DNA from: a virus
Direction: 5' to 3' (one strand)
Virus record (IMG/VR): IMGVR_UViG_3300035698_006348
Coordinates: 22,464-86,463 of that record
Length of the DNA stretch: 64,000 bases
In this document: one piece after another, positions 1-64,000 of the stretch
Layout of the letters: every line of letters starts with the position of its first letter
How positions within the stretch are numbered: the first letter of the stretch is position 1
Made by a program: the position numbers and the translations under genes
The notes under the pieces: generated by a model
What the model was told of the DNA's origin: nothing
The model's database searches: none
What the model saw: only the letters and a program-made list of their open reading frames with translations

Positions 1-2
1 TC

Positions 3-758
3 AGAAACAGTGTGGATTCATGTAGAGAGAGCATATATGCAACTTACGCACAAGCCTATGATGCAATACCAAACTCCCATCAAATTGTAAGCGAGTGCTC
101 AGTCTTCATTGGTGTATCACCAATGTACAAAAATGGGACACCAGAAAATGTAAAAAAGAAAGTGAGGCAGATTCTTGGTTTTAACTACACTGGTGCCAGT
201 CATATATGGGAATCAAGAGTTATCCAAGAAAGAAACTTTAATGGAATTACACTTAAAGGTAAATTGGTTACACCAAACATCATATCCCTTATAACTTTTG
301 TACTAAAATATCCAAGTATAAGTACAGTTTCCCATCAATCCATGATTACTATGGGAATGGGAGATATTGACCATGGTACCTATGGTATTAGTAAAAATCA
401 AGTTTTCCTAACTACAATGATGCTTCATGCAGTGGAGCATAGAAAAAGTTTCTGTAGTGTTGTCTTAGCCTTTGGAAACCAAGCCTCAAATGGAATAGGG
501 ACTTATTTACTTAAGTTTCCTCCAAAAAGTTTTATTGTGGAAGCTATTAAATACTATATTAAATATAGAAAAACATTTGATAAAATGTACTTTACTCCAG
601 ATTTTCTATTTGCAGGAACAGTTTTTGAAACCAAAGAAGCCTATGATATTTTCTTTAAAACCCTGGTTGAGCTTATGCCAAATACTATACATCCTGATAC
701 AAATTGCCCAGAAGATGAAGATGATTGGGATGAAGAAGATGAGGATTATGATGATTAA
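3..758 (+). CDS. Hypothetical protein with acidic C-terminus (5' end outside window)
   Basis: The frame is open from the left edge of the window, so the true start may lie upstream; the first possible start inside is a GTG at 12 with no ribosome binding site in front of it, which favours a truncated gene. I do not recognise the family. The visible 250 residues are mixed alpha/beta with no signal peptide or membrane segment. The last 20 residues are almost all Asp and Glu, a tail often seen on DNA-mimicking or protein-binding phage proteins, though no such role can be claimed here. Its end overlaps the start of the next gene, so the two are probably co-translated. Confidence 0.6.
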   Translation, partial: RNSVDSCRESIYATYAQAYDAIPNSHQIVSECSVFIGVSPMYKNGTPENVKKKVRQILGFNYTGASHIWESRVIQERNFNGITLKGKLVTPNIISLITFVLKYPSISTVSHQSMITMGMGDIDHGTYGISKNQVFLTTMMLHAVEHRKSFCSVVLAFGNQASNGIGTYLLKFPPKSFIVEAIKYYIKYRKTFDKMYFTPDFLFAGTVFETKEAYDIFFKTLVELMPNTIHPDTNCPEDEDDWDEEDEDYDD

Positions 759-1470
759 GCCCACTTACACTAATACCAGAGTATCTATATATGTAAAAGA
801 TACAGAATCTGGAAATATCACTTATCGTCTTGGTTCTTATTGTAAAGATATATTATTAAATGGGATTGTAGCTATTTTACGTCTCGACAATAAAACGATT
901 GGGCTAACACTTCCAGTAGACACAAAACCTAAGCATATCCATAGATTTATAAACATACTCAATAAAATTTATGGGGTGGAAATTACATGGGAAACTATAG
1001 AATCATTACCTGTACTATGGATAGAAAATGAAATACCAACTCATCTGTATGTATTTATAATCCATCTAATTAAGCATGGAGAGTTTGATTTTTATAGTGA
1101 TATATATAATGAACTTACACCTGGGTGGGATTTAGCTTTTGGACGTAGCAGTATAGCGAGTTGGCTACTCAGTAAAATTCCAAATGACACACGGTCTACC
1201 TATATGCTATCTTCTGCTTTTTATGCTTTTCTTAGACCAGAAGAAATAGTTGAGGAAATCCCGAAAAATATTGGTTGTGCTATGGTGATTGAATTATCCA
1301 AAACACACCGTATGTTTTATTTTGTTAGAGTTAATTTTGAATGGTTCGATAAAAGGTTTAAAGAGCAGTTAACGACCCATGTGGATGATTTAGTAATGTG
1401 TATGTCAGAAACTGACTGGTTATTGATTAGAGCTTATATTACATGCCTTATACATATGAAAAGGAGCTAA
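748..1470 (+). CDS. Hypothetical protein
   Basis: About 240 residues. I chose the ATG pair at 748/751, which overlaps the end of the preceding gene and follows a purine-rich GATGAGG stretch; the open frame extends upstream to 535 but that part is the other-frame shadow of the previous gene. No known motif was recognised. The product is soluble-looking, with no membrane segments. It is followed after 1 bp by the next gene, inside a tightly packed rightward operon that includes RtcB. Function unknown. Confidence 0.65.
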   Translation: MMIKPTYTNTRVSIYVKDTESGNITYRLGSYCKDILLNGIVAILRLDNKTIGLTLPVDTKPKHIHRFINILNKIYGVEITWETIESLPVLWIENEIPTHLYVFIIHLIKHGEFDFYSDIYNELTPGWDLAFGRSSIASWLLSKIPNDTRSTYMLSSAFYAFLRPEEIVEEIPKNIGCAMVIELSKTHRMFYFVRVNFEWFDKRFKEQLTTHVDDLVMCMSETDWLLIRAYITCLIHMKRS

Positions 1471-1471
1471 G

Positions 1472-1840
1472 ATGGAGAACAAAATGGTTAAAGAATTACT
1501 TACAGAAAAAGAACTAATGGAAAAAGTAAAACAAGCAAATAATATAATGAAACTTAGATATGATAGTGATGATTTTAGTATGATATGGGTCTTACGTTTT
1601 AAGTATAATGGAAATAATGATTACTTTATATATAATGCAGAGGGAGACTATAATATCTTTATTTCTCCATATTATATATCTATCTCTGGAAATATGGGAG
1701 CAATTATGAAGTTTTTTGACAATCATTATGGAAATATTTTCCCAAAATTAGAAATAGACTCAGAAACAATGGAAGTTATGTTAGAAGAATGGCGTGGATT
1801 TAATAAACTAATGCCTATTATAAGTGGAGAGGATAAATAA
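1472..1840 (+). CDS. Hypothetical small protein
   Basis: 122 residues, starting at an ATG preceded by a good AAGGAG site eight bases upstream. It begins with a helical, charged N-terminus (many Lys and Glu) and continues with a beta-rich middle containing many Tyr. I recognise no family. It sits directly upstream of the RNA ligase gene with only 1 bp between them, so it is probably co-expressed with it. No membrane segment or signal peptide. Confidence 0.65.
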   Translation: MENKMVKELLTEKELMEKVKQANNIMKLRYDSDDFSMIWVLRFKYNGNNDYFIYNAEGDYNIFISPYYISISGNMGAIMKFFDNHYGNIFPKLEIDSETMEVMLEEWRGFNKLMPIISGEDK

Positions 1841-1841
1841 A

Positions 1842-3059
1842 ATGTTAAAAATTTCTGGTAAATATAATGAAGCAGTAGTATATGCAAATGAAGTTGAAGA
1901 GACTGCCAAAGACCAAATCATTGAATTGTGTAACCAACAATTTACTGCTGGATGGGCTATTAGAATGATGCCAGATTTACATGCTGGTGCTGGATGTGTA
2001 ATTGGAACAACTATTGATCTGAAAGAGAATAAGAAGATTGTACCAAACCTCATTGGGGTAGATATTGGCTGTGGGGTTAGAGTTGTACATCTAGGAAAGG
2101 TGGATATTGATTTTGATAAATTAGAAAACTTTATTAGAACAAATATCCCAACTGGATTTCATGTTAGAAGTAAACCTCATAGGTTATTGGAAGAAACAAG
2201 ACTACGTGATCTATGCTGTTATTCAGATGTTTACAAGCCAAAGCATAAATTAGCCATTGGAACTCTCGGAAGTGGCAATCATTTTATTGAGATAGATAAA
2301 GATAACCAAGGAAATAAATATTTACTAATCCATACTGGTAGTAGAAATTTAGGGTTCAGGATAGCTAATTTTTGGCAAAGAAGAGCTATTGAGACCATTG
2401 GTATAGCCAAAATTAAATATAGGGAGGATGTAATTGCCCATGCAAAGAAAACAAATGAAGAAGGTACTATCCAAGATAGACTTAAAGGAAATTTTTTAAG
2501 GACACCACCAGAGGCATTGTGTTATCTAGAAGGAGTAAACTTTGATGGTTACATGATGGATATGAAGGTAGCCCAGGAATATGCAGAGCTAAACAGAAAA
2601 GCCATAGCAGAGGTTATCATCGAAGGTATGGGATTTACACCTATTCATCAATTCTCATCGGTCCATAACTATATTGAAGATTCAAGAATTATTAGAAAAG
2701 GTGCAGTCTCTGCCAAAGAGGGTGAACGGCTAATTATCCCAATCAATATGAGGGATGGGGCTTTACTATGTGCTGGTCTTGGGAATAAAGATGCAAACTA
2801 TTCTGCTCCACACGGGGCTGGTAGACTATATTCACGTGGTGATGCAAAGAGAAAACTTAGCATGGCTACATATGAAAGTGAGATGTCTGAGGTTTATACA
2901 ACAAGTGTAACTCCAGAAACTCTTGATGAATGTGCTGGAGCGTATAAACCAATAGAAGAGATTATTAAAAACATTGATACTCTGGTAACAGTTACTGAAC
3001 ATATAGTACCAGTATACTCACTAAAGGATATCCCAGAGAAAAGAAGAAGGAGAAGGTAA
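1842..3059 (+). CDS. rtcB: RNA-splicing ligase RtcB
   Basis: 405 residues, the usual length for the family. RtcB joins RNA ends carrying 2',3'-cyclic or 3'-phosphate to 5'-OH ends, using GTP and Mn2+. Visible motifs: PDLHAGAG (about 44-51), GVDIGCG with Asp74 and Cys77 as metal ligands, GSGNHF (about 143-148), IHTGSR with His164, VHNY with His275, and the guanylylation motif PHGAGR with His324. All key residues seem present, so it is probably active. The ATG at 1842 is preferred over the upstream open frame because GGAGAGG lies just upstream. It ends in a TAATG overlap with the next gene. In phages the enzyme is thought to repair tRNA or other RNA cut by host defence nucleases; that role is inferred here. 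Confidence 0.95.
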   Translation: MLKISGKYNEAVVYANEVEETAKDQIIELCNQQFTAGWAIRMMPDLHAGAGCVIGTTIDLKENKKIVPNLIGVDIGCGVRVVHLGKVDIDFDKLENFIRTNIPTGFHVRSKPHRLLEETRLRDLCCYSDVYKPKHKLAIGTLGSGNHFIEIDKDNQGNKYLLIHTGSRNLGFRIANFWQRRAIETIGIAKIKYREDVIAHAKKTNEEGTIQDRLKGNFLRTPPEALCYLEGVNFDGYMMDMKVAQEYAELNRKAIAEVIIEGMGFTPIHQFSSVHNYIEDSRIIRKGAVSAKEGERLIIPINMRDGALLCAGLGNKDANYSAPHGAGRLYSRGDAKRKLSMATYESEMSEVYTTSVTPETLDECAGAYKPIEEIIKNIDTLVTVTEHIVPVYSLKDIPEKRRRRR

Positions 3060-3406
3060 TGCCCACTGTAACATATTGTTTTTATGGAGTGTATAGAACT
3101 ATGTATAAAATGGATAATATTCTATGTAAAGTTACTGAGGATAATGGGTATTACAGAACAACACATATACCATCAGCTACAACTGGTTTAGAAGCTATCC
3201 GTAGTAAATTCCCCATAACTCCTTTGGCAACCGTAGTATATAAAGGACTTTATGAAGAACATGGTTTTAAAGGATTTAATATTATCGACTGTGAAGATAA
3301 GCATATATGGTTACATGCTGGCGTTGATTTAAATAATAAATTTGTGTTTGAATATACACCAAAAAAGGCGGGTGTAGTGGATAAAGATGGGTTTATTTGG
3401 ATATAG
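3059..3406 (+). CDS. Hypothetical protein, paralogue of the next gene
   Basis: 115 residues, starting at an ATG that overlaps the RtcB stop codon (TAATG), so probably translated by coupling. It aligns along its whole length with the next protein: both have an FYG-Y--M-KM opening, an ALA/PLA-V-YK block, a KGF---D-EDKHIWL-AG block and end in D-DGF-W. No known family was recognised. The pair therefore comes from a tandem duplication. No membrane segments. Confidence 0.7.
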   Translation: MPTVTYCFYGVYRTMYKMDNILCKVTEDNGYYRTTHIPSATTGLEAIRSKFPITPLATVVYKGLYEEHGFKGFNIIDCEDKHIWLHAGVDLNNKFVFEYTPKKAGVVDKDGFIWI

Positions 3407-3420
3407 AAAAGGATAAGATA

Positions 3421-3762
3421 ATGGAATTTGATTTTTATGGAACATATAAGGATATGTTTAAAATGGGCACTGTGATAGCTTTAGTAACTCCTGATGAGCA
3501 TCTTGGATTCAGAACTGAATTTATATCTGCTGCTATAGAAATAGCTAATAAATTCTCTGAAGAACCATTGGCAAGAGTAACATATAAATCTATACTATCA
3601 GAAGGATGGAAAGGATTTACATTAACTGATGCAGAGGATGGACATATTTGGCTAACTGCTGGTACTAAAGAAGATCATTATGGTAATAAAGAGTTTGTAT
3701 TTCTATCTAATATGGAACAAAAACAATCAAAAGTGGATAGTGAAGGTTTTGTATGGATGTAA
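3421..3762 (+). CDS. Hypothetical protein, paralogue of the previous gene
   Basis: 113 residues. I start it at the ATG at 3421, preceded by AAAAGGATAA; the frame is open from a TTG at 3397 but that would overlap the neighbour and has no ribosome binding site. It shares the FYGTYKDMFKM opening, the GWKGF-L-DAEDGHIWL-AG block and the DSEGFVWM end with the protein encoded just upstream. The copies have diverged strongly, so the duplication is old and both are probably kept for a reason. Function unknown. Confidence 0.7.
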   Translation: MEFDFYGTYKDMFKMGTVIALVTPDEHLGFRTEFISAAIEIANKFSEEPLARVTYKSILSEGWKGFTLTDAEDGHIWLTAGTKEDHYGNKEFVFLSNMEQKQSKVDSEGFVWM

Positions 3763-3777
3763 AAAAGGAGGAATAGA

Positions 3778-4041
3778 ATGGCTGCTATTGATAAAATCTA
3801 TGGCACAACACAAGAATTTCTTGAGTTTTTTGAATGGTGTAAGAAAAATAAAAAGAGTGCTTTACCATATTTTTATTATGCTAGTAATGAACATATTACA
3901 AATATCAGAATGAAAGAGTGGAATGATGGGAAAAATCACGTGATTTCAAACTTCCCAAAACACATTGATGTATGGATGCTTAATAATTGTCCACTAGAGT
4001 TTATTACTAAGAAAATTAAAGAACAATATAATATGGATTAG
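3778..4041 (+). CDS. Hypothetical small protein
   Basis: 87 residues with a very strong ribosome binding site (AAAGGAGG) seven bases before the ATG. Rich in Lys, Tyr, Phe and Trp; no known motif and no membrane segment. It follows the paralogue pair closely in the same rightward operon. I cannot suggest a function. Confidence 0.65.
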   Translation: MAAIDKIYGTTQEFLEFFEWCKKNKKSALPYFYYASNEHITNIRMKEWNDGKNHVISNFPKHIDVWMLNNCPLEFITKKIKEQYNMD

Positions 4042-4051
4042 GAGAATTAAA

Positions 4052-4387
4052 ATGAGAATTGATATTGAAACAGTGAATCTTATACAGTATCTACGGAGAA
4101 TGATTAATCAAACACCATTAGAAGAAATTGAGTGGTATTCTGAGGGTAAACAATTAATACCTCCACCAGAAACTATCAAAGAGTTTAACTATATTGGATT
4201 AAGTAATATTCAATTTGTAACATGTGATTACAAAGATTGGAGAGAAGATTGGCCAGTAAATGCTGTACCCTCTAGGGAACGTAGAGAATATCTACGGGAT
4301 GGTGTGGAAGACTTTTTTATTGACAATAAGGATATACTTAGTAGATTGGCAGAACTGACTAAAGAAATATATAAAGAGGAGAATTAA
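4052..4387 (+). CDS. Hypothetical small protein
   Basis: 111 residues with a TAGGAG ribosome binding site before the ATG. The middle carries charged and aromatic stretches (YKDWREDWP, SRERREYL). No family recognised. It ends immediately before the start of the next gene, with the gene's own tail (AAAGAGGAG) providing that gene's ribosome binding site. Confidence 0.65.
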   Translation: MRIDIETVNLIQYLRRMINQTPLEEIEWYSEGKQLIPPPETIKEFNYIGLSNIQFVTCDYKDWREDWPVNAVPSRERREYLRDGVEDFFIDNKDILSRLAELTKEIYKEEN

Positions 4388-4762
4388 ATGAGTGAAAATG
4401 AGAAATGCCCAGTGTGTAATAGTGATGGTGTACTTATGCAAACAGAATTTTATAATCAATTCTATGTAGTATGCTCTAGGTTATTTGATTGTGGTTGGAG
4501 AAGACAAGAAGCATTTAATACAGAAAAAGAAGCTTGGCAATCCTGGGATTACCGCCCAGAAAATGATATTGAATCGGGGACAACATCTTATTTACAGACA
4601 CGTTGTGGAATACAAAAAATATCAATAAAAAAATTGAGAACAGAAATGGAAAGATTAAAAGATATTATCAATCGAACGCATGATGAAGCATGTAATATAT
4701 TTTGTGATTCTGGTATAAATTCAGGAAAATTAATGGAAATTTTAGAGGAAGAAGTAAAATGA
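4388..4762 (+). CDS. Zinc-ribbon protein of the Lar (restriction alleviation) type
   Basis: 124 residues. The N-terminus shows a four-cysteine zinc ribbon: CPVC at 7-10, then a Cys and a FDCGW block, followed by the EAWQSWDYRP segment that matches the EA--WN-R signature of the Lar-like family. Family members in phages are often annotated as restriction alleviation proteins, but most have no tested function. The C-terminal half is helical and probably a coiled coil. A second protein of this type is encoded at 13913-14191. It overlaps the next gene by 4 bp. Confidence 0.65.
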   Translation: MSENEKCPVCNSDGVLMQTEFYNQFYVVCSRLFDCGWRRQEAFNTEKEAWQSWDYRPENDIESGTTSYLQTRCGIQKISIKKLRTEMERLKDIINRTHDEACNIFCDSGINSGKLMEILEEEVK

Positions 4763-5517
4763 AACTAAATAAATCTGTAAAATTATACAAAGTACTACGT
4801 GGTGGCGGGAACTCATGCCATGGCGGTAACTGTGTTTGGTCTCTACCTGATGGTGATACACCAGGTAAATGGATGCCAAAAATTAATGATAAACTAGTAG
4901 TATGTAAAAATGGATACCATCTTATTACAAGAAACTTCCTAATTGACTGGATTAATTTGGGAGTTTATGAAGCGGAATGTAAAGGAAAAACTTTATTATC
5001 TGGTGATAAAATTGTTACAAAAAAAGTTAGACTACTACGCAGAGTTGGGCTTTTGGATAAAAGACTGGTCAGACTTTTTACTTACGATTGTGTTGATAGA
5101 ATATTACCTATGTTTGAGAATGAGAATCCGTATGATAAAATCCTAAGAAAAGCAATAGAAACAGCAAGATTATATGCAGATGGTAAAGCAACAGAAAAAG
5201 AAATAATTATGGTAAGAGAGGAGGCTGAAAATATACTACTAGCATGTACCACAGACACTAGAACAAAATATGCAATAACTGCTGTTATATCTGCTACTCT
5301 ATTATATGATAATCCAAAGAATCTTAACGTATTGCTTTGTGAACTGGATTTTGTGGCATATATTGCAAAAAGTGTTGCAAATAGTGCAAGAATCTCAAAG
5401 GCACATGCTATGATGGAACAAGGTATAAAATGTAATACCACATATATTAGCGAAAGAGCCTGGCAAAGCGATAAATTGTTTGAATATTTAGAGGTAGGGA
5501 ATAAACTATACTCGTAA
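4759..5517 (+). CDS. Phage protein with SCHGG/PGKW domain (DUF7666-like)
   Basis: 252 residues. The N-terminal 75 residues show a pattern I know from many phage proteins: LYKVLRGGGNSCHGG, then VWSLP, then TPGKWMP, then KNGYHLI and GVYEAE. I believe this is the DUF7666-type domain, but the name is from memory. The rest is helical and rich in Ala and Glu, as is common for the tails of these proteins. It is the last gene of the rightward operon and is followed by a strong terminator. Function unknown. Confidence 0.65.
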   Translation: MKLNKSVKLYKVLRGGGNSCHGGNCVWSLPDGDTPGKWMPKINDKLVVCKNGYHLITRNFLIDWINLGVYEAECKGKTLLSGDKIVTKKVRLLRRVGLLDKRLVRLFTYDCVDRILPMFENENPYDKILRKAIETARLYADGKATEKEIIMVREEAENILLACTTDTRTKYAITAVISATLLYDNPKNLNVLLCELDFVAYIAKSVANSARISKAHAMMEQGIKCNTTYISERAWQSDKLFEYLEVGNKLYS

Positions 5518-5540
5518 TAAAATAGTTTTACTTAATTAAA

Positions 5541-5577
5541 AAGAGCCCGATGGGAAAGTCCATCGGGCTCTTTTTTT
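5541..5577. terminator. Bidirectional intrinsic terminator between convergent operons
   Basis: A perfect 13-bp GC-rich stem (AAGAGCCCGATGG pairing with CCATCGGGCTCTT, 5541-5553 and 5560-5572) with a 6-nt loop, followed by a run of T on the + strand. On the opposite strand the stem is followed by TTTTAATT, so it can stop transcription from both sides. It lies exactly between the rightward operon and the convergent leftward operon. Confidence 0.93.
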
Positions 5578-5586
5578 ATGGTTATA

Positions 5587-7890
5587 TCATTTATTCAGTA
5601 TCTGGAAAAACTTAGATTTATCTCTGTAAATTGTGCCTCCTTTTAACTCTGACTTCCACATATAAATATACATAGCAAATACTTCATCTACTGTAGTATT
5701 AGTTGGACAATTAATTGTTTTACTAATACTATTGGTAATATACTCTTGCCATGCTGATTGCATGTTTACATGGTCTTTCCAATCAAGATCATGAGCAGTA
5801 ATAAATACTTCCTTAAGCTTATCTGGAACTCCATCTATATCTTGTAGTGAGCCTTTAGCTATAATTTCTTTCTTTATTTCCTCTAAATTTTCAACCCCAT
5901 ATTCTTCTAGTTTTCTAAATAGAATTGGGTTTACTTCTACAATCTTATCCTTTACAGAATTACCAACACCCTCTGTTATATATCTAGTGTAAGCTAAAGC
6001 AAAGAATGGTTCAATACCAGAATTTACTCCAGCTAGTAAAGCAATACTTCCTGTTGGTGCTATTGATGTAACTGATACATTCCGTAATGGAAAGTCAGTA
6101 CGTTCAATAGGTTTATTTATTCCAGATAGTGGGGAATTTAATACTCTATTTACTGATGAGAAGTCAATCTGCTCCGCATCATAATCAGGAAATGTTCCGC
6201 GTTCTTCTGCAAGTACATTTGACTCCAATATAGCAAAGAATGAAATAAACCATCCTAAATAATTTGCGAGAGTTATAGCATCTTTGGAATTATATGGCAT
6301 CTCCAGCTCTGCTAACAAATCAGCAAACCCCATAACACCTACACCAAGCCTACGCAATGCTTTGGATGTAGTGTTGATTTCATCAATCTGGGTCTCCGAG
6401 ATCGTCTGAACATTATCAAGAAATCTTACGGACTTTCTAACTAAAAACTCTAAGAACTCTAAATTGAGTGCCTTCGTGTTAAAATCATATACACTATGTA
6501 AGTTAATACTACCTAAGCAACATGATTCATGTGGTAATAGGGGGACTTCACCGCATGGGTTGGTCGTATCTATATCTCCCTTATACTTCCTAACTATATT
6601 ATCTTTGTTTACTCTATCTAAGAATAGAATTCCTGGATCTCCAGACTCCCAAGCCCGTAAAGCAATATTATATAAAATAGCTCTGGCTGGTACAGTTTTT
6701 ACTACCTTCTTATCAACAACAGATAATAAATTCCAATTCTTATCCTCAATAACTGCTTCCATAAAATCATCTGTAATTCCAATAGAGACATTGAAATGAG
6801 TTAGTTGATTGTTCTGTAATACATGAGATAAATCTTCAATGTTTCCAGCATCCTTAGAATACGCCTGGAATTCACTAATCAGGCGTTTATTTTTTTCAGT
6901 TAATGTAGATTTATAATCTATAAATTCAATAACATCTGGATGAGTAATATTCATAATACCCATCTGTGCTCCTCTTCTAGAAGCCTGTTGTATTACTTCT
7001 CCTGTATGGTCAAACAAGGTCATAAAAGATAATGGACCAGAATTATGTGAAATAAATCCATTTGCAATAAAATTATGAAACGGCTTTTTCATCGCTAAAT
7101 CATACACCTTCTCAATACCAACATATTCAATGGAAATAATCTTATCAAAGTATATTTCCTTGTGTAATCTTGGATTTCCTACTGCAATTAAGTCTCCAAC
7201 AGAGAATTGTTTTGTTTCTTGCCAATCATGTTTAGAATTTAAAAACCTATGATTACTTGTCGCCTTTATTGAATATCCGTCTTCTGTGGTTATTTTATAG
7301 ACCTTTTCCTCTCCATTGTAAATAATATCCACTATACTATTTAGACCCAATGAATTATTTTCTTTCATACACCTAATAAGAGGAAAAACCTTGCCTCTAG
7401 ACCTTCTATCAAATAATGTGGAAAGAGTTACTTCCTCTTTTTGTTTCCATCTTGCACTATCTTTATATACAACTGTGTCACCAGTCAAACAAGCCTTACC
7501 TCCAGTAGTTTTTATCTCAGCACCCTTTTCTCTAATACGAGAGAAATTATATCCTACTCCCCCTCCCCAAGCAAACACTTCAGCAGACTTACCTAAAGCA
7601 TCATATAATGATTTTCGTGAGTCCTCTATTGGAATCACAAAGCAGTTCATAAGATTCTTTATACCAGTACCAGCATTAGCTATAACTCTCCCACCTGGAA
7701 GAAAAGCATTATTACTAATCATATTGAAGAAGTCTCCAGCTAACTTGGAGACTTCTTCTTTTGTTTTACCATATGAAAGTTCTGCATTAGCCACTGTTGA
7801 ACTTACTCTCCAGCAAGCCTCTTCCCATGTTTCTTTTGGATCCACAGCATACTTCATCTTGAATATTCTGTTTGCTACATCATTTAACAT
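5587..7890 (-). CDS. nrdJ: Adenosylcobalamin-type (class II-like) ribonucleotide reductase with mini-intein
   Basis: 767 residues including a 150-residue intein (134-283), leaving a 617-residue enzyme. It reduces ribonucleotides to deoxyribonucleotides for phage DNA synthesis. Visible: MNCFVIP with Cys83 (first redox Cys), GGGVGYNFSRIRE, SGPLSFM, RRGAQMG, and NPCGEVP with the thiyl-radical Cys446 and Glu448, then ESCC with the second redox Cys at +11, and APTGSIALLAG. This matches the class II spacing. The usual C-terminal tail with a CxxC pair and zinc ribbon is absent: the protein stops at FFQILNK just before a terminator. A separate 42-residue ribbon protein at 26379-26507 may supply it. 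An AAGGGA site precedes the ATG. It is the last gene of the leftward operon. Confidence 0.93.
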   Translation of the reverse strand: MLNDVANRIFKMKYAVDPKETWEEACWRVSSTVANAELSYGKTKEEVSKLAGDFFNMISNNAFLPGGRVIANAGTGIKNLMNCFVIPIEDSRKSLYDALGKSAEVFAWGGGVGYNFSRIREKGAEIKTTGGKACLTGDTVVYKDSARWKQKEEVTLSTLFDRRSRGKVFPLIRCMKENNSLGLNSIVDIIYNGEEKVYKITTEDGYSIKATSNHRFLNSKHDWQETKQFSVGDLIAVGNPRLHKEIYFDKIISIEYVGIEKVYDLAMKKPFHNFIANGFISHNSGPLSFMTLFDHTGEVIQQASRRGAQMGIMNITHPDVIEFIDYKSTLTEKNKRLISEFQAYSKDAGNIEDLSHVLQNNQLTHFNVSIGITDDFMEAVIEDKNWNLLSVVDKKVVKTVPARAILYNIALRAWESGDPGILFLDRVNKDNIVRKYKGDIDTTNPCGEVPLLPHESCCLGSINLHSVYDFNTKALNLEFLEFLVRKSVRFLDNVQTISETQIDEINTTSKALRRLGVGVMGFADLLAELEMPYNSKDAITLANYLGWFISFFAILESNVLAEERGTFPDYDAEQIDFSSVNRVLNSPLSGINKPIERTDFPLRNVSVTSIAPTGSIALLAGVNSGIEPFFALAYTRYITEGVGNSVKDKIVEVNPILFRKLEEYGVENLEEIKKEIIAKGSLQDIDGVPDKLKEVFITAHDLDWKDHVNMQSAWQEYITNSISKTINCPTNTTVDEVFAMYIYMWKSELKGGTIYRDKSKFFQILNK
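7042..7491 (-). mobile_element. Mini-intein in ribonucleotide reductase (no endonuclease)
   Basis: 150 residues inserted between GGKA and SGPLSFM of the reductase. It begins with Cys (CLTGDTVVY, block A), has a block B-like TSNHRFL, and ends with FHNFIANGFISHN followed by Ser as the +1 residue, all standard for protein splicing. No LAGLIDADG or HNH motif and no room for one, so the homing endonuclease has been lost or was never present. It should splice itself out to give active enzyme. The boundaries follow from the splice motifs and the uninterrupted extein sequence. Confidence 0.93.
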
Positions 7891-7900
7891 AGATAATCCC

Positions 7901-8728
7901 TTATTTTAATAATAAACCTTGATAATCTTTACTGAATATAAATACTTCCCGTGACTTTTCAGCACCTGGGAACATTCCATAAGCCCACTGTTCAGGCTCT
8001 GCTCTTATAAAATCTCTGTACAAGTTACCTATATAATCTGAATTATTATAAGTCATAATCCAATTCAGTTTATTCGTAAGAAGGTCTCTTAGTTCTTCAT
8101 GAGGGAATCCTTTATGTAAACTACCATCTTTACCATAATACTCAGAATTATTACCTAAAGCATAAGGGGGATCAAGAAACATAAACGTATCCTCTGTATT
8201 ATTATTTATTGTATCTCTAAAATCCTGTAAATCTACAGAGAAGTTATCTACTTTGAATTTAGATAAAAAGTTTACATTAGACTCTTTGAAGCCTTTTTGT
8301 TTCTTTGCCATACTTCCAGACATTCCTCTACCTGAGAAAGAGGCTCTATTTAAAACATAGAACTGTACAGCTTTTTGATACTGAGTTTTGTATACAGTCT
8401 TCTTTAGGGCTTTAAAATCATCAACAGAAATAGGTAAAAACTCCATTGCAGCTTTTGCAACACCTTCTGCGTTGTCTATAACTTCCTTCCAAAAATCTAC
8501 CAATAATGGATAACCATCGTAACACTTTGTTTTTACTCCTACTGAGGCAGTAGATAACTCTACCCAAGCCCCACCAACAAATGGGGAGATAATTTTTTCT
8601 ACTTCCCATGGAATACATGCTAGTATTTGTCGAATAGCTTTTGATTTTCCTCCTGGATACTGTAATGGAGAACGTGGTAGATTCTTTCTAGGCAACAACT
8701 CCCCTAAATTATTTTCTATATGCAACAT
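7901..8728 (-). CDS. dam: DNA adenine N6-methyltransferase (D12 class, Dam-like)
   Basis: 275 residues. Transfers a methyl group from S-adenosylmethionine to adenine in DNA. Motifs in family order: LQYPGGKSKAIRQIL (N-terminal part of the cofactor site), PFVGGAWVE (the FxGxG-like loop), and FLDPPYALG (catalytic DPPY). Size matches the D12 class. The ATG at 8728 follows AAAGGAAG; a TTG one codon earlier is less likely. With no cognate restriction enzyme nearby it probably protects phage DNA from host restriction or alters regulation; the target sequence cannot be read from the protein. It overlaps the dUTPase gene by about 20 bp. Confidence 0.92.
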   Translation of the reverse strand: MLHIENNLGELLPRKNLPRSPLQYPGGKSKAIRQILACIPWEVEKIISPFVGGAWVELSTASVGVKTKCYDGYPLLVDFWKEVIDNAEGVAKAAMEFLPISVDDFKALKKTVYKTQYQKAVQFYVLNRASFSGRGMSGSMAKKQKGFKESNVNFLSKFKVDNFSVDLQDFRDTINNNTEDTFMFLDPPYALGNNSEYYGKDGSLHKGFPHEELRDLLTNKLNWIMTYNNSDYIGNLYRDFIRAEPEQWAYGMFPGAEKSREVFIFSKDYQGLLLK

Positions 8729-9212
8729 CAACTACTTCCTTTCCATCATCTTTAGATAAGCCCGTAATTTTACTCATAAATTGAAGAGTTCCTTGTTGAG
8801 TTATTCCACCAACAGCACTTCTCTTTGATTTATTAGCTAATTCCTCAATAGGTACTTCTATCAATTCTGGAGTATCCACTTTAATAAAAACTCCCTGAGC
8901 AATACCTTTTCCTTTCTCCAGTAAAACAGGTGCACCTGTAGCATTGAATACCTTTACAAAAATCTCACCTGGATGATAAAAAGCATCCCCAACACCTGCA
9001 CCTACTAAATGATTAGAGCCTCCCTTCGGTTTTATAAGTAACATATACCCTTCTGGTATTTCTACACTAACCCCAGTAGCAACTACTCGTATAGAATGAG
9101 GAGCAACATATATTTTCTCTGGAGCAAAGAAATCCATCCCTGCATCTGTTGGATTCTTGCGTTTTGGTAATATACCTTCTTCTCTTATTTTAGCGACTCG
9201 TACACTTTTCAT
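8709..9212 (-). CDS. dut: dUTP diphosphatase (trimeric dUTPase fold)
   Basis: 167 residues. Hydrolyses dUTP to dUMP, keeping uracil out of DNA and feeding thymidylate synthesis. The five family motifs are visible in modified form: DAGMDFFAP (motif 1), KPKGGSN (2), GVGDAFYHPGEIFV (3), KGKGIAQGVF (4) and RSAVGGITQQGT (5). Motif 3 carries a Phe-Tyr pair where Asp-Tyr is more common, so substrate choice (dUTP versus dCTP, as in the related deaminases) is not certain. It overlaps the 5'-nucleotidase gene by 4 bp, in a nucleotide metabolism cluster with the reductase. Confidence 0.88.
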   Translation of the reverse strand: MKSVRVAKIREEGILPKRKNPTDAGMDFFAPEKIYVAPHSIRVVATGVSVEIPEGYMLLIKPKGGSNHLVGAGVGDAFYHPGEIFVKVFNATGAPVLLEKGKGIAQGVFIKVDTPELIEVPIEELANKSKRSAVGGITQQGTLQFMSKITGLSKDDGKEVVDVAYRK

Positions 9213-9751
9213 TTTACCATCTCCAAATATATAGCTAAATCAGTTACATGTGGAATTCTAAATACTCCCTCAATTTCACATCCAATATTGAATGGGTGCG
9301 TCACTAAGAAAGTAGTAGCAACCTTTCGTAATTGTTTTACATTAGATATTCTGTCCTCAACAAATATATCTAAATTTAAAAGTACACTTGAGATATCCTT
9401 TCTCTCTACAAAGTATAACTCATAATCCTCTAACTTTGTTCTATTTAGCCATGTCTCAGTAACTAAAGTTAATTTACTAGCATCCCTCTGTGTTACAAAA
9501 TAAATAGAATGCCCATCCTCTTGTAGTTTAAGTAAAAAATTTTCTATTTCTATAGTCATAGGTCTTTTATCATAAAGAGGAACAATATCTTTAACAAAGT
9601 CCCAATACATTTGAGAAAATTCCACTGGAGCTCTCATCCAATATTCATCATAAGACATATCATACCCTTTAAGCTTATTCTCTTTAACATGATTATATAA
9701 AACCTCATGCCAAGGATACACCACACCATCTAAATCAAACCCGATCCTCAT
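9209..9751 (-). CDS. HAD-family 5'(3')-deoxyribonucleotidase-like phosphatase
   Basis: 180 residues. HAD hydrolase motifs: FDLDGVVYPW at the N-terminus (the catalytic DxDG), FVTQRD (motif II Thr) and FVEDRISN (motif IV acidic residues). The size and the small cap insert fit the mitochondrial/phage-type 5'(3')-nucleotidases that remove phosphate from deoxynucleoside monophosphates. It lies between dUTPase and primase, which supports a role in the nucleotide pool. AAAGGAG lies 8 bp before the ATG. Substrate is inferred. Confidence 0.82.
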   Translation of the reverse strand: MRIGFDLDGVVYPWHEVLYNHVKENKLKGYDMSYDEYWMRAPVEFSQMYWDFVKDIVPLYDKRPMTIEIENFLLKLQEDGHSIYFVTQRDASKLTLVTETWLNRTKLEDYELYFVERKDISSVLLNLDIFVEDRISNVKQLRKVATTFLVTHPFNIGCEIEGVFRIPHVTDLAIYLEMVK

Positions 9752-10671
9752 CTTTGATCTCCTTTATTATATTTTTTCCTTTTAGTTACTTTACTAGGAA
9801 ATTCAAAAGCATACTTACTATTTTCCTTTACAAGCTTTTCAAAATCTTTAGCTGTATTTCCATCACTAAAGAAATCAGTTATATCATACTTATCTTCAAA
9901 ACCACTGAACGTATATATATGTGACCTATACAAACCAAGATTCTCAGCTACCTTTATAGCACCTTTAAGCCCAGCTTTATCATTATCATAAACAATGTAA
10001 ATCTCCTTCTGTCCTGCAAAATATCTAAACCATTCATTCTGCCATCCAGTAGCTCCAGTACTTTGGGCTACCGCTGGAAATCCATTCTGTTCTAGCATTA
10101 TTGCATCTACTGGGCCTTCACAAATGTACACAACCTCTGTAGTAGCTAATGCCTCTGTATTATACAGGACTATTTCAGAATATTTCTTATAGTAGAGCCT
10201 AATTGTTTTCTTAGGTATCTCTTTTCTTAGTTGAAAATTCGTAAATTCTCCATCTTTATACAGAGGAATTGTGTAGTATTCTTCAAAGTACCCTAACCTA
10301 AATCTGTCTATTGTTTCGTCTGTGTAACCACGTTTATTATACCAATAGTCTCTGTTATTCTTTCCATTTTCAAAAAACATTTCAACAAGTTTAGGATACA
10401 CTACAAAGTTATCTCTTGTAGCATTCTTTGCTACTATTGGTGCAACATACTTATTTGCATCCCTAACACGCTCTTTAGCCTTTGTAAATGTATATCCTTT
10501 TACCTTTATTAGATAAGTGTAAACGTCTCCAACAATATTTCTTGAGTTCCAAAAGAACAGTTGTCTATCAATATCTAAAACTAATGAATCATGTTCTACA
10601 GCATGTTTCCACCTTCCACTACCCTCCAATTCAAAGTCTGAACCAACAATTGATTCTAAAAGAGTACTCAT
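9748..10671 (-). CDS. DNA primase, TOPRIM type with cysteine-less N-terminal domain
   Basis: 307 residues. Synthesises RNA primers for phage replication. The C-terminal half has a TOPRIM fold: VVYICEGPVDAIML (catalytic Glu), STGATGW and IYIVYDNDKAG (DxD). The N-terminal 70 residues have the layout of a CHC2 primase zinc finger (RWKHA, FFWNS, GDVYTYLI, FTKAKERV) but lack the zinc cysteines, so DNA recognition must differ. The ATG at 10671 overlaps the stop codon of a small upstream ORF (TAATG) and has no ribosome binding site of its own, suggesting coupled translation. Partner of the DnaB helicase encoded at 19691-20983. Confidence 0.88.
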   Translation of the reverse strand: MSTLLESIVGSDFELEGSGRWKHAVEHDSLVLDIDRQLFFWNSRNIVGDVYTYLIKVKGYTFTKAKERVRDANKYVAPIVAKNATRDNFVVYPKLVEMFFENGKNNRDYWYNKRGYTDETIDRFRLGYFEEYYTIPLYKDGEFTNFQLRKEIPKKTIRLYYKKYSEIVLYNTEALATTEVVYICEGPVDAIMLEQNGFPAVAQSTGATGWQNEWFRYFAGQKEIYIVYDNDKAGLKGAIKVAENLGLYRSHIYTFSGFEDKYDITDFFSDGNTAKDFEKLVKENSKYAFEFPSKVTKRKKYNKGDQR

Positions 10672-10745
10672 TATACAGCAAGGCAAACACGGATACTAAT
10701 ATATAAAGTAAACAAACCGACTAAAATAAAAAAAAGCTCTACCAT
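10671..10745 (-). CDS. 24-residue hydrophobic peptide coupled to primase
   Basis: A short ORF with a strong AAGGAG site six bases before its ATG at 10745. It encodes 24 residues, nearly all hydrophobic (MVELFFILVGLF at the start), that could span a membrane once. Its TAA stop overlaps the primase ATG by one base (TAATG). The good ribosome binding site together with the lack of one for primase suggests it is translated, at least as a device that brings ribosomes to the primase start. It may also be a real small membrane peptide. Confidence 0.5.
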   Translation of the reverse strand: MVELFFILVGLFTLYISIRVCLAV

Positions 10746-10758
10746 AATATTCTCCTTC

Positions 10759-11088
10759 TCAATAGCAATAATCCCAATCACACTCCCACTCACCATCATC
10801 ATTTTTTGAAATACTAAGACAGTCTTGCTCATCCATAAGATTTAATAACTGCTTTACTTCTTCTTCCAATTTTTTAATATGCTGTTCAGAGTCTTCTATA
10901 TTTTTGTCTAAATTTTCTTCAAGCATATCAATGGTTTTATACAGCCCCTCAATAGTAGCATCCTTCTCTTTGTTTAAATCAACACACTCTGTATAATATC
11001 TTTCCCAATCATCACACAACGTTTGAAGATAATCAATAAATACATTATCTTCTTTTATAGTTGTTCTTAATTCTCCTTTAGTAATCAT
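10759..11088 (-). CDS. Hypothetical coiled-coil protein
   Basis: 109 residues. The middle (about 40-85) is a continuous run of heptad-like Leu/Ile and Glu/Lys residues, so a coiled coil is likely. The C-terminus is acidic and aromatic (DGEWECDWDYCY). Overlaps the upstream membrane protein gene by 4 bp (ATGA). No known family; function unknown. Confidence 0.65.
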   Translation of the reverse strand: MITKGELRTTIKEDNVFIDYLQTLCDDWERYYTECVDLNKEKDATIEGLYKTIDMLEENLDKNIEDSEQHIKKLEEEVKQLLNLMDEQDCLSISKNDDGEWECDWDYCY

Positions 11089-11348
11089 CCTATCCTTTCC
11101 TTTATATAGTCTGAAAGCTTTATAGACATATCAACTAAATAGAAAAACGCACTAATTCCTCGTGTAAATAATAGATAGAACATAACAGGGTACCAAAATA
11201 TAGAAATTGCAATTACTTTATATGTAAGAAATAAAACATCTAATAGGATATCACCTATAATTCCCTTTTCTATATAAGAATACAACCTTATCGTATATAA
11301 ACTTATAAATACAACAAACCCAATTTCAAAATACTCCTTTTCAGTCAT
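11085..11348 (-). CDS. Small membrane protein
   Basis: 87 residues with two or three predicted membrane-spanning stretches: about 9-25 (GFVVFISLYTI), 35-60 (ILLDVLFLTYKVIAISIFW) and a following hydrophobic segment. Charged residues at both ends. It is coupled to the next gene by a 4-bp overlap. No recognised family; a role at the host membrane is the most that can be said. Confidence 0.65.
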   Translation of the reverse strand: MTEKEYFEIGFVVFISLYTIRLYSYIEKGIIGDILLDVLFLTYKVIAISIFWYPVMFYLLFTRGISAFFYLVDMSIKLSDYIKERIG

Positions 11349-11357
11349 GGTACTATC

Positions 11358-11657
11358 CTAAAGGTCTAATAATCTATACATTGATTTAACAATTTCATGT
11401 GTGTCTCTTACTCTACCTGTAGCAGTTGCTATTTTTTTTGCGAGTAAGCTTTGATTTCTATCATCTTTCTCAAGCTCAGATATGCCTGTACTTGGAGCAG
11501 GAGAAACACAAACCTCTCCCAAAGCTTCTGATAAATCAGCCACATCATTATTTAGCTCAATAAGAACCTTTTCTAGCTCTACAAAGTTCCTATCAATCCA
11601 ACCATTTTCCTTATCAATTTCCATTCCTGCGGCCTTAATTTCCCGTTCTGTTGACAT
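11358..11657 (-). CDS. Hypothetical helical protein
   Basis: 99 residues, with an AAAGGAG site before the ATG. Looks all-helical, with a Pro-Ser-rich break in the middle (VSPAPSTGISE) separating two helices. The pattern of a first half rich in Glu/Leu and a second half with Lys/Arg suggests a helical hairpin or coiled-coil bundle. No known family. Confidence 0.6.
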   Translation of the reverse strand: MSTEREIKAAGMEIDKENGWIDRNFVELEKVLIELNNDVADLSEALGEVCVSPAPSTGISELEKDDRNQSLLAKKIATATGRVRDTHEIVKSMYRLLDL

Positions 11658-11668
11658 TACAATCTCCT

Positions 11669-11806
11669 TTATATAAATAACTTAGTTTTATCCACTAATT
11701 TCTTATTCTCTATTGCATAATATTTCATACATAGAAAACAATACAGATAACGAATGTTATCCTTATACACTATTTCAAAACAACCATTACACGTTGGGCA
11801 TTTCAT
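11669..11806 (-). CDS. 45-residue zinc-ribbon protein
   Basis: An ORF from the ATG at 11806 to a TAA at 11669-11671, overlapping the end of the upstream gene by 20 bp and filling an otherwise empty gap of 129 bp. The product carries two CxxC pairs, CPTC near residue 3 and CFLC near residue 23, 16 residues apart: a classical small zinc ribbon, rich in Lys and Tyr. A weak GGACAG site precedes the start. The cysteine spacing argues strongly that it is a true gene. Confidence 0.62.
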   Translation of the reverse strand: MKCPTCNGCFEIVYKDNIRYLYCFLCMKYYAIENKKLVDKTKLFI

Positions 11807-12293
11807 GTACTCTGTCCAATAAACTATAAATCTTTAATTTGCAAGCGGCCTTATAAATAGATAATCCAAACTCAATATCACTACTGGTTACCATATTTCC
11901 TTTATTAGAGATGATTGTAACAAACTCTCCATCTATGGTAGTAATTGAAAAGCTAAAGTCTTTTGGATTACTAAATTGCCCAACAAATAATTCTAACCCA
12001 GACCGTAAACAGCGATCCTTATACATACAAAATATATCAATGAGTTTCTTTTTAAACCCAATCTCTATATAAGAGATTCTAGTTAAATCTGACCTATTCT
12101 TTATATGGTATGGATTTACCAATGTAATTTCCCCAGTGGTATTATCCTTTACCCATGTGTATGTATAATATAAAATATAGTATAGAATAATTATTTCTTT
12201 TTCCTTTAGTTTATCTACATCTAAAGTCTTTATCCATTCCAATTTATCAGAAAATATATTGAGTACTTTACTTCTTTTCACAAATATCTCCAA
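11787..12293 (-). CDS. Hypothetical protein
   Basis: 168 residues, rich in Ile, Lys and Tyr, with no recognised motif. A mixed fold with a beta-rich centre (FSFSITTIDGEFVTIIS) is likely. Ends inside the start of the zinc-ribbon ORF downstream. Located between a phosphoesterase gene and small regulatory-looking genes. Function unknown. Confidence 0.65.
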   Translation of the reverse strand: MEIFVKRSKVLNIFSDKLEWIKTLDVDKLKEKEIIILYYILYYTYTWVKDNTTGEITLVNPYHIKNRSDLTRISYIEIGFKKKLIDIFCMYKDRCLRSGLELFVGQFSNPKDFSFSITTIDGEFVTIISNKGNMVTSSDIEFGLSIYKAACKLKIYSLLDRVHEMPNV

Positions 12294-12296
12294 TCT

Positions 12297-12818
12297 CTAA
12301 TGTCTGTACTTTCCATTCTTTAATATCTTCCTAACAGCATCTCTATAGGAATATGGATAGAAATTATTTGTATCAACTCCACAATCAAAAGAAGATGATC
12401 CCTGTGAATGTGTTAATGTTCCATGGCTATGCCCGTAAATATGATAAGAGCCATGATACGATTTATTCCAAACCCTCATTGCATAATGACATAAAACAAA
12501 CAGCTTTCCCTTTATTCTTATTTCGTGAATGGTGTCATAAAAATCAAAAAACTTTTCTTTATTCTTAATGGCTAATCTATCATGGTTGCCACTTATAAGA
12601 ATAATCTTACCATTCAATCTATCAAAATATTTATCAAATCTATTTCCAAATGCAAAGTCACCTAAATGATATATGGTGTCATTATTAGTAATAACAGAAT
12701 TCCATCTTTTTATTATTTCATTATCCATCTCCTCTACATCTTTAAATGGTCTCTTACAATAACCTATAATCTTACTATGGCCAAAATGTGTATCAGCAGT
12801 AAAAAAAATCTTATTCAT
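12297..12818 (-). CDS. Calcineurin-like metallophosphoesterase
   Basis: 173 residues. All five metal-site motifs are visible: FTADTHFGH (about 6-14), HLGDFAFG (about 51-58), ISGNHD (about 75-80), LCHYAMR (about 109-115) and IYGHSHG (about 127-133). The short size fits the YfcE/YmdB-like phage phosphoesterases. Substrate unknown; cyclic or terminal RNA phosphates, nucleotides and DNA ends are all possible, and the presence of RtcB and a cyclic-phosphate-type receiver protein in the same phage makes an RNA-end role worth testing. Overlaps the next gene upstream by 8 bp. Confidence 0.88.
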   Translation of the reverse strand: MNKIFFTADTHFGHSKIIGYCKRPFKDVEEMDNEIIKRWNSVITNNDTIYHLGDFAFGNRFDKYFDRLNGKIILISGNHDRLAIKNKEKFFDFYDTIHEIRIKGKLFVLCHYAMRVWNKSYHGSYHIYGHSHGTLTHSQGSSSFDCGVDTNNFYPYSYRDAVRKILKNGKYRH

Positions 12819-13083
12819 AACTAAAATAATCCTGACTACTATGTTCTTTCTTTCCTGTTATAAAATATTTATATAGTAAAACAGATAAAAACATCCATAC
12901 ATTCATTCTTCTATCAACGTTACCAAACTCAGTCTCCTTTAGAAACTTAGAAGAAAAGAGTTTATAATCATAATATGGAGCACCATTTTTAGACTCACCT
13001 TTATTTTCTATAACTATCCTGTCTAATACTTCTTTTTTAGTCTCATCTCCAAATGGAATAAGCTCTACTGTAATTCTTAACAT
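12811..13083 (-). CDS. Hypothetical protein
   Basis: 90 residues, started at the ATG at 13083, which has an AAAGGAAG site just upstream; the frame is open a few codons further but without a better start. The N-terminal half is beta-like (MLRITVELIPFG), the C-terminal part has a hydrophobic helix (NVWMFLSVLLYKYFI) that could be membrane-associated. The stop codon of a small upstream ORF overlaps this ATG. No family recognised. Confidence 0.6.
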   Translation of the reverse strand: MLRITVELIPFGDETKKEVLDRIVIENKGESKNGAPYYDYKLFSSKFLKETEFGNVDRRMNVWMFLSVLLYKYFITGKKEHSSQDYFSYE

Positions 13084-13229
13084 TATTCTTCCTTTCTTAA
13101 CCACCTAATAGATATAAATGGAAACCGCCAACTAAGGCAAAGTGTGATATATTGCATCTCTCTAAAAATACTATAGCTTCCAAAGTTTTCACAATAAATT
13201 CGCCGAATAGGTGTATAAAATTTTACCAT
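13083..13229 (-). CDS. 48-residue basic peptide (small overlapping ORF)
   Basis: An ORF from ATG 13229 to a TAA overlapping the next gene's ATG. It overlaps the end of the upstream gene by 7 bp and fills the 139-bp gap exactly. The product is basic and aromatic (RRIY, SWRFPF, RWLRKEE). A short AGGA sits close to the ATG. The exact fit between two neighbours, with overlaps at both ends, supports a real gene, but there is no recognisable domain. Confidence 0.42.
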   Translation of the reverse strand: MVKFYTPIRRIYCENFGSYSIFREMQYITLCLSWRFPFISIRWLRKEE

Positions 13230-13525
13230 TTCCTAACTGCTCCAAATTTATCTAATTCTACTTCACCAGTTATTATTAAGTCTGTTGGTACAAAATCTCC
13301 CATAAACTGTCCTAAATACATTGGATGATTATCAGCTATAATTTCTAAACCACATGAGCAATCAATTGATGTATCTTTTGGGGGTAACGGCCATACTCTC
13401 CTACAGCGTGGGCAACAAAACAACTTCGCTGGCTTTGGAAGTATAAGCCCACTAACTAAAAAGGATTCTTCTCTAGCATCATCTAGTAAATAATCTTTTA
13501 GTGGTAATCTTTCAGTAATTTGCAT
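13223..13525 (-). CDS. Zinc-ribbon protein
   Basis: 100 residues. A central zinc ribbon is visible: CCPRCRRVWPLPP followed about 15 residues later by CSCG. Flanking regions are beta-rich. The start overlaps the stop of the receiver-like gene upstream, so the two are co-translated. Zinc-ribbon proteins of this size often bind nucleic acid or partner enzymes; nothing more specific can be said. Confidence 0.65.
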   Translation of the reverse strand: MQITERLPLKDYLLDDAREESFLVSGLILPKPAKLFCCPRCRRVWPLPPKDTSIDCSCGLEIIADNHPMYLGQFMGDFVPTDLIITGEVELDKFGAVRKW

Positions 13526-13896
13526 TATAAAATCCCTTCATATCCAAATGGAACCCTTGACACAGAAGTAAACCCACTGTCAACAAGCTTTTTACTCATC
13601 TCTTTTCCTGCTTCAATATTCCATGTATGGACAACAATTAGTACATTTTTATATTTATAATTATCACACATCCATCTAACAACTTCCATTCCACAATCTT
13701 CTCTAAAAGAATCTACAAATACTTCACCACCTAAATCATGGTCTAATTTAATAACATCAAACTCAGAGTTTTTAAGTGCCTCTATTGCTTCTGTGGCTGT
13801 TTTACAATAGTGTACATTATCATTATACTTACCATGAAACTTCTTTGCTCTATCTATCCTATCTTCACTATCATCTAAAAATAAAACTTTAGCCAT
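13525..13896 (-). CDS. Cyclic-phosphate processing receiver-domain protein (cREC-like)
   Basis: 123 residues, started at the ATG 13896 (AAAGGA site 8 bp upstream). A receiver-like fold with MAKVLFLDDSEDR at the N-terminus, KLDHDLGG at about 50-57 and VVHTWN at about 88-93. The LDHDLGG and HxxN signatures differ from two-component receivers and match the family named cyclic-phosphate processing receiver domain, predicted to act on cyclic phosphate ends or nucleotides. No output domain is fused. In a phage that also has RtcB, a link to RNA-end repair is plausible; this is inference. Confidence 0.72.
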   Translation of the reverse strand: MAKVLFLDDSEDRIDRAKKFHGKYNDNVHYCKTATEAIEALKNSEFDVIKLDHDLGGEVFVDSFREDCGMEVVRWMCDNYKYKNVLIVVHTWNIEAGKEMSKKLVDSGFTSVSRVPFGYEGIL

Positions 13897-13912
13897 GTTA
13901 ATCCTTTCATAT

Positions 13913-14191
13913 CTACAGCCCACTTTTAACAACTGGTGAGTTTAATACAATATATCCCTGCATTTCAAGAAGTTCATAAATTCCTGTAATTTGTTTTTTC
14001 AATCTTTCTATCTCAGCATTCAACCTATCTTCTTCAGGGCGAGTATTCCAGGCGGCCCAGGCTTCGGCTTCGGTCTTAAATTGCATTGTTTCTATACCGC
14101 ACTTACGACACTCAACAACATAGTACACTCGATCTAAATCACCAGTAAGTAAATTCGGATCACATCCGCAAAACGGACACTTTTTATTCAT
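13913..14191 (-). CDS. Zinc-ribbon protein of the Lar (restriction alleviation) type
   Basis: 92 residues, started at the ATG 14191 because GGAGG lies directly upstream. Contains KKCPFCGCD, ECRKCGIET and the EAEAWAAWNTRP signature of Lar-like proteins, followed by a helical coiled-coil segment (AEIERLKKQITGIYE). A divergent relative is encoded at 4388-4762. The family name comes from the Rac prophage protein that modulates restriction; the function here is untested. Confidence 0.75.
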   Translation of the reverse strand: MNKKCPFCGCDPNLLTGDLDRVYYVVECRKCGIETMQFKTEAEAWAAWNTRPEEDRLNAEIERLKKQITGIYELLEMQGYIVLNSPVVKSGL

Positions 14192-14249
14192 CCTTACCTC
14201 CATATAAAGAATGGTGCCACAAATAAAAGTGGCACCAAACATACCTAAC

Positions 14250-14702
14250 CTACCCTACAGCGTCTGCATAAGCAATTGCCATTAGTTTACAATCTTCTAA
14301 AGTCTCGGCTGTAAACCCAACTTCTAAAGCTTTACTATCTTCTGGGTGCTTTTTCAAATGTTCATCAGACCATCCAGAGGTATTAGTAAGATTACCTGCT
14401 TCAACTTTATCACCAATCTCAAAACCAAAAAATGCCTTATGTGACCAACCATACCATTTATTCATTGTTTTGCTAAAACCAATTGAACAAACTTTATCTT
14501 CTGGATTTGATAACTCAGGAGCAATCCCCATATCAACACATAATTTCTTTGCAAAACGTGACGGCCCAATAAAATGACCCTCTGGAGTAAAAGCTGAAGT
14601 AATAATCATTACCTTTTCAGAGGCATTCTCATCAGCATCATACTCAATTCTCTTTACTACATATCCTGCCTTATATTTCCGTTCCTTTAAAATTCTAGTC
14701 AT
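14250..14702 (-). CDS. Conserved phage protein
   Basis: 150 residues. Contains VCSIGFSKTMNKWYGWSH followed by FFGFEIGD, a segment I have seen in other phage hypothetical proteins but cannot name. Soluble, alpha/beta. Its ATG overlaps the stop of a small acidic ORF upstream (ATGACTAG), indicating translational coupling. Confidence 0.65.
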   Translation of the reverse strand: MTRILKERKYKAGYVVKRIEYDADENASEKVMIITSAFTPEGHFIGPSRFAKKLCVDMGIAPELSNPEDKVCSIGFSKTMNKWYGWSHKAFFGFEIGDKVEAGNLTNTSGWSDEHLKKHPEDSKALEVGFTAETLEDCKLMAIAYADAVG

Positions 14703-14835
14703 ATGAATCCTCTGCCGCTACACTTGCGGCTAACTCTACAAACTCTTGTGCCGTTTCATCGTAATCATACAATTCAGCAATATCTAAATCAGTCATTCCA
14801 CCATCATCTCCACTAGGAGGATCGCAAGCTTTCAT
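14695..14835 (-). CDS. 46-residue acidic protein
   Basis: An ORF from ATG 14835 to a TAG that overlaps the start of the next gene, with an AAAGGA site eight bases before the start. The product is strongly acidic (Asp and Glu about one quarter) with a helix-like C-terminal half rich in Ala. It fills the gap between two established genes exactly, which supports it as a true gene. No known family. Confidence 0.58.
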   Translation of the reverse strand: MKACDPPSGDDGGMTDLDIAELYDYDETAQEFVELAASVAAEDSYD

Positions 14836-14836
14836 T

Positions 14837-15076
14837 TCATAATCCTTTCCTTACTATAATATTATTTTCCTTATCACTAATAATTGCTTTTAATTGGTTA
14901 ATCATATCATCTAAATTTGTAAACGAAAATAAAAGCAAAACCTTTCCATCTTCTGTTACAACGAAAACTTCTCCACTAATAATATTGCTTGAGAATGATA
15001 CACGTACATCTGCAAGAGAATATGTAGATTTAATTCGTTGCACCAACGATCTAACAATTAGTAACTTTGAGTACAT
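14837..15076 (-). CDS. Hypothetical small protein, first gene of the leftward operon
   Basis: 79 residues, started at ATG 15076 because of an excellent AAGGAGG site seven bases upstream. Beta-rich middle (VRVSFSSN, GEVFVVTEDGKVLLLFS) with a helix on each side. First gene after the promoter and palindromic operator at 15198-15240, so it is among the most highly expressed of this operon and could be a regulator, but no DNA-binding motif is seen. Confidence 0.65.
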   Translation of the reverse strand: MYSKLLIVRSLVQRIKSTYSLADVRVSFSSNIISGEVFVVTEDGKVLLLFSFTNLDDMINQLKAIISDKENNIIVRKGL

Positions 15077-15197
15077 AAACCTCCTTTCCAAATAGACATA
15101 TATGGAACTGCACCATAAGATACTCTTCAACAAGTTATGTCTACAATGACAAAATGAATAACGCTGACCCTTGCTCGTTTTTCATCTCTATAGTATC

Positions 15198-15256
15198 ATT
15201 ATAACAAAATCATAGACATAATACAAATGACAAATGTCATGTCTTTAATATGACAT
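15198..15256 (-). promoter_or_regulatory. Leftward promoter with palindromic operator
   Basis: On the minus strand: TTGTAT (15221-15226), 17-bp spacer, perfect TATAAT (15198-15203). Immediately upstream of the -35 lies the palindrome ATGACA-AA-TGTCAT (15227-15240), and a second related inverted pair, ATGTC and GACAT separated by 8 bp, at 15239-15256. It drives the operon beginning at 15076. The palindromes look like binding sites for a dimeric regulator acting on the -35 region. Confidence 0.7.
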
Positions 15257-15261
15257 TCATA

Positions 15262-15307
15262 CAAAAGACTAAAACTGTCAATATGCTAAATAAGACAGTT
15301 TTAGTCT
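15262..15307 (-). terminator. Intrinsic terminator-like hairpin after the replication operon
   Basis: A perfect 14-bp inverted repeat, AGACTAAAACTGTC (15266-15279) and its complement (15294-15307), with a 14-nt loop, followed on the minus strand by TTTTGTAT. It sits directly after the last gene of the upstream leftward block and before the next promoter. The stem is AT-rich and the U-run short, so it may be a partial terminator. Confidence 0.65.
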
Positions 15308-15316
15308 GATTAATTC

Positions 15317-15637
15317 TTATCCTGCTTTAAGCTCTCGTGAATATGTTTTCAGAGGTTTGATAGCGGCATCATAACCAAAGTAGGACACCAATGAAGCTAA
15401 AGCTACCATAATAGTAAACTTCAAAAGTACAAGCCAACTCATAGCCAATACCGGTGATTCAACGCTAATCCCAAGCCAAAACAAAGCAAAGGGCATAAAA
15501 ATATTAATAATTGGAATAGCCAATACATAGAATAAAGCTGGAAGATCCAACTCTGGATTCTTTGCAATCTTTCGTACCACAAATTTAATAAATTCTACGA
15601 ACAAGGCGGTCAAGCCGCCAGAAGTCAATACAGTCAT
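15317..15637 (-). CDS. Small membrane protein, possible holin
   Basis: 106 residues with three hydrophobic segments: a first near residue 5-20, a second about 32-55 (ALFYVLAIPIINIFMPFALFW) and a third about 65-88 (MSWLVLLKFTIMVALASLV), and a basic C-terminal tail (KTYSRELKAG). Size and topology fit a phage holin, but it is far from the endolysin at 62.5 kb and lies in the early, leftward block. An AAAGGAG site precedes the ATG. Holin is therefore a suggestion only; a general membrane protein is equally possible. Confidence 0.55.
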   Translation of the reverse strand: MTVLTSGGLTALFVEFIKFVVRKIAKNPELDLPALFYVLAIPIINIFMPFALFWLGISVESPVLAMSWLVLLKFTIMVALASLVSYFGYDAAIKPLKTYSRELKAG

Positions 15638-15653
15638 AATAATTCTCCTTTAA

Positions 15654-16202
15654 TTACCATTCTTTTATCATTGTTTGTATATAAACATACATATCTTCAA
15701 CAATATGTTCTTTAGAGATAGTACCATTATTATTGATAAGTCCATGTGGTCTATACTTATCTAGGCTAGTTTCAGAATCTGTTAGCCCTAGAGGGGAATC
15801 TAAAAGTGTATCAGAATATGGACGATTAATTATAAAGGTTATTGGAACACCAACATGTGCTTCAGTTACAAAATCAACCTCATTTGGATATCGCCAATCA
15901 TCAATAATAATAAAATCAAAATCTTTCCCACAACTAAATAAAGTATTGAGTGATTTCTTTATCCAAACATCTTTATCATACTCCCTAAATACCTTTCCAC
16001 AGTCTATTAGTAGTTTCCGTCCTCTTTCATCCTTTTCCCCATCCCAACCAAGAAATGAGCAAATTCTTTTTAAACTAGACGCTACTGGTAAAACTACAGA
16101 CTTGTATTTAGTATTCAATACATCATTTAACTCATCTGCTATTGTACTTTTACCAGCCCCTGCTTTACCTCCTATGAAGATAACATATCTATTTCCAAGC
16201 AT
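15654..16202 (-). CDS. Deoxynucleoside monophosphate kinase-like P-loop protein
   Basis: 182 residues. The N-terminus has a Walker A loop, IGGKAGAGKSTIADEL, and later IIIDDWRYPNEVDFV, a pattern matching the D-x-R-x-x-N-E block of phage dNMP kinases such as T4 gp1. These phosphorylate dNMPs for DNA synthesis. The tight AAGGAG site and position in the replication block fit this role. Exact substrate specificity is not readable. Confidence 0.8.
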   Translation of the reverse strand: MLGNRYVIFIGGKAGAGKSTIADELNDVLNTKYKSVVLPVASSLKRICSFLGWDGEKDERGRKLLIDCGKVFREYDKDVWIKKSLNTLFSCGKDFDFIIIDDWRYPNEVDFVTEAHVGVPITFIINRPYSDTLLDSPLGLTDSETSLDKYRPHGLINNNGTISKEHIVEDMYVYIQTMIKEW

Positions 16203-16203
16203 C

Positions 16204-16434
16204 TTATTCTCCTTTCCTATCCGAGTGATACTCCTCTAAAATTCCTTCTAATACCTTATGTGAGATAGCCCCATCCATTACGAGAAAATGAAGGATAAAA
16301 GCTAAGCTATCTATCCCAATAACTATAGAGTTATTTGTAGCAATAAAAAAACCTTTCCCACCAACTTGTTGTAATACAAGTGTATTTAGATGTGGAATAT
16401 TTTTTATAAGTAGTTTTGGGGCATCTTTTTCCAC
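16204..16434 (-). CDS. Hypothetical small protein
   Basis: 76 residues, starting with a GTG at 16434 that overlaps the TAG of the upstream gene (TAGTG) and is preceded by a strong AAGGAGG. Central hydrophobic stretch (IGIDSLAFILHFLVM) could be a buried helix. No family recognised. Co-translated with the neighbour. Confidence 0.6.
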   Translation of the reverse strand: MEKDAPKLLIKNIPHLNTLVLQQVGGKGFFIATNNSIVIGIDSLAFILHFLVMDGAISHKVLEGILEEYHSDRKGE

Positions 16435-16688
16435 TATTCCTCCTTACTGAATAAGTCATACTCACAGTCTTTAAGCACCTGTTGGGCAGAAAAATTTACA
16501 TCAGCCACTGCTGAACCAAACTCTTTTGCAACAGACCTAAATTTACTCTCTACAGATTCCCACTCTAGTAGATTTGTAGTACGTTTCTGGGTAACCACCA
16601 TAGTAGCTACCCAGAGACCTTTTTCATTCTTGATTGTTTTTGTATCTAATATAATCTCTTTACCAATATAGTCTTCTTCTTCCGACAT
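16434..16688 (-). CDS. Hypothetical small protein
   Basis: 84 residues, acidic N-terminus (MSEEEDYIGKE), beta strands in the first half (LWVATMVVTQKRT) and a helical second half. GGAAGGA precedes the ATG. No recognised motif. It lies between the exonuclease-like gene and the kinase gene in the replication block. Confidence 0.6.
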   Translation of the reverse strand: MSEEEDYIGKEIILDTKTIKNEKGLWVATMVVTQKRTTNLLEWESVESKFRSVAKEFGSAVADVNFSAQQVLKDCEYDLFSKEE

Positions 16689-16716
16689 ATTATCCTTCCT
16701 ACAGCCTAAGCTTTTA

Positions 16717-17400
16717 TTAGATTGACTTTCTGTTCCATTTTTGGAATGGTGCTAATCTATTGTGTAATGATTCAAGAATCTCTACGTCACCCTCATTATG
16801 ATCCATTACTCGCTGTAAAGCGGCATTGTCACCATACTTAGCATCTCTCCAATCACTCCAATCAATCTCTGTTTTACCATCAATACCTAAGAATTTTGTA
16901 GCAGTTCTCAGTGTACTATTATGAAGCTGTAGTTTATTTCTAACTGTGTAATACAAATCCCAATGATATACTTCTCCAAAGCTAGGAAAATCTAAGTTAT
17001 GATATAAAGCTCTAGAACGAACAAATGGAATATCAAAGCGTGTACCATAATATGTAACAATAATAGAGTAATCCCGCATAGCTTCAACAAGGTGCTGAGT
17101 AACAGTCTTATCATAATTCTTTGTTACAATATCTTTTTTGGTGATTCTGTCTGCGATAATTTCGCCTTCTTTTGTTTTAATACACCAAGTAAGAATAACA
17201 CCAAAATCTGCTTTAAGATTGTCAACCTCAATATCTAAGTACCCTACTTTTAGTCCAGGTTCTTTATACCACGGTAGAGCTCTATCTGCTGGTTTTCGAC
17301 CATCTACTACCTTTCCCTGAGCAAAACAAGCAGGATGCTCTTCAAAACGATGTCTATGTGTACATTTTATAATATCTCTAATACCCTTTTTAAAATTCAT
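16717..17400 (-). CDS. DnaQ-like 3'-5' exonuclease (RNase H fold, YprB-like)
   Basis: 227 residues. Exonuclease motifs: VGYLDIEVDNL at about 53-63 (ExoI DxE), IVTYYGTRFDIPFV at about 113-126 (ExoII, NxxxFD-like), and DHNEGDVEILESLH near 202-215 (ExoIII, HNxxD). This layout is typical of YprB-like and phage exonucleases that trim 3' ends. The N-terminal 45 residues contain His and Cys but no clear zinc site. Likely role in DNA recombination or degradation next to the Cas4-like nuclease. It overlaps the upstream regulator-like gene. Confidence 0.82.
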   Translation of the reverse strand: MNFKKGIRDIIKCTHRHRFEEHPACFAQGKVVDGRKPADRALPWYKEPGLKVGYLDIEVDNLKADFGVILTWCIKTKEGEIIADRITKKDIVTKNYDKTVTQHLVEAMRDYSIIVTYYGTRFDIPFVRSRALYHNLDFPSFGEVYHWDLYYTVRNKLQLHNSTLRTATKFLGIDGKTEIDWSDWRDAKYGDNAALQRVMDHNEGDVEILESLHNRLAPFQKWNRKSI

Positions 17401-17827
17401 CTGTTCTCCATAAAAGTTCCCTAGTTCTTCCTATTTGTTCACCAGTCAGGTTATGCTTCTCTATCATATATTCCAAATACCCTTCATTAGTGAAAACATC
17501 CCCAAGACTAAACCCTATCCTTCCGCACATAATAGAAAACACTTTCATAATTGTTATTGTGGTTAGTTTAACTTTTTTTGCTATATCTGATAGCACCATT
17601 CCATCCATAACAAACTCTAAAATCTGTGTCTCTAATTCAGAAAACTGTTTATTATCTTCTAGTCTTGTAATAGCTTTTTCAAGTGATAAAATATTATAGT
17701 AATCATCAGACATATCATGTCGTAAATCTCCATAACTTTCACCAAAAAGCATATTCTGATTTGCTGTTGGAACAGATTTTATAGCTATAAAATTCTTTAG
17801 CAACTGTTCAACATACCAACTACCCAT
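17390..17827 (-). CDS. Helix-turn-helix protein, sigma region 4-like
   Basis: 145 residues, started at ATG 17827 because of AAAGGAG just upstream; the longer open frame is a shadow of the neighbour. Near residues 75-110 is LETQILEFVMDGMVLSD followed by IAKKVKLTTITIMKVF, which looks like the helix-turn-helix of sigma-70 region 4 or LuxR-type proteins. No other domain is recognised. It could be a phage sigma-like factor or activator for middle or late genes. This is inference from one motif. Confidence 0.55.
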   Translation of the reverse strand: MGSWYVEQLLKNFIAIKSVPTANQNMLFGESYGDLRHDMSDDYYNILSLEKAITRLEDNKQFSELETQILEFVMDGMVLSDIAKKVKLTTITIMKVFSIMCGRIGFSLGDVFTNEGYLEYMIEKHNLTGEQIGRTRELLWRTDEF

Positions 17828-18509
17828 TATTAAACTCCTTTTGACATACTCCTCTGTAACTACAATTCTTGCATACAAAGTTTCCGTAATTATACATTCC
17901 AATAGCAGGGTATACTTCATTCTTTATACCACTTACAACATAAGGAAACACATAGTTACTAAAATAATTAATCTTACTTTTATTTATTGTAAACTTGTAC
18001 GACTTTGGTTTCGTGAGTAGTGCATATATAATTTCTTTTGGCTCCTTTCTATATAATTTTACATAGGCTATATAATATAACATAAACTGAATATCATTGT
18101 CAAGATTATAAGGCTGTGAAGAAGAAGTTTTCCAATCAATCAGTAATCCTGATGTGGTTATTCTATCTATTTTGCCAACTATATCTACACCCTGAAAATC
18201 AAGTTTAAAATATTTTTCTACTTCATCATCCTCCGATAATAGACTAGAAAATTCTTCATAGAAATTATATACACAAGCCTCTATCTTATTTTTTGCACTC
18301 TGTGAAATAATATTATACTTAGTGTATAATCTTTCTAAATTAGCAAGAGCTTTTGGTAAATTCCTCCAATCTTTTTCAATAGAGTCATGTACAGCACTTC
18401 CAACAGCCATTGCACTAGTCTGTACAGATAACTCTGGGTAGGTACGCCTATAAAAAGCACGTTTTGGACATGTTAGATAATCCTTTATCATTGATTGGCT
18501 TATTCTCAT
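17820..18509 (-). CDS. Cas4/RecB-like PD-(D/E)XK nuclease with Fe-S cysteines
   Basis: 229 residues. N-terminal ISQSMIKDYLTCPKRAFYRR (first Cys), GSAVHDSIE, a core GKIDRITTSGLLIDWKTSS (Asp and the D-x-K catalytic pair), and C-terminal FVCKNCSYRGVC, giving four Cys for a 4Fe-4S cluster as in Cas4 and AddB-type nucleases. No CRISPR array or cas1/cas2 is present, so this is the stand-alone phage form that processes DNA ends during replication or recombination. It sits beside a resolvase and a DnaQ-like exonuclease. Confidence 0.87.
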   Translation of the reverse strand: MRISQSMIKDYLTCPKRAFYRRTYPELSVQTSAMAVGSAVHDSIEKDWRNLPKALANLERLYTKYNIISQSAKNKIEACVYNFYEEFSSLLSEDDEVEKYFKLDFQGVDIVGKIDRITTSGLLIDWKTSSSQPYNLDNDIQFMLYYIAYVKLYRKEPKEIIYALLTKPKSYKFTINKSKINYFSNYVFPYVVSGIKNEVYPAIGMYNYGNFVCKNCSYRGVCQKEFNNG

Positions 18510-18512
18510 TAG

Positions 18513-18872
18513 TTACCAAGCACCCTTCCGCTGGTTTGCATTCTGAGTACGCCAAACATCTATAATAGATTTATACATATTTAGAATATTTTGCTTCTGT
18601 TCTAAAAGTACAGAGAGAGCAACTAATTTCTTGCGTGGTTCTACAAGCTCATTGTTAATACCTAACTGTTTTATTGTATTTGTTAGGTACGTTATAGAAG
18701 GCCGTTTACCATCAATAAAGAAGTCTTTGTTTAGGTAGGCTTCCTTCATTACCTTAGCCTCTGTATTTTTTATATCCAAAGACAGTAATGAAGTCTCTAT
18801 ACTAATTGCCCCTATCTCAGTAATCAACTTCTCCATATCATCAAAATCTGGAGCTTCTAAAAGTTTACTCAT
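18513..18872 (-). CDS. Hypothetical helical protein
   Basis: 119 residues, started at ATG 18872, which overlaps the upstream stop by 8 bp; a longer form from 18902 is possible as neither start has a clear ribosome binding site. All-helical, with a charged middle (KNTEAKVMKEAYL) and a basic C-terminus. No family recognised; its position among recombination genes suggests an accessory role. Confidence 0.58.
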   Translation of the reverse strand: MSKLLEAPDFDDMEKLITEIGAISIETSLLSLDIKNTEAKVMKEAYLNKDFFIDGKRPSITYLTNTIKQLGINNELVEPRKKLVALSVLLEQKQNILNMYKSIIDVWRTQNANQRKGAW

Positions 18873-19248
18873 AAAATTTATCAACCTTTCGTTCAATCTC
18901 ATAGAAAGTCATACAGTACTCAAACATTCTCTCTAAATACTGTATAGAATAATATGGACTCAACAATAAACATTCCTTTATAAAATATTCTACTTCAAAC
19001 GTTTTAGTAAATATAGAGTAAAAAGATAAATCAGCATCTCCTTTCGGTAAGGAAGACAAGGCACCAAAGACATTTTCCAATGTTGCATTAATCGCTGAGA
19101 TATCATCATTATAAATATAAGTTATTGTCTCTGGACTTAGCCCACAAACAAATAAACGTAAAATCTCCAATGAAGCAATATACTCTAAAATCTCTGGGTT
19201 TATTGTCGTATGTTCCTTAATATAAGTTATAAATTTTTTCCAATTCAT
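18865..19248 (-). CDS. Hypothetical helical protein
   Basis: 127 residues, starting in a TAATG overlap with the resolvase gene. Almost entirely helical, rich in Leu, Ile, Phe and Tyr, without any clear membrane segment. No recognised domain. Translationally coupled to its neighbours on both sides. Confidence 0.6.
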   Translation of the reverse strand: MNWKKFITYIKEHTTINPEILEYIASLEILRLFVCGLSPETITYIYNDDISAINATLENVFGALSSLPKGDADLSFYSIFTKTFEVEYFIKECLLLSPYYSIQYLERMFEYCMTFYEIERKVDKFYE

Positions 19249-19691
19249 TAGCTTTCGGCTATTTTATCATACATGGAATCTAACTCATCTCGTAGTTTAG
19301 TTGTATTATTCACAAGCCATATAAAATCTTCAATAGCTAGAACAACGAATTCTTGAACACCATCTGCTTTACGTGCTCCAGAAAACTTACCAACTAAAAA
19401 ACCGAGCCCCCATACACTTTTAGCTTCCATAATTATTTTATTTAGCCACTCCCGTTTAAAAGTTAATTGACTAGCACCACCATACCCAACTTTACACTCT
19501 ATTTTCATCTCTCTTGGAATTGATGGCACACTACCTTTTACATCTCCCATTAGGGCTGGCTCATCCAAAACTGTTCCTAATGCCCCAGACCCTGCTACAC
19601 GTTTAAATTTACCGTCAATAATTTCTTCATTAAATTTATCTGCAATATCCCGTTCAAACTTACTTCCTTTAACTTTCGATTTACTGACCAT
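19248..19691 (-). CDS. Holliday-junction-resolvase-like nuclease (PD-(D/E)XK)
   Basis: 147 residues. N-terminal KVKGSKFERDIADKFNEE (Glu in the first helix), FKRVAGSGALG, then LMGDVKGSVP (Asp) and REMKIECKVGYG (E-x-K). This arrangement matches the phage/archaeal Hjc-like resolvase family. It would cut four-way junctions or branched DNA before packaging. The start overlaps the stop of the DnaB gene (TAATG). Confidence 0.75.
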   Translation of the reverse strand: MVSKSKVKGSKFERDIADKFNEEIIDGKFKRVAGSGALGTVLDEPALMGDVKGSVPSIPREMKIECKVGYGGASQLTFKREWLNKIIMEAKSVWGLGFLVGKFSGARKADGVQEFVVLAIEDFIWLVNNTTKLRDELDSMYDKIAES

Positions 19692-20983
19692 TACTTATGC
19701 TTATCTCCAAAAACTCTACAGATGTCTGCCATAAATTTAAGTTCTACAGTACCAGTTGGACCAGAGCGATTCTTTAAAATTATTGTTTCCATTATGCCCT
19801 TATCCTTTGTATTAGCATCATATAACTCATCTCTATATATTCCAATAACAATATCGGCATCCTCTTCAATATTACCTGATTGACGTAAATCGTGTAAGAC
19901 TGGCCGTTTATTATCTCTCATCTCAACACCACGATTAAGCTGTGATCCAAGAACAATTGTAATATCTAATTCTCTTGCCAATAATTTTAAATCTCTACAG
20001 ATTTGCCCAATCTCTTGTGTAGCATTTGAATCCCTTCTTGCCAATAATTGTAAGTAGTCAATGTAAACTGTTTTTAGACCCCGTGTTTTAGCAAATCTAC
20101 GTATACTACTGATAATCGCAGTCATGGATGGATCGTACTTAGCATCAATAAAGAATGGATATTCTTTTATAGTTTTTATAGCATCAGAAATCTTATTCAT
20201 TTCAATTTGAGAAAGTGTCCCTAACTTCATACTTGTTAATGAAATCCCAGTTACTGACGCTAAAACTCGTTCTATAATACTAGTCTCACTCATCTCTAAT
20301 GAGAATAATATAGATGGTACACCTAACTTAGCTTGATTATAAGCTAAAGAAGCCATGACTGAACTTTTTCCCATGCCAGGTCTTCCTGAGACTATCCATA
20401 ATTGATTTCCTGCCATACCATTTGTAGCTATATCTAATCCAGCTAGTCCAGTTGAAATACCCTGAACACCTGGATTCTCTACTCTATCACATAATTCATC
20501 CCATGATTGTTTAAGAATACTTGTTAAATCTCTCGCTCCATGAATTGAGTCTGCCTCTAAAGAATCTAATTCTCTCTTATACTTATAAATAACAGAATCA
20601 ACATCCTCTGTTATTCTTATTTCTTCGTTGACACCTGATGAAAGCGAAATAATTTTTCTTGCTTTATACGAGCTAACAACTACTCTCTCATATTCCATTA
20701 GGTTATTTTCATTATATTCTAATGAATAAATATGTTGTATATAACCATTTCCACCTACAGAAGCTAAAAGATTCTTAGATTCTAAATGAACAGAAACAAG
20801 CTCTGTATCAGGTACAAGACCATCTAAAATAAGGTCTGCTAACGTACTAAATAATAATTGATTTGGTGAAGAAGAAAACATATACGACTTTACTGCACTA
20901 AGTGTAAAAAACATATCTTTATTTCTAAACACCAAATTTATAAGAGCCAATTCAGCATCAGAAGAAAATAGGTTATTACTCAT
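19691..20983 (-). CDS. dnaB: Replicative DNA helicase, DnaB family
   Basis: 430 residues. Hexameric 5'-3' helicase unwinding the replication fork. Visible: GISTGLAGLD, Walker A SGRPGMGKSSVMAS, VYIDYLQLL (Walker B), GSQLNRGVE and DLRQSGNIEEDADIV with the arginine finger area. The N-terminal domain is present (SDAELALINLVF). The ATG at 20983 is chosen over the TTG one codon earlier; TAGGAG lies upstream. The upstream gene overlaps by 8 bp and may encode its loader. Works with the TOPRIM primase. Confidence 0.95.
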   Translation of the reverse strand: MSNNLFSSDAELALINLVFRNKDMFFTLSAVKSYMFSSSPNQLLFSTLADLILDGLVPDTELVSVHLESKNLLASVGGNGYIQHIYSLEYNENNLMEYERVVVSSYKARKIISLSSGVNEEIRITEDVDSVIYKYKRELDSLEADSIHGARDLTSILKQSWDELCDRVENPGVQGISTGLAGLDIATNGMAGNQLWIVSGRPGMGKSSVMASLAYNQAKLGVPSILFSLEMSETSIIERVLASVTGISLTSMKLGTLSQIEMNKISDAIKTIKEYPFFIDAKYDPSMTAIISSIRRFAKTRGLKTVYIDYLQLLARRDSNATQEIGQICRDLKLLARELDITIVLGSQLNRGVEMRDNKRPVLHDLRQSGNIEEDADIVIGIYRDELYDANTKDKGIMETIILKNRSGPTGTVELKFMADICRVFGDKHK

Positions 20984-21356
20984 CAAATGGACTCCTAAAT
21001 CTTAATTTACGGCGTAACTGTTTATCAATTTTTTCAAACACTTTATCAACATCTACAACTGGATTTCTATCATTGTATGCATCATCTACATATTCTGATA
21101 ATCGTCTTTTGCATATATATGATAGTAATGGGTAACAATTCTCTTTTGGATTAAACTGCTTAACAAAAGCTAAATCAACTATAGATAAAAAAACATTTTT
21201 TCTTCCAAAAAGTTTAACCAACTTAGCAACTTGTGGAATCAACTTAGCATCGAATGGCAAAGAGAAGATTTGAGCATATAGTCCAACTAGAAAACTAGCT
21301 GGGTTCTTAGCATCAGCTAATCTATCATAAAAAACAGTGACAATATTCTCGTCCAT
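20976..21356 (-). CDS. Hypothetical protein upstream of dnaB, possible helicase loader
   Basis: 126 residues, started at ATG 21356 (AAGGTG upstream). Helical, with a basic C-terminus (KQLRRKLRFRSPFDE). No Walker motif, so it is not a DnaC-type ATPase. Its overlap with dnaB and its position between the ssDNA-binding protein and the helicase suggest a small loader or adaptor such as T4 gp59-like helpers, but no sequence signature supports this. The gene is preceded by a 13-bp hairpin. Confidence 0.5.
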   Translation of the reverse strand: MDENIVTVFYDRLADAKNPASFLVGLYAQIFSLPFDAKLIPQVAKLVKLFGRKNVFLSIVDLAFVKQFNPKENCYPLLSYICKRRLSEYVDDAYNDRNPVVDVDKVFEKIDKQLRRKLRFRSPFDE

Positions 21357-21367
21357 ACACACCTTAC

Positions 21368-21394
21368 TGTGGAGAGAGATTATCTCTCTCCACA
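21368..21394. other. Perfect 13-bp inverted repeat in the leader of the pre-dnaB gene
   Basis: TGTGGAGAGAGAT, one T, then ATCTCTCTCCACA. In leftward RNA this forms a long stem whose base lies a few bases before the AAGGTG site of the gene at 20976-21356. No U-run follows, so it is not a typical terminator. It may set expression of dnaB-side genes relative to the abundant ssDNA-binding protein, by RNA processing or by blocking part of transcription. Confidence 0.7.
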
Positions 21395-21404
21395 AATTTA
21401 TTTA

Positions 21405-22226
21405 CTAAAGTTCTAATAGTTTATTTGCAATATCTTCTGCATCTGATTTAGAAATACTTGCCTGAATTTCAGCTTTCTTAAATTCAGCGTCTTCTTTTGG
21501 AAGAGCTGGCTCAGTGGAACGAGCGGCAAATATATCCCGTAATTGTACTCCACGTAACAAATCTTCAATCTCTGGTCGAGTCAATGAAATGGCGGCTGAA
21601 TCATGGGAGAATAGCTCAGCCACAGGCATATTTACAACTTCTCCTCTAGTACCAAGGTCTGCAACAACCATTGTATTCTTAGTTCTTCCAGCTCCAGTAA
21701 CTACGAATTTAATATCATAATTATTCAAGCCAATTTTTTCTCCATCTTCTTTACGTGTATTTTCATCAACAATAACAATCTGCTGAGTTAACGTTGGACC
21801 AACTGTAATAAGACCAATAACATTAATCGGACCAGGAGCTACACCAGCTAACATTGCATTACATGATGGGCAAGCCCCAGGAATGTTTCCATTTTCTTGT
21901 GCTTTCACAGCAGAATTACAAGATGGGCAAATTTTTCCGACTGTTCTATCTAAGCCATTAAATACAAATCTTTGTTGTCGTGGAGAGTACCCAGTGATAT
22001 CTCTAAAGTTACTTGGATTCTCAAGAATAATCCGTTTATTATTTCTACAAACTGGACAATCCTCACCAATACATTTTACTGGATATTTTCTATTTACAAA
22101 GTGCTGGAAATACTCAGTAGCATTTGGATCCAAAATCCGTATATTATGCTCTCCAGCATTCAATCTAATATAATTAGTTTTCTTAAATTCTTTACGTTCT
22201 TCTTGCTTTGTAATATTTGCAAACAT
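21405..22226 (-). CDS. Single-stranded DNA-binding protein, gp32-like with zinc ribbons
   Basis: 273 residues. The N-terminus has EFKKTNYIRLNAGEH and NIRILDP, then VKCIGEDCPVC, and later KICPSC and ACPSC, two CxxC pairs. The RLxxGEHxIRILDP plus zinc ribbon layout is that of T4 gp32-type phage ssDNA-binding proteins. The C-terminus is partly acidic. It would coat ssDNA during replication and recombination with RecA and PolA. A strong AGAGGAG site suggests high expression. Confidence 0.75.
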   Translation of the reverse strand: MFANITKQEERKEFKKTNYIRLNAGEHNIRILDPNATEYFQHFVNRKYPVKCIGEDCPVCRNNKRIILENPSNFRDITGYSPRQQRFVFNGLDRTVGKICPSCNSAVKAQENGNIPGACPSCNAMLAGVAPGPINVIGLITVGPTLTQQIVIVDENTRKEDGEKIGLNNYDIKFVVTGAGRTKNTMVVADLGTRGEVVNMPVAELFSHDSAAISLTRPEIEDLLRGVQLRDIFAARSTEPALPKEDAEFKKAEIQASISKSDAEDIANKLLEL

Positions 22227-22232
22227 AGTTGC

Positions 22233-22511
22233 TTACTCCTCTTTCTTTATAATGTTGCCTAATGTGGTCACAGCCGTTTCTTCCAAAATGGCTTTTGCCT
22301 TATCTCTGGGCATTGTCTTTGTCAGTTCTAAAATCTCATTATATTTTATAGCTCTTCCCTCCATTCGTAAAAGTAAGTGCGTTGCTAAAGCCTCAATGTA
22401 TTCATCATCAAGTACTTTATCCTCTGGAATATTTGAAATTTCATCGTACAATTCCAGGTTTTGAAAACTACCTAAACTATAAATCCTTTTTACCCTGATT
22501 GTCCGTTCCAT
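22233..22511 (-). CDS. Hypothetical small protein
   Basis: 92 residues with AGGAGG before the ATG, overlapping the end of recA by 35 bp. N-terminal basic strands (TIRVKRIYSLG), then an acidic helical portion. The name-giving neighbours are recA and the ssDNA-binding gene; a small mediator is possible but no motif supports it. Confidence 0.6.
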   Translation of the reverse strand: MERTIRVKRIYSLGSFQNLELYDEISNIPEDKVLDDEYIEALATHLLLRMEGRAIKYNEILELTKTMPRDKAKAILEETAVTTLGNIIKKEE

Positions 22512-23544
22512 CCTTACTTACCTCCTTTTCTTCCTCAATAGGCTCTTCAATTAACTTCTCTGTTATACAATAATTATAACATAATTTTGTAATATTGTCA
22601 AGATGACTTTTGTCACTATTTAAGGCTGTCACTGTTTTTGTTACACCGTGTCCTAAAACCTCACCTTCAAATGCAATATAACTACCCCTTTTATCTAAAA
22701 TTCCTTGCATAAGAGCAAACTCTACTAAGTCCATTGTATTATCAATTCCAGTCCCAAAAAACATTGGAAACTTGAAAGCTTTGAATGGAACGGAAAGTTT
22801 ATTTTTCTTTATTACAAAATTTGTATACGCCCCAATAATAATCTTATCATCTTTAGGGTCTTTTATCTTTGCACCTTGTGTCAACTGAATTACTAGTGAA
22901 TCATAATGCTTTAGAGCATTCCCACCAGTTCTAGCAAACCCACCAAAAAAGCTTCCAATATTTGCTCTAATTTGATTTACAAAAACAACCGCGGTGTTTG
23001 AAGCACGTATTCCAAATGAATTACGCCTCAAAAATTGAGTAAGCAATCTGCTAACAAGAGCAATATTTGCATCGCCTAAATCTTTTTCTTTTTCTTTCTC
23101 TGGAGCAAGTGCTCCAACAGAATCCAGTACTATTAAATCAAACTCTTTTGAAGTTATCCCATATTCACAAATCTGTAGTGCCTGTTCACCAGTCTCTGGC
23201 TGTATAAGAACAAACCTTTCAAAATCAGTTATACCAGAGATAGTTGTGATATATTTATGATCTATTGCGTTTTCTTGGTCAACATATAAAACTTTGCCAC
23301 TACAATTCTTTGCTATTGATAAGCATAAGGTTGTCTTTGCAGATGATTCTGGACCGTATATCTCAGTTATTCTACCCCGTGGAATTCCACCTATACCTGT
23401 TGATATATCTAAAGATACAGAACCTGTCTGTATAACTTCAAGTGGTCTATCATCATAAATCATTTCTTTAAGTGTTTCTTCACTGTAGGTTTTATTCAGT
23501 AGACCCATAAAACTTAGAGCTCCCTGTTTTTTAGCTTTTGCCAT
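22477..23544 (-). CDS. recA: Recombinase RecA/UvsX
   Basis: 355 residues. ATP-dependent strand exchange protein. Walker A is GPESSAKTT (about 64-72), Walker B LIVLDSVGAL near 140, then the L1/L2 area with FVNQIRANIG and GGNALKHYDS. Length and motif order match bacterial RecA more than T4 UvsX. The acidic/Lys-rich C-terminal tail is typical. Preceded by AAAGGAG. Works with the ssDNA-binding protein, Cas4-like nuclease and resolvase of the same operon. Confidence 0.95.
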   Translation of the reverse strand: MAKAKKQGALSFMGLLNKTYSEETLKEMIYDDRPLEVIQTGSVSLDISTGIGGIPRGRITEIYGPESSAKTTLCLSIAKNCSGKVLYVDQENAIDHKYITTISGITDFERFVLIQPETGEQALQICEYGITSKEFDLIVLDSVGALAPEKEKEKDLGDANIALVSRLLTQFLRRNSFGIRASNTAVVFVNQIRANIGSFFGGFARTGGNALKHYDSLVIQLTQGAKIKDPKDDKIIIGAYTNFVIKKNKLSVPFKAFKFPMFFGTGIDNTMDLVEFALMQGILDKRGSYIAFEGEVLGHGVTKTVTALNSDKSHLDNITKLCYNYCITEKLIEEPIEEEKEVSKDGTDNQGKKDL

Positions 23545-23553
23545 TAGACTCCT

Positions 23554-25431
23554 TTACTTTATCCAAAAATCTTCTATTTTCGAGCTAACCTCTGCTGGAA
23601 TTTTACCAAGAAAAGGTTGCTCTGCTTCTTTCATACTCTTAGCTATAAATGCTTCTGCCTCCTCAGCTATATCTTCTTTTACAAGACAAGATACTTCGTC
23701 ATGAACAGTCAAAATAATTCGTAAATCCTTTCCAAATGGATTATCATAAAAAATATTACAGATAGCAATTTTCATAATATCTGCACCAGTTCCCTGAATA
23801 ACAGTATTGAATGCTTGTCTGCGTAAACTACTTATATGCTTATCCCTCTCTTTATACCCATCAACTCCAGGAAAAAATGTTTTCTTTGGAAGGTATCTAC
23901 GTCTTCCAAGAAGTGTAGAAGTATATCCTATCTCTACTGCTTTGTCTTCAACAACGTCTTTCACTAAAAATAATGTTGGATGCCCAGCTTTATATTTATT
24001 TAGGTAATCTCTAGCCAATTGAACACTAAAGCCAAAATTATGTGCTAGACCATATTCTGTAGAACCATAAATCAAAGCAAAATTATAACCCTTAGCAATC
24101 GTTCTCTGTTCTTTTGTTACTTCCTCATATGGAGTTTCAAATATCAAACTAGCAGAGGTTGTATGTAAATCAAGATTATTTACGTAAGCAAATATCATGA
24201 TTGCTTCTTTTGTAAAATTAGCTGTTATCCGTAGCTCTTGTTGAGAATAATCAATAGTAATTATTTTATATCCTTTTGGTGCTCTAAAACAAGAACGATA
24301 ACTTATATCTGCTGGAATATTTTGTAAGTTTGGATTAGACGAACTGAATCTTCCAGTATGAGCGATTAGCTGATTAAAATTGGCATGTAAATTTCCTGTA
24401 GAGGGCTCAATATTCTCAATAAACTCTTCTCCATAAGTGGAGACAAGTTTTGCAAATTCTCTGTATTGTAGTAAATGCCCTATAAACTTATTCCCTTCTC
24501 TGAATGGTTTTAGATACTTTGCTCCAGTAGACTTTAACAATAAGCCAGTATCAGCTAATGCCAACTTTATTTGAACGTGAGACCCTGGATTGAAAGCATA
24601 TTTGAAATAAGACCTAATTGCCTCTGGCTTAGTAATATTTACTAAAACCTCTCTTGCTTTTTTCGTCTTTGCTCCAGCAATCTTATATCTATCTGCTACT
24701 TGTAAAGCAGAATCAAAGTTTTCTAATTGTAGCATGTCAGTTAGAGATTCAAGAGCTAATTCTTTTTGTTCAATTGCTTGTGGCTCAGCTTTTTCTAATA
24801 AAGCTAACCAAGCTTCTTTATCAAATGGAACACCTTTTATTTCCATATCAACAACTACAGGTAGTAATCTCATTTCTAAGTCCATTACTTGACCAAATTG
24901 TGCAATAAGCTCACTCTGAATCTCATAAATCTCTGTAGTGTATTTTACATCAAGAGCGGAGTATTGTAATTGATCTGAAGTTAATTCAGTCAATTCTCCA
25001 AGCTCATAAAATTCTTTTCTAACAGACTTATCTATTTCTACACCTAAGTATTTTAAATATAAATCTCCCATAGAATAAAATCGTTTTGAATCTTCGGCAC
25101 CATTTCTTAAAATGGTTTCTGCATACATTGTACAGTATAATTTTTTTAGAAGTATACCAGTCTTAGCAAAGATTACAGAGACATCAAATTTTATATTGTG
25201 CCCTATAACAAATTTATTTTCTATAAGAGCGATAAGATAATTAATATTTTTAAATTTTAAACAATCGAAAACAAATATTTTATCTCCAATTCCTATTTGT
25301 ATAACATACAACTTACAAGTAATAGGATTTAATGAGCTAGTTTCCACATCAAGAACAACCTTACTATACTTACAGCAGTAATCAATAAAAGTCCCCATTT
25401 GAATAACATCTGTAATTTCTATAAATTCCAT
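23554..25431 (-). CDS. polA: DNA polymerase I family polymerase with 3'-5' exonuclease
   Basis: 625 residues. Exonuclease domain at the N-terminus: VVLDVETSS (DxE), VIGHNIKFD (NxxxFD) and YSALDVKYT (YxxxD), so proofreading seems intact. Polymerase domain: IDYSQQELR (motif A), RTIAKGYNFALIYGS (motif B) and LTVHDEV (motif C). No 5'-3' exonuclease domain, as usual in phage enzymes. ATG 25431 is chosen because AAAGGAG lies just before it; a start five codons upstream overlaps that site. First gene of the leftward operon, driven by the promoter at 25467-25495. Confidence 0.96.
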   Translation of the reverse strand: MEFIEITDVIQMGTFIDYCCKYSKVVLDVETSSLNPITCKLYVIQIGIGDKIFVFDCLKFKNINYLIALIENKFVIGHNIKFDVSVIFAKTGILLKKLYCTMYAETILRNGAEDSKRFYSMGDLYLKYLGVEIDKSVRKEFYELGELTELTSDQLQYSALDVKYTTEIYEIQSELIAQFGQVMDLEMRLLPVVVDMEIKGVPFDKEAWLALLEKAEPQAIEQKELALESLTDMLQLENFDSALQVADRYKIAGAKTKKAREVLVNITKPEAIRSYFKYAFNPGSHVQIKLALADTGLLLKSTGAKYLKPFREGNKFIGHLLQYREFAKLVSTYGEEFIENIEPSTGNLHANFNQLIAHTGRFSSSNPNLQNIPADISYRSCFRAPKGYKIITIDYSQQELRITANFTKEAIMIFAYVNNLDLHTTSASLIFETPYEEVTKEQRTIAKGYNFALIYGSTEYGLAHNFGFSVQLARDYLNKYKAGHPTLFLVKDVVEDKAVEIGYTSTLLGRRRYLPKKTFFPGVDGYKERDKHISSLRRQAFNTVIQGTGADIMKIAICNIFYDNPFGKDLRIILTVHDEVSCLVKEDIAEEAEAFIAKSMKEAEQPFLGKIPAEVSSKIEDFWIK

Positions 25432-25466
25432 ATACTCTCCTTTCACTGTTTGTTATTGTGTACATA

Positions 25467-25495
25467 ATTATAACATACTTTTACTAAAAAGTCAA
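25467..25495 (-). promoter_or_regulatory. Leftward promoter PL1 for the polA operon
   Basis: On the minus strand TTGACT (25490-25495), exactly 17 bp, TATAAT (25467-25472), and a leader of about 30 bases to the polA ribosome binding site. Near-consensus for the main bacterial sigma factor. Confidence 0.88.
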
Positions 25496-25532
25496 GGTTT
25501 ATTAGAAAACTCTAATGTTAGGTAATAACTTA

Positions 25533-25561
25533 TTGACAAATTGATAAAAATATGGTATAAT
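25533..25561 (+). promoter_or_regulatory. Rightward promoter PR1
   Basis: Perfect consensus: TTGACA (25533-25538), 17-bp spacer, TATAAT (25556-25561). It points toward the rightward genes but the next ORF starts almost 300 bp on; transcription would pass through the second promoter pair. Between PL1 and PR1 lies ATTAGA-AAAC-TCTAAT (25501-25516), a possible operator. Confidence 0.88.
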
Positions 25562-25644
25562 CTATAAGTACTAACAAACAATAACTAATTAAAGATTAAA
25601 GATAAGTAATAGCAGAAAATGTTTTTAATCTAATCACTGTATAT

Positions 25645-25673
25645 ATTATAACACACTTCTTCTAAAAAGTCAA
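25645..25673 (-). promoter_or_regulatory. Leftward promoter PL2
   Basis: On the minus strand TTGACT (25668-25673), 17-bp spacer, TATAAT (25645-25650). Same spacing and -35 as PL1. Transcripts would run through the PR1/PL1 region toward polA. Confidence 0.8.
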
Positions 25674-25721
25674 GGGTTAATGCAGTTACATTAGAAAACT
25701 CTCATAAATCTACTTGTACCC

Positions 25722-25750
25722 TTGACAAATATTGAAAAGTGTGTTATAAT
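25722..25750 (+). promoter_or_regulatory. Rightward promoter PR2
   Basis: Perfect consensus: TTGACA (25722-25727), 17-bp spacer, TATAAT (25745-25750). It drives the small zinc-protein genes from 25853 onwards after a leader of about 90 bases. Confidence 0.9.
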
Positions 25751-25824
25751 AGTACTATAAGTAATTAAGTACTTAAACATTAAATACTTAAAGATTAACC
25801 ATTAAAAGAAAGTAACTAAGTAAT

Positions 25825-25841
25825 TGCGGAAAAAATCCGCA
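25825..25841 (+). other. Hairpin in the leader of the first rightward gene
   Basis: TGCGGA, five A, TCCGCA: a 6-bp stem ending a few bases before the GGAG ribosome binding site of the gene at 25853. It may stabilise the 5' end of the transcript or influence initiation. Confidence 0.5.
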
Positions 25842-25852
25842 TGGAGAAAATA

Positions 25853-26065
25853 ATGTCTAAATATAAATGTTCCATCTGTCATAAAGAATTTACAAATGTT
25901 TTGATGGCAGATAGTTGTGAAAAGAGTCATGATATTATGTATGTTCCATTAACAAAGGCAGATATTCTTCGCTTAATTCAGTTTATTATAACAAAAGATG
26001 AGAAATTACTAACTGAATCATTGGTAACAACTTTACAGAAATATTCATCTACTCTGAATAAATAA
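25853..26065 (+). CDS. Small zinc-finger protein
   Basis: 70 residues, started at the second ATG (25853), which has GGAG at ideal distance; an ATG at 25841 overlaps the hairpin. YKCSICHKEFTNVLMADSC at the N-terminus plus a following His gives a C2H2-like zinc site. The rest is helical and ends basic. First gene of the early rightward transcript, hence perhaps a host-takeover or regulatory protein; this is inference from position. Confidence 0.68.
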   Translation: MSKYKCSICHKEFTNVLMADSCEKSHDIMYVPLTKADILRLIQFIITKDEKLLTESLVTTLQKYSSTLNK

Positions 26066-26106
26066 TAGCCACCATATAGCGTGCACTATAAAAAGAGGTA
26101 ATCCAT

Positions 26107-26322
26107 GTGAAAGTTATATGTCCTATTTGTGATAAAGAGATACTAAAGACTGATTCTAAGCAGATTGTAGCTATTGATCGTCCAGATAAGATGAATATAT
26201 TCTGCCACCTATCATGTATAAATAATACAAATTTGGAGGAATATCTAAAAGATAATAAAAACTATACTAAATTCCTTTCTATACATACTGCTAGGAAAAT
26301 AAAAATAAATATGAAAAAATAG
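26107..26322 (+). CDS. Small zinc-ribbon protein
   Basis: 71 residues, starting with GTG at 26107 after an AGAGG site. KVICPICDKEI at the N-terminus and FCHLSC near residue 33 provide a Cys/His zinc ribbon; the C-terminus is strongly basic (ARKIKINMKK), suggesting nucleic acid contact. No known family. Confidence 0.65.
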   Translation: MKVICPICDKEILKTDSKQIVAIDRPDKMNIFCHLSCINNTNLEEYLKDNKNYTKFLSIHTARKIKINMKK

Positions 26323-26328
26323 TAATAT

Positions 26329-26358
26329 TTGACAAAATGTGCACTTTCATGGTATAAT
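26329..26358 (+). promoter_or_regulatory. Rightward promoter before the free zinc-ribbon ORFs and tRNAs
   Basis: TTGACA (26329-26334), 18-bp spacer, TATAAT (26353-26358), about 10 bases before the ribosome binding site of the ORF at 26379. It can also serve the three tRNAs and the non-coding region downstream. Confidence 0.82.
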
Positions 26359-26378
26359 TAAGATAGTGGAGAAAATAA

Positions 26379-26507
26379 ATGACAGAAAAAGATGAGGTTG
26401 AAGAGGTAGAGGAAGAATGTTGCCCTGAATGTGGATCCCCATACTATGTAAAAAATGGTAGATGCTCAACATGTTTATCTTGTGGATTTTCTCTATGTGG
26501 TATTTAA
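26379..26507 (+). CDS. Free-standing zinc ribbon resembling the class II RNR C-terminus
   Basis: 42 residues with GGAG seven bases before the ATG. After an acidic N-terminus comes CCPECGS, eight to ten residues later GRCSTC and then LSCGFSLCGI. The pattern CPxCG, then G-x-C-x-x-C-x-x-CGxSxC at the very end of the protein is the signature of the C-terminal zinc ribbon/redox tail of class II ribonucleotide reductases. The phage reductase at 5587-7890 lacks exactly this tail. The small protein may act in trans to re-reduce the enzyme; alternatively it is an unrelated small zinc ribbon. The gene has its own consensus promoter. Confidence 0.7.
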   Translation: MTEKDEVEEVEEECCPECGSPYYVKNGRCSTCLSCGFSLCGI

Positions 26508-26608
26508 AACTATACCGTTTACTTTCATTTGACCAAACTTGTAGAGCTTGTGGATCAATTATTACTGGGCATAGAAAATACTGTCCTGTTTGTGGGGCAA
26601 GAATCTAA
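26495..26608 (+). CDS. 37-residue zinc-ribbon protein
   Basis: ORF overlapping the previous gene by 13 bp. Carries CRACGS and KYCPVCGARI, two CxxCG knuckles about 12 residues apart: a complete rubredoxin-like zinc ribbon. The start has only a weak upstream GGA, so translation is probably coupled to the preceding ORF. It ends seven bases before the tRNA-Pro. Confidence 0.6.
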   Translation: MWYLKLYRLLSFDQTCRACGSIITGHRKYCPVCGARI

Positions 26609-26614
26609 TATTAT

Positions 26615-26687
26615 AGGGGCATATTTCAATTGGCAGAATACTTGCCTTGGACGCAAGTGGTTGGGGATTCAAATTCCTCTGCCCCTA
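26615..26687 (+). tRNA. tRNA-Pro (anticodon TGG)
   Basis: 73 nt. Acceptor AGGGGCA pairs with TGCCCCT, anticodon stem CTTGC/GCAAG with loop CTTGGAC giving TGG, T arm GGGGA-TTCAAAT-TCCTC. The D stem has one T-T mismatch. CCA is not encoded. An open frame across this area on the + strand is a shadow of the tRNA. Confidence 0.92.
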
Positions 26688-26757
26688 CTAGATGCAATAG
26701 TTCCTAAAAGCTATAGCTCCCTTTGTAAAGAGTGACAGCCTGGAGAGACAGGCATAT

Positions 26758-26831
26758 GGACAGGTAGCTCAATTAGGTAGAGCACTAATCTCCAAAATTA
26801 GTGGTTCTGGGTTCGATTCCCAGCCTGTGCC
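26758..26831 (+). tRNA. tRNA-Trp (anticodon CCA)
   Basis: 74 nt. D arm GCTC/GAGC, anticodon stem CTAAT/ATTAG with loop CTCCAAA giving CCA, T arm CTGGG-TTCGATT-CCCAG. The acceptor GGACAGG pairs with CCTGTGC except for one G-G mismatch at the second pair. A small hairpin (GCCTG/CAGGC) lies just upstream. CCA end not encoded. Confidence 0.9.
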
Positions 26832-26840
26832 GCTAGACAT

Positions 26841-26913
26841 TCCTAGATAGCTCAATTGGTAGAGCGAGCGGCTGTTAACCGCTAGGTTAGTGGTTCGATT
26901 CCACTTCTGGGAG
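26841..26913 (+). tRNA. tRNA-Asn (anticodon GTT)
   Basis: 73 nt. Acceptor TCCTAGA with TCTGGGA, D arm GCTC/GAGC, anticodon stem AGCGG/CCGCT with loop CTGTTAA giving GTT, T arm AGTGG-TTCGATT-CCACT. Nine bases after the tRNA-Trp. CCA end not encoded. Confidence 0.95.
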
Positions 26914-27387
26914 CCTTATCTGTATGATCAAAACCTCGGCCAGAAGCAGTACTGGTCTATACGTAAGTTCTGCGTATAATCAAAAATGCACGGGCAGTAT
27001 ATGGAAGGTCTGCCTCTGTACAGATATAATACTGTAATACACTTATGGATCATGCGTTCTTTAACGCTTCTTTTCTGTGACAAATCTCGTATATAGAAAA
27101 ATACACAGATGCATAATACAGATCATGGAGTATATTACAGTAATTCATGCTAACAACATGGCAAAACAGCCTTATGAGTTACTATGTAAGGTGAGGTTAA
27201 TCAGCAGACCTAAAGATTCGCAGACGTGCGGAAGCTGAGAAAGTTTGGGTAAGGTATCACATTTGGGTCTAGATTTAGTCTCTGCGTGAGCTTCACTAAA
27301 TGTGATACTCATTCCCAATTAAGTCCATGTTTTTCATGGCAATCCTCCCTGATCTCCAGTCTAATACTGGTGGGAGGAGACTGGTAG
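26914..27387 (+). ncRNA. Large structured non-coding RNA candidate next to tRNAs
   Basis: About 470 nt without a plausible ORF but dense in perfect helices: TATACG/CGTATA (26958-26963 with 26973-26978), GGCAG/CTGCC near 26993 and 27010, a 10-bp long-range helix TACTGTAATA (27030-27039) with 27133-27142, GCGTT/AACGC near 27055, CCTTA/TAAGG near 27170, an 11-bp helix GTATCACATTT (27254-27264) with 27298-27308 flanked by TTGGG/CCCAA, CCATG/CATGG (27325-27339), and a nested CCTCCC/GGGAGG with CCAGT/ACTGG (27344-27377). With the pseudoknots the region is about 570 nt. Its size and place right after phage tRNAs recall the GOLLD and ROOL RNAs. Family membership is not proven. Confidence 0.68.
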
Positions 27388-27480
27388 TCAAATATTTGTT
27401 GTTACTCGATATACAACTAAAATAAGATCAAGTTCTAAATGTTTGTTGCTACTTGGTATGCAACTGAAAAAAGGCCAAGT
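27388..27480 (+). ncRNA. Two tandem H-type pseudoknots (paralogous units)
   Basis: Two units of 46 and 47 nt with identical geometry. Unit 1: stem 1 GTTGT (27398-27402) with ACAAC (27413-27417); stem 2 ACTCGAT (27404-27410, inside the stem 1 loop) with ATCAAGT (27427-27433); loops of 1, 2 and 9 nt, the last A-rich. Unit 2: GTTGC (27445-27449) with GCAAC (27460-27464); ACTTGGT (27451-27457) with GCCAAGT (27474-27480); same loop lengths. Between units a T-A pair becomes C-G in stem 1 and an A-T pair becomes G-C in stem 2, so base pairing is conserved while sequence changes. The second unit ends 10-15 bases before the AAAGGAG of the gene at 27505. Confidence 0.78.
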
Positions 27481-27504
27481 TCAAATATGTAAAGGAGCTT
27501 TATA

Positions 27505-27957
27505 ATGGATAACGGAAATAATTCTTTTTTTAGTGAGGTTATAAATTTTGGTGAGCTTAGAGATGAAAATGGTAAACTAGTGTACTCATGGCCATACTCT
27601 AAGCGTTGCCCAGATTGTGGGGAAGAAGCAATGGTTGGAGATAAGTGCACCGCTTGTGGAATTGATAACTATCAGGAGAAATGTCCTAAATGTAGTAAAT
27701 GGGTAAACAATAGGCAAATAAAGGAGTTTGGACATTGCACATTCTGTGAAAGGGATATTATTCATAAAAAAAGTAGGGCTACTGCTATTGCATTAGAAAA
27801 AATTAGGATTGATACACTTATAGAGGATGTTAAATTACTTTCTACACGTGATTTAGTTGAATCATTAGATTTAAGTTTAGATTATATAGACCCAGCTAGT
27901 TTAGTGTTTTTAAATGAGCTAAAGGAAAGGATAAAAGGAGGAAATATTGGCAGATAA
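27505..27957 (+). CDS. Zinc-ribbon protein
   Basis: 150 residues with AAAGGAG before the ATG. Four CxxC knuckles are visible: RCPDCGEE, KCTACGID, KCPKCSKW and HCTFCERD, i.e. two zinc ribbons, followed by a helical C-terminal half. The mRNA leader contains the tandem pseudoknots, which might control its translation. No known family; its position just before virion genes could mean a late regulator or packaging factor. Confidence 0.7.
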   Translation: MDNGNNSFFSEVINFGELRDENGKLVYSWPYSKRCPDCGEEAMVGDKCTACGIDNYQEKCPKCSKWVNNRQIKEFGHCTFCERDIIHKKSRATAIALEKIRIDTLIEDVKLLSTRDLVESLDLSLDYIDPASLVFLNELKERIKGGNIGR

Positions 27958-28636
27958 GAGAATTACTATTCCAGACAGTAGAAAGCTTAGAAATCTTAGG
28001 CAATACAAAGATATGTCTGAAGATGAATTTAATGCAGTTATGGAAAAGAAACAGAAGAAAGTGTCTGTAAATAATTCGATGGAATCTCGTATTGAGGATA
28101 AAATCAATACCCTAGCTGTAGACTATGATTTAGACGACCTAAATGCCAATGATATTATGATGCTTAGGGCTTTAGTACAAGCACTTATAAGTCTGGAAGA
28201 TTATGAGATAGAAATTTATAAACTTAGGGGAGAAGGAATTAATATTGGTAATATTGCTGTACTAGAAAAATTATCTAGGGTTTCTTCTGATTTACGTGCA
28301 GATATTAGCAAGTTTCAAACAGATTTAAATATAACAAGAAAATATAGAGCTTCCGATAAAGCAGAGTCAGTTGTAAAGGAATTAGAAACTCTAACGAAAA
28401 AAGCAAGAAAATTCTATAAAGAAAAAATGTCTTATGTTTTATGTCCAGAATGTAATATGTTACTTGCAACAATCTGGGTACACTATCCAGAAGTAAATAA
28501 TAAACTAACCTTTATCTGTAATAGATTACTTGATGAGGATGGTAATAGATGTGGACATAAATTTTCTGTTACTACTAAAGAACTAATGGAAAAACATGGT
28601 GTGAATGTTGACCATTTTCCAGAGAGTATGAAATGA
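27947..28636 (+). CDS. Hypothetical protein, possible small terminase-like
   Basis: 229 residues starting at TTG (27947) with a very strong AAAAGGAGG; it overlaps the previous gene by 11 bp. Mostly helical with a charged N-terminus (TIPDSRKLRNLRQYKD), a long helical middle, and a C-terminal zinc site (LCPECNMLL ... FICNR ... GNRCGHKF). It lies upstream of the large terminase, separated by the glycan island. Helical oligomeric small terminases look similar, but there is no clear helix-turn-helix, so this is only a suggestion. Confidence 0.5.
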   Translation: MADKRITIPDSRKLRNLRQYKDMSEDEFNAVMEKKQKKVSVNNSMESRIEDKINTLAVDYDLDDLNANDIMMLRALVQALISLEDYEIEIYKLRGEGINIGNIAVLEKLSRVSSDLRADISKFQTDLNITRKYRASDKAESVVKELETLTKKARKFYKEKMSYVLCPECNMLLATIWVHYPEVNNKLTFICNRLLDEDGNRCGHKFSVTTKELMEKHGVNVDHFPESMK

Positions 28637-28893
28637 GTGATTTTATCTTTTTACATATAGGGTATTTTTTCTTTGGAATGATTATTGGTATAGTCCTGGC
28701 CTCTTTAAAAAATAAACAAAGTAGGCATTATGTAGTTAGACCGAAGAAACCAAATAAGCCTCCTAAAGTTCCAGCATATCCACAAGTAGGTAAAAATTGG
28801 ATATTTTTTAATCCGACTGGTTCCTATGATGATGATCCATTTGTAGTGCAAGATAAAAGTATAAAGAGGTATAAAATTGGAAAAGGAAAATAA
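28633..28893 (+). CDS. Small membrane-anchored protein
   Basis: 86 residues. One N-terminal membrane segment (FLHIGYFFFGMIIGIVLASL, about 5-24), then a basic proline-rich stretch (RPKKPNKPPKVPAYP) and a soluble tail. ATGA overlap with the upstream gene. Could be an inner-membrane anchored peptide or a minor virion protein; no family recognised. Confidence 0.62.
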   Translation: MSDFIFLHIGYFFFGMIIGIVLASLKNKQSRHYVVRPKKPNKPPKVPAYPQVGKNWIFFNPTGSYDDDPFVVQDKSIKRYKIGKGK

Positions 28894-29860
28894 AACAGCA
28901 GTAATTACTGGTGTTTATGGGCAAGATGGTAGTTACTTAGCAGAGTATCTTCTATCACTCAACTACACAGTATATGGAGTATCTAGACCAAAACATACTG
29001 GATACATTCCAGAGTATATGTATAAAATATTGGAGCATGAGAATTTTAAAAGTGTATCAATTGATGTAATTGATGCTGGGGCTGTATTTGGAATTGTAAA
29101 TCAGATAAAACCTGATGAGTATTATAATTTGGCTGCTATCTCATTTATTCCTATTTCTTGGGATAATCCATCCTTAGTTTTGAATATAAATACAATTGGC
29201 ACACTAAATGCTTTAGAGGCAATAAGAACTTGTTCACCAAATACTAAGTTCTATCAAGCTAGTTCTAGTGAGATGTTTGGAAACTCTAGAGATGTTCCAC
29301 AACATGAAAATACACCAATGAATCCAGAAAGTCCTTATGCAATTTCAAAGGTAACTGGACATAATTATACAAATAACTATAAAGATAGTTATGGAATCTT
29401 TGCTGTATCTGGATTAGCATTTAATCATGAGTCTCCACGTAGACGGAAGGAGTTTGTTACTAGAAAGATTACAAATGCTGTGGTTAGAATAAAAGCTGGT
29501 TTACAAGATAAATTATTTTTAGGGAATATTTCTGCTAAACGTGATTGGGGTTTTTCAGGGGATTACGTAAAAGCAATGTGGCTTATGCTACAAAATAGTG
29601 AGCCAACAGATTTTGTGATTGGAACAGGTATTGATTATTCTGTCGAAGATTTCTGTAAAGAAGCCTTTAGCTATGTAAATTTAGACTATACTAAATATGT
29701 AGAAATTGACGAAAAGTATATTAGACCTGTAGATGTTCAACGATTGTTGGCAGACCCCTCTATGATTGAACAACGATTGAATTGGGTGTCTATTATTGGC
29801 TTTAGTGATCTTGTTTCTATGATGATGGAGCACGATAAAAGTTTAGTAGGGTTACATTAG
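28877..29860 (+). CDS. gmd: GDP-mannose 4,6-dehydratase
   Basis: 327 residues, starting with TTG at 28877 (AGAGG upstream). Converts GDP-mannose to GDP-4-keto-6-deoxymannose. Short-chain dehydrogenase signature: ITGVYGQDGSYLAEYL (cofactor loop), YNLAAISF, ASSSEMFGN, the catalytic SPYAISK (YxxxK) and the GMD hallmark FNHESPRRRKEFVTRKIT. Slightly shorter than typical (about 345-370). First enzyme of the sugar island; with the aminotransferase at 32814 it could give GDP-perosamine. Confidence 0.93.
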   Translation: MEKENKTAVITGVYGQDGSYLAEYLLSLNYTVYGVSRPKHTGYIPEYMYKILEHENFKSVSIDVIDAGAVFGIVNQIKPDEYYNLAAISFIPISWDNPSLVLNINTIGTLNALEAIRTCSPNTKFYQASSSEMFGNSRDVPQHENTPMNPESPYAISKVTGHNYTNNYKDSYGIFAVSGLAFNHESPRRRKEFVTRKITNAVVRIKAGLQDKLFLGNISAKRDWGFSGDYVKAMWLMLQNSEPTDFVIGTGIDYSVEDFCKEAFSYVNLDYTKYVEIDEKYIRPVDVQRLLADPSMIEQRLNWVSIIGFSDLVSMMMEHDKSLVGLH

Positions 29861-29873
29861 AAAGGAAAGGATT

Positions 29874-30779
29874 ATGAAGAACGTATTGCTTATTGCAGGT
29901 GGAAGACGAGTTGATCTTGGAAGACGCTTTGAACAAGCTGGTTATACTCCTATATTTTATGAATTATGTTCTACTGCACCAGTTTCTACTTATTTCAGAA
30001 CTGTAAAAGGTTTGAAATGGGATGATAAGAAAATTTACTGGGATATTGAAGATACAATTAAACGCTTTAATCCAAGTTTTGTATTTCCATTACAGGATGC
30101 TGCAATTCCTATCTTGGCTAGAATAAAACAAAGAGGCTACGATAATATTATTGTATCTGATGAAAAGACTGCTAATATTTGTACTGATAAACAATCTTTT
30201 GAAACCTTTATGTTAAGTAATTTTCCGTTTATTTACCCGTATCCAGAAGTACATAAGAAAATGATTGTGAAACCAAGATTTGGTTATGGATCAAGGGGAA
30301 TTACAATAGAGGAGTCTCCAGAGCTTATAGTTCAACATAATAAAGTATGTCAGAGATTTGTAGAGGGTGTGGAATATTCAGTTGATGCTTATTTTGATAA
30401 AAAGAATTCTTATGTAGATTCAGTACCTAGAATAAGAAATATAATTGGAAGGGGAGAAGTTGTTTCTAGTACTACAAAAGAAAATAAGCTCTTACAGTAC
30501 TACGTAAAAGAAGTTGGAAGGAAACTTCAATTATATGGTCCAATTAATTTTCAGTTTATTGTAGGAAAGGGAGCACCAGCCCTAATAGAGATAAATGCTA
30601 GGTTTGGTGGTGGGATGACACTCTCTATGGAAGCAGGATTAGATATTATTAAGTTACTAGAAATTGATCGTGGATTATCAAAAGAATGTTATAGTGTTGA
30701 TAAATGGAGGAAAGGCTTAACAGTGGAAAGATCATATCAAGACCACTTCTTTACTGAGCCTTGTACTCTAATGGGATAA
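29874..30779 (+). CDS. ATP-grasp ligase (carbamoyl-phosphate-synthase-like)
   Basis: 301 residues. N-terminal Rossmann-like NVLLIAGGRRVDLGRRF, then the ATP-grasp core: MIVKPRFGYGSRGI (nucleotide lysine and glycine loop), CQRFVEGVEYSVDAYF, INFQFIVG and LIEINARFGGGMTLS (metal-binding Glu/Asn). This set is typical of CarB/PylC-like ATP-grasp enzymes in polysaccharide clusters that ligate a carboxylate to an amine. The substrate is unknown; it might modify an amino sugar made by the neighbouring aminotransferase. Confidence 0.82.
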   Translation: MKNVLLIAGGRRVDLGRRFEQAGYTPIFYELCSTAPVSTYFRTVKGLKWDDKKIYWDIEDTIKRFNPSFVFPLQDAAIPILARIKQRGYDNIIVSDEKTANICTDKQSFETFMLSNFPFIYPYPEVHKKMIVKPRFGYGSRGITIEESPELIVQHNKVCQRFVEGVEYSVDAYFDKKNSYVDSVPRIRNIIGRGEVVSSTTKENKLLQYYVKEVGRKLQLYGPINFQFIVGKGAPALIEINARFGGGMTLSMEAGLDIIKLLEIDRGLSKECYSVDKWRKGLTVERSYQDHFFTEPCTLMG

Positions 30780-30793
30780 ACGAAAGGAGTTTT

Positions 30794-31231
30794 ATGTTTA
30801 CTTATACAGAAAATAGGAAATTAATTGGATATGCTTATGTTTGTGGAGATATTCTCCATTATGGGCATGTGCTCCATTTACAAAACTGTAGAGCTTTATG
30901 TGATAAGTTAATAGTTGGCGTTCTAACAGATGAAGCTATTATGGAAAAGAAACAGAAGCCAATTATCGGATTACGAGATAGAATGGAAATGGTTGAACTA
31001 CTTCCATATGTAGATATTGTAGTACCACAGAATGATTATTCACCTATATATAATATATGTGATATTGGTGTAGATGTTTTATTTGAAAGTACAAGTCATT
31101 CAAAAGAAGATTTAAAAGAAACATTTGATATCGCTAAAAAGAAAGGAATCAAAGTAAGAGTAATGCCTTATTATCCTAATAACAGTTCAACAGAAATAAA
31201 GGAGAAAATTAAATCTGAATGGAAGAAGTAA
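30794..31231 (+). CDS. Cytidylyltransferase (TagD/GCT-like)
   Basis: 145 residues, started at ATG 30794 after AAAGGAG. Contains GDILHYGHVLHLQ, the HxGH nucleotidyl-transfer motif, GVLTDEAI, and later FESTSHSKE. Such enzymes activate glycerol phosphate, ethanolamine phosphate or choline phosphate with CTP. Next to a LicD-type transferase, it may supply a CDP-activated phospho-substituent for a glycan. The canonical C-terminal RTxGISTT motif is replaced by NNSSTEIK. Confidence 0.85.
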   Translation: MFTYTENRKLIGYAYVCGDILHYGHVLHLQNCRALCDKLIVGVLTDEAIMEKKQKPIIGLRDRMEMVELLPYVDIVVPQNDYSPIYNICDIGVDVLFESTSHSKEDLKETFDIAKKKGIKVRVMPYYPNNSSTEIKEKIKSEWKK

Positions 31232-31629
31232 AGAGAGCAAGTTCAGCACTAAAAAGTATTATCTGGAGAGTTATGGGAGTTATTGTTTTAGCTACCATTA
31301 CATATCTTGTTACTAGACAATGGATTGTTACCACGTATATAACCGTTGTACATCATGCCACATTTCTGTTAGTTTTCTATCTGCATGATAGAGCATGGAT
31401 GAAGTTTAAAAAAGATATTGGGTACTGGCGAAATGTTATTAAAGCCTTTACATACGAAGTTATATTGGGAATGGGTATAGGTGGGTCTATTGTTTATTTA
31501 TTCACAGGTAGTTGGTCTAGTGTAACACTTATCACACCTATTTACACTGTTGTCAAAATAGTTATGTATTTCTTTTACGATAGGATTTGGGATGGAAAAA
31601 ATAGATCAATTAAGAACATTAGTAAGTAG
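31219..31629 (+). CDS. DUF2061-type membrane protein
   Basis: 136 residues with two related halves, each starting with a basic, W-containing segment (SALKSIIWRVMGVIVLATIT; WRNVIKAFTYEVILGMGIGG), a hydrophobic helix, and ending in FYLHDRAW or FFYDRIWDG. This is the DUF2061 repeat, normally found beside sulfate or sugar activation enzymes. Four membrane segments are likely. It overlaps both neighbours. Function unknown. Confidence 0.7.
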   Translation: MEEVKRASSALKSIIWRVMGVIVLATITYLVTRQWIVTTYITVVHHATFLLVFYLHDRAWMKFKKDIGYWRNVIKAFTYEVILGMGIGGSIVYLFTGSWSSVTLITPIYTVVKIVMYFFYDRIWDGKNRSIKNISK

Positions 31630-32134
31630 AACAGCTGAGTTTCTTATTAAAAATGGCATTGACTATTGGGCAGATTTTGGAACTTTGCTAGGTTTATACA
31701 GAGATGATGATATTATCCCGTGGGATACAGATGCTGATATTTCTTTAGAAGATATTTGGCTTCCATATTTTATGCATATAAAAGATAAACTTGAGAGAAA
31801 GACCGGTTTTATAGTAAAAGGTAGTACAGAAGTTAGGGTCGTGTTTGAGGAGTCATTTCTAGATTTATATTTTTGGCACTTTGATAAAGATAAAATATTA
31901 GGTTACAATATAAATAAAGGATTTGAACATTTTAATAATAGACTAGCTGTAGATCGTAATCATATCAATGAACTACCTAAAGTATTTGAATGGAAAAATA
32001 AACAGAAAATTCTATTCCCATCTAATCCAGAGGGTAGACTTATACAATTATACGGTAAAGATTTTATGAAGCCAGATAAAACAATTAACTATTGGTCTTG
32101 GAAGAACTATTATGCTAGGAGTAGAAATAAATGA
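31592..32134 (+). CDS. LicD-family nucleotidyl/phosphosugar transferase
   Basis: 180 residues. Motif YWADFGTLLGLYRDDDIIPW followed by DTDADIS: the nucleotidyltransferase core of LicD/fukutin proteins, which add phosphocholine or similar groups from CDP carriers to glycans. Paired with the cytidylyltransferase two genes upstream. Overlaps the DUF2061 gene by 38 bp. Product would decorate a virion or host surface glycan. Confidence 0.88.
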   Translation: MEKIDQLRTLVSRTAEFLIKNGIDYWADFGTLLGLYRDDDIIPWDTDADISLEDIWLPYFMHIKDKLERKTGFIVKGSTEVRVVFEESFLDLYFWHFDKDKILGYNINKGFEHFNNRLAVDRNHINELPKVFEWKNKQKILFPSNPEGRLIQLYGKDFMKPDKTINYWSWKNYYARSRNK

Positions 32135-32424
32135 GTGATACCATTGGAAGTCTTATAGATAAACTAATAACAGTAGATATGAAATTGTGGGATTCTCAAG
32201 ATAAAGTTTATAAATTACGTAAAATGACAGAGGACGAATTTAAAGAATTGTTCACAAACAGTCCTGATGAAATATTGGGATTTTGGAAGATATTAAATAA
32301 AGCAACTAATTTAAATGTACAAAGAAATGATTTGATTGAAGAAATTGACACGTTGCTTGTTGAAATGGGAAAGAGTGGGGCTGATGTTAGCAAATACATA
32401 CAGAAAGCCCATAAAACTTATTAA
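32131..32424 (+). CDS. Small helical protein of polysaccharide-cluster type
   Basis: 97 residues, ATGA overlap with licD-like gene. All-helical, opening with TIGSLIDKLITVDMKLW and containing NVQRNDLIEEIDTLL. I recall short proteins with this TIG-LIDKL-x-V-x-KIW/RN-LI-EID pattern in LPS and capsule clusters, but cannot name their function. Likely a helper of the neighbouring sugar enzymes. Confidence 0.6.
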   Translation: MSDTIGSLIDKLITVDMKLWDSQDKVYKLRKMTEDEFKELFTNSPDEILGFWKILNKATNLNVQRNDLIEEIDTLLVEMGKSGADVSKYIQKAHKTY

Positions 32425-32433
32425 GGAGTTAGT

Positions 32434-32871
32434 ATGAATAATGAAACAAATCTCATAGTTTTTGTTAATAATACTCATGAGTTGGCGTTGTATGAAAAAT
32501 TCTTTAGTGCTTTTGAGCATGTATTTATTCTTGCGAGTGAATATGTATATTGGCCAGTTGTTAAAAAGTATAAACATAGTAAAGGAAGTATTAGTGTATA
32601 TGGGTTTGATAATAATATTGATATGGTAACTACAATCTTTACAGGATATAAATCAAATGCATTTTATGTTATTAGAGAGCATGTTGATGTAGAAATAATT
32701 TCAAAGATTAAACAAAGAGGAAATAAGTTAGATAAATACTTATGTTTATATGGTAATAAGGTTTCAGGGTTTACTAAACAAAGTAAAGAAATTAACGGAA
32801 AGGAGTTATTTGAATGTATAAAATCAACGTCTACGAACCGACAATCTCGGGCGAAGAAATCAAAAAGGTAA
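32434..32871 (+). CDS. Hypothetical protein in glycan island
   Basis: 145 residues with a GGAG site. Alternating strands and helices (NLIVFVNNTHELALYEKFF; FYVIREHVDVEI), rather like a small Rossmann or glycosyltransferase B half, and a basic C-terminus (SRAKKSKR). It overlaps the next gene by 58 bp, and that gene's ribosome binding site lies within it. Function unknown. Confidence 0.6.
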   Translation: MNNETNLIVFVNNTHELALYEKFFSAFEHVFILASEYVYWPVVKKYKHSKGSISVYGFDNNIDMVTTIFTGYKSNAFYVIREHVDVEIISKIKQRGNKLDKYLCLYGNKVSGFTKQSKEINGKELFECIKSTSTNRQSRAKKSKR

Positions 32872-33941
32872 CAGCCGCAATAGATAGAAATGAAATAGCG
32901 ATTGGCAAAGACTTAGATTTTGTTAGAACAGTTTTAACAACTTTAACTAATTCCTCTTTTATTATTCCAGTAAATAGTGGAACAGCCGCTACACATCTTT
33001 TAGCAAAAGCTTTACAACTAAGAATGCCAAATAAAAGAATACGATTGGCAGTACCAAACAATGTTTTTGTAGCCGCTTGGAATAGTTTTTTATACGAAGA
33101 TATATTTGACTTTTTTGTTGTAGATGCAGACCCATTTACTTGGAATATTGATGTAGATCAACTTGTTTCTAATAGAGAAAACTATGACGCTGTGCTAGTT
33201 GTACATAATCTAGGTAATATAATAAATGTACCAGAACTAAAAAGAATGCTTCCAGATAAGTTATTTGTTGAAGATAACTGTGAGGGATTTGCAGGTATGT
33301 ACGAAGGATTTTTTACTCCTAGTGCTTCTTTAGCTGGTTCAATTTCCTTTTATGGGAATAAACTAATTACAAGTGGTGAAGGTGGGGCATTTGCAACAAA
33401 TGACCCAGAGTTATTTAGAGAGATTCATAAGATTGTTGGTCAAGGGCAGAGTAATGTTAAGTTTATTCATCAGTGTCTTGGTTACAATTATAGAATGAGT
33501 AATTTACAGGCTGCTTTTTTATCTGGGCAACTTAGTATTTTACCACAGTCACTTGGTAGAAAGAAAGAAATAATGGCAAGATATTACGAGAATTTAGCAG
33601 ATACTTTTGGGGAACAACTTGATTATCAGTCACATGCTAATAAAACCTCGTTTAGCAATTGGATGCTAGGTTTTAGATTTCCAAGGCAGTCTACATATTC
33701 AACAGCAAATGCCTTTTTTGATGATAAGGGTATAGAAACTAGGCCAATGTTTTATCCAATACATTATCATGGACATTTGAGTCATTTTTATGTGAAGAAT
33801 ACAGTTGCTGAACGACTATCAAGAGAATGTGTTATTTTTCCATCACATCCAAATATGACAATGAAAGATGTAGATTATGTTTCTGAACATATTATAAAAT
33901 ATATATCTATACTAAATAGCTCAAAGCTTCCAATGATATAA
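32814..33941 (+). CDS. DegT/DnrJ/EryC1-type PLP aminotransferase
   Basis: 375 residues, AAAGGAG before the ATG. Sugar aminotransferase: NVYEPTISGEEIKKV at the N-terminus, PVNSGTAATHLLAKAL, VEDNCEGFAG (Asp for PLP) and SFYGNKLITSGEGGAF with the PLP lysine, then GYNYRMSNLQAAFLSGQL. Members make 4-amino-4,6-dideoxy sugars such as perosamine from the GMD product, so GDP-perosamine synthase is a likely role, but related enzymes use other nucleotide sugars. Confidence 0.88.
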   Translation: MYKINVYEPTISGEEIKKVTAAIDRNEIAIGKDLDFVRTVLTTLTNSSFIIPVNSGTAATHLLAKALQLRMPNKRIRLAVPNNVFVAAWNSFLYEDIFDFFVVDADPFTWNIDVDQLVSNRENYDAVLVVHNLGNIINVPELKRMLPDKLFVEDNCEGFAGMYEGFFTPSASLAGSISFYGNKLITSGEGGAFATNDPELFREIHKIVGQGQSNVKFIHQCLGYNYRMSNLQAAFLSGQLSILPQSLGRKKEIMARYYENLADTFGEQLDYQSHANKTSFSNWMLGFRFPRQSTYSTANAFFDDKGIETRPMFYPIHYHGHLSHFYVKNTVAERLSRECVIFPSHPNMTMKDVDYVSEHIIKYISILNSSKLPMI

Positions 33942-33954
33942 AGGAACAGGAAAC

Positions 33955-34599
33955 ATGGCAAATATTTATGAGGTCGATTACAAAGTAATTGAAGATGATA
34001 GACTAGAAGCTTTACCAAGCATTCTATATGCAAAATATAATGATTTAGTACTTGTTAGGAGAAGTATTTTTAACTTCCAAAATAGAGTACTTCCTAAAAT
34101 TAATAATTCAATTGTATTAGAAATTGGGACAGCCTTTTTTGATAGTTATAGATCAAATCCTGTTTATAATTTAGTGGAAGATTTTTATGTTGATGTTCCT
34201 GTTAAAATGCAAGAACAAGGTAATAAATATATTAGCTGTGGATTAGATGATGAAATGGAGTTTGATTTTAATATTGATGCCATAGACTTACAATCAGTTA
34301 TAGCAAATGATTACCTAGATTTTATTCTTGCTTTTGATGTGTTTGAGCATTCTAAATATGTCATGGAATTACCTAAAGTCCTGAGCAATATTTTGAAACC
34401 AGGGGGTATTCTATTTTTTACTGTTCCATTTTATTGTAGAAAACATGATAATAAGAATGATTATTGGAGATTTACTGAGTTAGGTATTAGACAATTATTT
34501 GGTAAGTATTTTGATTTATATATAGAAAAAGTATTATGGAAAGAAAACGATGGGGACACACCAGTACATATTGTAGTAAAGGCAGTAAACAATGTTTAA
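33955..34599 (+). CDS. SAM-dependent methyltransferase
   Basis: 214 residues. Contains SIVLEIGTAFFDS (motif I-like, weak Gly pattern), LDFILAFDVFEHSKYV and NILKPGGILFFTVPF, typical of type 11/12 class I methyltransferases. In a sugar cluster it would methylate a sugar or its amine. Overlaps the next gene by 8 bp. Confidence 0.82.
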   Translation: MANIYEVDYKVIEDDRLEALPSILYAKYNDLVLVRRSIFNFQNRVLPKINNSIVLEIGTAFFDSYRSNPVYNLVEDFYVDVPVKMQEQGNKYISCGLDDEMEFDFNIDAIDLQSVIANDYLDFILAFDVFEHSKYVMELPKVLSNILKPGGILFFTVPFYCRKHDNKNDYWRFTELGIRQLFGKYFDLYIEKVLWKENDGDTPVHIVVKAVNNV

Positions 34600-35437
34600 T
34601 GTATTAGGATTTTATAATTACTTCGGTAATGGAGATTTATTTAATTCAAAAGAGTTTGTAAGGGACATTGTTGCTAATGTTCCTGCAAAAGAATATTATT
34701 ACTTACATTTAAGAGACCCAAAGTTACTATATGATCTTGAGGGTGTAAAGTATAGTAAACCAAATTATCTATGCCAACCAAATAAACAATTTTACATAGA
34801 GAATAATGAATTATATATTAATACATGGATAGGTTTAGATAGTAAGTATGTCCTACCAGGTATTGGTTGTACACTAAAAAAGAATATAGATTTATATAAT
34901 ATGATTCTTAGTAAAACAGGTGTAAGTTTTAGATTAACCAAACCAGCAGAGAATTATGTACCAACAATAGATTTTGATAGCTTATATTCAGTTGATGGAT
35001 TAATTGGAAATATTCTAATATCAAATGGGCTTGTTTATTCTAGTCAAGCAAAGAACTTTGATTTTACACCAATAATAGACAAGCTATCTGATAATTTTCC
35101 AAATGAGCACTTTGTGCTAACCTCTCCAACAAATTTAAAAAAGGAAAATATTTCTTATACAAATGATTTATTTCCATCATTGATTGGAGCAGATTTAAAT
35201 GAGATAGGCTATCTAAGTACTAGGTCAAAACTAATTATAGGGCGGTCTTCTGGACCATATGGTTTTTGTCAAAATAAACATAACCTATATACTAGCCCTA
35301 AAGACTTTATATCTTTTTGTTACCATAAAAACTGTGCTTCATTTGTACATGATATAAAAACAAATGCAACTATTACACACTCTTCTGCAACAGATGCAGA
35401 GGCAGTTTATAATGTAATTGCATCACATATAAGGTAA
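34592..35437 (+). CDS. Putative glycosyltransferase (GT-B-like)
   Basis: 281 residues. The C-terminal half has HFVLTSPTNL, IGADLNEIGYLSTRSKLIIG and RSSGPYGFCQNK, which looks like the nucleotide-sugar half of a GT-B enzyme (heptosyltransferase-like), where a scan position precedes a G-PS-x-G-like loop. No clean family signature, so the call rests on fold-like pattern and context. Confidence 0.5.
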   Translation: MFNVLGFYNYFGNGDLFNSKEFVRDIVANVPAKEYYYLHLRDPKLLYDLEGVKYSKPNYLCQPNKQFYIENNELYINTWIGLDSKYVLPGIGCTLKKNIDLYNMILSKTGVSFRLTKPAENYVPTIDFDSLYSVDGLIGNILISNGLVYSSQAKNFDFTPIIDKLSDNFPNEHFVLTSPTNLKKENISYTNDLFPSLIGADLNEIGYLSTRSKLIIGRSSGPYGFCQNKHNLYTSPKDFISFCYHKNCASFVHDIKTNATITHSSATDAEAVYNVIASHIR

Positions 35438-35443
35438 AGGTAT

Positions 35444-36361
35444 ATGAATAAAAAACTTTTAGTAGGAATAGGTACTTTCGGGCTATTGGAATATACAAAA
35501 CTAGCAATTAAATCAATTAAAGATACAGTAAAGAAAACAGACTATGATATATTACTTATAGTTGGTAAGAATGGGGATGTTGAAACAATAAATTATGCAA
35601 AGGCAAATGGACTAAAACATATAGTCCATACAACTAATAAAGGATTTCCGGCCTCTATAAATGATATGTATGATTATGCTTGGAAAGATAATGCTTATGA
35701 ATATTTGCTTATTATGGGAAATGATGTTATAGCTTATCCATATGCTGTTGATTCAATGGTAGAGGTAGCTGATACCACATTATATGATTGGGTATGCTCA
35801 AGAGAATTTAGTGTGCAAGCTCTTGTAAAAGCATTTCCAGTAACTTCCTCCTATTTTACAGGAAAAGCTTTCAAGTATAAATTTGGAAGTGGCCCATGTT
35901 GGGAATACTTTGATAAGTATAAAGAAAAGATTACAGTTAGCACCTCTGGTATGTCTGATACTCATAACTTAGGGTTATATAAGAAATCAATTTTTGATAA
36001 GGTTGGATATATTGATGTAAATTTCTATCCAGCCTACTTTGAAGATAATGACTTTGCAAGGCGGTCTATGTTAGCAAATGTGAAATCTTGTACAGTTGAT
36101 AATGCTTTTTATTTCCATTTCTGGAGTAGAGTTATAAACGAAGGCTCTGGAGGATCAACTCCAAAATATTTCTCAAATAATCAGCAGTATTATATACAGA
36201 AATGGGGTGGACTCTTTACAAAAGAATTATATGATTTACCATTTAATGGAAATGGGCATACCTTAGATGGAGACATATTTTTAAAATCAGAAATAAAAAT
36301 AACGTCTAGAGAGGATGAACTCAATATAGCTAAATATTGGACACATCTTGGGAGTGGTTAA
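35444..36361 (+). CDS. Family 2 glycosyltransferase
   Basis: 305 residues. N-terminal KLLVGIGTFGLLEYTKLAI, then TTNKGFPASINDMYDYA and LLIMGNDVIAYP (DxD-equivalent NDV), then GYIDVNFYPAYFEDNDFARR, the GT2 acceptor motif (ED). Transfers a sugar from a nucleotide donor. Last gene of the island; its stop overlaps the terminase start. Confidence 0.85.
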   Translation: MNKKLLVGIGTFGLLEYTKLAIKSIKDTVKKTDYDILLIVGKNGDVETINYAKANGLKHIVHTTNKGFPASINDMYDYAWKDNAYEYLLIMGNDVIAYPYAVDSMVEVADTTLYDWVCSREFSVQALVKAFPVTSSYFTGKAFKYKFGSGPCWEYFDKYKEKITVSTSGMSDTHNLGLYKKSIFDKVGYIDVNFYPAYFEDNDFARRSMLANVKSCTVDNAFYFHFWSRVINEGSGGSTPKYFSNNQQYYIQKWGGLFTKELYDLPFNGNGHTLDGDIFLKSEIKITSREDELNIAKYWTHLGSG

Positions 36362-39102
36362 TGGCACTAATTGAGAATGTGAATCAAGAGGATTTAATTC
36401 TTTATGAAATATTAAAGCATCCAGTATTATCTGGTGAGTTCCTTCAAAACTTAGATAGACTCGAACATGAAGATATTTTTAAGTTTGAGTGGTATCAGGT
36501 GGATTTTTTAGCTGATTTTGCTAAGCAAGTGTCTATTGCTTGTGGAAGGGCTGTTGGGAAGACAGTTAGTCTAACTAATATGACTATATGGTTACTTATA
36601 AATAAGATTTTCCCAGAAGATTATATAGTATATACAGTTCCAAGTAAGGTTCATTTAGATCCAGTTTTTACATCTCTTACTAGAATGTTTAGAAGTAACT
36701 CTTTATTAAAGAATTTTTTACAGGCAAAGAAAGGGATAAATGGTTCTGATTTTACAATAAACCTTTTAAATGGCACAACACTAATGTGTCGTATAGCTGG
36801 CCAATCTGGAACTGGGGCTAATGTTATTGGTTTACATACACCATTTATAATTCTTGATGAGTGTATTGTTGGTACTCAGCATGTTGCTATGCCAACTTGT
36901 AATAAAACAGCAGATAATGTAAAAGTTGGAGATTCCATATTATCATGGAATGGTGAATCTATTGAAGAGGATAGAGTTATAAATGTTCGCCGTACCAAAA
37001 GAGAGCAAAAAGTTTTAGAGGTTGTATATGATTCTGGGAAAATTAGAGTAGGAGAAAATCATAAAATATATACAGATAATGGATATGTTAAAGCCTCAGA
37101 GTTAGTAGTAGGTGATAATATATACTATACTGAAACTACTAGAAGTAATCTGCCATGGACGAAGAAAGATTATAAAATTTTGGAAAAGAATGTTCAAGTT
37201 GGAATTCGTGTAAAAGAAGTAGCAAAAATACTAAATCGTTCTGAGCAGTCTGTTTTTAGTAAAATAGAGAAAAAATATACTTCTACCCACAATTTATTTT
37301 ATTCTAAGCCCCTAACAGAAAAGCAATTAGATATAATTAGGGGATCATTATTAGGAGATGGGTCTACAGCAATATACACAAAAACTGCATCATACTCTAC
37401 TAATCATAGTTTAAAACAAAAAGAGTACGTTGATTGGTTATATACTGAATTGAAATCAATTACTAGATGTAAACCACGAATTTATAAAAATGGTGGCTAT
37501 GGTGAATATAACTATGCCTTTTCAACGCTAGGTCATCCAGAGATTTTTGATATTGTTTCAAAATTATACATAAATGGTAAAAAGACAGTTACACGAGAGT
37601 ATTTAGATAAATTATCAAAATTAGCATTGGCTGTATGGTGGATGGATGATGGATCAAATAGTGGTGTATTGTCTTCACATTCTTTCTCAAAAGAAGAAAA
37701 TGAAATTGTAATTGAGTGGATGAAGGATACTTTTTCAATAAATTGTAAATTATATAAAGATAAAAAAAGAAACTTATATTTTATAATATTTCCTGCAAAA
37801 TCTAAAAGAGAACTAAATAAGCTTTTAGCCCCCTATATGCATAAGGCTATGAAATATAAAGTAGGTATAGGGAAATATAATAATGAATATACCTTACCAA
37901 ATATTGAACTTATTGGTAAAGGCGAAGATAATAAATCATTAGTAAAAAAAGTAGTACTTAATATTAGAGAGGTAAATACAAGGGCTGCTTATCTTTATAA
38001 CTTTGAAGTTGAAAAGAATCATAACTATTTTGTAAATGGTATTCTTACTAAAAATTCTGGTTACTACCCCTGGGGCACATGGTTAGAGTTACAACCAACA
38101 CGTAATACTTGGACACCTGGAAGTAGGATTATTACATCAGGAGTTCCAACAGGTTTACGGGAATCAAATGTTCTGTATAATACAGACATGGTAGATGGGG
38201 GATATATGAAACATAGAATAAGTGCATATGATAACCCACGATTTACAAAAGAAGACGAAGAAAATGCCATAGCTCAATATGGTGGAAAAGATGGTGAGGA
38301 TTTTACTCACTTTATTATGGGTAGGCATGGTAAACCATTATATTCATTATTTGACAGATCCTTATTTAAGGTTGAACCCTATCCAGTATACAAACTGAAG
38401 ATAAATGGTCTAAAAATGACAGGGGATATTGCTGAGTATCTTACAAGAATAAGAACAATTCCAAATACTGATGAAGGTGTTGAAACAATTATTGGAATTG
38501 ACTTAGGTTATACTGAACCGACAGCTATTGTTGTAATGTATAAAAATAAGAAAGGCAGATTTAAATTTCATTGTAGAATAGAATTGAAGAAAGTTCCATA
38601 TCCTATACAAGAGATTATAATAGATTTACTAGATACAAAGTTTGCTCCTTTTAAAATAGGAATTGATAAAGGTAGTTCAGGTATTTCAGTAATCCAGAAC
38701 CTAACTAGTAATTTAAAATATGGTCATAAAAATTATGAAGATATTATTGTACCAGTTGATTTCTCATCTTCAATAGTAATTGGTTTAGATGCAGATGGTG
38801 CAGAAATAAAATCAAAGACAAAGCCATTCTCTACTTCAATTTTACAAGATTACTCAAATAATCATAAAATAGTTTATTCGTCAACAGATTTGGAAATGAT
38901 AACTGAACTTGAACGAATGTCATATACTAAAACCCCATCTGGTGATATTGTATATAAAACTTTAACCCAAAGAGGTGGGACACGGGGAGAAGATCACTTT
39001 ACTGCTGCTATGCTTTGTTTTTCATTATCAAATTATTTGTATACAGATTATATAAATATGCGAAGAACTAGAAAATTAGCAGCCCCAACATGGATACGTT
39101 AA
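36361..39102 (+). CDS. terL: Terminase large subunit with LAGLIDADG intein
   Basis: 913 residues; removal of the intein (168-565) gives a 515-residue terminase. ATPase and nuclease that cut and pump DNA into the procapsid. Walker A is CGRAVGKTVS (61-70), Walker B FIILDE (162-167). Nuclease domain: IIGIDLGYTEPTAIVV, IGIDKGSSG and RGEDHFTAAMLCF give the metal-binding acidic residues. ATG at 36361 is used (GGGAG upstream); the open frame upstream belongs to the previous gene's shadow. Head of the virion gene block, followed by portal. Confidence 0.95.
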   Translation: MALIENVNQEDLILYEILKHPVLSGEFLQNLDRLEHEDIFKFEWYQVDFLADFAKQVSIACGRAVGKTVSLTNMTIWLLINKIFPEDYIVYTVPSKVHLDPVFTSLTRMFRSNSLLKNFLQAKKGINGSDFTINLLNGTTLMCRIAGQSGTGANVIGLHTPFIILDECIVGTQHVAMPTCNKTADNVKVGDSILSWNGESIEEDRVINVRRTKREQKVLEVVYDSGKIRVGENHKIYTDNGYVKASELVVGDNIYYTETTRSNLPWTKKDYKILEKNVQVGIRVKEVAKILNRSEQSVFSKIEKKYTSTHNLFYSKPLTEKQLDIIRGSLLGDGSTAIYTKTASYSTNHSLKQKEYVDWLYTELKSITRCKPRIYKNGGYGEYNYAFSTLGHPEIFDIVSKLYINGKKTVTREYLDKLSKLALAVWWMDDGSNSGVLSSHSFSKEENEIVIEWMKDTFSINCKLYKDKKRNLYFIIFPAKSKRELNKLLAPYMHKAMKYKVGIGKYNNEYTLPNIELIGKGEDNKSLVKKVVLNIREVNTRAAYLYNFEVEKNHNYFVNGILTKNSGYYPWGTWLELQPTRNTWTPGSRIITSGVPTGLRESNVLYNTDMVDGGYMKHRISAYDNPRFTKEDEENAIAQYGGKDGEDFTHFIMGRHGKPLYSLFDRSLFKVEPYPVYKLKINGLKMTGDIAEYLTRIRTIPNTDEGVETIIGIDLGYTEPTAIVVMYKNKKGRFKFHCRIELKKVPYPIQEIIIDLLDTKFAPFKIGIDKGSSGISVIQNLTSNLKYGHKNYEDIIVPVDFSSSIVIGLDADGAEIKSKTKPFSTSILQDYSNNHKIVYSSTDLEMITELERMSYTKTPSGDIVYKTLTQRGGTRGEDHFTAAMLCFSLSNYLYTDYINMRRTRKLAAPTWIR
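36862..38055 (+). mobile_element. Intein with LAGLIDADG homing endonuclease in terL
   Basis: 398 residues between LDE and SGYYPWGTW. Starts with Cys (CIVGTQHVAM), block B-like VGENHKIYT, two LAGLIDADG motifs (DIIRGSLLGDGST and LALAVWWMDDGSN), an HTH-like insert (VKEVAKILNRSEQSVFSKI), and block F/G YNFEVEKNHNYFVNGILTKN then Ser. All splicing residues are present. The insertion is directly after the Walker B glutamate, the most conserved spot of the host protein. Confidence 0.95.
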
Positions 39103-39104
39103 TT

Positions 39105-40610
39105 ATGCCTGAAAAAACAAAAGATGTTACTCCAGAAGAGGTTACACAGAAACTAGCTTTAGCTAGTAGTCTTAGTATATACCCCTCTGGCACTGCTGCA
39201 CCGTGGTCACCTACAGATGTAGATAAAATGGATGTAGCTGATGTAGATACTCACTTTTCAAAAGTAGTATCTATGTGTAAGTTTTTCTATAAAAGAGACC
39301 CATTAGCCTCAACTGTTATTAATAAGGTAGTTGATATAGCTATAAGTAATCTAATATTTGATAAAAATGATTTAAACGATAATGAGTTTAAAATCTATAC
39401 TTCTATAAGAACAGAACTTACAGAGTTTGCAGAAGCAATGGCACTTGAATTTCTATTATCTGGGCTTGTTGTTCCAGAGATAAGTTATAGCAAGGTTTTA
39501 AAAGAAAAGTTACAGATGTTTGGTATTAAAAAATACACAAATCTTACATTACCTGTAACAATGTGGCTAAGAAATCCTAGTGATATAGCAATAAAACAAT
39601 CCTTATTTTCTGATAAACCTTCTTACTATCTGCATATTTCCGATGCTATTATATATTTCCTACAGCATGAAGGGAGATATTCAGATGGCATGGTGGATAC
39701 AAAACTGTATAGAGAAATTCTTGTTTTATATCCTGAGTTTGTAGCTGCTGTTCTTAGAGGAGAAAAATACATATTATTAGAAAACGAACTAATATTTAGA
39801 CGTAGACCAACAACTGATTCACCTTATCCATTACCTTTCTTATATCCATCTCTTGAGGCTATGAAACATAAACGTAATTTACGTAGAATGGATTATTCTA
39901 TTGCATCTAGAGTTATTAGTGCTATTATGCTATTCAAGCTTGGATCAGATGAGTTTCCTATAACTGCTGATAATAGTGAAGATTTTGAAGCAATTAAAAA
40001 TCAAATGGCATGGAGAGATACTCAAGGAAGAGATATAGAACGCATCTTCCAATTGTTTGCAAACCATACATTGGCTATTGAGTGGATATATCCTCCAACT
40101 GAGGCATTACTAAATGATATAAAGTATATAAATATAAATCAAGACATTATTTTTGGTATGGGATTTCCAAGGATTCTTATAACAGGTGAGTCTGAAAGAA
40201 GTAATTCATCCAACCCAGAGTATGCACTTATGGGTCCAATTAAGACAATGGAGAATATGCGTAGAAAGCTAGAAGTTATTCTTAATAAGATTCTATATAA
40301 AATTAAAACTATGAATGGTCTAAAAGGTACTCCTGGTGTACATTTCTCAGAAATGAATTTAGTTAGTTTTGAGGTCTTTATCTCTGGGTTATCAGAATTA
40401 TATACAACAGGTAACTTATCTAGAGAAGCTTACGCAGAAGCTTTTGGATATAATTGGAATGATGAAATTCAGAAACGAATTGATGAGCAGGCTATTATTG
40501 AAGATTCAGGAATACCCGAGTTTGCACCTGTGCCTCATTCACAGAATCCAGAGAGTACAACTGAGCCTATGGTGAAACCTGTGAAAAAGGATGAAAATAC
40601 TAAGAAATAA
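39105..40610 (+). CDS. Portal protein
   Basis: 501 residues from ATG 39105; another ATG at 39090 lies inside terL and neither has a clear ribosome binding site. Position right after terL and before the protease, size, and a helical C-terminal segment (NPEYALMGPIKTMENMRRKL, FPRILITGESERSNSS) fit a siphovirus portal, the dodecameric ring for DNA passage. Sequence similarity to a named family is not obvious by eye. Confidence 0.8.
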   Translation: MPEKTKDVTPEEVTQKLALASSLSIYPSGTAAPWSPTDVDKMDVADVDTHFSKVVSMCKFFYKRDPLASTVINKVVDIAISNLIFDKNDLNDNEFKIYTSIRTELTEFAEAMALEFLLSGLVVPEISYSKVLKEKLQMFGIKKYTNLTLPVTMWLRNPSDIAIKQSLFSDKPSYYLHISDAIIYFLQHEGRYSDGMVDTKLYREILVLYPEFVAAVLRGEKYILLENELIFRRRPTTDSPYPLPFLYPSLEAMKHKRNLRRMDYSIASRVISAIMLFKLGSDEFPITADNSEDFEAIKNQMAWRDTQGRDIERIFQLFANHTLAIEWIYPPTEALLNDIKYININQDIIFGMGFPRILITGESERSNSSNPEYALMGPIKTMENMRRKLEVILNKILYKIKTMNGLKGTPGVHFSEMNLVSFEVFISGLSELYTTGNLSREAYAEAFGYNWNDEIQKRIDEQAIIEDSGIPEFAPVPHSQNPESTTEPMVKPVKKDENTKK

Positions 40611-40635
40611 GTAAATTATACATAACTTTATATGT

Positions 40636-40664
40636 TTTTCACTAAAATGGTGTATAATTATAAT
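40636..40664 (+). promoter_or_regulatory. Possible promoter for the head gene block
   Basis: TTTTCA (40636-40641), 17-bp spacer, TATAAT (40659-40664), in the 96-bp gap between portal and protease; a second TATAAT overlaps at 40653. The -35 is imperfect. It would give extra transcription of protease and capsid genes. Confidence 0.5.
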
Positions 40665-40706
40665 GAATCTAGGTATGGAAACAACCCTTACCTAAGAGGG
40701 ATGTCT

Positions 40707-41711
40707 ATGAAGAAAACTGTTGTATTGACAACAAATTTAAGATCATTGACAAGTAATGATCTTAAGAAAGAAACCTTTGCGTCTATAGTTGAAAAAGATA
40801 CCCGTCCTATTACGTGGGCAACATTTATCCTTACGGATGATATCCCAAATGGGAATAAGCAACGTGTTCCAAAAGATGAGTTTGCTAACCTAATTAGTAC
40901 TGGTGTTTTTATGCCTGTGAAAATGAAGCGTGGTGAAATTGCCAGAGGACATAAAGATTCTGAGCCTCTTGGTGTTATCTCCCATTTACTAGAAGAAAAA
41001 AACCAGGTATATGGTTTAGCTGCTTTATGGGATAAAGAACGCCCAGAAGATATTGAGCACCTAAAAAAATTATTTGACGAGGATGGTAGTTTACAACTTT
41101 CATGGGAAATTTCCTATGAAAAAGAGGAAGCGTCTGCCGAATATGAAGGTGTTACTGATTTACATGATTTAACTTTGAATGCTGTCACACTTGTCGGAAT
41201 GCCGGCATATAAGGGCAGAACACCGATTACGGCATTAGCATCAGAAGATCAGGAGGATATTTTGGACGAATTGAAAGTATTACAGGGAAAATATGATGAG
41301 CTTGAAACTAAGTACAATAAGCTTGTTTCAGAGGCATCTACTAAAGAAGCTTCTTTAGCAACTACAGAAGCAGAACTTGTTGTATTACGTGAGTTTAAAG
41401 CTGGTATTGATGAAGAAAACGAAAAGGCTGAAAAGTTAGCTGCAATCAAAGTTAAATTTGAAGAAGCTTCTCTTGAGCGTGGTACTGAGTTTTTCGATGA
41501 AAAAGCCGATTTACTTTTATCATTTACTGATGAAGGTTTAGGGTTCTTCATTAAAGAACTTGAAGCTAGTTTAAAGCCTGATGAAGATGAAGAGAAGAAA
41601 GATACAAAGGCGGGTTTGAAAATTCCTAATGTAAGTTCTCAAACTAAGACTGGCTTAACCCCACAGGAACTAGCAGAAGTTTTACGTAAAAATAGAAACA
41701 AATCAGAGTAA
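40707..41711 (+). CDS. Prohead protease with C-terminal scaffold domain
   Basis: 334 residues, started at ATG 40707 (AAGAGGG upstream); the longer frame covers a promoter-like region. N-terminal serine protease-like domain: ARGHKDSEPLGVIS (His), LQLSWEISYE (Ser) and VTLVGMPAYKGRTPI. Residues about 185-260 are a coiled coil rich in Glu and Leu, and the C-terminus is charged, as in protease-scaffold fusions. It would build and then mature the procapsid. Confidence 0.85.
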   Translation: MKKTVVLTTNLRSLTSNDLKKETFASIVEKDTRPITWATFILTDDIPNGNKQRVPKDEFANLISTGVFMPVKMKRGEIARGHKDSEPLGVISHLLEEKNQVYGLAALWDKERPEDIEHLKKLFDEDGSLQLSWEISYEKEEASAEYEGVTDLHDLTLNAVTLVGMPAYKGRTPITALASEDQEDILDELKVLQGKYDELETKYNKLVSEASTKEASLATTEAELVVLREFKAGIDEENEKAEKLAAIKVKFEEASLERGTEFFDEKADLLLSFTDEGLGFFIKELEASLKPDEDEEKKDTKAGLKIPNVSSQTKTGLTPQELAEVLRKNRNKSE

Positions 41712-41723
41712 GGAGGTATTATT

Positions 41724-42296
41724 TTGGAAATTAATCAGACCAATGGATTAATCACTGGTGTTATTTTAACAGCAGATACTGTAGAGGGTAGATTCGGTGT
41801 AATGACTTCCCATGAGTGGGACTACGATTGGGGTAGCAAGACTGATTTACCAGGTTTTAAAATTCCAGCAACAGCTGCGGAAGCTAGTGATGCTAGATAT
41901 GTAATTACGTGGGCTACCGATAATCGGCCATACCCAGCTGCATTACCTATCCCTGCATATACATTTGCTTTAAGACAGGGTTACGGGACTGCTACTAATG
42001 CTCCGTTCTCTGCTACTGTTTATCTTACTAATCCGGGAAATCAAGAAGGTGGAACGATTCCATCAGGTAATGGTGCTTTGGCTTTTGGACGTGGTGTTTA
42101 TACACTCCCATCTGGTGCGTATATCAATCACGCTAGCATTACTGATCCCGGTGCTCTTATCCAAATCGCAAATACAGCAGAAGATACCACAGATGCTGGT
42201 AAAGCCAAATATCTTGGAACTTATAGCTACCGTAAGGTAGGTAAAGTTAGAGAATATGATTCATCTACTGGTGCACTGACTGTAGAATTGGACTAA
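41724..42296 (+). CDS. Capsid decoration or accessory head protein
   Basis: 190 residues starting at TTG (41724) with a perfect AAGGAGG. Beta-rich, with many Gly, Thr and Ala, and no charged helices (SHEWDYDW; LPGFKIPAT). Its place between scaffold-protease and capsid suggests a decoration protein cementing the shell. No family was recognised; the call is by gene order. Confidence 0.6.
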   Translation: MEINQTNGLITGVILTADTVEGRFGVMTSHEWDYDWGSKTDLPGFKIPATAAEASDARYVITWATDNRPYPAALPIPAYTFALRQGYGTATNAPFSATVYLTNPGNQEGGTIPSGNGALAFGRGVYTLPSGAYINHASITDPGALIQIANTAEDTTDAGKAKYLGTYSYRKVGKVREYDSSTGALTVELD

Positions 42297-42313
42297 TAGG
42301 AGGTTTAACATAA

Positions 42314-43225
42314 ATGGAAGAACTTAAAGTCAAGGAAAAAGAAGCTATAGCAGGTTTGATGGCAGATTCTGGCAACCGTGATGCTTTCGCGGAAATGCTT
42401 ATTGAATATATCCAGCCAAACCACGTTGCTACGGATTACATGAGTCTCTTAATGGATACTCGCAGTTTAAAACCTGGCGATTCATTAGTTAAGAAAATCA
42501 GAAAAGGAATCAAAGTTCGTACTTGGGTTCCTGGTTCTATCGGACTAAAATCAGAAATTACAGTGTCTGATCGTATCAATTACATTCTCGATGGTGCAGA
42601 AGTTGGCGTAATTGCCAATGAATGGGAACTAGAGAGTGGTGAAATTGGTTCTGTCGAGAGCATTCGTAATGAAGCTCAACTGAAACTTCGTGATTATTTT
42701 ATGAATAAAGTATTTACACTGCTCACTACAGTTTGGACAGCTGGGAATACTCCAAATAACTACACTGATGTTGGTGGAAGCGTTACTGCGACAGCTTTGA
42801 AAAATATGATTGATCGCATTAATCAAACCACCTCTGGTGTAAAAGCCATTGTAGGTACTAGAGCTGCTCTAACTCCTATTACCGCATTTGGTGCTTCTTG
42901 GAGTGATGGCTCATCTAACCTTATTGTTCCTGAGAATATTTCTGAGATTATGTCAACAGGCTTTTTAGGTAAATATTACGGAGCACCTATTATTGCCTTA
43001 GCACAGACCTATGATAATCCAGAAGACCATAATACTCAGTTGCCAACTGATAAGATTCTTGTTATTGGTGAGAAAGTTGGTGAGTTTGTTACTTTTGGTG
43101 AAGCACGCTCTAAAGAATGGACTGACTATCAGCCAACTCCCCCATATTGGCATATGGATATTGTACAACAGTTCGGTTTGATCGTTGACAATGCAGAAGG
43201 TATTGGCGTTTTAGCAGTAGAGTAA
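42314..43225 (+). CDS. Major capsid protein (HK97 fold)
   Basis: 303 residues, preceded by TAGGAGG. It follows the decoration gene and protease and has the layout of an HK97-fold protein: helical N-arm (MEELKVKEKEAIAGL), RIRKGIKVRTWVPG-like E-loop area, a long spine helix (IRNEAQLKLRDYFMNKVF), and FLGKYYGAPIIALAQ plus VGEFVTFGEAR in the A/P domains. Highly expressed late gene, followed by a strong hairpin. Confidence 0.88.
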   Translation: MEELKVKEKEAIAGLMADSGNRDAFAEMLIEYIQPNHVATDYMSLLMDTRSLKPGDSLVKKIRKGIKVRTWVPGSIGLKSEITVSDRINYILDGAEVGVIANEWELESGEIGSVESIRNEAQLKLRDYFMNKVFTLLTTVWTAGNTPNNYTDVGGSVTATALKNMIDRINQTTSGVKAIVGTRAALTPITAFGASWSDGSSNLIVPENISEIMSTGFLGKYYGAPIIALAQTYDNPEDHNTQLPTDKILVIGEKVGEFVTFGEARSKEWTDYQPTPPYWHMDIVQQFGLIVDNAEGIGVLAVE

Positions 43226-43236
43226 GATTTAATATA

Positions 43237-43267
43237 CTATGGAGTGTGGATAAACCACACTCCATAG
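43237..43267 (+). other. Strong hairpin downstream of the capsid gene
   Basis: A perfect 13-bp stem CTATGGAGTGTGG / CCACACTCCATAG with a 5-nt ATAAA loop, not followed by a U-run. Likely a processing or stabilising structure that raises capsid mRNA relative to genes downstream. Confidence 0.75.
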
Positions 43268-43294
43268 ACATTATAAAAAATGGAGAGGTTTGGA

Positions 43295-43792
43295 ATGATT
43301 AATAAAAATCAAAAGCTATATTCTGATATGCAGACAATTACACCGTTCGCTACTTACAAAAAAACTATCTTAGGGAAAGTACATATTACTGTACTCTCTC
43401 CTTTTAGTGGTGAACCAGAAGGTATTATCTTAGTTACATCTAAGAGAAATCCAGATGACATTTTTGTTGACGTTTGGTCTGAACGTGAAGATATGTTTTT
43501 TAAAAAACGAAACAAGTATCATTTAGAAGTTGGTAATATTATCAAAGTAGAAAGAGATACTGTAGAGGAAGAACATACTATTGAGCAATATTCAGACGAG
43601 GAGTTAACAAAGGTTCTTAGTAAACATTATGCGTCTCTGCAAAAGATTTTACGTGAAACAGACTCAGAAGCTGTTGTTTACAGATTACTTGTCTTAGCAA
43701 AAGAATTGGATAAAACAGCTAAGGTTGTTGCATCACTTGAAACAAGATTATCTGAACTTCAATTAAAGGGGTTGACAGGTAATAAGGAGTAA
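43295..43792 (+). CDS. Hypothetical head-associated protein
   Basis: 165 residues, started at ATG 43295 behind GGAGAGG. Beta-rich N-half (HITVLSPFSGEPEGIIL; VDVWSERED), helical C-half with heptads (SLETRLSELQLKG). Position between capsid and connector genes suggests a virion or assembly protein. Confidence 0.65.
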   Translation: MINKNQKLYSDMQTITPFATYKKTILGKVHITVLSPFSGEPEGIILVTSKRNPDDIFVDVWSEREDMFFKKRNKYHLEVGNIIKVERDTVEEEHTIEQYSDEELTKVLSKHYASLQKILRETDSEAVVYRLLVLAKELDKTAKVVASLETRLSELQLKGLTGNKE

Positions 43793-43793
43793 A

Positions 43794-44297
43794 ATGAGTT
43801 CTATTAGTTTATCGTATTTACTTCCATATTTACGACTTACACTAGGAGATACTACAGAAGCATCTTATAGATATACAGATGTCTGGTTACAAGTAGCTTT
43901 AGATTACAGTGTTACAGCTTTGAGTCCTTGGTGGAATAACAGATATCTAACAGATGCTACTAGTAAAGAAGTATCAAGAAATCCATACAATACTTTTAGT
44001 TTAGCATCTCCACCTATTTTAGAAGCTGGGGATGAACGACCAATAGTACTCATGGCTGCAATAATTACATTAGAGGGCAGTCTAGAAAACAGTGCATGGA
44101 ATATTGGAAGTTGGAAAGACGCAGAAATATCCTTTAGTAATATTGAGTCTGGAAGAATAAGAAATGATAGGCTAAAGAGATTATGGGAAGAATTGTTAGC
44201 TACTCTTACCCCTCCAGGAAAGAGATTAGCTAGAGCATTGAAGAGTTCATTGCCAGGATATAAAGGTAATACTTACGAGAGAGATACTGAATTATAA
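43794..44297 (+). CDS. Head-tail connector (adaptor) protein
   Basis: 167 residues. N-terminal LSYLLPYLRLTLGDT then YRYTDVWLQVALDYSVTAL: short helices like the gp6/gp15-type adaptors that sit below the portal. Gene order (after capsid, before head-closure) supports this. Family is not named with certainty. Confidence 0.68.
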   Translation: MSSISLSYLLPYLRLTLGDTTEASYRYTDVWLQVALDYSVTALSPWWNNRYLTDATSKEVSRNPYNTFSLASPPILEAGDERPIVLMAAIITLEGSLENSAWNIGSWKDAEISFSNIESGRIRNDRLKRLWEELLATLTPPGKRLARALKSSLPGYKGNTYERDTEL

Positions 44298-44311
44298 ACA
44301 AGGAGAAAAAG

Positions 44312-45505
44312 ATGGGAAAGGAAAAAACAAATTTGTTAGTTATAGGTGATGGCGTTACACCTACTGGATTTTCAAGGGTATTACATTCAACACTAGATAA
44401 TTTTGATTTAGAAAAATTTAATATTAGTTGGTTAGCCGTAAATTTTTATGGTGATCCACATAGCTATCCATACGCTATTTACCCAGCAAGGAATATTAGC
44501 AATGGTGATGTATATGGCATCTCAAAAGTAGAGGATGTTTGTAATATAGAGCAACCAGATATTATCTTTATACTTAATGATATTTGGGTTATAAAAGAAT
44601 ACCTAAATGCTATAAAAAATGCTTATGTTGATAAACAGTTACCTAAGATTTTTATCTATTTTCCAGTAGATGCAACAGACCATGATAGACGTTGGTATAG
44701 TGAATTAGATATTGTTACAAAAGTTTATACCTATACAGAGTTTGCCAGAGAGGTCGCAAATAAAGCACACCCTGGTTTAGACATTGATATTCTTCCTCAT
44801 GGCACAGAGCATACTACATTCTATAAACTCCCAGAATCAAAGATTGAAGTAAGAAAACAGCTATTTCCAAAAGCTCCACATTTGCATACAGAAGATGTTT
44901 TTATTATTCTAAATGCAAATAGAAATCAACCAAGAAAACGAGTTGATATAACTATGCGGGCTTTTGCTGATTTTGCTAAAGATAAAGGAAAAGATGTTTA
45001 CCTTTACTTACATATGGGGCTTGTTGACCAACATATAAATGTTGTACATATGGCAGAAATGTTGGGGATAGATAATAGATTAATTATTTCTAATAATTCT
45101 GGTGGTACACAAAGAGTAACAGACACTAAGTTAAATCTAATTTATAATGCTACAGATATAGGCGTAAATACTTCATTAGGAGAAGGTTGGGGACTAGTGA
45201 ATGTAGAACACGCTCTAACTGGAGCACCACAAATTGTGGGAAACTTCTCAGCTACAAAAGAACTTTTCAATGATTGTGGTATAGTTGTAGATTCATTGAC
45301 ACCTTATACTCAATCGAATATTTGTACTACTGGGCAGTTTATGGATTACTTAGATGTTTCAAAAGCATTTAATACATTATATAATAATAGGGAGCTTCTT
45401 AAAGATTTATCAGAGAAAGCACTTATAAAGTTTACCCAAGAGAAATACTCTTGGAAAACAATTGCTAATAAATTATCAACAGATATGTTGAGGTCTTTAA
45501 AATAA
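44312..45505 (+). CDS. GT4-type glycosyltransferase within the virion gene block
   Basis: 397 residues, GT-B fold. N-terminal NLLVIGDGVTPTGFSRVLHS, middle ILNANRNQPRKRVDI (start of the donor domain) and the donor motif NTSLGEGWGLVNVEHALTG (E-x7-E). The gene stands between the connector and the head-closure gene with short spacing, an odd place for a sugar enzyme; it may glycosylate a capsid or tail protein. Confidence 0.88.
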   Translation: MGKEKTNLLVIGDGVTPTGFSRVLHSTLDNFDLEKFNISWLAVNFYGDPHSYPYAIYPARNISNGDVYGISKVEDVCNIEQPDIIFILNDIWVIKEYLNAIKNAYVDKQLPKIFIYFPVDATDHDRRWYSELDIVTKVYTYTEFAREVANKAHPGLDIDILPHGTEHTTFYKLPESKIEVRKQLFPKAPHLHTEDVFIILNANRNQPRKRVDITMRAFADFAKDKGKDVYLYLHMGLVDQHINVVHMAEMLGIDNRLIISNNSGGTQRVTDTKLNLIYNATDIGVNTSLGEGWGLVNVEHALTGAPQIVGNFSATKELFNDCGIVVDSLTPYTQSNICTTGQFMDYLDVSKAFNTLYNNRELLKDLSEKALIKFTQEKYSWKTIANKLSTDMLRSLK

Positions 45506-45949
45506 ATGTTTGAATTCACTTTTCCATCAGATACAAGGGAAGTAATAAACAGTATACGAGGAGCAATTGGAAGAGATGTTTCATTTCTAAGTAAACAAAC
45601 AACTGCTTGCTCTGGCTGTTCGTTAGACCCGTCAACAAACACAAGTGTAAACCCGTTTTGTCCTGTGTGTGATGGATATGGATATATAATTACTTATTCA
45701 GGCACAACACTGAGTGGTCATGTTTTATGGGGGAAATCTGAAGAAACAAAGTGGGAAACTGGCGGAGTATATCCAGAAGGGGATTGTAGAGTACAGATAG
45801 AACATACAAATGCATCGGTAACCGTTGTAGATAATGCATCTTATGTTAGTATAGATGATAGAAGGCTAAGAATAACAAAAGTTATTTTAAGAGGTGTTCC
45901 AGATATCAATAGAATTCTAATTGATCTAATGGAAGAAGAAGAGGAGTAA
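45506..45949 (+). CDS. Putative head-closure/neck protein with zinc site
   Basis: 147 residues. N-terminal segment has CSGCSLD and FCPVCDGYGYIITY, a four-Cys zinc knuckle, then a beta-barrel-like region (GHVLWGKSEETKW, CRVQIEHTN, RRLRITKVILRG). Small zinc-containing proteins are known at this place of siphovirus maps as neck or head-closure proteins. Ends in poly-Glu. Confidence 0.65.
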   Translation: MFEFTFPSDTREVINSIRGAIGRDVSFLSKQTTACSGCSLDPSTNTSVNPFCPVCDGYGYIITYSGTTLSGHVLWGKSEETKWETGGVYPEGDCRVQIEHTNASVTVVDNASYVSIDDRRLRITKVILRGVPDINRILIDLMEEEEE

Positions 45950-45953
45950 TATA

Positions 45954-46178
45954 ATGAGTGGTGAAATAATACAAGGATTGGATGTTGTTGACTTACTTGG
46001 ATTTGTTCAACGAAAAAATAAAACATTTCAGGCTATTCTTCTGTATGATTTGGAAGAACTGCTTGGTAAAGATAGCCCAGAATTTAAGGCAGCTAGAAAG
46101 CTTGTTCTAGACAGTTACAATAACTATACTAGATCATTGTTACGAATTATATTCGGAGATTCATTTGAGAGTTTTTAA
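45954..46178 (+). CDS. Hypothetical small protein
   Basis: 74 residues, helical, with a conserved-looking EELLGKDSPEFKAARKLVLD segment. It lies in the neck region between the head-closure-like and tail-completion-like genes. No family recognised. Confidence 0.62.
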   Translation: MSGEIIQGLDVVDLLGFVQRKNKTFQAILLYDLEELLGKDSPEFKAARKLVLDSYNNYTRSLLRIIFGDSFESF

Positions 46179-46181
46179 CCC

Positions 46182-47495
46182 ATGCCTAGTTATGAAGAGG
46201 AAATACGCCAAATAATTCGTGAATATTTAACTACTTATCAGGTAGAGGATGCTTCTGGTGAAGGGCAAACAAAAGAACAAATAATAGTCTTTGTTAGAGA
46301 TTTGATAGAACGCAATGAAGAATCAATAATAAGATATAAAGATTTACTTAGTAAAGTAAGAAGTACAAGCTTTGTAGAAATGGTAGAGAAGAGTGATGAT
46401 TTGGGTGGACAGATTAGAACAAGAATTGTCAACCAAATAATTGATAAACTTAAAGAATCCATTATTTACGATAGATCAGATTATATCTCTAGGGCTATAG
46501 AAGTATTTTCAAAACCTGAAATGGTTAGTATTGCTTTGGTTAGTATGAAAGTAAAGGTTTCAATACTAAAAAATGCTGAAAAAGTTGCTGGATTCTGGAA
46601 TGAATTAGAAGTAGCAATTAAAGCAGGTAGATCAACTTACCCAGGAAGTGGCAAACAATTATCAGGCCCAGTTGCCACTCTGATGTGGGCACTAAAGTTA
46701 TATGAACCAGCAGTAAATGGTAAGCCAATTTATAAAGTAAAATATTCAAAAGGGTCTGGTAAGTATGTAAGTGATGAAGAAGTTAGTGGTGATAAGTATC
46801 AAAAGTATATTACTATATATGAAAATTTTATGGGTGCTGCACTAAATGCTAATGGAGATAAATTTCCATTTTGGGCATTACTAGAGTATGGCAATACAAA
46901 TGTTATACTAGCTACTGATAAAGGTGGGTATGCCCATCCAAATATACAAGCCTCTCACTCACTACAAATGATAGAAAGTGAATTTACTACTTTACTTAAT
47001 AGCAAGCTTGATTCTTTAGAAAATGTAAACAGGGGCGATTACAATTATTGGATATCAGAAACAAGAAATACTGTAAAGAAATTACAGGAACTTCTTAAAA
47101 TACTAATTGATTTTACTGGGGATAAAGAACCAGAAGCACCAGCGTCTATTGAAGAAGCATTTGGCGAAGATACAAGATTATCTCTTGAACTAAATAGCCG
47201 TATTTCAAATAAAATGACTGAAGTTTATACAGATGGTGTTATGAAAGAGAAGGCAAAGATAAAAGCTAGATTACGGTATGAGAGGGTTGTTTTACAGATT
47301 ATAAATAATAGGTTACCAGAGAATAAACAAATATACTTAGGCATGTCCGGAACAAAGCAAGTAAGAGTTAGAACTGTTCAATTGAAGGCAGACATAAAAG
47401 AAGTCTATAATGATCTTAAAACAGAGGAAGTAAATTCTAGAAAAATAGAAAGTATTTTACAGGAATTAAAGATGAAGATTGTAAAATTAAGGTAA
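46182..47495 (+). CDS. Tail-completion or neck-associated protein
   Basis: 437 residues. Long helical stretches flank a central region with YPGSGKQLSGPVATLMWAL and FPFWALLEYGN, the latter recalling the minor head or HK97 gp10-like proteins that have the phrase PFW-LLE-GN. The C-terminus is coiled-coil and basic. Much longer than typical gp10-like proteins, so extra domains are present. Confidence 0.62.
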   Translation: MPSYEEEIRQIIREYLTTYQVEDASGEGQTKEQIIVFVRDLIERNEESIIRYKDLLSKVRSTSFVEMVEKSDDLGGQIRTRIVNQIIDKLKESIIYDRSDYISRAIEVFSKPEMVSIALVSMKVKVSILKNAEKVAGFWNELEVAIKAGRSTYPGSGKQLSGPVATLMWALKLYEPAVNGKPIYKVKYSKGSGKYVSDEEVSGDKYQKYITIYENFMGAALNANGDKFPFWALLEYGNTNVILATDKGGYAHPNIQASHSLQMIESEFTTLLNSKLDSLENVNRGDYNYWISETRNTVKKLQELLKILIDFTGDKEPEAPASIEEAFGEDTRLSLELNSRISNKMTEVYTDGVMKEKAKIKARLRYERVVLQIINNRLPENKQIYLGMSGTKQVRVRTVQLKADIKEVYNDLKTEEVNSRKIESILQELKMKIVKLR

Positions 47496-47505
47496 AAATA
47501 AGGCT

Positions 47506-47955
47506 ATGGATATAGAGACTAAAAAAGATAAATCAATTTATTACTGGATGGTAGACTTATTCTCAGACGCTAGTTTTATAACTATTACAGAAGAGTTTCC
47601 AACGAGTGAGCTAGAGCTTCCTACTATAGCTATAACAGGTGACGATATATCTGCATTTGTATTTGAGTTAGGAAACAGGCAGCGTGAAACAGAACGTATT
47701 TGGTTTGTAGAAATATTTGCAAATACAAACATTCAAAGAGATGAATTCGCATTTAGAATTATGCGAGCCTTATATTCAAATATCAATGTATATGATTATG
47801 ATGAAGGATTCCCGCCAACAGTTTCCCCGACAAAATTAGGGGCATTACAAATTGGCGATATAAACATAAAGTTTATTCGGGTATTACCTGAATTAACGGA
47901 AAGGTTGCATTATAGAAGTGTTGTCACGTTTTCTGCAACTTACAATTCTATTTAG
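47506..47955 (+). CDS. Tail terminator/tail-completion protein
   Basis: 149 residues. Size, position just before the tail tube gene, and a beta-rich pattern (ISAFVFELGNRQRETERIWFVEIFA) match the gpU-like tail terminators that cap the tail and bind the head. Family assignment is by context. Confidence 0.65.
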   Translation: MDIETKKDKSIYYWMVDLFSDASFITITEEFPTSELELPTIAITGDDISAFVFELGNRQRETERIWFVEIFANTNIQRDEFAFRIMRALYSNINVYDYDEGFPPTVSPTKLGALQIGDINIKFIRVLPELTERLHYRSVVTFSATYNSI

Positions 47956-47970
47956 GAGGTTACTATATAA

Positions 47971-49155
47971 ATGGCACGTTTATCAATTCCATCAAAAGAA
48001 CTACAGCTAATGATCGTTGGTTCTATTGATTCATTCAAAGCTTCACGTATTCAGCGTCTTTCACTTAACACTGATGTACCAAGTACCACCATCGATGAGC
48101 TAGGTAATTCTACCCATGTAGGCGATGTAAAAGACATTCCCAATGTAACACTAACATTTAGTGCAATGGATGTGGGAGTCAAAGTCTTTTCAGCACTTAC
48201 TGGGACAGATTCAACAGCTTATCCTGGTGCTGGTGTTGATATTTCAGAACTAGGTGAAATGGATGCAATCATCTATGTCAAAAGTTCAACAGTAGAAGAT
48301 TATGTAAAATCTGCTCATGCTCGTAAACTACAAGTCAGAGATTTTGCTTTCAATTATTCTATTGATGGTGAATCAACAGAAGATTATACAGCAGTTGGCT
48401 CTGAAAAACGTTGGTTTACTAATGATGTGTATACAGAAACACAGACTGTTGGTACTACATCCTTTACTTTAACTGAGACTCCAATTGTCCTTAAAAACGG
48501 TAATTATGCTTTATCAGTTATTTTAGATGGTACATATTTAGATGAAGTATCAGTTGCACCAGCTACTGGAGAATATCGGATTGTTGGAGACACTCTTACT
48601 ACATTTGATTCAATGTCAGCTACAATAGTTTTGGTATACCAGGCTGCTCCATCAGGAACTAACTGGGCAGATGTATCAGATACAGCTTCAGCTATTGCAA
48701 TCAGAGGTATGGATGCTCCTGTAGAAATTGCTGCTAATTCAATTCCTCGTATACAAACTTTGACTATCAACGGGACATTGAATTCTGAGGGAGTAAAAGA
48801 ACTCGGTAATAGACAGATGGTAGGCTATCAGACACAGGTTCCAGAAGTTACGGGAACAATTACTGTGTTAGATACAGATACTGAGCTACTTAGCCTATTA
48901 CAATATGGTGTTACTTCCTCTGGTACTGAATATAGTCCAGGAGAAGGTTGTGCTACAACTGGAATCACATTACTTGTTGAATTGCAAGATCCATGTGATG
49001 CAGTCTCACCTTATGATGTTCTAAAGAGTGTATATCTTGACTCTGTAACAATCGTTGGAGATTCATATACATCTAATGTTAATCAAAATGCTACACAGAC
49101 ATTCAATTTCAAATCAACGACAGGGGCTTGTGTTGTATATAGTGGAGCAATATAA
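47971..49155 (+). CDS. Major tail (tube) protein with internal duplication
   Basis: 394 residues, TAGGAGG upstream. Two related domains: the N-half has RIQRLSLNTDVPSTTI, DELGNSTHVGDV and IPNVTLTFS; the C-half has RIQTLTINGTLNSEGV, ELGNRQMVGY and VPEVTGTITV. Tube proteins of siphoviruses are usually 150-250 residues with one domain, so this looks like a fused duplicate, which may form a thicker tube or a trimer-like ring. It precedes the chaperone and tape measure genes. Confidence 0.82.
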   Translation: MARLSIPSKELQLMIVGSIDSFKASRIQRLSLNTDVPSTTIDELGNSTHVGDVKDIPNVTLTFSAMDVGVKVFSALTGTDSTAYPGAGVDISELGEMDAIIYVKSSTVEDYVKSAHARKLQVRDFAFNYSIDGESTEDYTAVGSEKRWFTNDVYTETQTVGTTSFTLTETPIVLKNGNYALSVILDGTYLDEVSVAPATGEYRIVGDTLTTFDSMSATIVLVYQAAPSGTNWADVSDTASAIAIRGMDAPVEIAANSIPRIQTLTINGTLNSEGVKELGNRQMVGYQTQVPEVTGTITVLDTDTELLSLLQYGVTSSGTEYSPGEGCATTGITLLVELQDPCDAVSPYDVLKSVYLDSVTIVGDSYTSNVNQNATQTFNFKSTTGACVVYSGAI

Positions 49156-49178
49156 ATTATAGTTTATAGGAGTTTGAT

Positions 49179-49697
49179 ATGGGTAGGAAAAAAAGCACAG
49201 TAGATTTTTATTCAGTGAAGACTGAATGTGCTTGTGGCTGTGGTGGAATTATAATGAATCCAGACGATCACTACAGATGGCGTAAGTTTTTACCTAACCA
49301 TGCTAATACTAATGGTACGCATCCGCAAATTGGACGAACAGAACCAGACATAAATGTAGAGAGGAGATTGGATTCCCTTTTGAAAACACTTAGGAAAAAG
49401 GGTCCAACCTGTTTAGAAAGGGATTTATTCCTATATTTAGATACTAAAGGTATCGAGTATGTTCAACAGAAAAGAATAAAACGGACAATTGCGGATGCGT
49501 ATGTACCAAAATATGAGTTAGTAGTATTTGCTGATGGTGCTTATTGGCATGACATGGAACAAAACAAAGAAAAAGATATACGGCATAATAAAATGCTAGA
49601 AGATATGGGTTACACAGTTATAAGGTTACGGTCCACAAATCATGGAAAGGCTCTAGATTTTACTAATTTGGAGCGGTTTCTAGACAAATATGCGTAG
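49179..49697 (+). CDS. Free-standing Vsr-like homing endonuclease
   Basis: 172 residues. N-terminal zinc-type CACGCGGIIMNP and RWRKFLPNHAN, as found in phage HNH/Vsr endonucleases, then a PD-(D/E)XK/EDxHD core: CLERDLFLYLD, VFADGAYWHD, EKDIRHNKMLEDMGY and IRLRST. It lies between tail tube and chaperone genes where no virion function is expected, so it is probably a selfish homing element. A terminator follows. Confidence 0.75.
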   Translation: MGRKKSTVDFYSVKTECACGCGGIIMNPDDHYRWRKFLPNHANTNGTHPQIGRTEPDINVERRLDSLLKTLRKKGPTCLERDLFLYLDTKGIEYVQQKRIKRTIADAYVPKYELVVFADGAYWHDMEQNKEKDIRHNKMLEDMGYTVIRLRSTNHGKALDFTNLERFLDKYA

Positions 49698-49720
49698 TCA
49701 TATGCTAAAGGAGCTTTCTA

Positions 49721-49738
49721 ATGGGACTTAACCACTAA
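49721..49738 (+). other. Five-codon ORF overlapping terminator arm
   Basis: AAAGGAG, seven bases, then ATG GGA CTT AAC CAC TAA. The short ORF covers the left arm of the terminator that follows. Ribosomes starting here would melt the stem, so translation could relieve termination. It may also be chance or a leftover of an older gene start. Confidence 0.4.
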
Positions 49739-49769
49739 TATACTATATTAATGGTTAAGTCCCTTTTTT
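49723..49769 (+). terminator. Intrinsic terminator between tail tube/endonuclease and chaperone genes
   Basis: GGGACTTAACCA (49723-49734) pairs with TGGTTAAGTCCC (49752-49763), extended past one mismatch by TAATATA/TATATTA around a single C, then six T. Strong rightward terminator. It should lower tape-measure region expression compared with tube protein. Confidence 0.92.
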
Positions 49770-49799
49770 ATTATATACATAGGAAAGGAAGAGAGAATT

Positions 49800-50510
49800 A
49801 TGAATCCAGAAAGAAACGATATTGATGTATCAGCACTATTCGCTTGGGGTAACACCTTTAAAATAGTCGATGGAAATAGTAAAGTTATTATTGAATACTA
49901 TATGAGACTTCCCTCAGATGGTGAGTTAAATAGAGCTAGAGTATATGCACTAAGAAAGAGTGCTGCTCTTCGTAAGTTATTGAGTGACCCAACTTCTGAA
50001 CAACGGGAAGCTTTTGTTGCTGATGAGGTTATTGTAAGTAAAGATAATCTTATTGGATATATCCTAAATTTAGATTCTAGAGATGTATTTGTTGATGCTG
50101 CAAAAGAAGTAAAATTACCATTTCCAAAAGAACCAAAATCTGATGCATCCTTAGAAGTACAAGAAAAGTATCAAGAAGAGATTGATACCTTCGATGATAG
50201 ACTTAGTGCTTTAGTTAAAGAAAGAGTAATGAAAGTTTTTGAAGATAAAAAAGTAGCTTTGGAGATTAGAACAAAAGAAGATTTATTTGAATCTTATGTA
50301 CAAACTGTAATTAAATCAATGTGTGAAGAGGAATTATCATCTCAATTTAAACAGGCTAGTATATATTATAGTTCATTTTTTAATGACGATTGTAAACTAA
50401 AATTATTCAAATCTATAGATGATGTAGTTAAATTACCATCTTATGTTATTGAACAGTTTATTAGTAACTATAACAGCCTTGACATTGAGATTTCAAACCT
50501 AAAAAAATAG
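49800..50510 (+). CDS. Tail assembly chaperone, 0-frame (gpG-like)
   Basis: 236 residues. Helical protein located directly before a short overlapping ORF and the tape measure gene, the standard position of the G/GT chaperones. Contains a charged middle (LPFPKEPKSDASLEVQEKY). It ends in ISNLKK at a run of seven A. GGAAGAG lies upstream of the ATG. Most ribosomes make this form; a fraction shift to the extended form. Confidence 0.82.
   Translation: MNPERNDIDVSALFAWGNTFKIVDGNSKVIIEYYMRLPSDGELNRARVYALRKSAALRKLLSDPTSEQREAFVADEVIVSKDNLIGYILNLDSRDVFVDAAKEVKLPFPKEPKSDASLEVQEKYQEEIDTFDDRLSALVKERVMKVFEDKKVALEIRTKEDLFESYVQTVIKSMCEEELSSQFKQASIYYSSFFNDDCKLKLFKSIDDVVKLPSYVIEQFISNYNSLDIEISNLKK
50501..50507 (+). 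promoter_or_regulatory. -1 programmed ribosomal frameshift site
   Basis: A AAA AAA in the reading frame of the gene, directly before its TAG stop. After a -1 slip the frame continues as ATA GCT CGT and runs into the ORF ending at 50797. Nine bases downstream an 8-bp stem forms, GCAATGCC (50517-50524) with GGCATTGC (50551-50558), a typical stimulator. Confidence 0.88.
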
Positions 50511-50797
50511 CTCGTAGCAATGCCATAGCTGGAACTTGGCAGATAACAAAGGCATTGCGGATACCCCTAGACCAAAAACTACAGGATACAAATTACACAC
50601 CATATACAATATCCTATGTAATACGTAAACGTTTACAGATAGATGGGTACAACGAGCTTCCGAAAGATAAACGACCACCAAATGAAATGATATGGGATGG
50701 TTCTCCAGAAGAGTTAGATGATTGGATGGATACGGTATTTGATAGAAATAAATCCCAAACAGTGGAGTTTGATATATCAGAAGATGAGATAGGATAA
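50507..50797 (+). CDS. Tail assembly chaperone extension (GT-like, -1 frame)
   Basis: 96 further residues read after the frameshift, giving a fusion of about 332 residues. The extension is charged and ends acidic (VEFDISEDEIG). It has no ATG near its start and no ribosome binding site, only a TTG at 50555, which supports expression by frameshift only. Such fusions bind tape measure and tube protein during tail assembly. Its stop lies 1 bp before the tape measure ATG. Confidence 0.85.
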   Translation: MARSNAIAGTWQITKALRIPLDQKLQDTNYTPYTISYVIRKRLQIDGYNELPKDKRPPNEMIWDGSPEELDDWMDTVFDRNKSQTVEFDISEDEIG

Positions 50798-50798
50798 T

Positions 50799-53700
50799 AT
50801 GGCAAATATTAACAGTAAAGCACAAGAAATTGAAAATAGAATAATAAGTATGATCCTCGATAGAATAAATGTAAATATTGAGGCAAGGCTTGCTAAGGGT
50901 GGGGATGATGTAGTCATTGATATGGGCAAAGTAAATAGGGCTGTCCAAAAATTAATTAATGACAAGCTAATGCCAGAAAAACTTCTTATAGGAACTTCTG
51001 CTGGAGGGGCTGGTATACAAGTTCGTACAGGAGAATTTGTAAAAGAGTTTCAGAAGCTTGTTACCAATATGCAAACAAAGGTAATAACTGACCTAGAAAA
51101 AGCTACTAGTGCTACATCCTTTATGAATGCAGAGGGGGATAAGATACAGTCTGGTGAAAATAGGAGTTTAGGTACAGGTGGAAGTAGTACCAACTCAGCG
51201 GCTGCTGCAAATATACATAATATGCAGGTAATTCTGAATAAATTCCCACAGGCTTTTGCTAAAATAGAAACAATGCTTAAAGGCTCTGGTGGTTTTGACC
51301 AATCAAAAGTAGAGGTTAGTTCAAAGACTTCTTTAGGAGAATTAGGCACAAGTTTTACTACAATCAAAGCAAAAGCAATTGATGCTGGAAAAAGTATCAG
51401 AGAACTAACTCTTGTTATCGATGAAACTGGCAAAGTGTCAGAGGGTGCTGCTTATAAAGAGAAAAAAGCCATAGAAAAGCGTGCAACTAATGAACAAGTT
51501 CGTGATGCTGCAAGAGCAAAAAGAGCTATAAAAGATGCAGATGCTGAACGTCAAAAGATGGCTCTCTCATTTAAAGAGGATATAAAGACTTTACGTACAG
51601 ATTTTCCAAAAGCTTTTGAAGCTATTTATAAAGCAGACCCACAGATGTTTGCTAATCAGGGAACTGCTAGTGTTAAAACAACTACTGATTCCTCTACTGG
51701 CATTACAAAAATAGCTGCTGCTTATGATGATGCTCATGGCTCAGTGAGACAAGTAAACGTAGCAATGGATCGTACTGGAACTATCTTACGTGATACATCA
51801 AGGCGGTTTGCCACCTTTACTAGTTCCCTTCGTAGAAATATGGGAGAATTCTTCAAGTGGTCTTTAGCTATTGCTCTTGTATATGGGCCATTAAGTAAGT
51901 TACAGGAATTAGTAGAAGTTGCTGTTAAAAACCAATCTGCATTAGCTGATGTTGCTGTAACTTTAGGAAAGAGCACAGAGTCCCTGAATAGCATATTTAG
52001 TGAGGCTGCTGATATAGCAGATGAGACAGCTTCCTCTGTGAATTCCGTTTTGGAAAGTTATGACCTAGCTTTTAGAGCCACAGCAGGGCTAACAGATGAA
52101 ACAGAGAGGTTTGCCGCTGCAAATACTTTATTGAAAGATTCAATTATTTTATCTAAACTGACTGGAATGGAACAAGCAGAAGCAACAGATACACTTGCTG
52201 CTGCATTACGTCAGGCTGGATTAGAATTGGATAAGGGCTCTGATTTACTAGACACTTGGGTGAAAGTCTCAAGAATTGCTAATGTAGATGTTGAAACACT
52301 AGCAACTACATTTGGTATGGTTGGAGATGCAGCTAAAAATGCTGGGCTAGATATCAATGAATTGAATGGGCTCATTGCTGTTGTTGCTGCTACTGGTATT
52401 ACTTCAGCTAAAGAAACAGGTACTGCTGTTAGAGCACTGGTTTCTGGTTATACAACAACTGCTGCTGTAAAAGAACTTCGTCAGTTTGGTATTAGTATAA
52501 AAAATGCTGAGGGAGATGCCCTTGGATTTAATGAGGTTATGACTACAGTTAGACAGTCTTTTGAGAAGGGACTGATATCAACACCACAATTAAATACTAT
52601 TGGTTATGCAATTGGTGGTGGAAGTAGACGGGCTGCTCAAGCTGTAACTGTTATAGCAAATCAAGAAGAGGCTCTCCGTGTTGCAGCAGAGTCAATGAAT
52701 GCTTATGGTGAGGCAGCTAAAGCTGTTGATATAAAATTAGGTACTGTGGAGTCAAAAACAACCAAGTTAGGTAATGCTTTTCAATATGTTGCTCAAATGC
52801 TTGGAACAAAGGGTGGCGTACTAGACTCATTTGGTATGTTACTAGACCTAATGACTAAAATTGTTAATGCTACTGGTTCTTTTACTGGGACTTTAGGATC
52901 AGCTGCCCCTGTACTTGCTGGACTCGGTATAATGAATATGGCCACGTCTAGTTCACAGCGAGCTGGAGCATTACAGGGTGGTCTTACTTGGGCAATGGGG
53001 AAAGTAAACCAAAATAAATATAAATCAGAAGCCTCAGCTTTGACTGATAATCAGTTACTTAAATATAGTGGGATGGGACTAAGTACAAGTGAATCTCGTA
53101 CTGCCTACGGAATAGATAAGACAAATCAAGCAGGAAAAGCTGCTTATGATAAGATATCCCCCTATGCTGGTGGTATAATGGCAACAGCCTTTATGACTGG
53201 TATTGAAGCGTCAAAAGGAGATTTTGCTGGTGCTGGTGTTATTATGGGTGTTGGTATCCTTAGTACAATTAAAGGTGGTAATATTGGAGGTACGATAGGG
53301 GCAACAATAGCTTCTGCTATCGTTAGTGGTATATATGAATATTCAAAGTCAGTAAAAGAATCTCCATTTTCATTTAATATACCAAAAGCAGAGGTAGTTG
53401 ATAGCACTAAAGCAGAATTTTCTGGGGAGTCTGCACAAGACAGGCTAATGAAAATGGCAGGTGGTCCAATTCTGCCTTGGATTATAAAAACAATTGATAG
53501 TATGAGTAAACCATTTACAGCAGATGATAAACAAGCTAATTTAACAGATGCGGATGCAGCTTTAATTGCTGCTTCGCTGTTAAATGTACGTGATGAATCT
53601 CTTGGGATTGATAATACAGCTGTACTCTCAGAACTCAGAGATATAATATCTGGTAGAGATGCAGAAATGGGGAATAACTACGGAGAAACAACAGCCTTTG

Positions 53701-55304
53701 GACGGGCAATGACTGTACCAAAAGGAATAGATGAACTTGAAAATACAATTATAGATGATTTACGTGACCAGCTTTATAATTTATCTGGGGCAGAAATGTC
53801 ATCAGCAGAGTTTTTACGAAAACGTGGTAAAGCAGAAACACTTGGTGGGTCTATTCCACAATTACTTCCAGCCCTTACTGGTAATTTTGGTCCAGGTGGT
53901 GCTAGAATGGGTGAAGAAGAGGCACAGAGAAAATTAGCTAACATTCTTGTTGAGGGATCAACAGACCAAATTGATATGGTGAATTCTATAAATGCTTCTA
54001 TAGCTCAGCTTGGAAATTTACTGGATATAAATAAAAATCGTGGTGGATCTATTACTATTGGAGATAAAGAGTATTCAGTAGATGAAGCAACTGCAAAATT
54101 GGGAACCTACTTAGATGATTTTGCAGAGATTGTAAATGTAATTGACGAACAACTAAAGCTAAGTGCTGCTAAAATACCTACAACAATGTCCCTTGATTTT
54201 GTAAATGAGACTGATATTGAAACAGTAAGGCAAGCAGCAATAGACTCCCAAACCACTTTTTATGAGAAACTATTTGAAGACGAAAAACCAGATGAGGCTA
54301 ATAAGCAAAAAGTATTAGATGCCGCTCAAGAGTTTTATGTAAAATTCGGTGAAGAGCTTTTGTTAGTAAGTGGTGCAGACCCAACAGTATTCCAAAATAT
54401 GTTTAATAAGTATGCTGAAGATAATTTAATAGACATTGGTAAGACAGATAATCTTGGTATACGTTCTATGGATGTATTACCAGAACAAACTGGTGAACTG
54501 TTTGCTCAGTATAATAAACTACTTGCAGAGGCTGAACGAGTTTCTGGTGGTAGATATAAAGAAAATAAAGAAGAGTCTGTTGTTATTCTTGGTGATAAAA
54601 CAATGGATATCTGGGAAGCTGATTGGACTTTATTGATGTTAGCTATGGAAGAAATCATTGATCTTGAAAGAAAACAGGTGGAAGGTATATATAACTTACC
54701 ATCAGATGGTACATTCTTTGTTCCTTGGCAAGCAGCAGCTATACGCCCAACTGGTGGTTCTACAAGCATTACAAACAATACAACAAACAATACTGATAGC
54801 TTAGTAAATGATGCAACTACGAGTGGTTATACTGATCCTGGGGATGTTTTCTCTAGGGAAGCTGGTATACCTTCAAAAGTAGCAAAAGTTATAATAGACA
54901 AAGCCCTTGGTATAACACAACAAAGTTTAAATGGCTCTGCTGGTGATTTCTCTGGTGGCATAAGTGGTGGAGAAGATTTAAGAAAGCAATTTGAAGGGCA
55001 TGATCTTAGAAAGCCATTCACTGGACATAACCTAAGAAAACCATTTACTGGGCATGACATAGGTGGATTTACTGGTAGAAATCAGAGTGAGGATGTAAAT
55101 CAGGGATCAGTCCTCTCTATGCTAAAAGAAATGGCTACTTCAAATAAAGAGTTTGCAACAAAGCTAAACTTAAACGTAGATACTACAATTAGAGTTATGC
55201 TAGATGGCAGAGTTGTAGCAAATGCTGTAAAGCAATACCTATATAAAGATTTGATAAGGGCTTCTCGTTCAGGTAGTAATGTTTCAAGGAATTTGGTGAT
55301 ATAA
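50799..55304 (+). CDS. Tail tape measure protein
   Basis: 1501 residues. Sets tail length; at about 1.5 Å per residue this gives a tail near 220 nm. The central domain (around 340-640) has the TP901-type core: ETLATTFGMVGDAAKNAG, ELNGLIAVVAATGITSA and GTAVRALVSGYTTTAAV. Further hydrophobic Ala/Gly-rich helices follow (about 780-850). Near the C-terminus is a tandem 9-residue repeat of the form GHDLRKPFT. No peptidase or muramidase domain is seen. Confidence 0.95.
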   Translation: MANINSKAQEIENRIISMILDRINVNIEARLAKGGDDVVIDMGKVNRAVQKLINDKLMPEKLLIGTSAGGAGIQVRTGEFVKEFQKLVTNMQTKVITDLEKATSATSFMNAEGDKIQSGENRSLGTGGSSTNSAAAANIHNMQVILNKFPQAFAKIETMLKGSGGFDQSKVEVSSKTSLGELGTSFTTIKAKAIDAGKSIRELTLVIDETGKVSEGAAYKEKKAIEKRATNEQVRDAARAKRAIKDADAERQKMALSFKEDIKTLRTDFPKAFEAIYKADPQMFANQGTASVKTTTDSSTGITKIAAAYDDAHGSVRQVNVAMDRTGTILRDTSRRFATFTSSLRRNMGEFFKWSLAIALVYGPLSKLQELVEVAVKNQSALADVAVTLGKSTESLNSIFSEAADIADETASSVNSVLESYDLAFRATAGLTDETERFAAANTLLKDSIILSKLTGMEQAEATDTLAAALRQAGLELDKGSDLLDTWVKVSRIANVDVETLATTFGMVGDAAKNAGLDINELNGLIAVVAATGITSAKETGTAVRALVSGYTTTAAVKELRQFGISIKNAEGDALGFNEVMTTVRQSFEKGLISTPQLNTIGYAIGGGSRRAAQAVTVIANQEEALRVAAESMNAYGEAAKAVDIKLGTVESKTTKLGNAFQYVAQMLGTKGGVLDSFGMLLDLMTKIVNATGSFTGTLGSAAPVLAGLGIMNMATSSSQRAGALQGGLTWAMGKVNQNKYKSEASALTDNQLLKYSGMGLSTSESRTAYGIDKTNQAGKAAYDKISPYAGGIMATAFMTGIEASKGDFAGAGVIMGVGILSTIKGGNIGGTIGATIASAIVSGIYEYSKSVKESPFSFNIPKAEVVDSTKAEFSGESAQDRLMKMAGGPILPWIIKTIDSMSKPFTADDKQANLTDADAALIAASLLNVRDESLGIDNTAVLSELRDIISGRDAEMGNNYGETTAFGRAMTVPKGIDELENTIIDDLRDQLYNLSGAEMSSAEFLRKRGKAETLGGSIPQLLPALTGNFGPGGARMGEEEAQRKLANILVEGSTDQIDMVNSINASIAQLGNLLDINKNRGGSITIGDKEYSVDEATAKLGTYLDDFAEIVNVIDEQLKLSAAKIPTTMSLDFVNETDIETVRQAAIDSQTTFYEKLFEDEKPDEANKQKVLDAAQEFYVKFGEELLLVSGADPTVFQNMFNKYAEDNLIDIGKTDNLGIRSMDVLPEQTGELFAQYNKLLAEAERVSGGRYKENKEESVVILGDKTMDIWEADWTLLMLAMEEIIDLERKQVEGIYNLPSDGTFFVPWQAAAIRPTGGSTSITNNTTNNTDSLVNDATTSGYTDPGDVFSREAGIPSKVAKVIIDKALGITQQSLNGSAGDFSGGISGGEDLRKQFEGHDLRKPFTGHNLRKPFTGHDIGGFTGRNQSEDVNQGSVLSMLKEMATSNKEFATKLNLNVDTTIRVMLDGRVVANAVKQYLYKDLIRASRSGSNVSRNLVI
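54969..55073 (+). repeat. Tandem 27-bp repeat inside the tape measure gene
   Basis: About three and a half units encoding LRKQFEGHD, LRKPFTGHN, LRKPFTGHD and a degenerate GGFTG end. Synonymous changes between units (AGAAAGCCATTC, AGAAAACCATTT) show the protein repeat is maintained. Likely a flexible or partner-binding tail. Confidence 0.8.
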
Positions 55305-55661
55305 ATGTGGACATTAGATGGCACACGAATATATGTACAAGAGTTTCCTTCAGCTAATAATAGAATTATTGCTGAACTAAACCCTCTTAATGGTGGAACT
55401 ACTTACCAACTCTTCGGGTATAATAATGCCTCTTATAGACTAGGTGGAGTAGTTGTTGGAGAAACAGATGCTGCTGCATTAAAAGCACTAACACAAACTG
55501 GAACAACTTATTCTTTGGTAACTCCTTATGAGTCGCCTCTTACAGTATATGTTAAGTCTGTGAACTTAGCACCAAGATTTACAATTAGTCAAACACTGAG
55601 AACAGACTTAGATTGTGATTCTACTGTGTATGACTTTACCATAGAAATAGGGGAGTCGTAA
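55305..55661 (+). CDS. Tail tip-associated protein
   Basis: 118 residues, beta-rich (TRIYVQEFPS; YQLFGYNNASYRLGGVVVG). It follows the tape measure gene and overlaps neither neighbour. Resembles the small hub-side proteins that bring tape measure and baseplate together; family not recognised. Confidence 0.65.
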   Translation: MWTLDGTRIYVQEFPSANNRIIAELNPLNGGTTYQLFGYNNASYRLGGVVVGETDAAALKALTQTGTTYSLVTPYESPLTVYVKSVNLAPRFTISQTLRTDLDCDSTVYDFTIEIGES

Positions 55662-56648
55662 ATGGAGTTATATGGAACGGTAACAGGGGTAACAGAGTTC
55701 TCTAATATTACAGTAACTGACAGTCATTCAGCTACCACAGGTACCGCTGTGGTAGTCTGTACTGCTCATTCTTTAGGAATAGGTGATTGGATATCAATTG
55801 ATCTTGGGTATACAACAGACCATAGAACTATTTTTGGTGGCTATGTAAAACAAGTAGAACACAATATCCCAGATGATGAATATACAATAACAGCTAATGA
55901 TGCAGTAGTTAGAGCATTAGACTACTTTGTAGCACCAATAAATCCAAATGATACATTCTCTAGGACAAATATATCCGCTGAAGATTTGGTTACAGATGTA
56001 TTAGGTTTATCTGGTTTAACTAGCTTTGATACTCAAGAAACATTGTTTACACTAGCAGTAAATGGAACAACCGCAGAGGTGAAACTTGTATCTGCCTTTG
56101 ATTATTCAAAATCAATTGCAGACTTGGTTGCATGGAATATATGGGCAGATGAGGATGGTACAATTTATTTTAAAAATAGAAAACCATATGTTATGCTTGG
56201 TACTTCTGGTCAACCAGGAGATACAGCAGATGTTCCACTTAGTGGAGTAACTATAAATAGAGATAATAGTATGTCAATGGCATATACTATTAGTGAAGAA
56301 GATTTACGTAATCGTGTAATAGTTTGGGGAGCTTATGATATTTACGCATCAGCCTCAGCGGTATCTCCATATCTACCAACAGATTTTTATAAAACAATCG
56401 TATTTTCACATACTATTGTAGATACACAATCAATGGCAGAGGCTACAGCTTCTTATAACTTAGCATTATTCAATAGATTAAATAAGAATATTGCTGTATC
56501 TGTTATTGGAGATTCAATACTGAGAGCAAGAAAGGTTGTACATGTAACAGATGCTACTCTTGGATTGGATGATGACTGTTATATATATTCAGCACAACAT
56601 GAATTTGGTGCTGATGGTTACCGTACAAACATGCAATTGAGGATATAA
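55662..56648 (+). CDS. Tail hub/baseplate protein
   Basis: 328 residues. Beta-domain N-half (LYGTVTGVTEFSNITVTDS) then a region with DLVAWNIWADEDGTIYFKNR and DLRNRVIVWGAYDIYA. The NRVIVWG block recurs in the next protein, so the two share a hub fold (gp27-like or Dit/Tal-like). Position fits the distal tail. Confidence 0.72.
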   Translation: MELYGTVTGVTEFSNITVTDSHSATTGTAVVVCTAHSLGIGDWISIDLGYTTDHRTIFGGYVKQVEHNIPDDEYTITANDAVVRALDYFVAPINPNDTFSRTNISAEDLVTDVLGLSGLTSFDTQETLFTLAVNGTTAEVKLVSAFDYSKSIADLVAWNIWADEDGTIYFKNRKPYVMLGTSGQPGDTADVPLSGVTINRDNSMSMAYTISEEDLRNRVIVWGAYDIYASASAVSPYLPTDFYKTIVFSHTIVDTQSMAEATASYNLALFNRLNKNIAVSVIGDSILRARKVVHVTDATLGLDDDCYIYSAQHEFGADGYRTNMQLRI

Positions 56649-59600
56649 ATGAATATTACATTAACATGGAATGGAACTGATATAAGTAATGAGGTTGTAT
56701 CATATGGTAGAATAGCAAAGATATGTGATGGTACACATCAACTACAAGTTGAATTAGAAAATAATTCACGTAGCTTTGAACCATATGATACACTCCTCTT
56801 ATATGAGGAAAGTATAAAAAAGGGAACATTTAATGTTGTTGCTATTACTACAGATTTAGCTACTGGCTCTGTTTCTCTTGACTGCCAAGATAATTCAAAG
56901 AAATTAGATGACTATTTTATACCGACGCAAACAGAGAGTGGTGCAGATATTACCTATGCAGACTACTGGATAGGAAAATACTTAGCTGAAACTGGGTTAT
57001 CCTATACATTTGATACTTACGACGGGAATTCAGTTGTACAAGCAGACTCTGTTTTTGGAATGGAATTTGCAAAAGATGTTGTGGTCAGACTATGCCAACA
57101 ATCTGGTTGGTATTATCATTTTGATGTTGATGGTACTTGTCATATAGGAAACTTAAGAAAAGATATAGAATCTCCAGATATTACTATAGACGATACACTG
57201 GAGTTTAATAAAGATACTGATGATAAAATGGCACGGAATAGAGTAATAGTTTGGGGAAAGGCTGGTATAATTGAAGGGGCACAAGTCTTTGCAGCTACTT
57301 CTGTTACAACTGATTGGCAAATAGACTACTCAGACTTTAGAACAGTTATTTTAGAAAATAGCTATATTGATACCATAGGTACAGCTAAAACTTTGGCTAA
57401 TAAGTTATTGACTGAATATAAAACAGCGACAGAGGTAAAGACAGCAATGCTGCCTGGAGTATTCGATGTGTATATTAATAATATAGCTTACTTTACGACA
57501 GACTATTATACTGGTTCAGGCCTTGTAACTACTGTAGAAGTGAGTATGAGTAGTAGTGGCCTAACAACTACGTTAACTCTTGATGAAAGATGCCCTCGCC
57601 AATCTGCCTATTTTGCATACTCTGGCCATGTGTATATAAGTACATGGGGAAGTGGAGTTTGGAGAAAGCCACTTAAAACAGAGGTATGGGAAGATTTTAG
57701 TACAGGATTATCTAATCTGTATATTTCAGATTTATCCATAGTCGCTGGTGTTTATTCATGTACAGCAAATGATGGCTATGCTTATAGAAGAGTTGTTGGA
57801 AGTAACTGGTCAAAACTAGCAAAACCTGCTTTTTATGATGAAGAGGAAGAAGAATATATTACAACAATTCCCACAGCTGTAGCTACTATAGTTGATAGAA
57901 CCACATATAATATTTATGTAGTATATAATTCTCCAGAAAATGAACCTGGGTATGAACTATCTACACAATGCTGGGTAGTTCAATATTCCGCATGGGGCTC
58001 TGTAATAGCTACACGGCAGATTTCTGTATCTGAGCGATTTTGGGTGCATGGTTATGATGTTGAACGTGATTTTGAAAATACATATTTATCCGCTGGTGTT
58101 GGAAAAAGTAGTAGTACTGGTGTGTATATAAATAATCCTACACACTTTAATCATCAAACATACCCATCTAATCACTATGATGATACTAGTGTAACTTCAT
58201 GGGATAGAAGTTTTAATCTTACAAATGAAGTAACTCCATTTACATTAGTTGGAGAGGGTGATTCAAATATATCGCTAATAAAAGATAAATTTGCCTGTTA
58301 TTTTACCAATACAGCTACAGGTGGAACAATAACCACATATAAAGCTAATGAAACTACAGGTGTATTTGATAAAACAGACTATGCTGTACTAAGTGCAGAC
58401 CTTAGTACTGAGAGTGGACCATTCGAATATGTCGGAGTATGGACACAGTATAAAACAACTATAACATTAGCAGTAATGGATTGGTATTCAGAAACACTTT
58501 CTTTTTCAAAGTTTACACTTGGTGCTTCTACTGCTACCCCTGTTAGTTTAGCAGAATATGATTTAGGGGATTCTTATATACATCCAGATAATAATGGCCC
58601 GGGTAACTTTCTAATTGTAAATAATATTTTATATGTTCCAAGAATGATCTTTGATGGGGATGATATTATTGTTAGAGTATATACATATGATTTTTTAACT
58701 GAAACAGGAAAAGATATCTTACTAGATACTTCTGAAAATATAGCTGAAGTATATGTTGCTCAATATATGTCTGGTATTTCTATTATACTAAACTACAATT
58801 ATAGAGAAACGTCAGCAGATTACCTAACATCCACACAAACTTCAAATGTCAATCTATTCAAAATAGAGGAGCAAGAGGATGCTGTGCTTGTAAAAAATCT
58901 TATCTCTATTACTGATACACAGACAGCCCCGTTTACAGAGCCCCCTTCACCACCTCTTCCTGGTGGTACTTTAGTACCTGGTTGGGATTATTATTACACA
59001 ACATATGCAGAAACCACAATGACCTCTATGTTTAAAACTGGGCAAAAATCTAATGCATCTTATATAAGAGTAGGTGTAGAAACAAAAACAGGCTACAGAT
59101 ATAAAAGTGTAACATACGATCATACAACAGTGGGTGAAGGCGGGACTGCTGTATTTTATGCTCAAACTATAGAGTGGGATACAATAGAGACTTTACATGA
59201 GTATTTTATAGACATGGTTACTGGGGCGATTGTAACTGAATATGCTTATGCTGAATATGAGTTTGATTCAACTGTGCGTCTTGGTGTTACTTACAATTTT
59301 GTTGGAAGGCCAATACATTCGCATGACCATACGGAGAGTACTGCCGGGTCGTTAAGTGACTCTTATACTTATCCTGGTCAAGTAAGAGATGGAACATATG
59401 TATACCCAATAACAAAATTACAAAGTGCCCAATTACCATATTTTTCCTATTTTACTTATATATATGATTCTACAACTGGAGAGCTCTTAGATACATTGGA
59501 CTCAGACCAAACAATGGGGAGTCTATTAGATATAACAGGATACACTTTATGGGAAGATGAAGATATAGTATGGAGTGCTAGTACAGTAGCCACTTCAGAT

Positions 59601-60320
59601 ACACATAGGAATTTTATACTTCATGGTGATTTTCTTATAGGAATAGTGCAGCCTGGCAATGCTACATCTAATAATGTTAGGCTGTACCATAGGCAAGTAA
59701 CTGGAACAGACTATAAAGGGGTTATACGAGTTCCTGATAAGCTAACTGAAAATACTGAGCTTATAAAATTAACTGGTGTCCCAGCTATGATAGAAAACTC
59801 TCTTGATTACCCATTACTTAGTATTACAAGTAGAGACCTTGTAAATACTAGCCAATTAGTGTCTTATGAAGACACAGTTGAGGGTGATATGTATTATAAG
59901 ACATGGAATGAATCATCAGGTGAAAACTTTACTGATGTACGCACAATGATGTGGTCAGAAGAAGCGTTTACACCCCTTAGTGGAGAGATTAAAAATAAAG
60001 ATACTTTATCATTCATTTTTAGAATAAACTCTGGTAAACTTGAAGTATTCCCTGTAGGTGGAAATTCTACAATAGAGGATCAAATAGATGATCCAGAACT
60101 AAGAACTGCCCCAGGAGATTTTTCACTCCTAACAAATATAGGAGCAAATGCCCATTTCTTAGAAACAACAAATGGTTTAGACAACTATATTTTTGTTGCT
60201 GCAAGTGGAGTGCAAGAATTTTACCAGCGTGACCCAAATGATGGGATGACTTTTACTTCAAATGTAACATCAATTCCTCCATCAACAATAACAATGATAA
60301 GGGTAGATGATTTATTATGA
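56649..60320 (+). CDS. Large baseplate/tail spike protein
   Basis: 1223 residues. The N-terminal 330 residues are a hub domain related to the previous protein (VVRLCQQSGWYYHFDVDGTC; ARNRVIVWGKAGII). The rest is a long beta-rich region with many Tyr/Thr/Ser and repeated strand patterns (SGVWRKPLK, GYAYRRVVG), like a propeller or spike that binds the host surface. A Pro-rich linker (FTEPPSPPLPGGTLVPG) lies near residue 760. Its end overlaps the next gene by 4 bp. Confidence 0.78.
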   Translation: MNITLTWNGTDISNEVVSYGRIAKICDGTHQLQVELENNSRSFEPYDTLLLYEESIKKGTFNVVAITTDLATGSVSLDCQDNSKKLDDYFIPTQTESGADITYADYWIGKYLAETGLSYTFDTYDGNSVVQADSVFGMEFAKDVVVRLCQQSGWYYHFDVDGTCHIGNLRKDIESPDITIDDTLEFNKDTDDKMARNRVIVWGKAGIIEGAQVFAATSVTTDWQIDYSDFRTVILENSYIDTIGTAKTLANKLLTEYKTATEVKTAMLPGVFDVYINNIAYFTTDYYTGSGLVTTVEVSMSSSGLTTTLTLDERCPRQSAYFAYSGHVYISTWGSGVWRKPLKTEVWEDFSTGLSNLYISDLSIVAGVYSCTANDGYAYRRVVGSNWSKLAKPAFYDEEEEEYITTIPTAVATIVDRTTYNIYVVYNSPENEPGYELSTQCWVVQYSAWGSVIATRQISVSERFWVHGYDVERDFENTYLSAGVGKSSSTGVYINNPTHFNHQTYPSNHYDDTSVTSWDRSFNLTNEVTPFTLVGEGDSNISLIKDKFACYFTNTATGGTITTYKANETTGVFDKTDYAVLSADLSTESGPFEYVGVWTQYKTTITLAVMDWYSETLSFSKFTLGASTATPVSLAEYDLGDSYIHPDNNGPGNFLIVNNILYVPRMIFDGDDIIVRVYTYDFLTETGKDILLDTSENIAEVYVAQYMSGISIILNYNYRETSADYLTSTQTSNVNLFKIEEQEDAVLVKNLISITDTQTAPFTEPPSPPLPGGTLVPGWDYYYTTYAETTMTSMFKTGQKSNASYIRVGVETKTGYRYKSVTYDHTTVGEGGTAVFYAQTIEWDTIETLHEYFIDMVTGAIVTEYAYAEYEFDSTVRLGVTYNFVGRPIHSHDHTESTAGSLSDSYTYPGQVRDGTYVYPITKLQSAQLPYFSYFTYIYDSTTGELLDTLDSDQTMGSLLDITGYTLWEDEDIVWSASTVATSDTHRNFILHGDFLIGIVQPGNATSNNVRLYHRQVTGTDYKGVIRVPDKLTENTELIKLTGVPAMIENSLDYPLLSITSRDLVNTSQLVSYEDTVEGDMYYKTWNESSGENFTDVRTMMWSEEAFTPLSGEIKNKDTLSFIFRINSGKLEVFPVGGNSTIEDQIDDPELRTAPGDFSLLTNIGANAHFLETTNGLDNYIFVAASGVQEFYQRDPNDGMTFTSNVTSIPPSTITMIRVDDLL

Positions 60321-61063
60321 GTAGATTTAGATTTGAAGACCAACTATTTTATTATATAAGTAATATGAAAGCATCCATACTTGGACAGCCACTTAATTTA
60401 GGTGGGGTGTCTACTGTAAGTGGTGGGACTGGCGGCCCACCTGGTGGATTTGTTGGATACTTACCACAAACAAGAGTTGCATATGATACTTCTGAAGCAG
60501 CAACAACTGACACAGCTACTTCTGGGTCATTATTAGATAACTTAAATCATATAAGATATGATATAGCAGCTATACCAAGTGGCCATACAATAAAAGATAG
60601 TACAAATACATTCCCAGCTAGAACAAATCTTACCTTTATAGGTGAGAATATTACTGTAGCAGATGTCTCTGGAACTGATTCTACAACTGTAACTATATCT
60701 GGAGATGGCACTTATCTAAGACTTGATGCAGCTAATAGTCCAATTACTGGTGCATTAATTTTAGAAGATAAACTAACTACAGAGGCTGGAAGAATAGTAA
60801 ATACTACTAGAGTAACTACTACTTATACAGTTTTGGTAACAGACCATGTAATCTTTTGTGATACTGATGGTGGAGCCTTTACAATCACTTTACCAGCAGG
60901 AGTTGAAGGACAATCCTTTAGAATAATCAACTGCGGGTCTGGTGGTAACTACCTAACAATAGACGGAAATGGAGCAGAAGAAATACATCAAGAGCTTACT
61001 CAAAACCTAAGCGATAGTGAAGTTTTAGATTTAGTATATAATAGTGTGGAAGGATGGTTCTAA
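60317..61063 (+). CDS. Tail fibre/upper receptor-side protein
   Basis: 248 residues, ATGA overlap. N-terminal attachment-like segment (FRFEDQLFYYISNMKA), Gly-rich linker, SLLDNLNHIRYDI, and a C-terminal domain with FTITLPAGVEGQSFRIINCG and NYLTIDGNGAEEI. This TITLP...G..F.I.N-G pattern is common near the ends of phage fibre proteins. Confidence 0.75.
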   Translation: MSRFRFEDQLFYYISNMKASILGQPLNLGGVSTVSGGTGGPPGGFVGYLPQTRVAYDTSEAATTDTATSGSLLDNLNHIRYDIAAIPSGHTIKDSTNTFPARTNLTFIGENITVADVSGTDSTTVTISGDGTYLRLDAANSPITGALILEDKLTTEAGRIVNTTRVTTTYTVLVTDHVIFCDTDGGAFTITLPAGVEGQSFRIINCGSGGNYLTIDGNGAEEIHQELTQNLSDSEVLDLVYNSVEGWF

Positions 61064-61064
61064 C

Positions 61065-62447
61065 ATGTCGTTAATTAAAGCAATAACACAAGATGTACAA
61101 GCAGACGCAGGTAATTCTAGTACAACTAATTTAGATGCTGGAAACTCTTATACCTTTGAGGGTACAGGGGCGTCAACACTAGGTGTAGTAGGCTTACAAT
61201 GGTCATTAAAAACAGATCAGAACTGCACAGTTTATATAGAAGAATCAGATAGCAGCAATACAAATTGGGATATTAGTTATGCCTTTGACTACATATCTTC
61301 AAAAGGTGGTAGAGGAGAAACAGTACAGGCTACTAAATCATACTGGAGAATCAAAGTAGTAGGAACTATTGAAACAAGTTACTTTAGATTGTCAGGTGTA
61401 CTTTGTCCTATTGCAGTACCTTTACCAAGTGATTTAAGCAGTGATGGTAGGTTAAAAACAGAGTGTCATTTATCTAGCCAAATGGGTAGACACGCTTGGG
61501 TAAACCCAACAAATGAATTAAACACAAGCCCAGTTTATAGACTGGTCGGCACAGGCTTTGAGGGTGATGGTGACACTGGTGACGTTGACTCTAACTTCTG
61601 GACTGATGGTAGTTTACTAGATGGAACAGTTGTTCAAGATGGCGGAGTAGTACAGCTAGAAACTAATACCACAACCAGTGGACTAGCCTTAGTTCAAAGT
61701 GTTAGAAAAGCTAGATTTGTAGCAGGTTCGGCTATGCTGTATCAAGGAGCAGTTAATTGGGTAACAGCAGGAGCAGCTAATAATACTAGACGAGTTGGGG
61801 CTTATACTTTAGATGTGAGTTTAGATGTAGAAGATGGTATTTATTTTCAACTTGCAGGAACTACTTTTAGTATAGGGTATGCAATAGCAGGTTCACCAAC
61901 TTTAGTTGATAGTGGTAATTTTAATGGTAGTCTAGGTGCAACTTTTACACCAACTGCTGGTACTTATTACAAAACATCGATAGAATTTAGCCCTTTAGGT
62001 GCTTTTTGGTATATTGACGGAGAACTTCTTCATAAAGTAAGTAAAACCCACACATCAGAATACATGACCTTACCTATTACTATTGAGAATGAAAATAATG
62101 GTATAGATACAGATATTGCATTTCATTGTATTGGAGCTTACATCGCTAGACAGGGTGAATTGTATACTAATCCAACAAGCAAACTACTAACGACAGAAAC
62201 TACTACAGTCTTGAAATATGGCCCAGGAACAATTAAAGGTATAATTATTGGTGCAGCAACAAATAATTGTGATATTCGTTTCTACGATGGATTAGTAGTA
62301 GACGCTGGAACTTTAATATGGTCTACTGGAGCTATGGATACTAAGACAGACTTTACAGATTTAGACTTTTTTGGAACTCCATTTAGTAATGGGTTAACAG
62401 TAGATGTATTTGATGCTGCTGGAACAGTACTAGTGATTTATGAATAA
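61065..62447 (+). CDS. Receptor-binding/fibre protein with lectin-like domain
   Basis: 460 residues, ATG 61065. N-half is a beta domain with NCTVYIEESDSSNTNWD; the middle (about 185-370) resembles a concanavalin-type jelly roll (FVAGSAMLYQGAVNWVTAGA, ISFQLAGT-like, FWYIDGELLHKV). The C-terminus is a small beta domain ending VDVFDAAGTVLVIYE, a pattern common in phage tail-associated modules. Probably contacts host carbohydrate. Confidence 0.68.
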   Translation: MSLIKAITQDVQADAGNSSTTNLDAGNSYTFEGTGASTLGVVGLQWSLKTDQNCTVYIEESDSSNTNWDISYAFDYISSKGGRGETVQATKSYWRIKVVGTIETSYFRLSGVLCPIAVPLPSDLSSDGRLKTECHLSSQMGRHAWVNPTNELNTSPVYRLVGTGFEGDGDTGDVDSNFWTDGSLLDGTVVQDGGVVQLETNTTTSGLALVQSVRKARFVAGSAMLYQGAVNWVTAGAANNTRRVGAYTLDVSLDVEDGIYFQLAGTTFSIGYAIAGSPTLVDSGNFNGSLGATFTPTAGTYYKTSIEFSPLGAFWYIDGELLHKVSKTHTSEYMTLPITIENENNGIDTDIAFHCIGAYIARQGELYTNPTSKLLTTETTTVLKYGPGTIKGIIIGAATNNCDIRFYDGLVVDAGTLIWSTGAMDTKTDFTDLDFFGTPFSNGLTVDVFDAAGTVLVIYE

Positions 62448-62470
62448 AGAGAAAATATAGATTGAATGTT

Positions 62471-62479
62471 TGTTATAAT
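62471..62479 (+). promoter_or_regulatory. Possible extended -10 promoter for endolysin
   Basis: TGTTATAAT: TATAAT (62474-62479) preceded by TGT, an extended -10, 30 bp before the endolysin ATG. No good -35. The element is in the only gap (61 bp) of this part of the late block. Confidence 0.45.
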
Positions 62480-62508
62480 TATGGTGAAACTACGGAAATA
62501 ATATAATC

Positions 62509-63528
62509 ATGGATATAAATTATTTACTAAATATATGGAATAAAGTTAAATACGGATGGGATTTAAATCTAGTAAACGATGGATTTGAGTTTATGATAGA
62601 TACCTCTCACTGGACTTTATCTAGTCCAGAGAAGTTTAATCATGATAAATTCCAACAGTTTATAGAAGAGACTAAGCTAAAGGCTATAATATTTAAACTA
62701 TCTGATACTAATAGATATACTAAGAAACCTTTCTATGATTCTCTCGCTGAGTTTTGGTATGGTATTGCTATGAGATATAACTTATTAACCAGTGGCTATC
62801 ACTGGCTACAGGCTGTTATTGATCCAACTGTAGCATGGAAGTTTCATAATAATTGGCTAAAAGACCATCCACTTACTTTGCCTAACACTGTAGATTTTGA
62901 AGAACAAAGTATAACAGACTTCTCAGACTATCTATGGAGAGCTAAAACCTTTTTAGGTTATGCTGGTTCAGATTCAATAGTATATACTGGTTATAATTAT
63001 ATAAAATATAAAGTAAAACAAAATATACCAAGTAGAGATTTAGTAAAAAAACTTGGATGGATGGGCAACTACTCATTGTGGTTTGCATATTATTCACGGT
63101 ATTGGCCACCAATAGACGATATGTGGCCTTGGACAGATTTTAAAATTTGGCAGTACTCAGGTAATGCTGATTATCCATATTATGCTGATGGTGATGCAAA
63201 GAATGGAACTGACTGGGGGGTTGATTCTAAAGGAGGAGATGTAAACTACGCTTATAAGAATTATTTTGATAAGTTTAGGACTGGGGTAATACCACCCATT
63301 GTAGAGCCTCCTATTGAACAACCAACGGAATCTGACGATTTGTGGTATAATTTAATAGGTGATATGAATGTCAGAGATGGCCCAAGTATTTATAGTGAGA
63401 AAATAGGAACTTTACCTAAAAATACTAGAGTAAGGGGATTTGAATTTGGGGGAGATGACGCATGGATACGTATTAATGAAACGGACTGGGTTTGTAAATC
63501 CCGTAAGGGAAAAGTATATTTAAAATAA
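62509..63528 (+). CDS. Endolysin: GH25 muramidase with SH3b domain
   Basis: 339 residues. N-terminal GH25 domain: FMIDTSHWTL (first acidic strand), KAIIFKLSDTNRYT, GYHWLQAV, NTVDFEEQS (catalytic Asp-x-Glu) and FKIWQYSG. After a Pro-rich linker (PPIVEPPIEQP) comes a bacterial SH3 domain with MNVRDGPSIYSEKIGTL and AWIRI. Cuts the glycan of peptidoglycan and binds the wall, which supports a Gram-positive host. No signal peptide, so release needs a holin. Confidence 0.92.
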   Translation: MDINYLLNIWNKVKYGWDLNLVNDGFEFMIDTSHWTLSSPEKFNHDKFQQFIEETKLKAIIFKLSDTNRYTKKPFYDSLAEFWYGIAMRYNLLTSGYHWLQAVIDPTVAWKFHNNWLKDHPLTLPNTVDFEEQSITDFSDYLWRAKTFLGYAGSDSIVYTGYNYIKYKVKQNIPSRDLVKKLGWMGNYSLWFAYYSRYWPPIDDMWPWTDFKIWQYSGNADYPYYADGDAKNGTDWGVDSKGGDVNYAYKNYFDKFRTGVIPPIVEPPIEQPTESDDLWYNLIGDMNVRDGPSIYSEKIGTLPKNTRVRGFEFGGDDAWIRINETDWVCKSRKGKVYLK

Positions 63529-63540
63529 TAGGGAGTTATA

Positions 63541-64000
63541 ATGGCTGATTCATATATAGACTTAACTTTAAATGAAAATGATATAAAATTAAAGGTAGAA
63601 GATAATGGTGACGGTACCTACTCATTGTCTATTACTGATACTGGTGGGGTTGTAACGGGTACTGTTGGAATAGATCAAGTTACCGCAAAAGCAAATGAAG
63701 TAGTTATTAAAAGTATTACAGCTGGTTCAACTATAATTGGTGCTGTGGGAATAGACCAGGCAACTGCAAATGCAAATGAAGCAGTTATTAAAAGTATTCT
63801 TGCTGGGGAAACCCACATTGGTTCTTTTAGTAGCCACGGTAAAACAATTTCTCTTACCCCAACTATTACTGCTGGAGCTTACTCTGCTAATGACGCTGTA
63901 GGTGGAATACTTGAATTTGAAGATGCTGCAAGAGTATCTGGTGCTGGTGGAGTTATTAAACAATTATTACTTATTGATGATGCTGGTCAAGATGCCACAC
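63541..64000 (+). CDS. Virion or adsorption protein with repeats (3' end outside window)
   Basis: Starts at ATG 63541 (TAGGGAG upstream) and is open to the window edge (153 codons visible). Contains two copies 27 residues apart of VGIDQxTAxANEVVIKSI-AG, followed by Thr/Ala-rich strand regions (KTISLTPTITAGAYSAND) and GGVIKQLLLIDDAGQD, a pattern common to phage structural proteins. Its place after the endolysin suggests a late surface or decoration protein. Confidence 0.7.
   Translation, partial: MADSYIDLTLNENDIKLKVEDNGDGTYSLSITDTGGVVTGTVGIDQVTAKANEVVIKSITAGSTIIGAVGIDQATANANEAVIKSILAGETHIGSFSSHGKTISLTPTITAGAYSANDAVGGILEFEDAARVSGAGGVIKQLLLIDDAGQDAT

Follow-up and report, generated by a model that had tools for sequence, protein, structure and literature searches.

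A hairpin with a U-rich tail, preceded by a Shine-Dalgarno (SD)-like AAAGG motif and by a short strand complementary to the inner part of its 5' arm, was found at the junction between the tail tube gene and the putative tail assembly chaperone gene in a family of uncultured tailed phages. On balance, this element appears to be a conserved transcriptional attenuator carrying its own antiterminator. The representative under study is a window of 64,000 nucleotides from a virus record that totals 86,463 bases, and the conservation of both the pairing and the motif emerged from comparison of this window with its relatives. A literature search for the junction element found no description of it.

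In the window, the parts of the element follow one another on the plus strand. Strand U (AGTC, positions 49696 to 49699), which overlaps the stop codon TAG (49695 to 49697) of an upstream endonuclease gene, can form a short antiterminator pairing with GACT (49725 to 49728) in the 5' arm of the terminator, and this pairing covaries in the relatives. Downstream of strand U are located the SD-like motif AAAGGAG (49707 to 49713; core AAAGG, 49707 to 49711), arm A (GGGACTTAACCA, 49723 to 49734), arm B (TGGTTAAGTCCC, 49752 to 49763) and a T6 tract (49764 to 49769), and the next open reading frame (ORF) starts at 49800. Arms A and B form a 12-bp stem with a 17-nt loop (49723 to 49763), which together with T6 provides the G+C-containing stem-loop and the U-rich tract of an intrinsic terminator. 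The predicted fold of a 121-nt stretch has an energy of -32.3 kcal/mol (z -3.42), and none of 200 shuffled sequences folded as well. This hairpin was not picked up by a simple terminator scan of the window, because the loops allowed in that scan were limited to 3-8 nt. A scan of the whole window gave 10 terminator-like hairpins, among which the junction hairpin alone has both an upstream AAGG-type motif and a U:A score of 10 or more.

The gene upstream of the element (47971 to 49155, plus strand; 394 aa) was named the tail tube (major tail) protein gene from its place in the tail module; it has relatives in 34 loci and gave no match in Pfam or PHROG. Between this gene and the element lies a gene for a Vsr/DUF559-type endonuclease (49179 to 49697, plus strand; PF04480, E 3.8e-9; PF03852, E 3.6e-5). 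The gene downstream of the element (49800 to 50510, plus strand; 236 aa) has homologues at the equivalent place in relatives and no family match in Pfam or PHROG, and its assignment as a putative tail assembly chaperone (G) is based on its position before the tape measure protein gene (50799 to 55304, plus strand; PF10145, E 1.4e-19; phrog_28) and on a -1 slippery heptamer, A AAA AAA, just ahead of its stop codon. The gene ends in CTA AAA AAA TAG, with the slippery stretch at 50501 to 50507 (plus strand) and a -1 frame that runs on into an ORF at 50555 to 50797 as a putative G-T fusion, an arrangement resembling that of G/GT tail chaperones. The sequence CTAAAAAAATAG, or a near form of it, recurs at the end of the chaperone gene in many relatives.

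Relatives were collected by scanning viral contigs (IMG/VR) for matches to the chaperone and to the tail tube protein, and both genes were located in 183 of 194 sequences. These 183 loci yielded 82 distinct junction sequences, of which 65 are short (87-172 nt), too short for an ORF of the endonuclease type, and 17, including that of the window, are long (273-1179 nt) and were tested separately. A set of 66 rows was composed of the 65 short junctions and the 3' part of the window junction; L151, in which the motif is absent, was left out of the motif-anchored tests for this reason, leaving 65 elements. In nearly all junctions, a hairpin with a U-rich tail is located between the tail tube and chaperone genes, the tail being present in 62 of the 65 elements and absent, by the rule used, from L003, L029 and L154. 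Of the 17 long junctions, 12 have all three parts, every one has the motif, and five fail the U:A threshold. An extra ORF is located 5' of the element in the window, L006, L065 and L120, and 3' of it in such loci as L035, L045 and L191. Since the element is retained with an extra ORF on either side, it is independent of which ORF ends just upstream. The inserted ORFs differ among the other relatives, on the 5' or the 3' side of the element, and thus the junction seems to be an insertion hot spot. A search of genome contigs gave no relative, and a search of a phage collection gave no relative of the chaperone and a single distant relative of the tail tube protein.

Strand U is found between the upstream gene and the motif, and is usually 4-7 nt long. 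Its pairing with arm A was evaluated by a helix score, for which U was taken from a 16-base stretch at the motif and A from nine arm bases, and was compared with the scores obtained after swapping of the U strands between loci; the swap tests were employed in place of a column-wise count of covariation because arm A was misaligned by MAFFT in a set of seven sequences. The mean U:A score of the 65 elements was 11.67 against 8.79 (sd 0.28) for swapped strands, and that of 36 representatives of 75%-identity clusters was 11.11 against 8.55 (sd 0.41), with none of 2000 swaps as high in either test. The 20 representatives whose arm A has no GGCT scored 10.2 against 7.9 after swapping, a single swap in 2000 being as high. 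In a less strict version of the test, in which the strands were wider, 37 representatives scored 11.38 against 9.74 (sd 0.36). The pairing is retained by differing helices, such as AGCC:GGCT, GACC:GGTC, AGTC:GACT (the helix of the window), TTATAGT:ACTATAA and GATAGC:GCTATC, and within one three-member clade (L069, L079, L147) three different compensated helices are present, AGACT:AGTCT, GGACT:AGTCC and AGATC:GGTCT. At least 28 changes of the arm-A label are counted on the tail-tube tree. In a partition-function test of the 65 elements, applied to the fold that precedes synthesis of arm B, at least two A bases were paired in 68% against 47% with swapped strands, a modest gap. A convincing U:A pairing is absent from L019, L022 and L109, and that of L102 is a weak one with G-U pairs.

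Since U pairs with the inner half of A, U:A cannot coexist with A:B. Mutually exclusive antiterminator and terminator pairings are thus seen at the sequence level over the family, both in the swap tests and in the comparison with control hairpins given below, the window itself having a U:A helix of only 4 bp. In the predicted fold of the window transcript before synthesis of arm B, this helix does not dominate, the expected number of paired A bases being 0.1, and 4 bp can be expected to delay formation of the 12-bp terminator only slightly.

The junction hairpin could also be a plain partial terminator that lowers expression of the chaperone and tape measure genes, with U as a leftover copy of arm B and AAAGG as a consequence of base composition. 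The near-universal presence of a U-tailed hairpin at the junction agrees with such a simple function, and so does the distant phage, a GC-rich one with 25% identity in the tail tube protein, which has a GC-rich hairpin at its junction with neither U nor AAAGG seen there. U, however, tracks arm A through many sequence changes, and the combination of U with AAAGG is rare at the other hairpins of these phages. Among 86 control terminator-like hairpins located elsewhere, in 20 stretches of 11 phage records and in the window, AAGG was present at three, a U:A score of at least 10 at 27 and both at one; the corresponding numbers for 37 junction representatives were 33, 29 and 26, in a comparison where the control rule (score of at least 24, at least 6 T of 10) differs slightly from the junction rule (best hairpin) and where some control hairpins may be chance hairpins inside genes. 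A loose pattern of the element matched four places in 20 records, all at the junction, and the exact pattern matched four of 2.9 million viral contigs, every one of them already among the junction contigs. Rfam gave no match in 10 loci, and for window positions 48900 to 50900 only matches below the curated gathering threshold. Taken with the swap tests, the rarity of U with AAAGG at other hairpins makes a plain partial terminator unlikely.

The AAAGG motif was analysed in the same set of junctions. In 65 of the 66 rows, including that of the window, a motif AAGG, GGAG or AGGA is located at a distance of 6-20 nt on the 5' side of the stem core; 200 shuffles gave such a motif in 14.5 rows on average and in 23 at most. 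After alignment at GG, the sequence is AGG in all 65 motifs, with A at -2 in 60 and A at -3 in 52, and the distance from GG to the stem core is 7-14 nt in 60. The base following GG is A in only 33 of the 65 motifs, against 64 of 65 for the SD sequences of the chaperone genes, and CsrA-type GGA binding was set aside on this ground. The median energy of anti-SD pairing is -5.4 kcal/mol for AAAGG, against -8.3 for the chaperone SDs and -2.4 for shuffles, as calculated with an assumed E. coli-type 16S 3' tail that may not be the tail of the host. Because AAAGG is unlike the SDs of the phages' own genes and its anti-SD pairing is weaker, binding of a 30S subunit at this site is uncertain.

An SD-like sequence without a following start codon is shared with the STAB-SD of cry3A mRNA, which is described as binding the 30S subunit without directing initiation and as blocking RNase J1 (PMC4113751). 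A stabilizer of this type, in which 30S at AAAGG and the hairpin would together shield the 3' end of the tube mRNA or the 5' end of the downstream mRNA, with termination as a secondary effect, is in agreement with the anti-SD pairing above the level of shuffles. It leaves the covarying U:A pairing and the U-rich tail unexplained, and the motif is AAAGG and not GGAG or a full SD, being placed mostly 7-14 nt before a terminator and within the loop of a covarying hairpin. Such a stabilizer is therefore an improbable explanation of the element.

Another possible partner of AAAGG is CCUUU at the base of arm B, since in many elements the base of arm A is itself AAAGG, allowing this pairing where CCUUU is present. 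A pseudoknot might then be formed by U with inner A and by AAAGG with CCUUU, breaking the terminator, or else a phage or host protein might bind AAAGG in the U:A loop. The AAAGG:CCUUU pairing is unsupported, because 18 of the 65 elements are without CCTT in arm B and tail and still keep the AGG-type motif, and no candidate for a binding protein was found; we consider this pair of mechanisms hardly probable.

In the window, the element includes a five-codon ORF, ATG GGA CTT AAC CAC TAA (MGLNH; 49721 to 49738, plus strand), which is located 7 nt downstream of AAAGGAG and overlaps arm A. The sequence thus bears out the description, in an earlier note on this DNA, of a small ORF with a strong ribosome binding site overlapping the 5' arm of a 12-bp terminator. 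That note went on to propose that translation of MGLNH opens the stem, so that read-through would be set by ribosome loading on the ORF. The SD spacing is good, and L004 has a comparable overlapping ORF, ATG AAA GGG GTC ACA CTT TAT TAA, both in favor of an attenuator with a leader peptide. An ATG at suitable spacing, however, was found in only four of the 65 elements (L004, L029, L069 and the window), where the expected number is 3.0 if the spacer is shuffled by dinucleotides and 13.7 if it is shuffled by mononucleotides; the nearest relative, L003, has no spaced ATG, and the peptides MGLNH of the window and MKGVTLY of L004 have no common run of residues. A conserved translated short ORF overlapping the switch is thus not present among relatives with the equivalent terminator, an outcome that the note itself had named as refuting, and the chance-level occurrence of the spaced ATG rules out the small ORF as a conserved unit. 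A leader-peptide attenuator is accordingly quite improbable. By the mononucleotide shuffles, start codons seemed to be depleted in the interval from AAAGG to the stem; this was dropped, since the effect is absent with dinucleotide shuffles. The wider proposal of an attenuator within a phage late operon gained support from the conserved U:A pairing that excludes the terminator, and lost the part assigned to translation of the small ORF. As judged from these comparisons, the small ORF is incidental, unlike the ribosome-site-like motif, and a ribosome may yet be engaged at the AAAGG site, because this SD-like sequence is kept without a start codon.

From the conserved parts, we infer termination at A:B, competition by U:A and a reader of AAAGG. 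On exit of RNA polymerase from the tail tube gene, which would be highly expressed, formation of U:A would come first and would delay that of A:B. A fraction of the transcripts would stop at A:B and the remainder would continue into the genes for the low-copy chaperone and tape measure, the ratio between terminating A:B and competing U:A fixing the amount that passes. AAAGG would be exposed in the U:A loop, mostly 7-14 nt on the 5' side of the stem, and its binder, for which a 30S subunit or a ribosome fresh from termination, acting with no start codon, is the likeliest candidate, would block A:B and raise the read-through. In the window, the five-codon ORF would happen to supply a start codon at this site, the design of the attenuator being independent of it.

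A more specific version of this attenuator, which we regard as speculative, is a ribosome trap free of a start codon, in which AAAGG in the U:A loop would capture 30S or the ribosome ending the upstream gene and the footprint would keep arm A open. A 30S-based reading is possible because trailing ribosomes are known to block terminator hairpins (PMC5021804) and an SD without a start codon binds 30S in cry3A mRNA (PMC4113751). If the trap operates, entry of transcription into the chaperone and tape measure genes would report translation of the tail module, and reading of AAAGG by ribosomes in this manner would represent a form of translation-coupled antitermination lacking a leader peptide. Tailed phages need many tail tube subunits and few chaperones and tape measures, and a conserved attenuator placed exactly between the tube and chaperone genes would meet this demand of tail stoichiometry by means of a cis-acting RNA.

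Attenuators with alternative terminator and antiterminator are known for the amino-acid and pyrBI operons. The junction element is similar to these in the serial arrangement of strands U, A and B, in the mutual exclusion of U:A and A:B, and in a possible input from ribosomes, but is different with respect to the absence of a conserved leader peptide, the short U:A of usually just 4-7 bp, and the location inside a phage late operon behind a structural gene instead of in a 5' leader.

In phage lambda, genes V, G/T and H presumably encode the tube, the chaperones and the tape measure, respectively. The lambda tail genes are arranged as V followed by G, T and H (J02459), the same order as at the junction, but the gap between V and G is only 15 nt, leaving no room for such an element. 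In phage T5 (AY543070), a "putative rho-independent transcription terminator" is annotated upstream of T5.141 and pb2 in the late tail region. Like the junction element, this T5 terminator falls within the tail gene cluster, behind structural tail genes; unlike the junction element, neither a U strand nor AAAGG was seen by eye at the T5 site. At positions 1545 to 1630 (minus strand) of L219, a T5 annotated putative terminator is located directly behind the major head protein gene, and a terminator may be a common feature behind structural genes with high expression. A strong 17-bp terminator-like hairpin that has T runs on both strands is also present at window positions 5538 to 5575, without U strand and AAAGG.

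Some other genes of the window were recognized along with those of the tail module. The large subunit of ribonucleotide reductase (5587 to 7890, minus strand) includes a match to an intein splicing domain (PF14890) at residues 184-283. A terminase-like protein (36337 to 39102, plus strand) contains an internal match to a LAGLIDADG homing endonuclease (phrog_11023, phrog_38), which is probably an intein. In addition, a gene for an RtcB-type RNA ligase (PF01139) is located at 1824 to 3059 on the plus strand.
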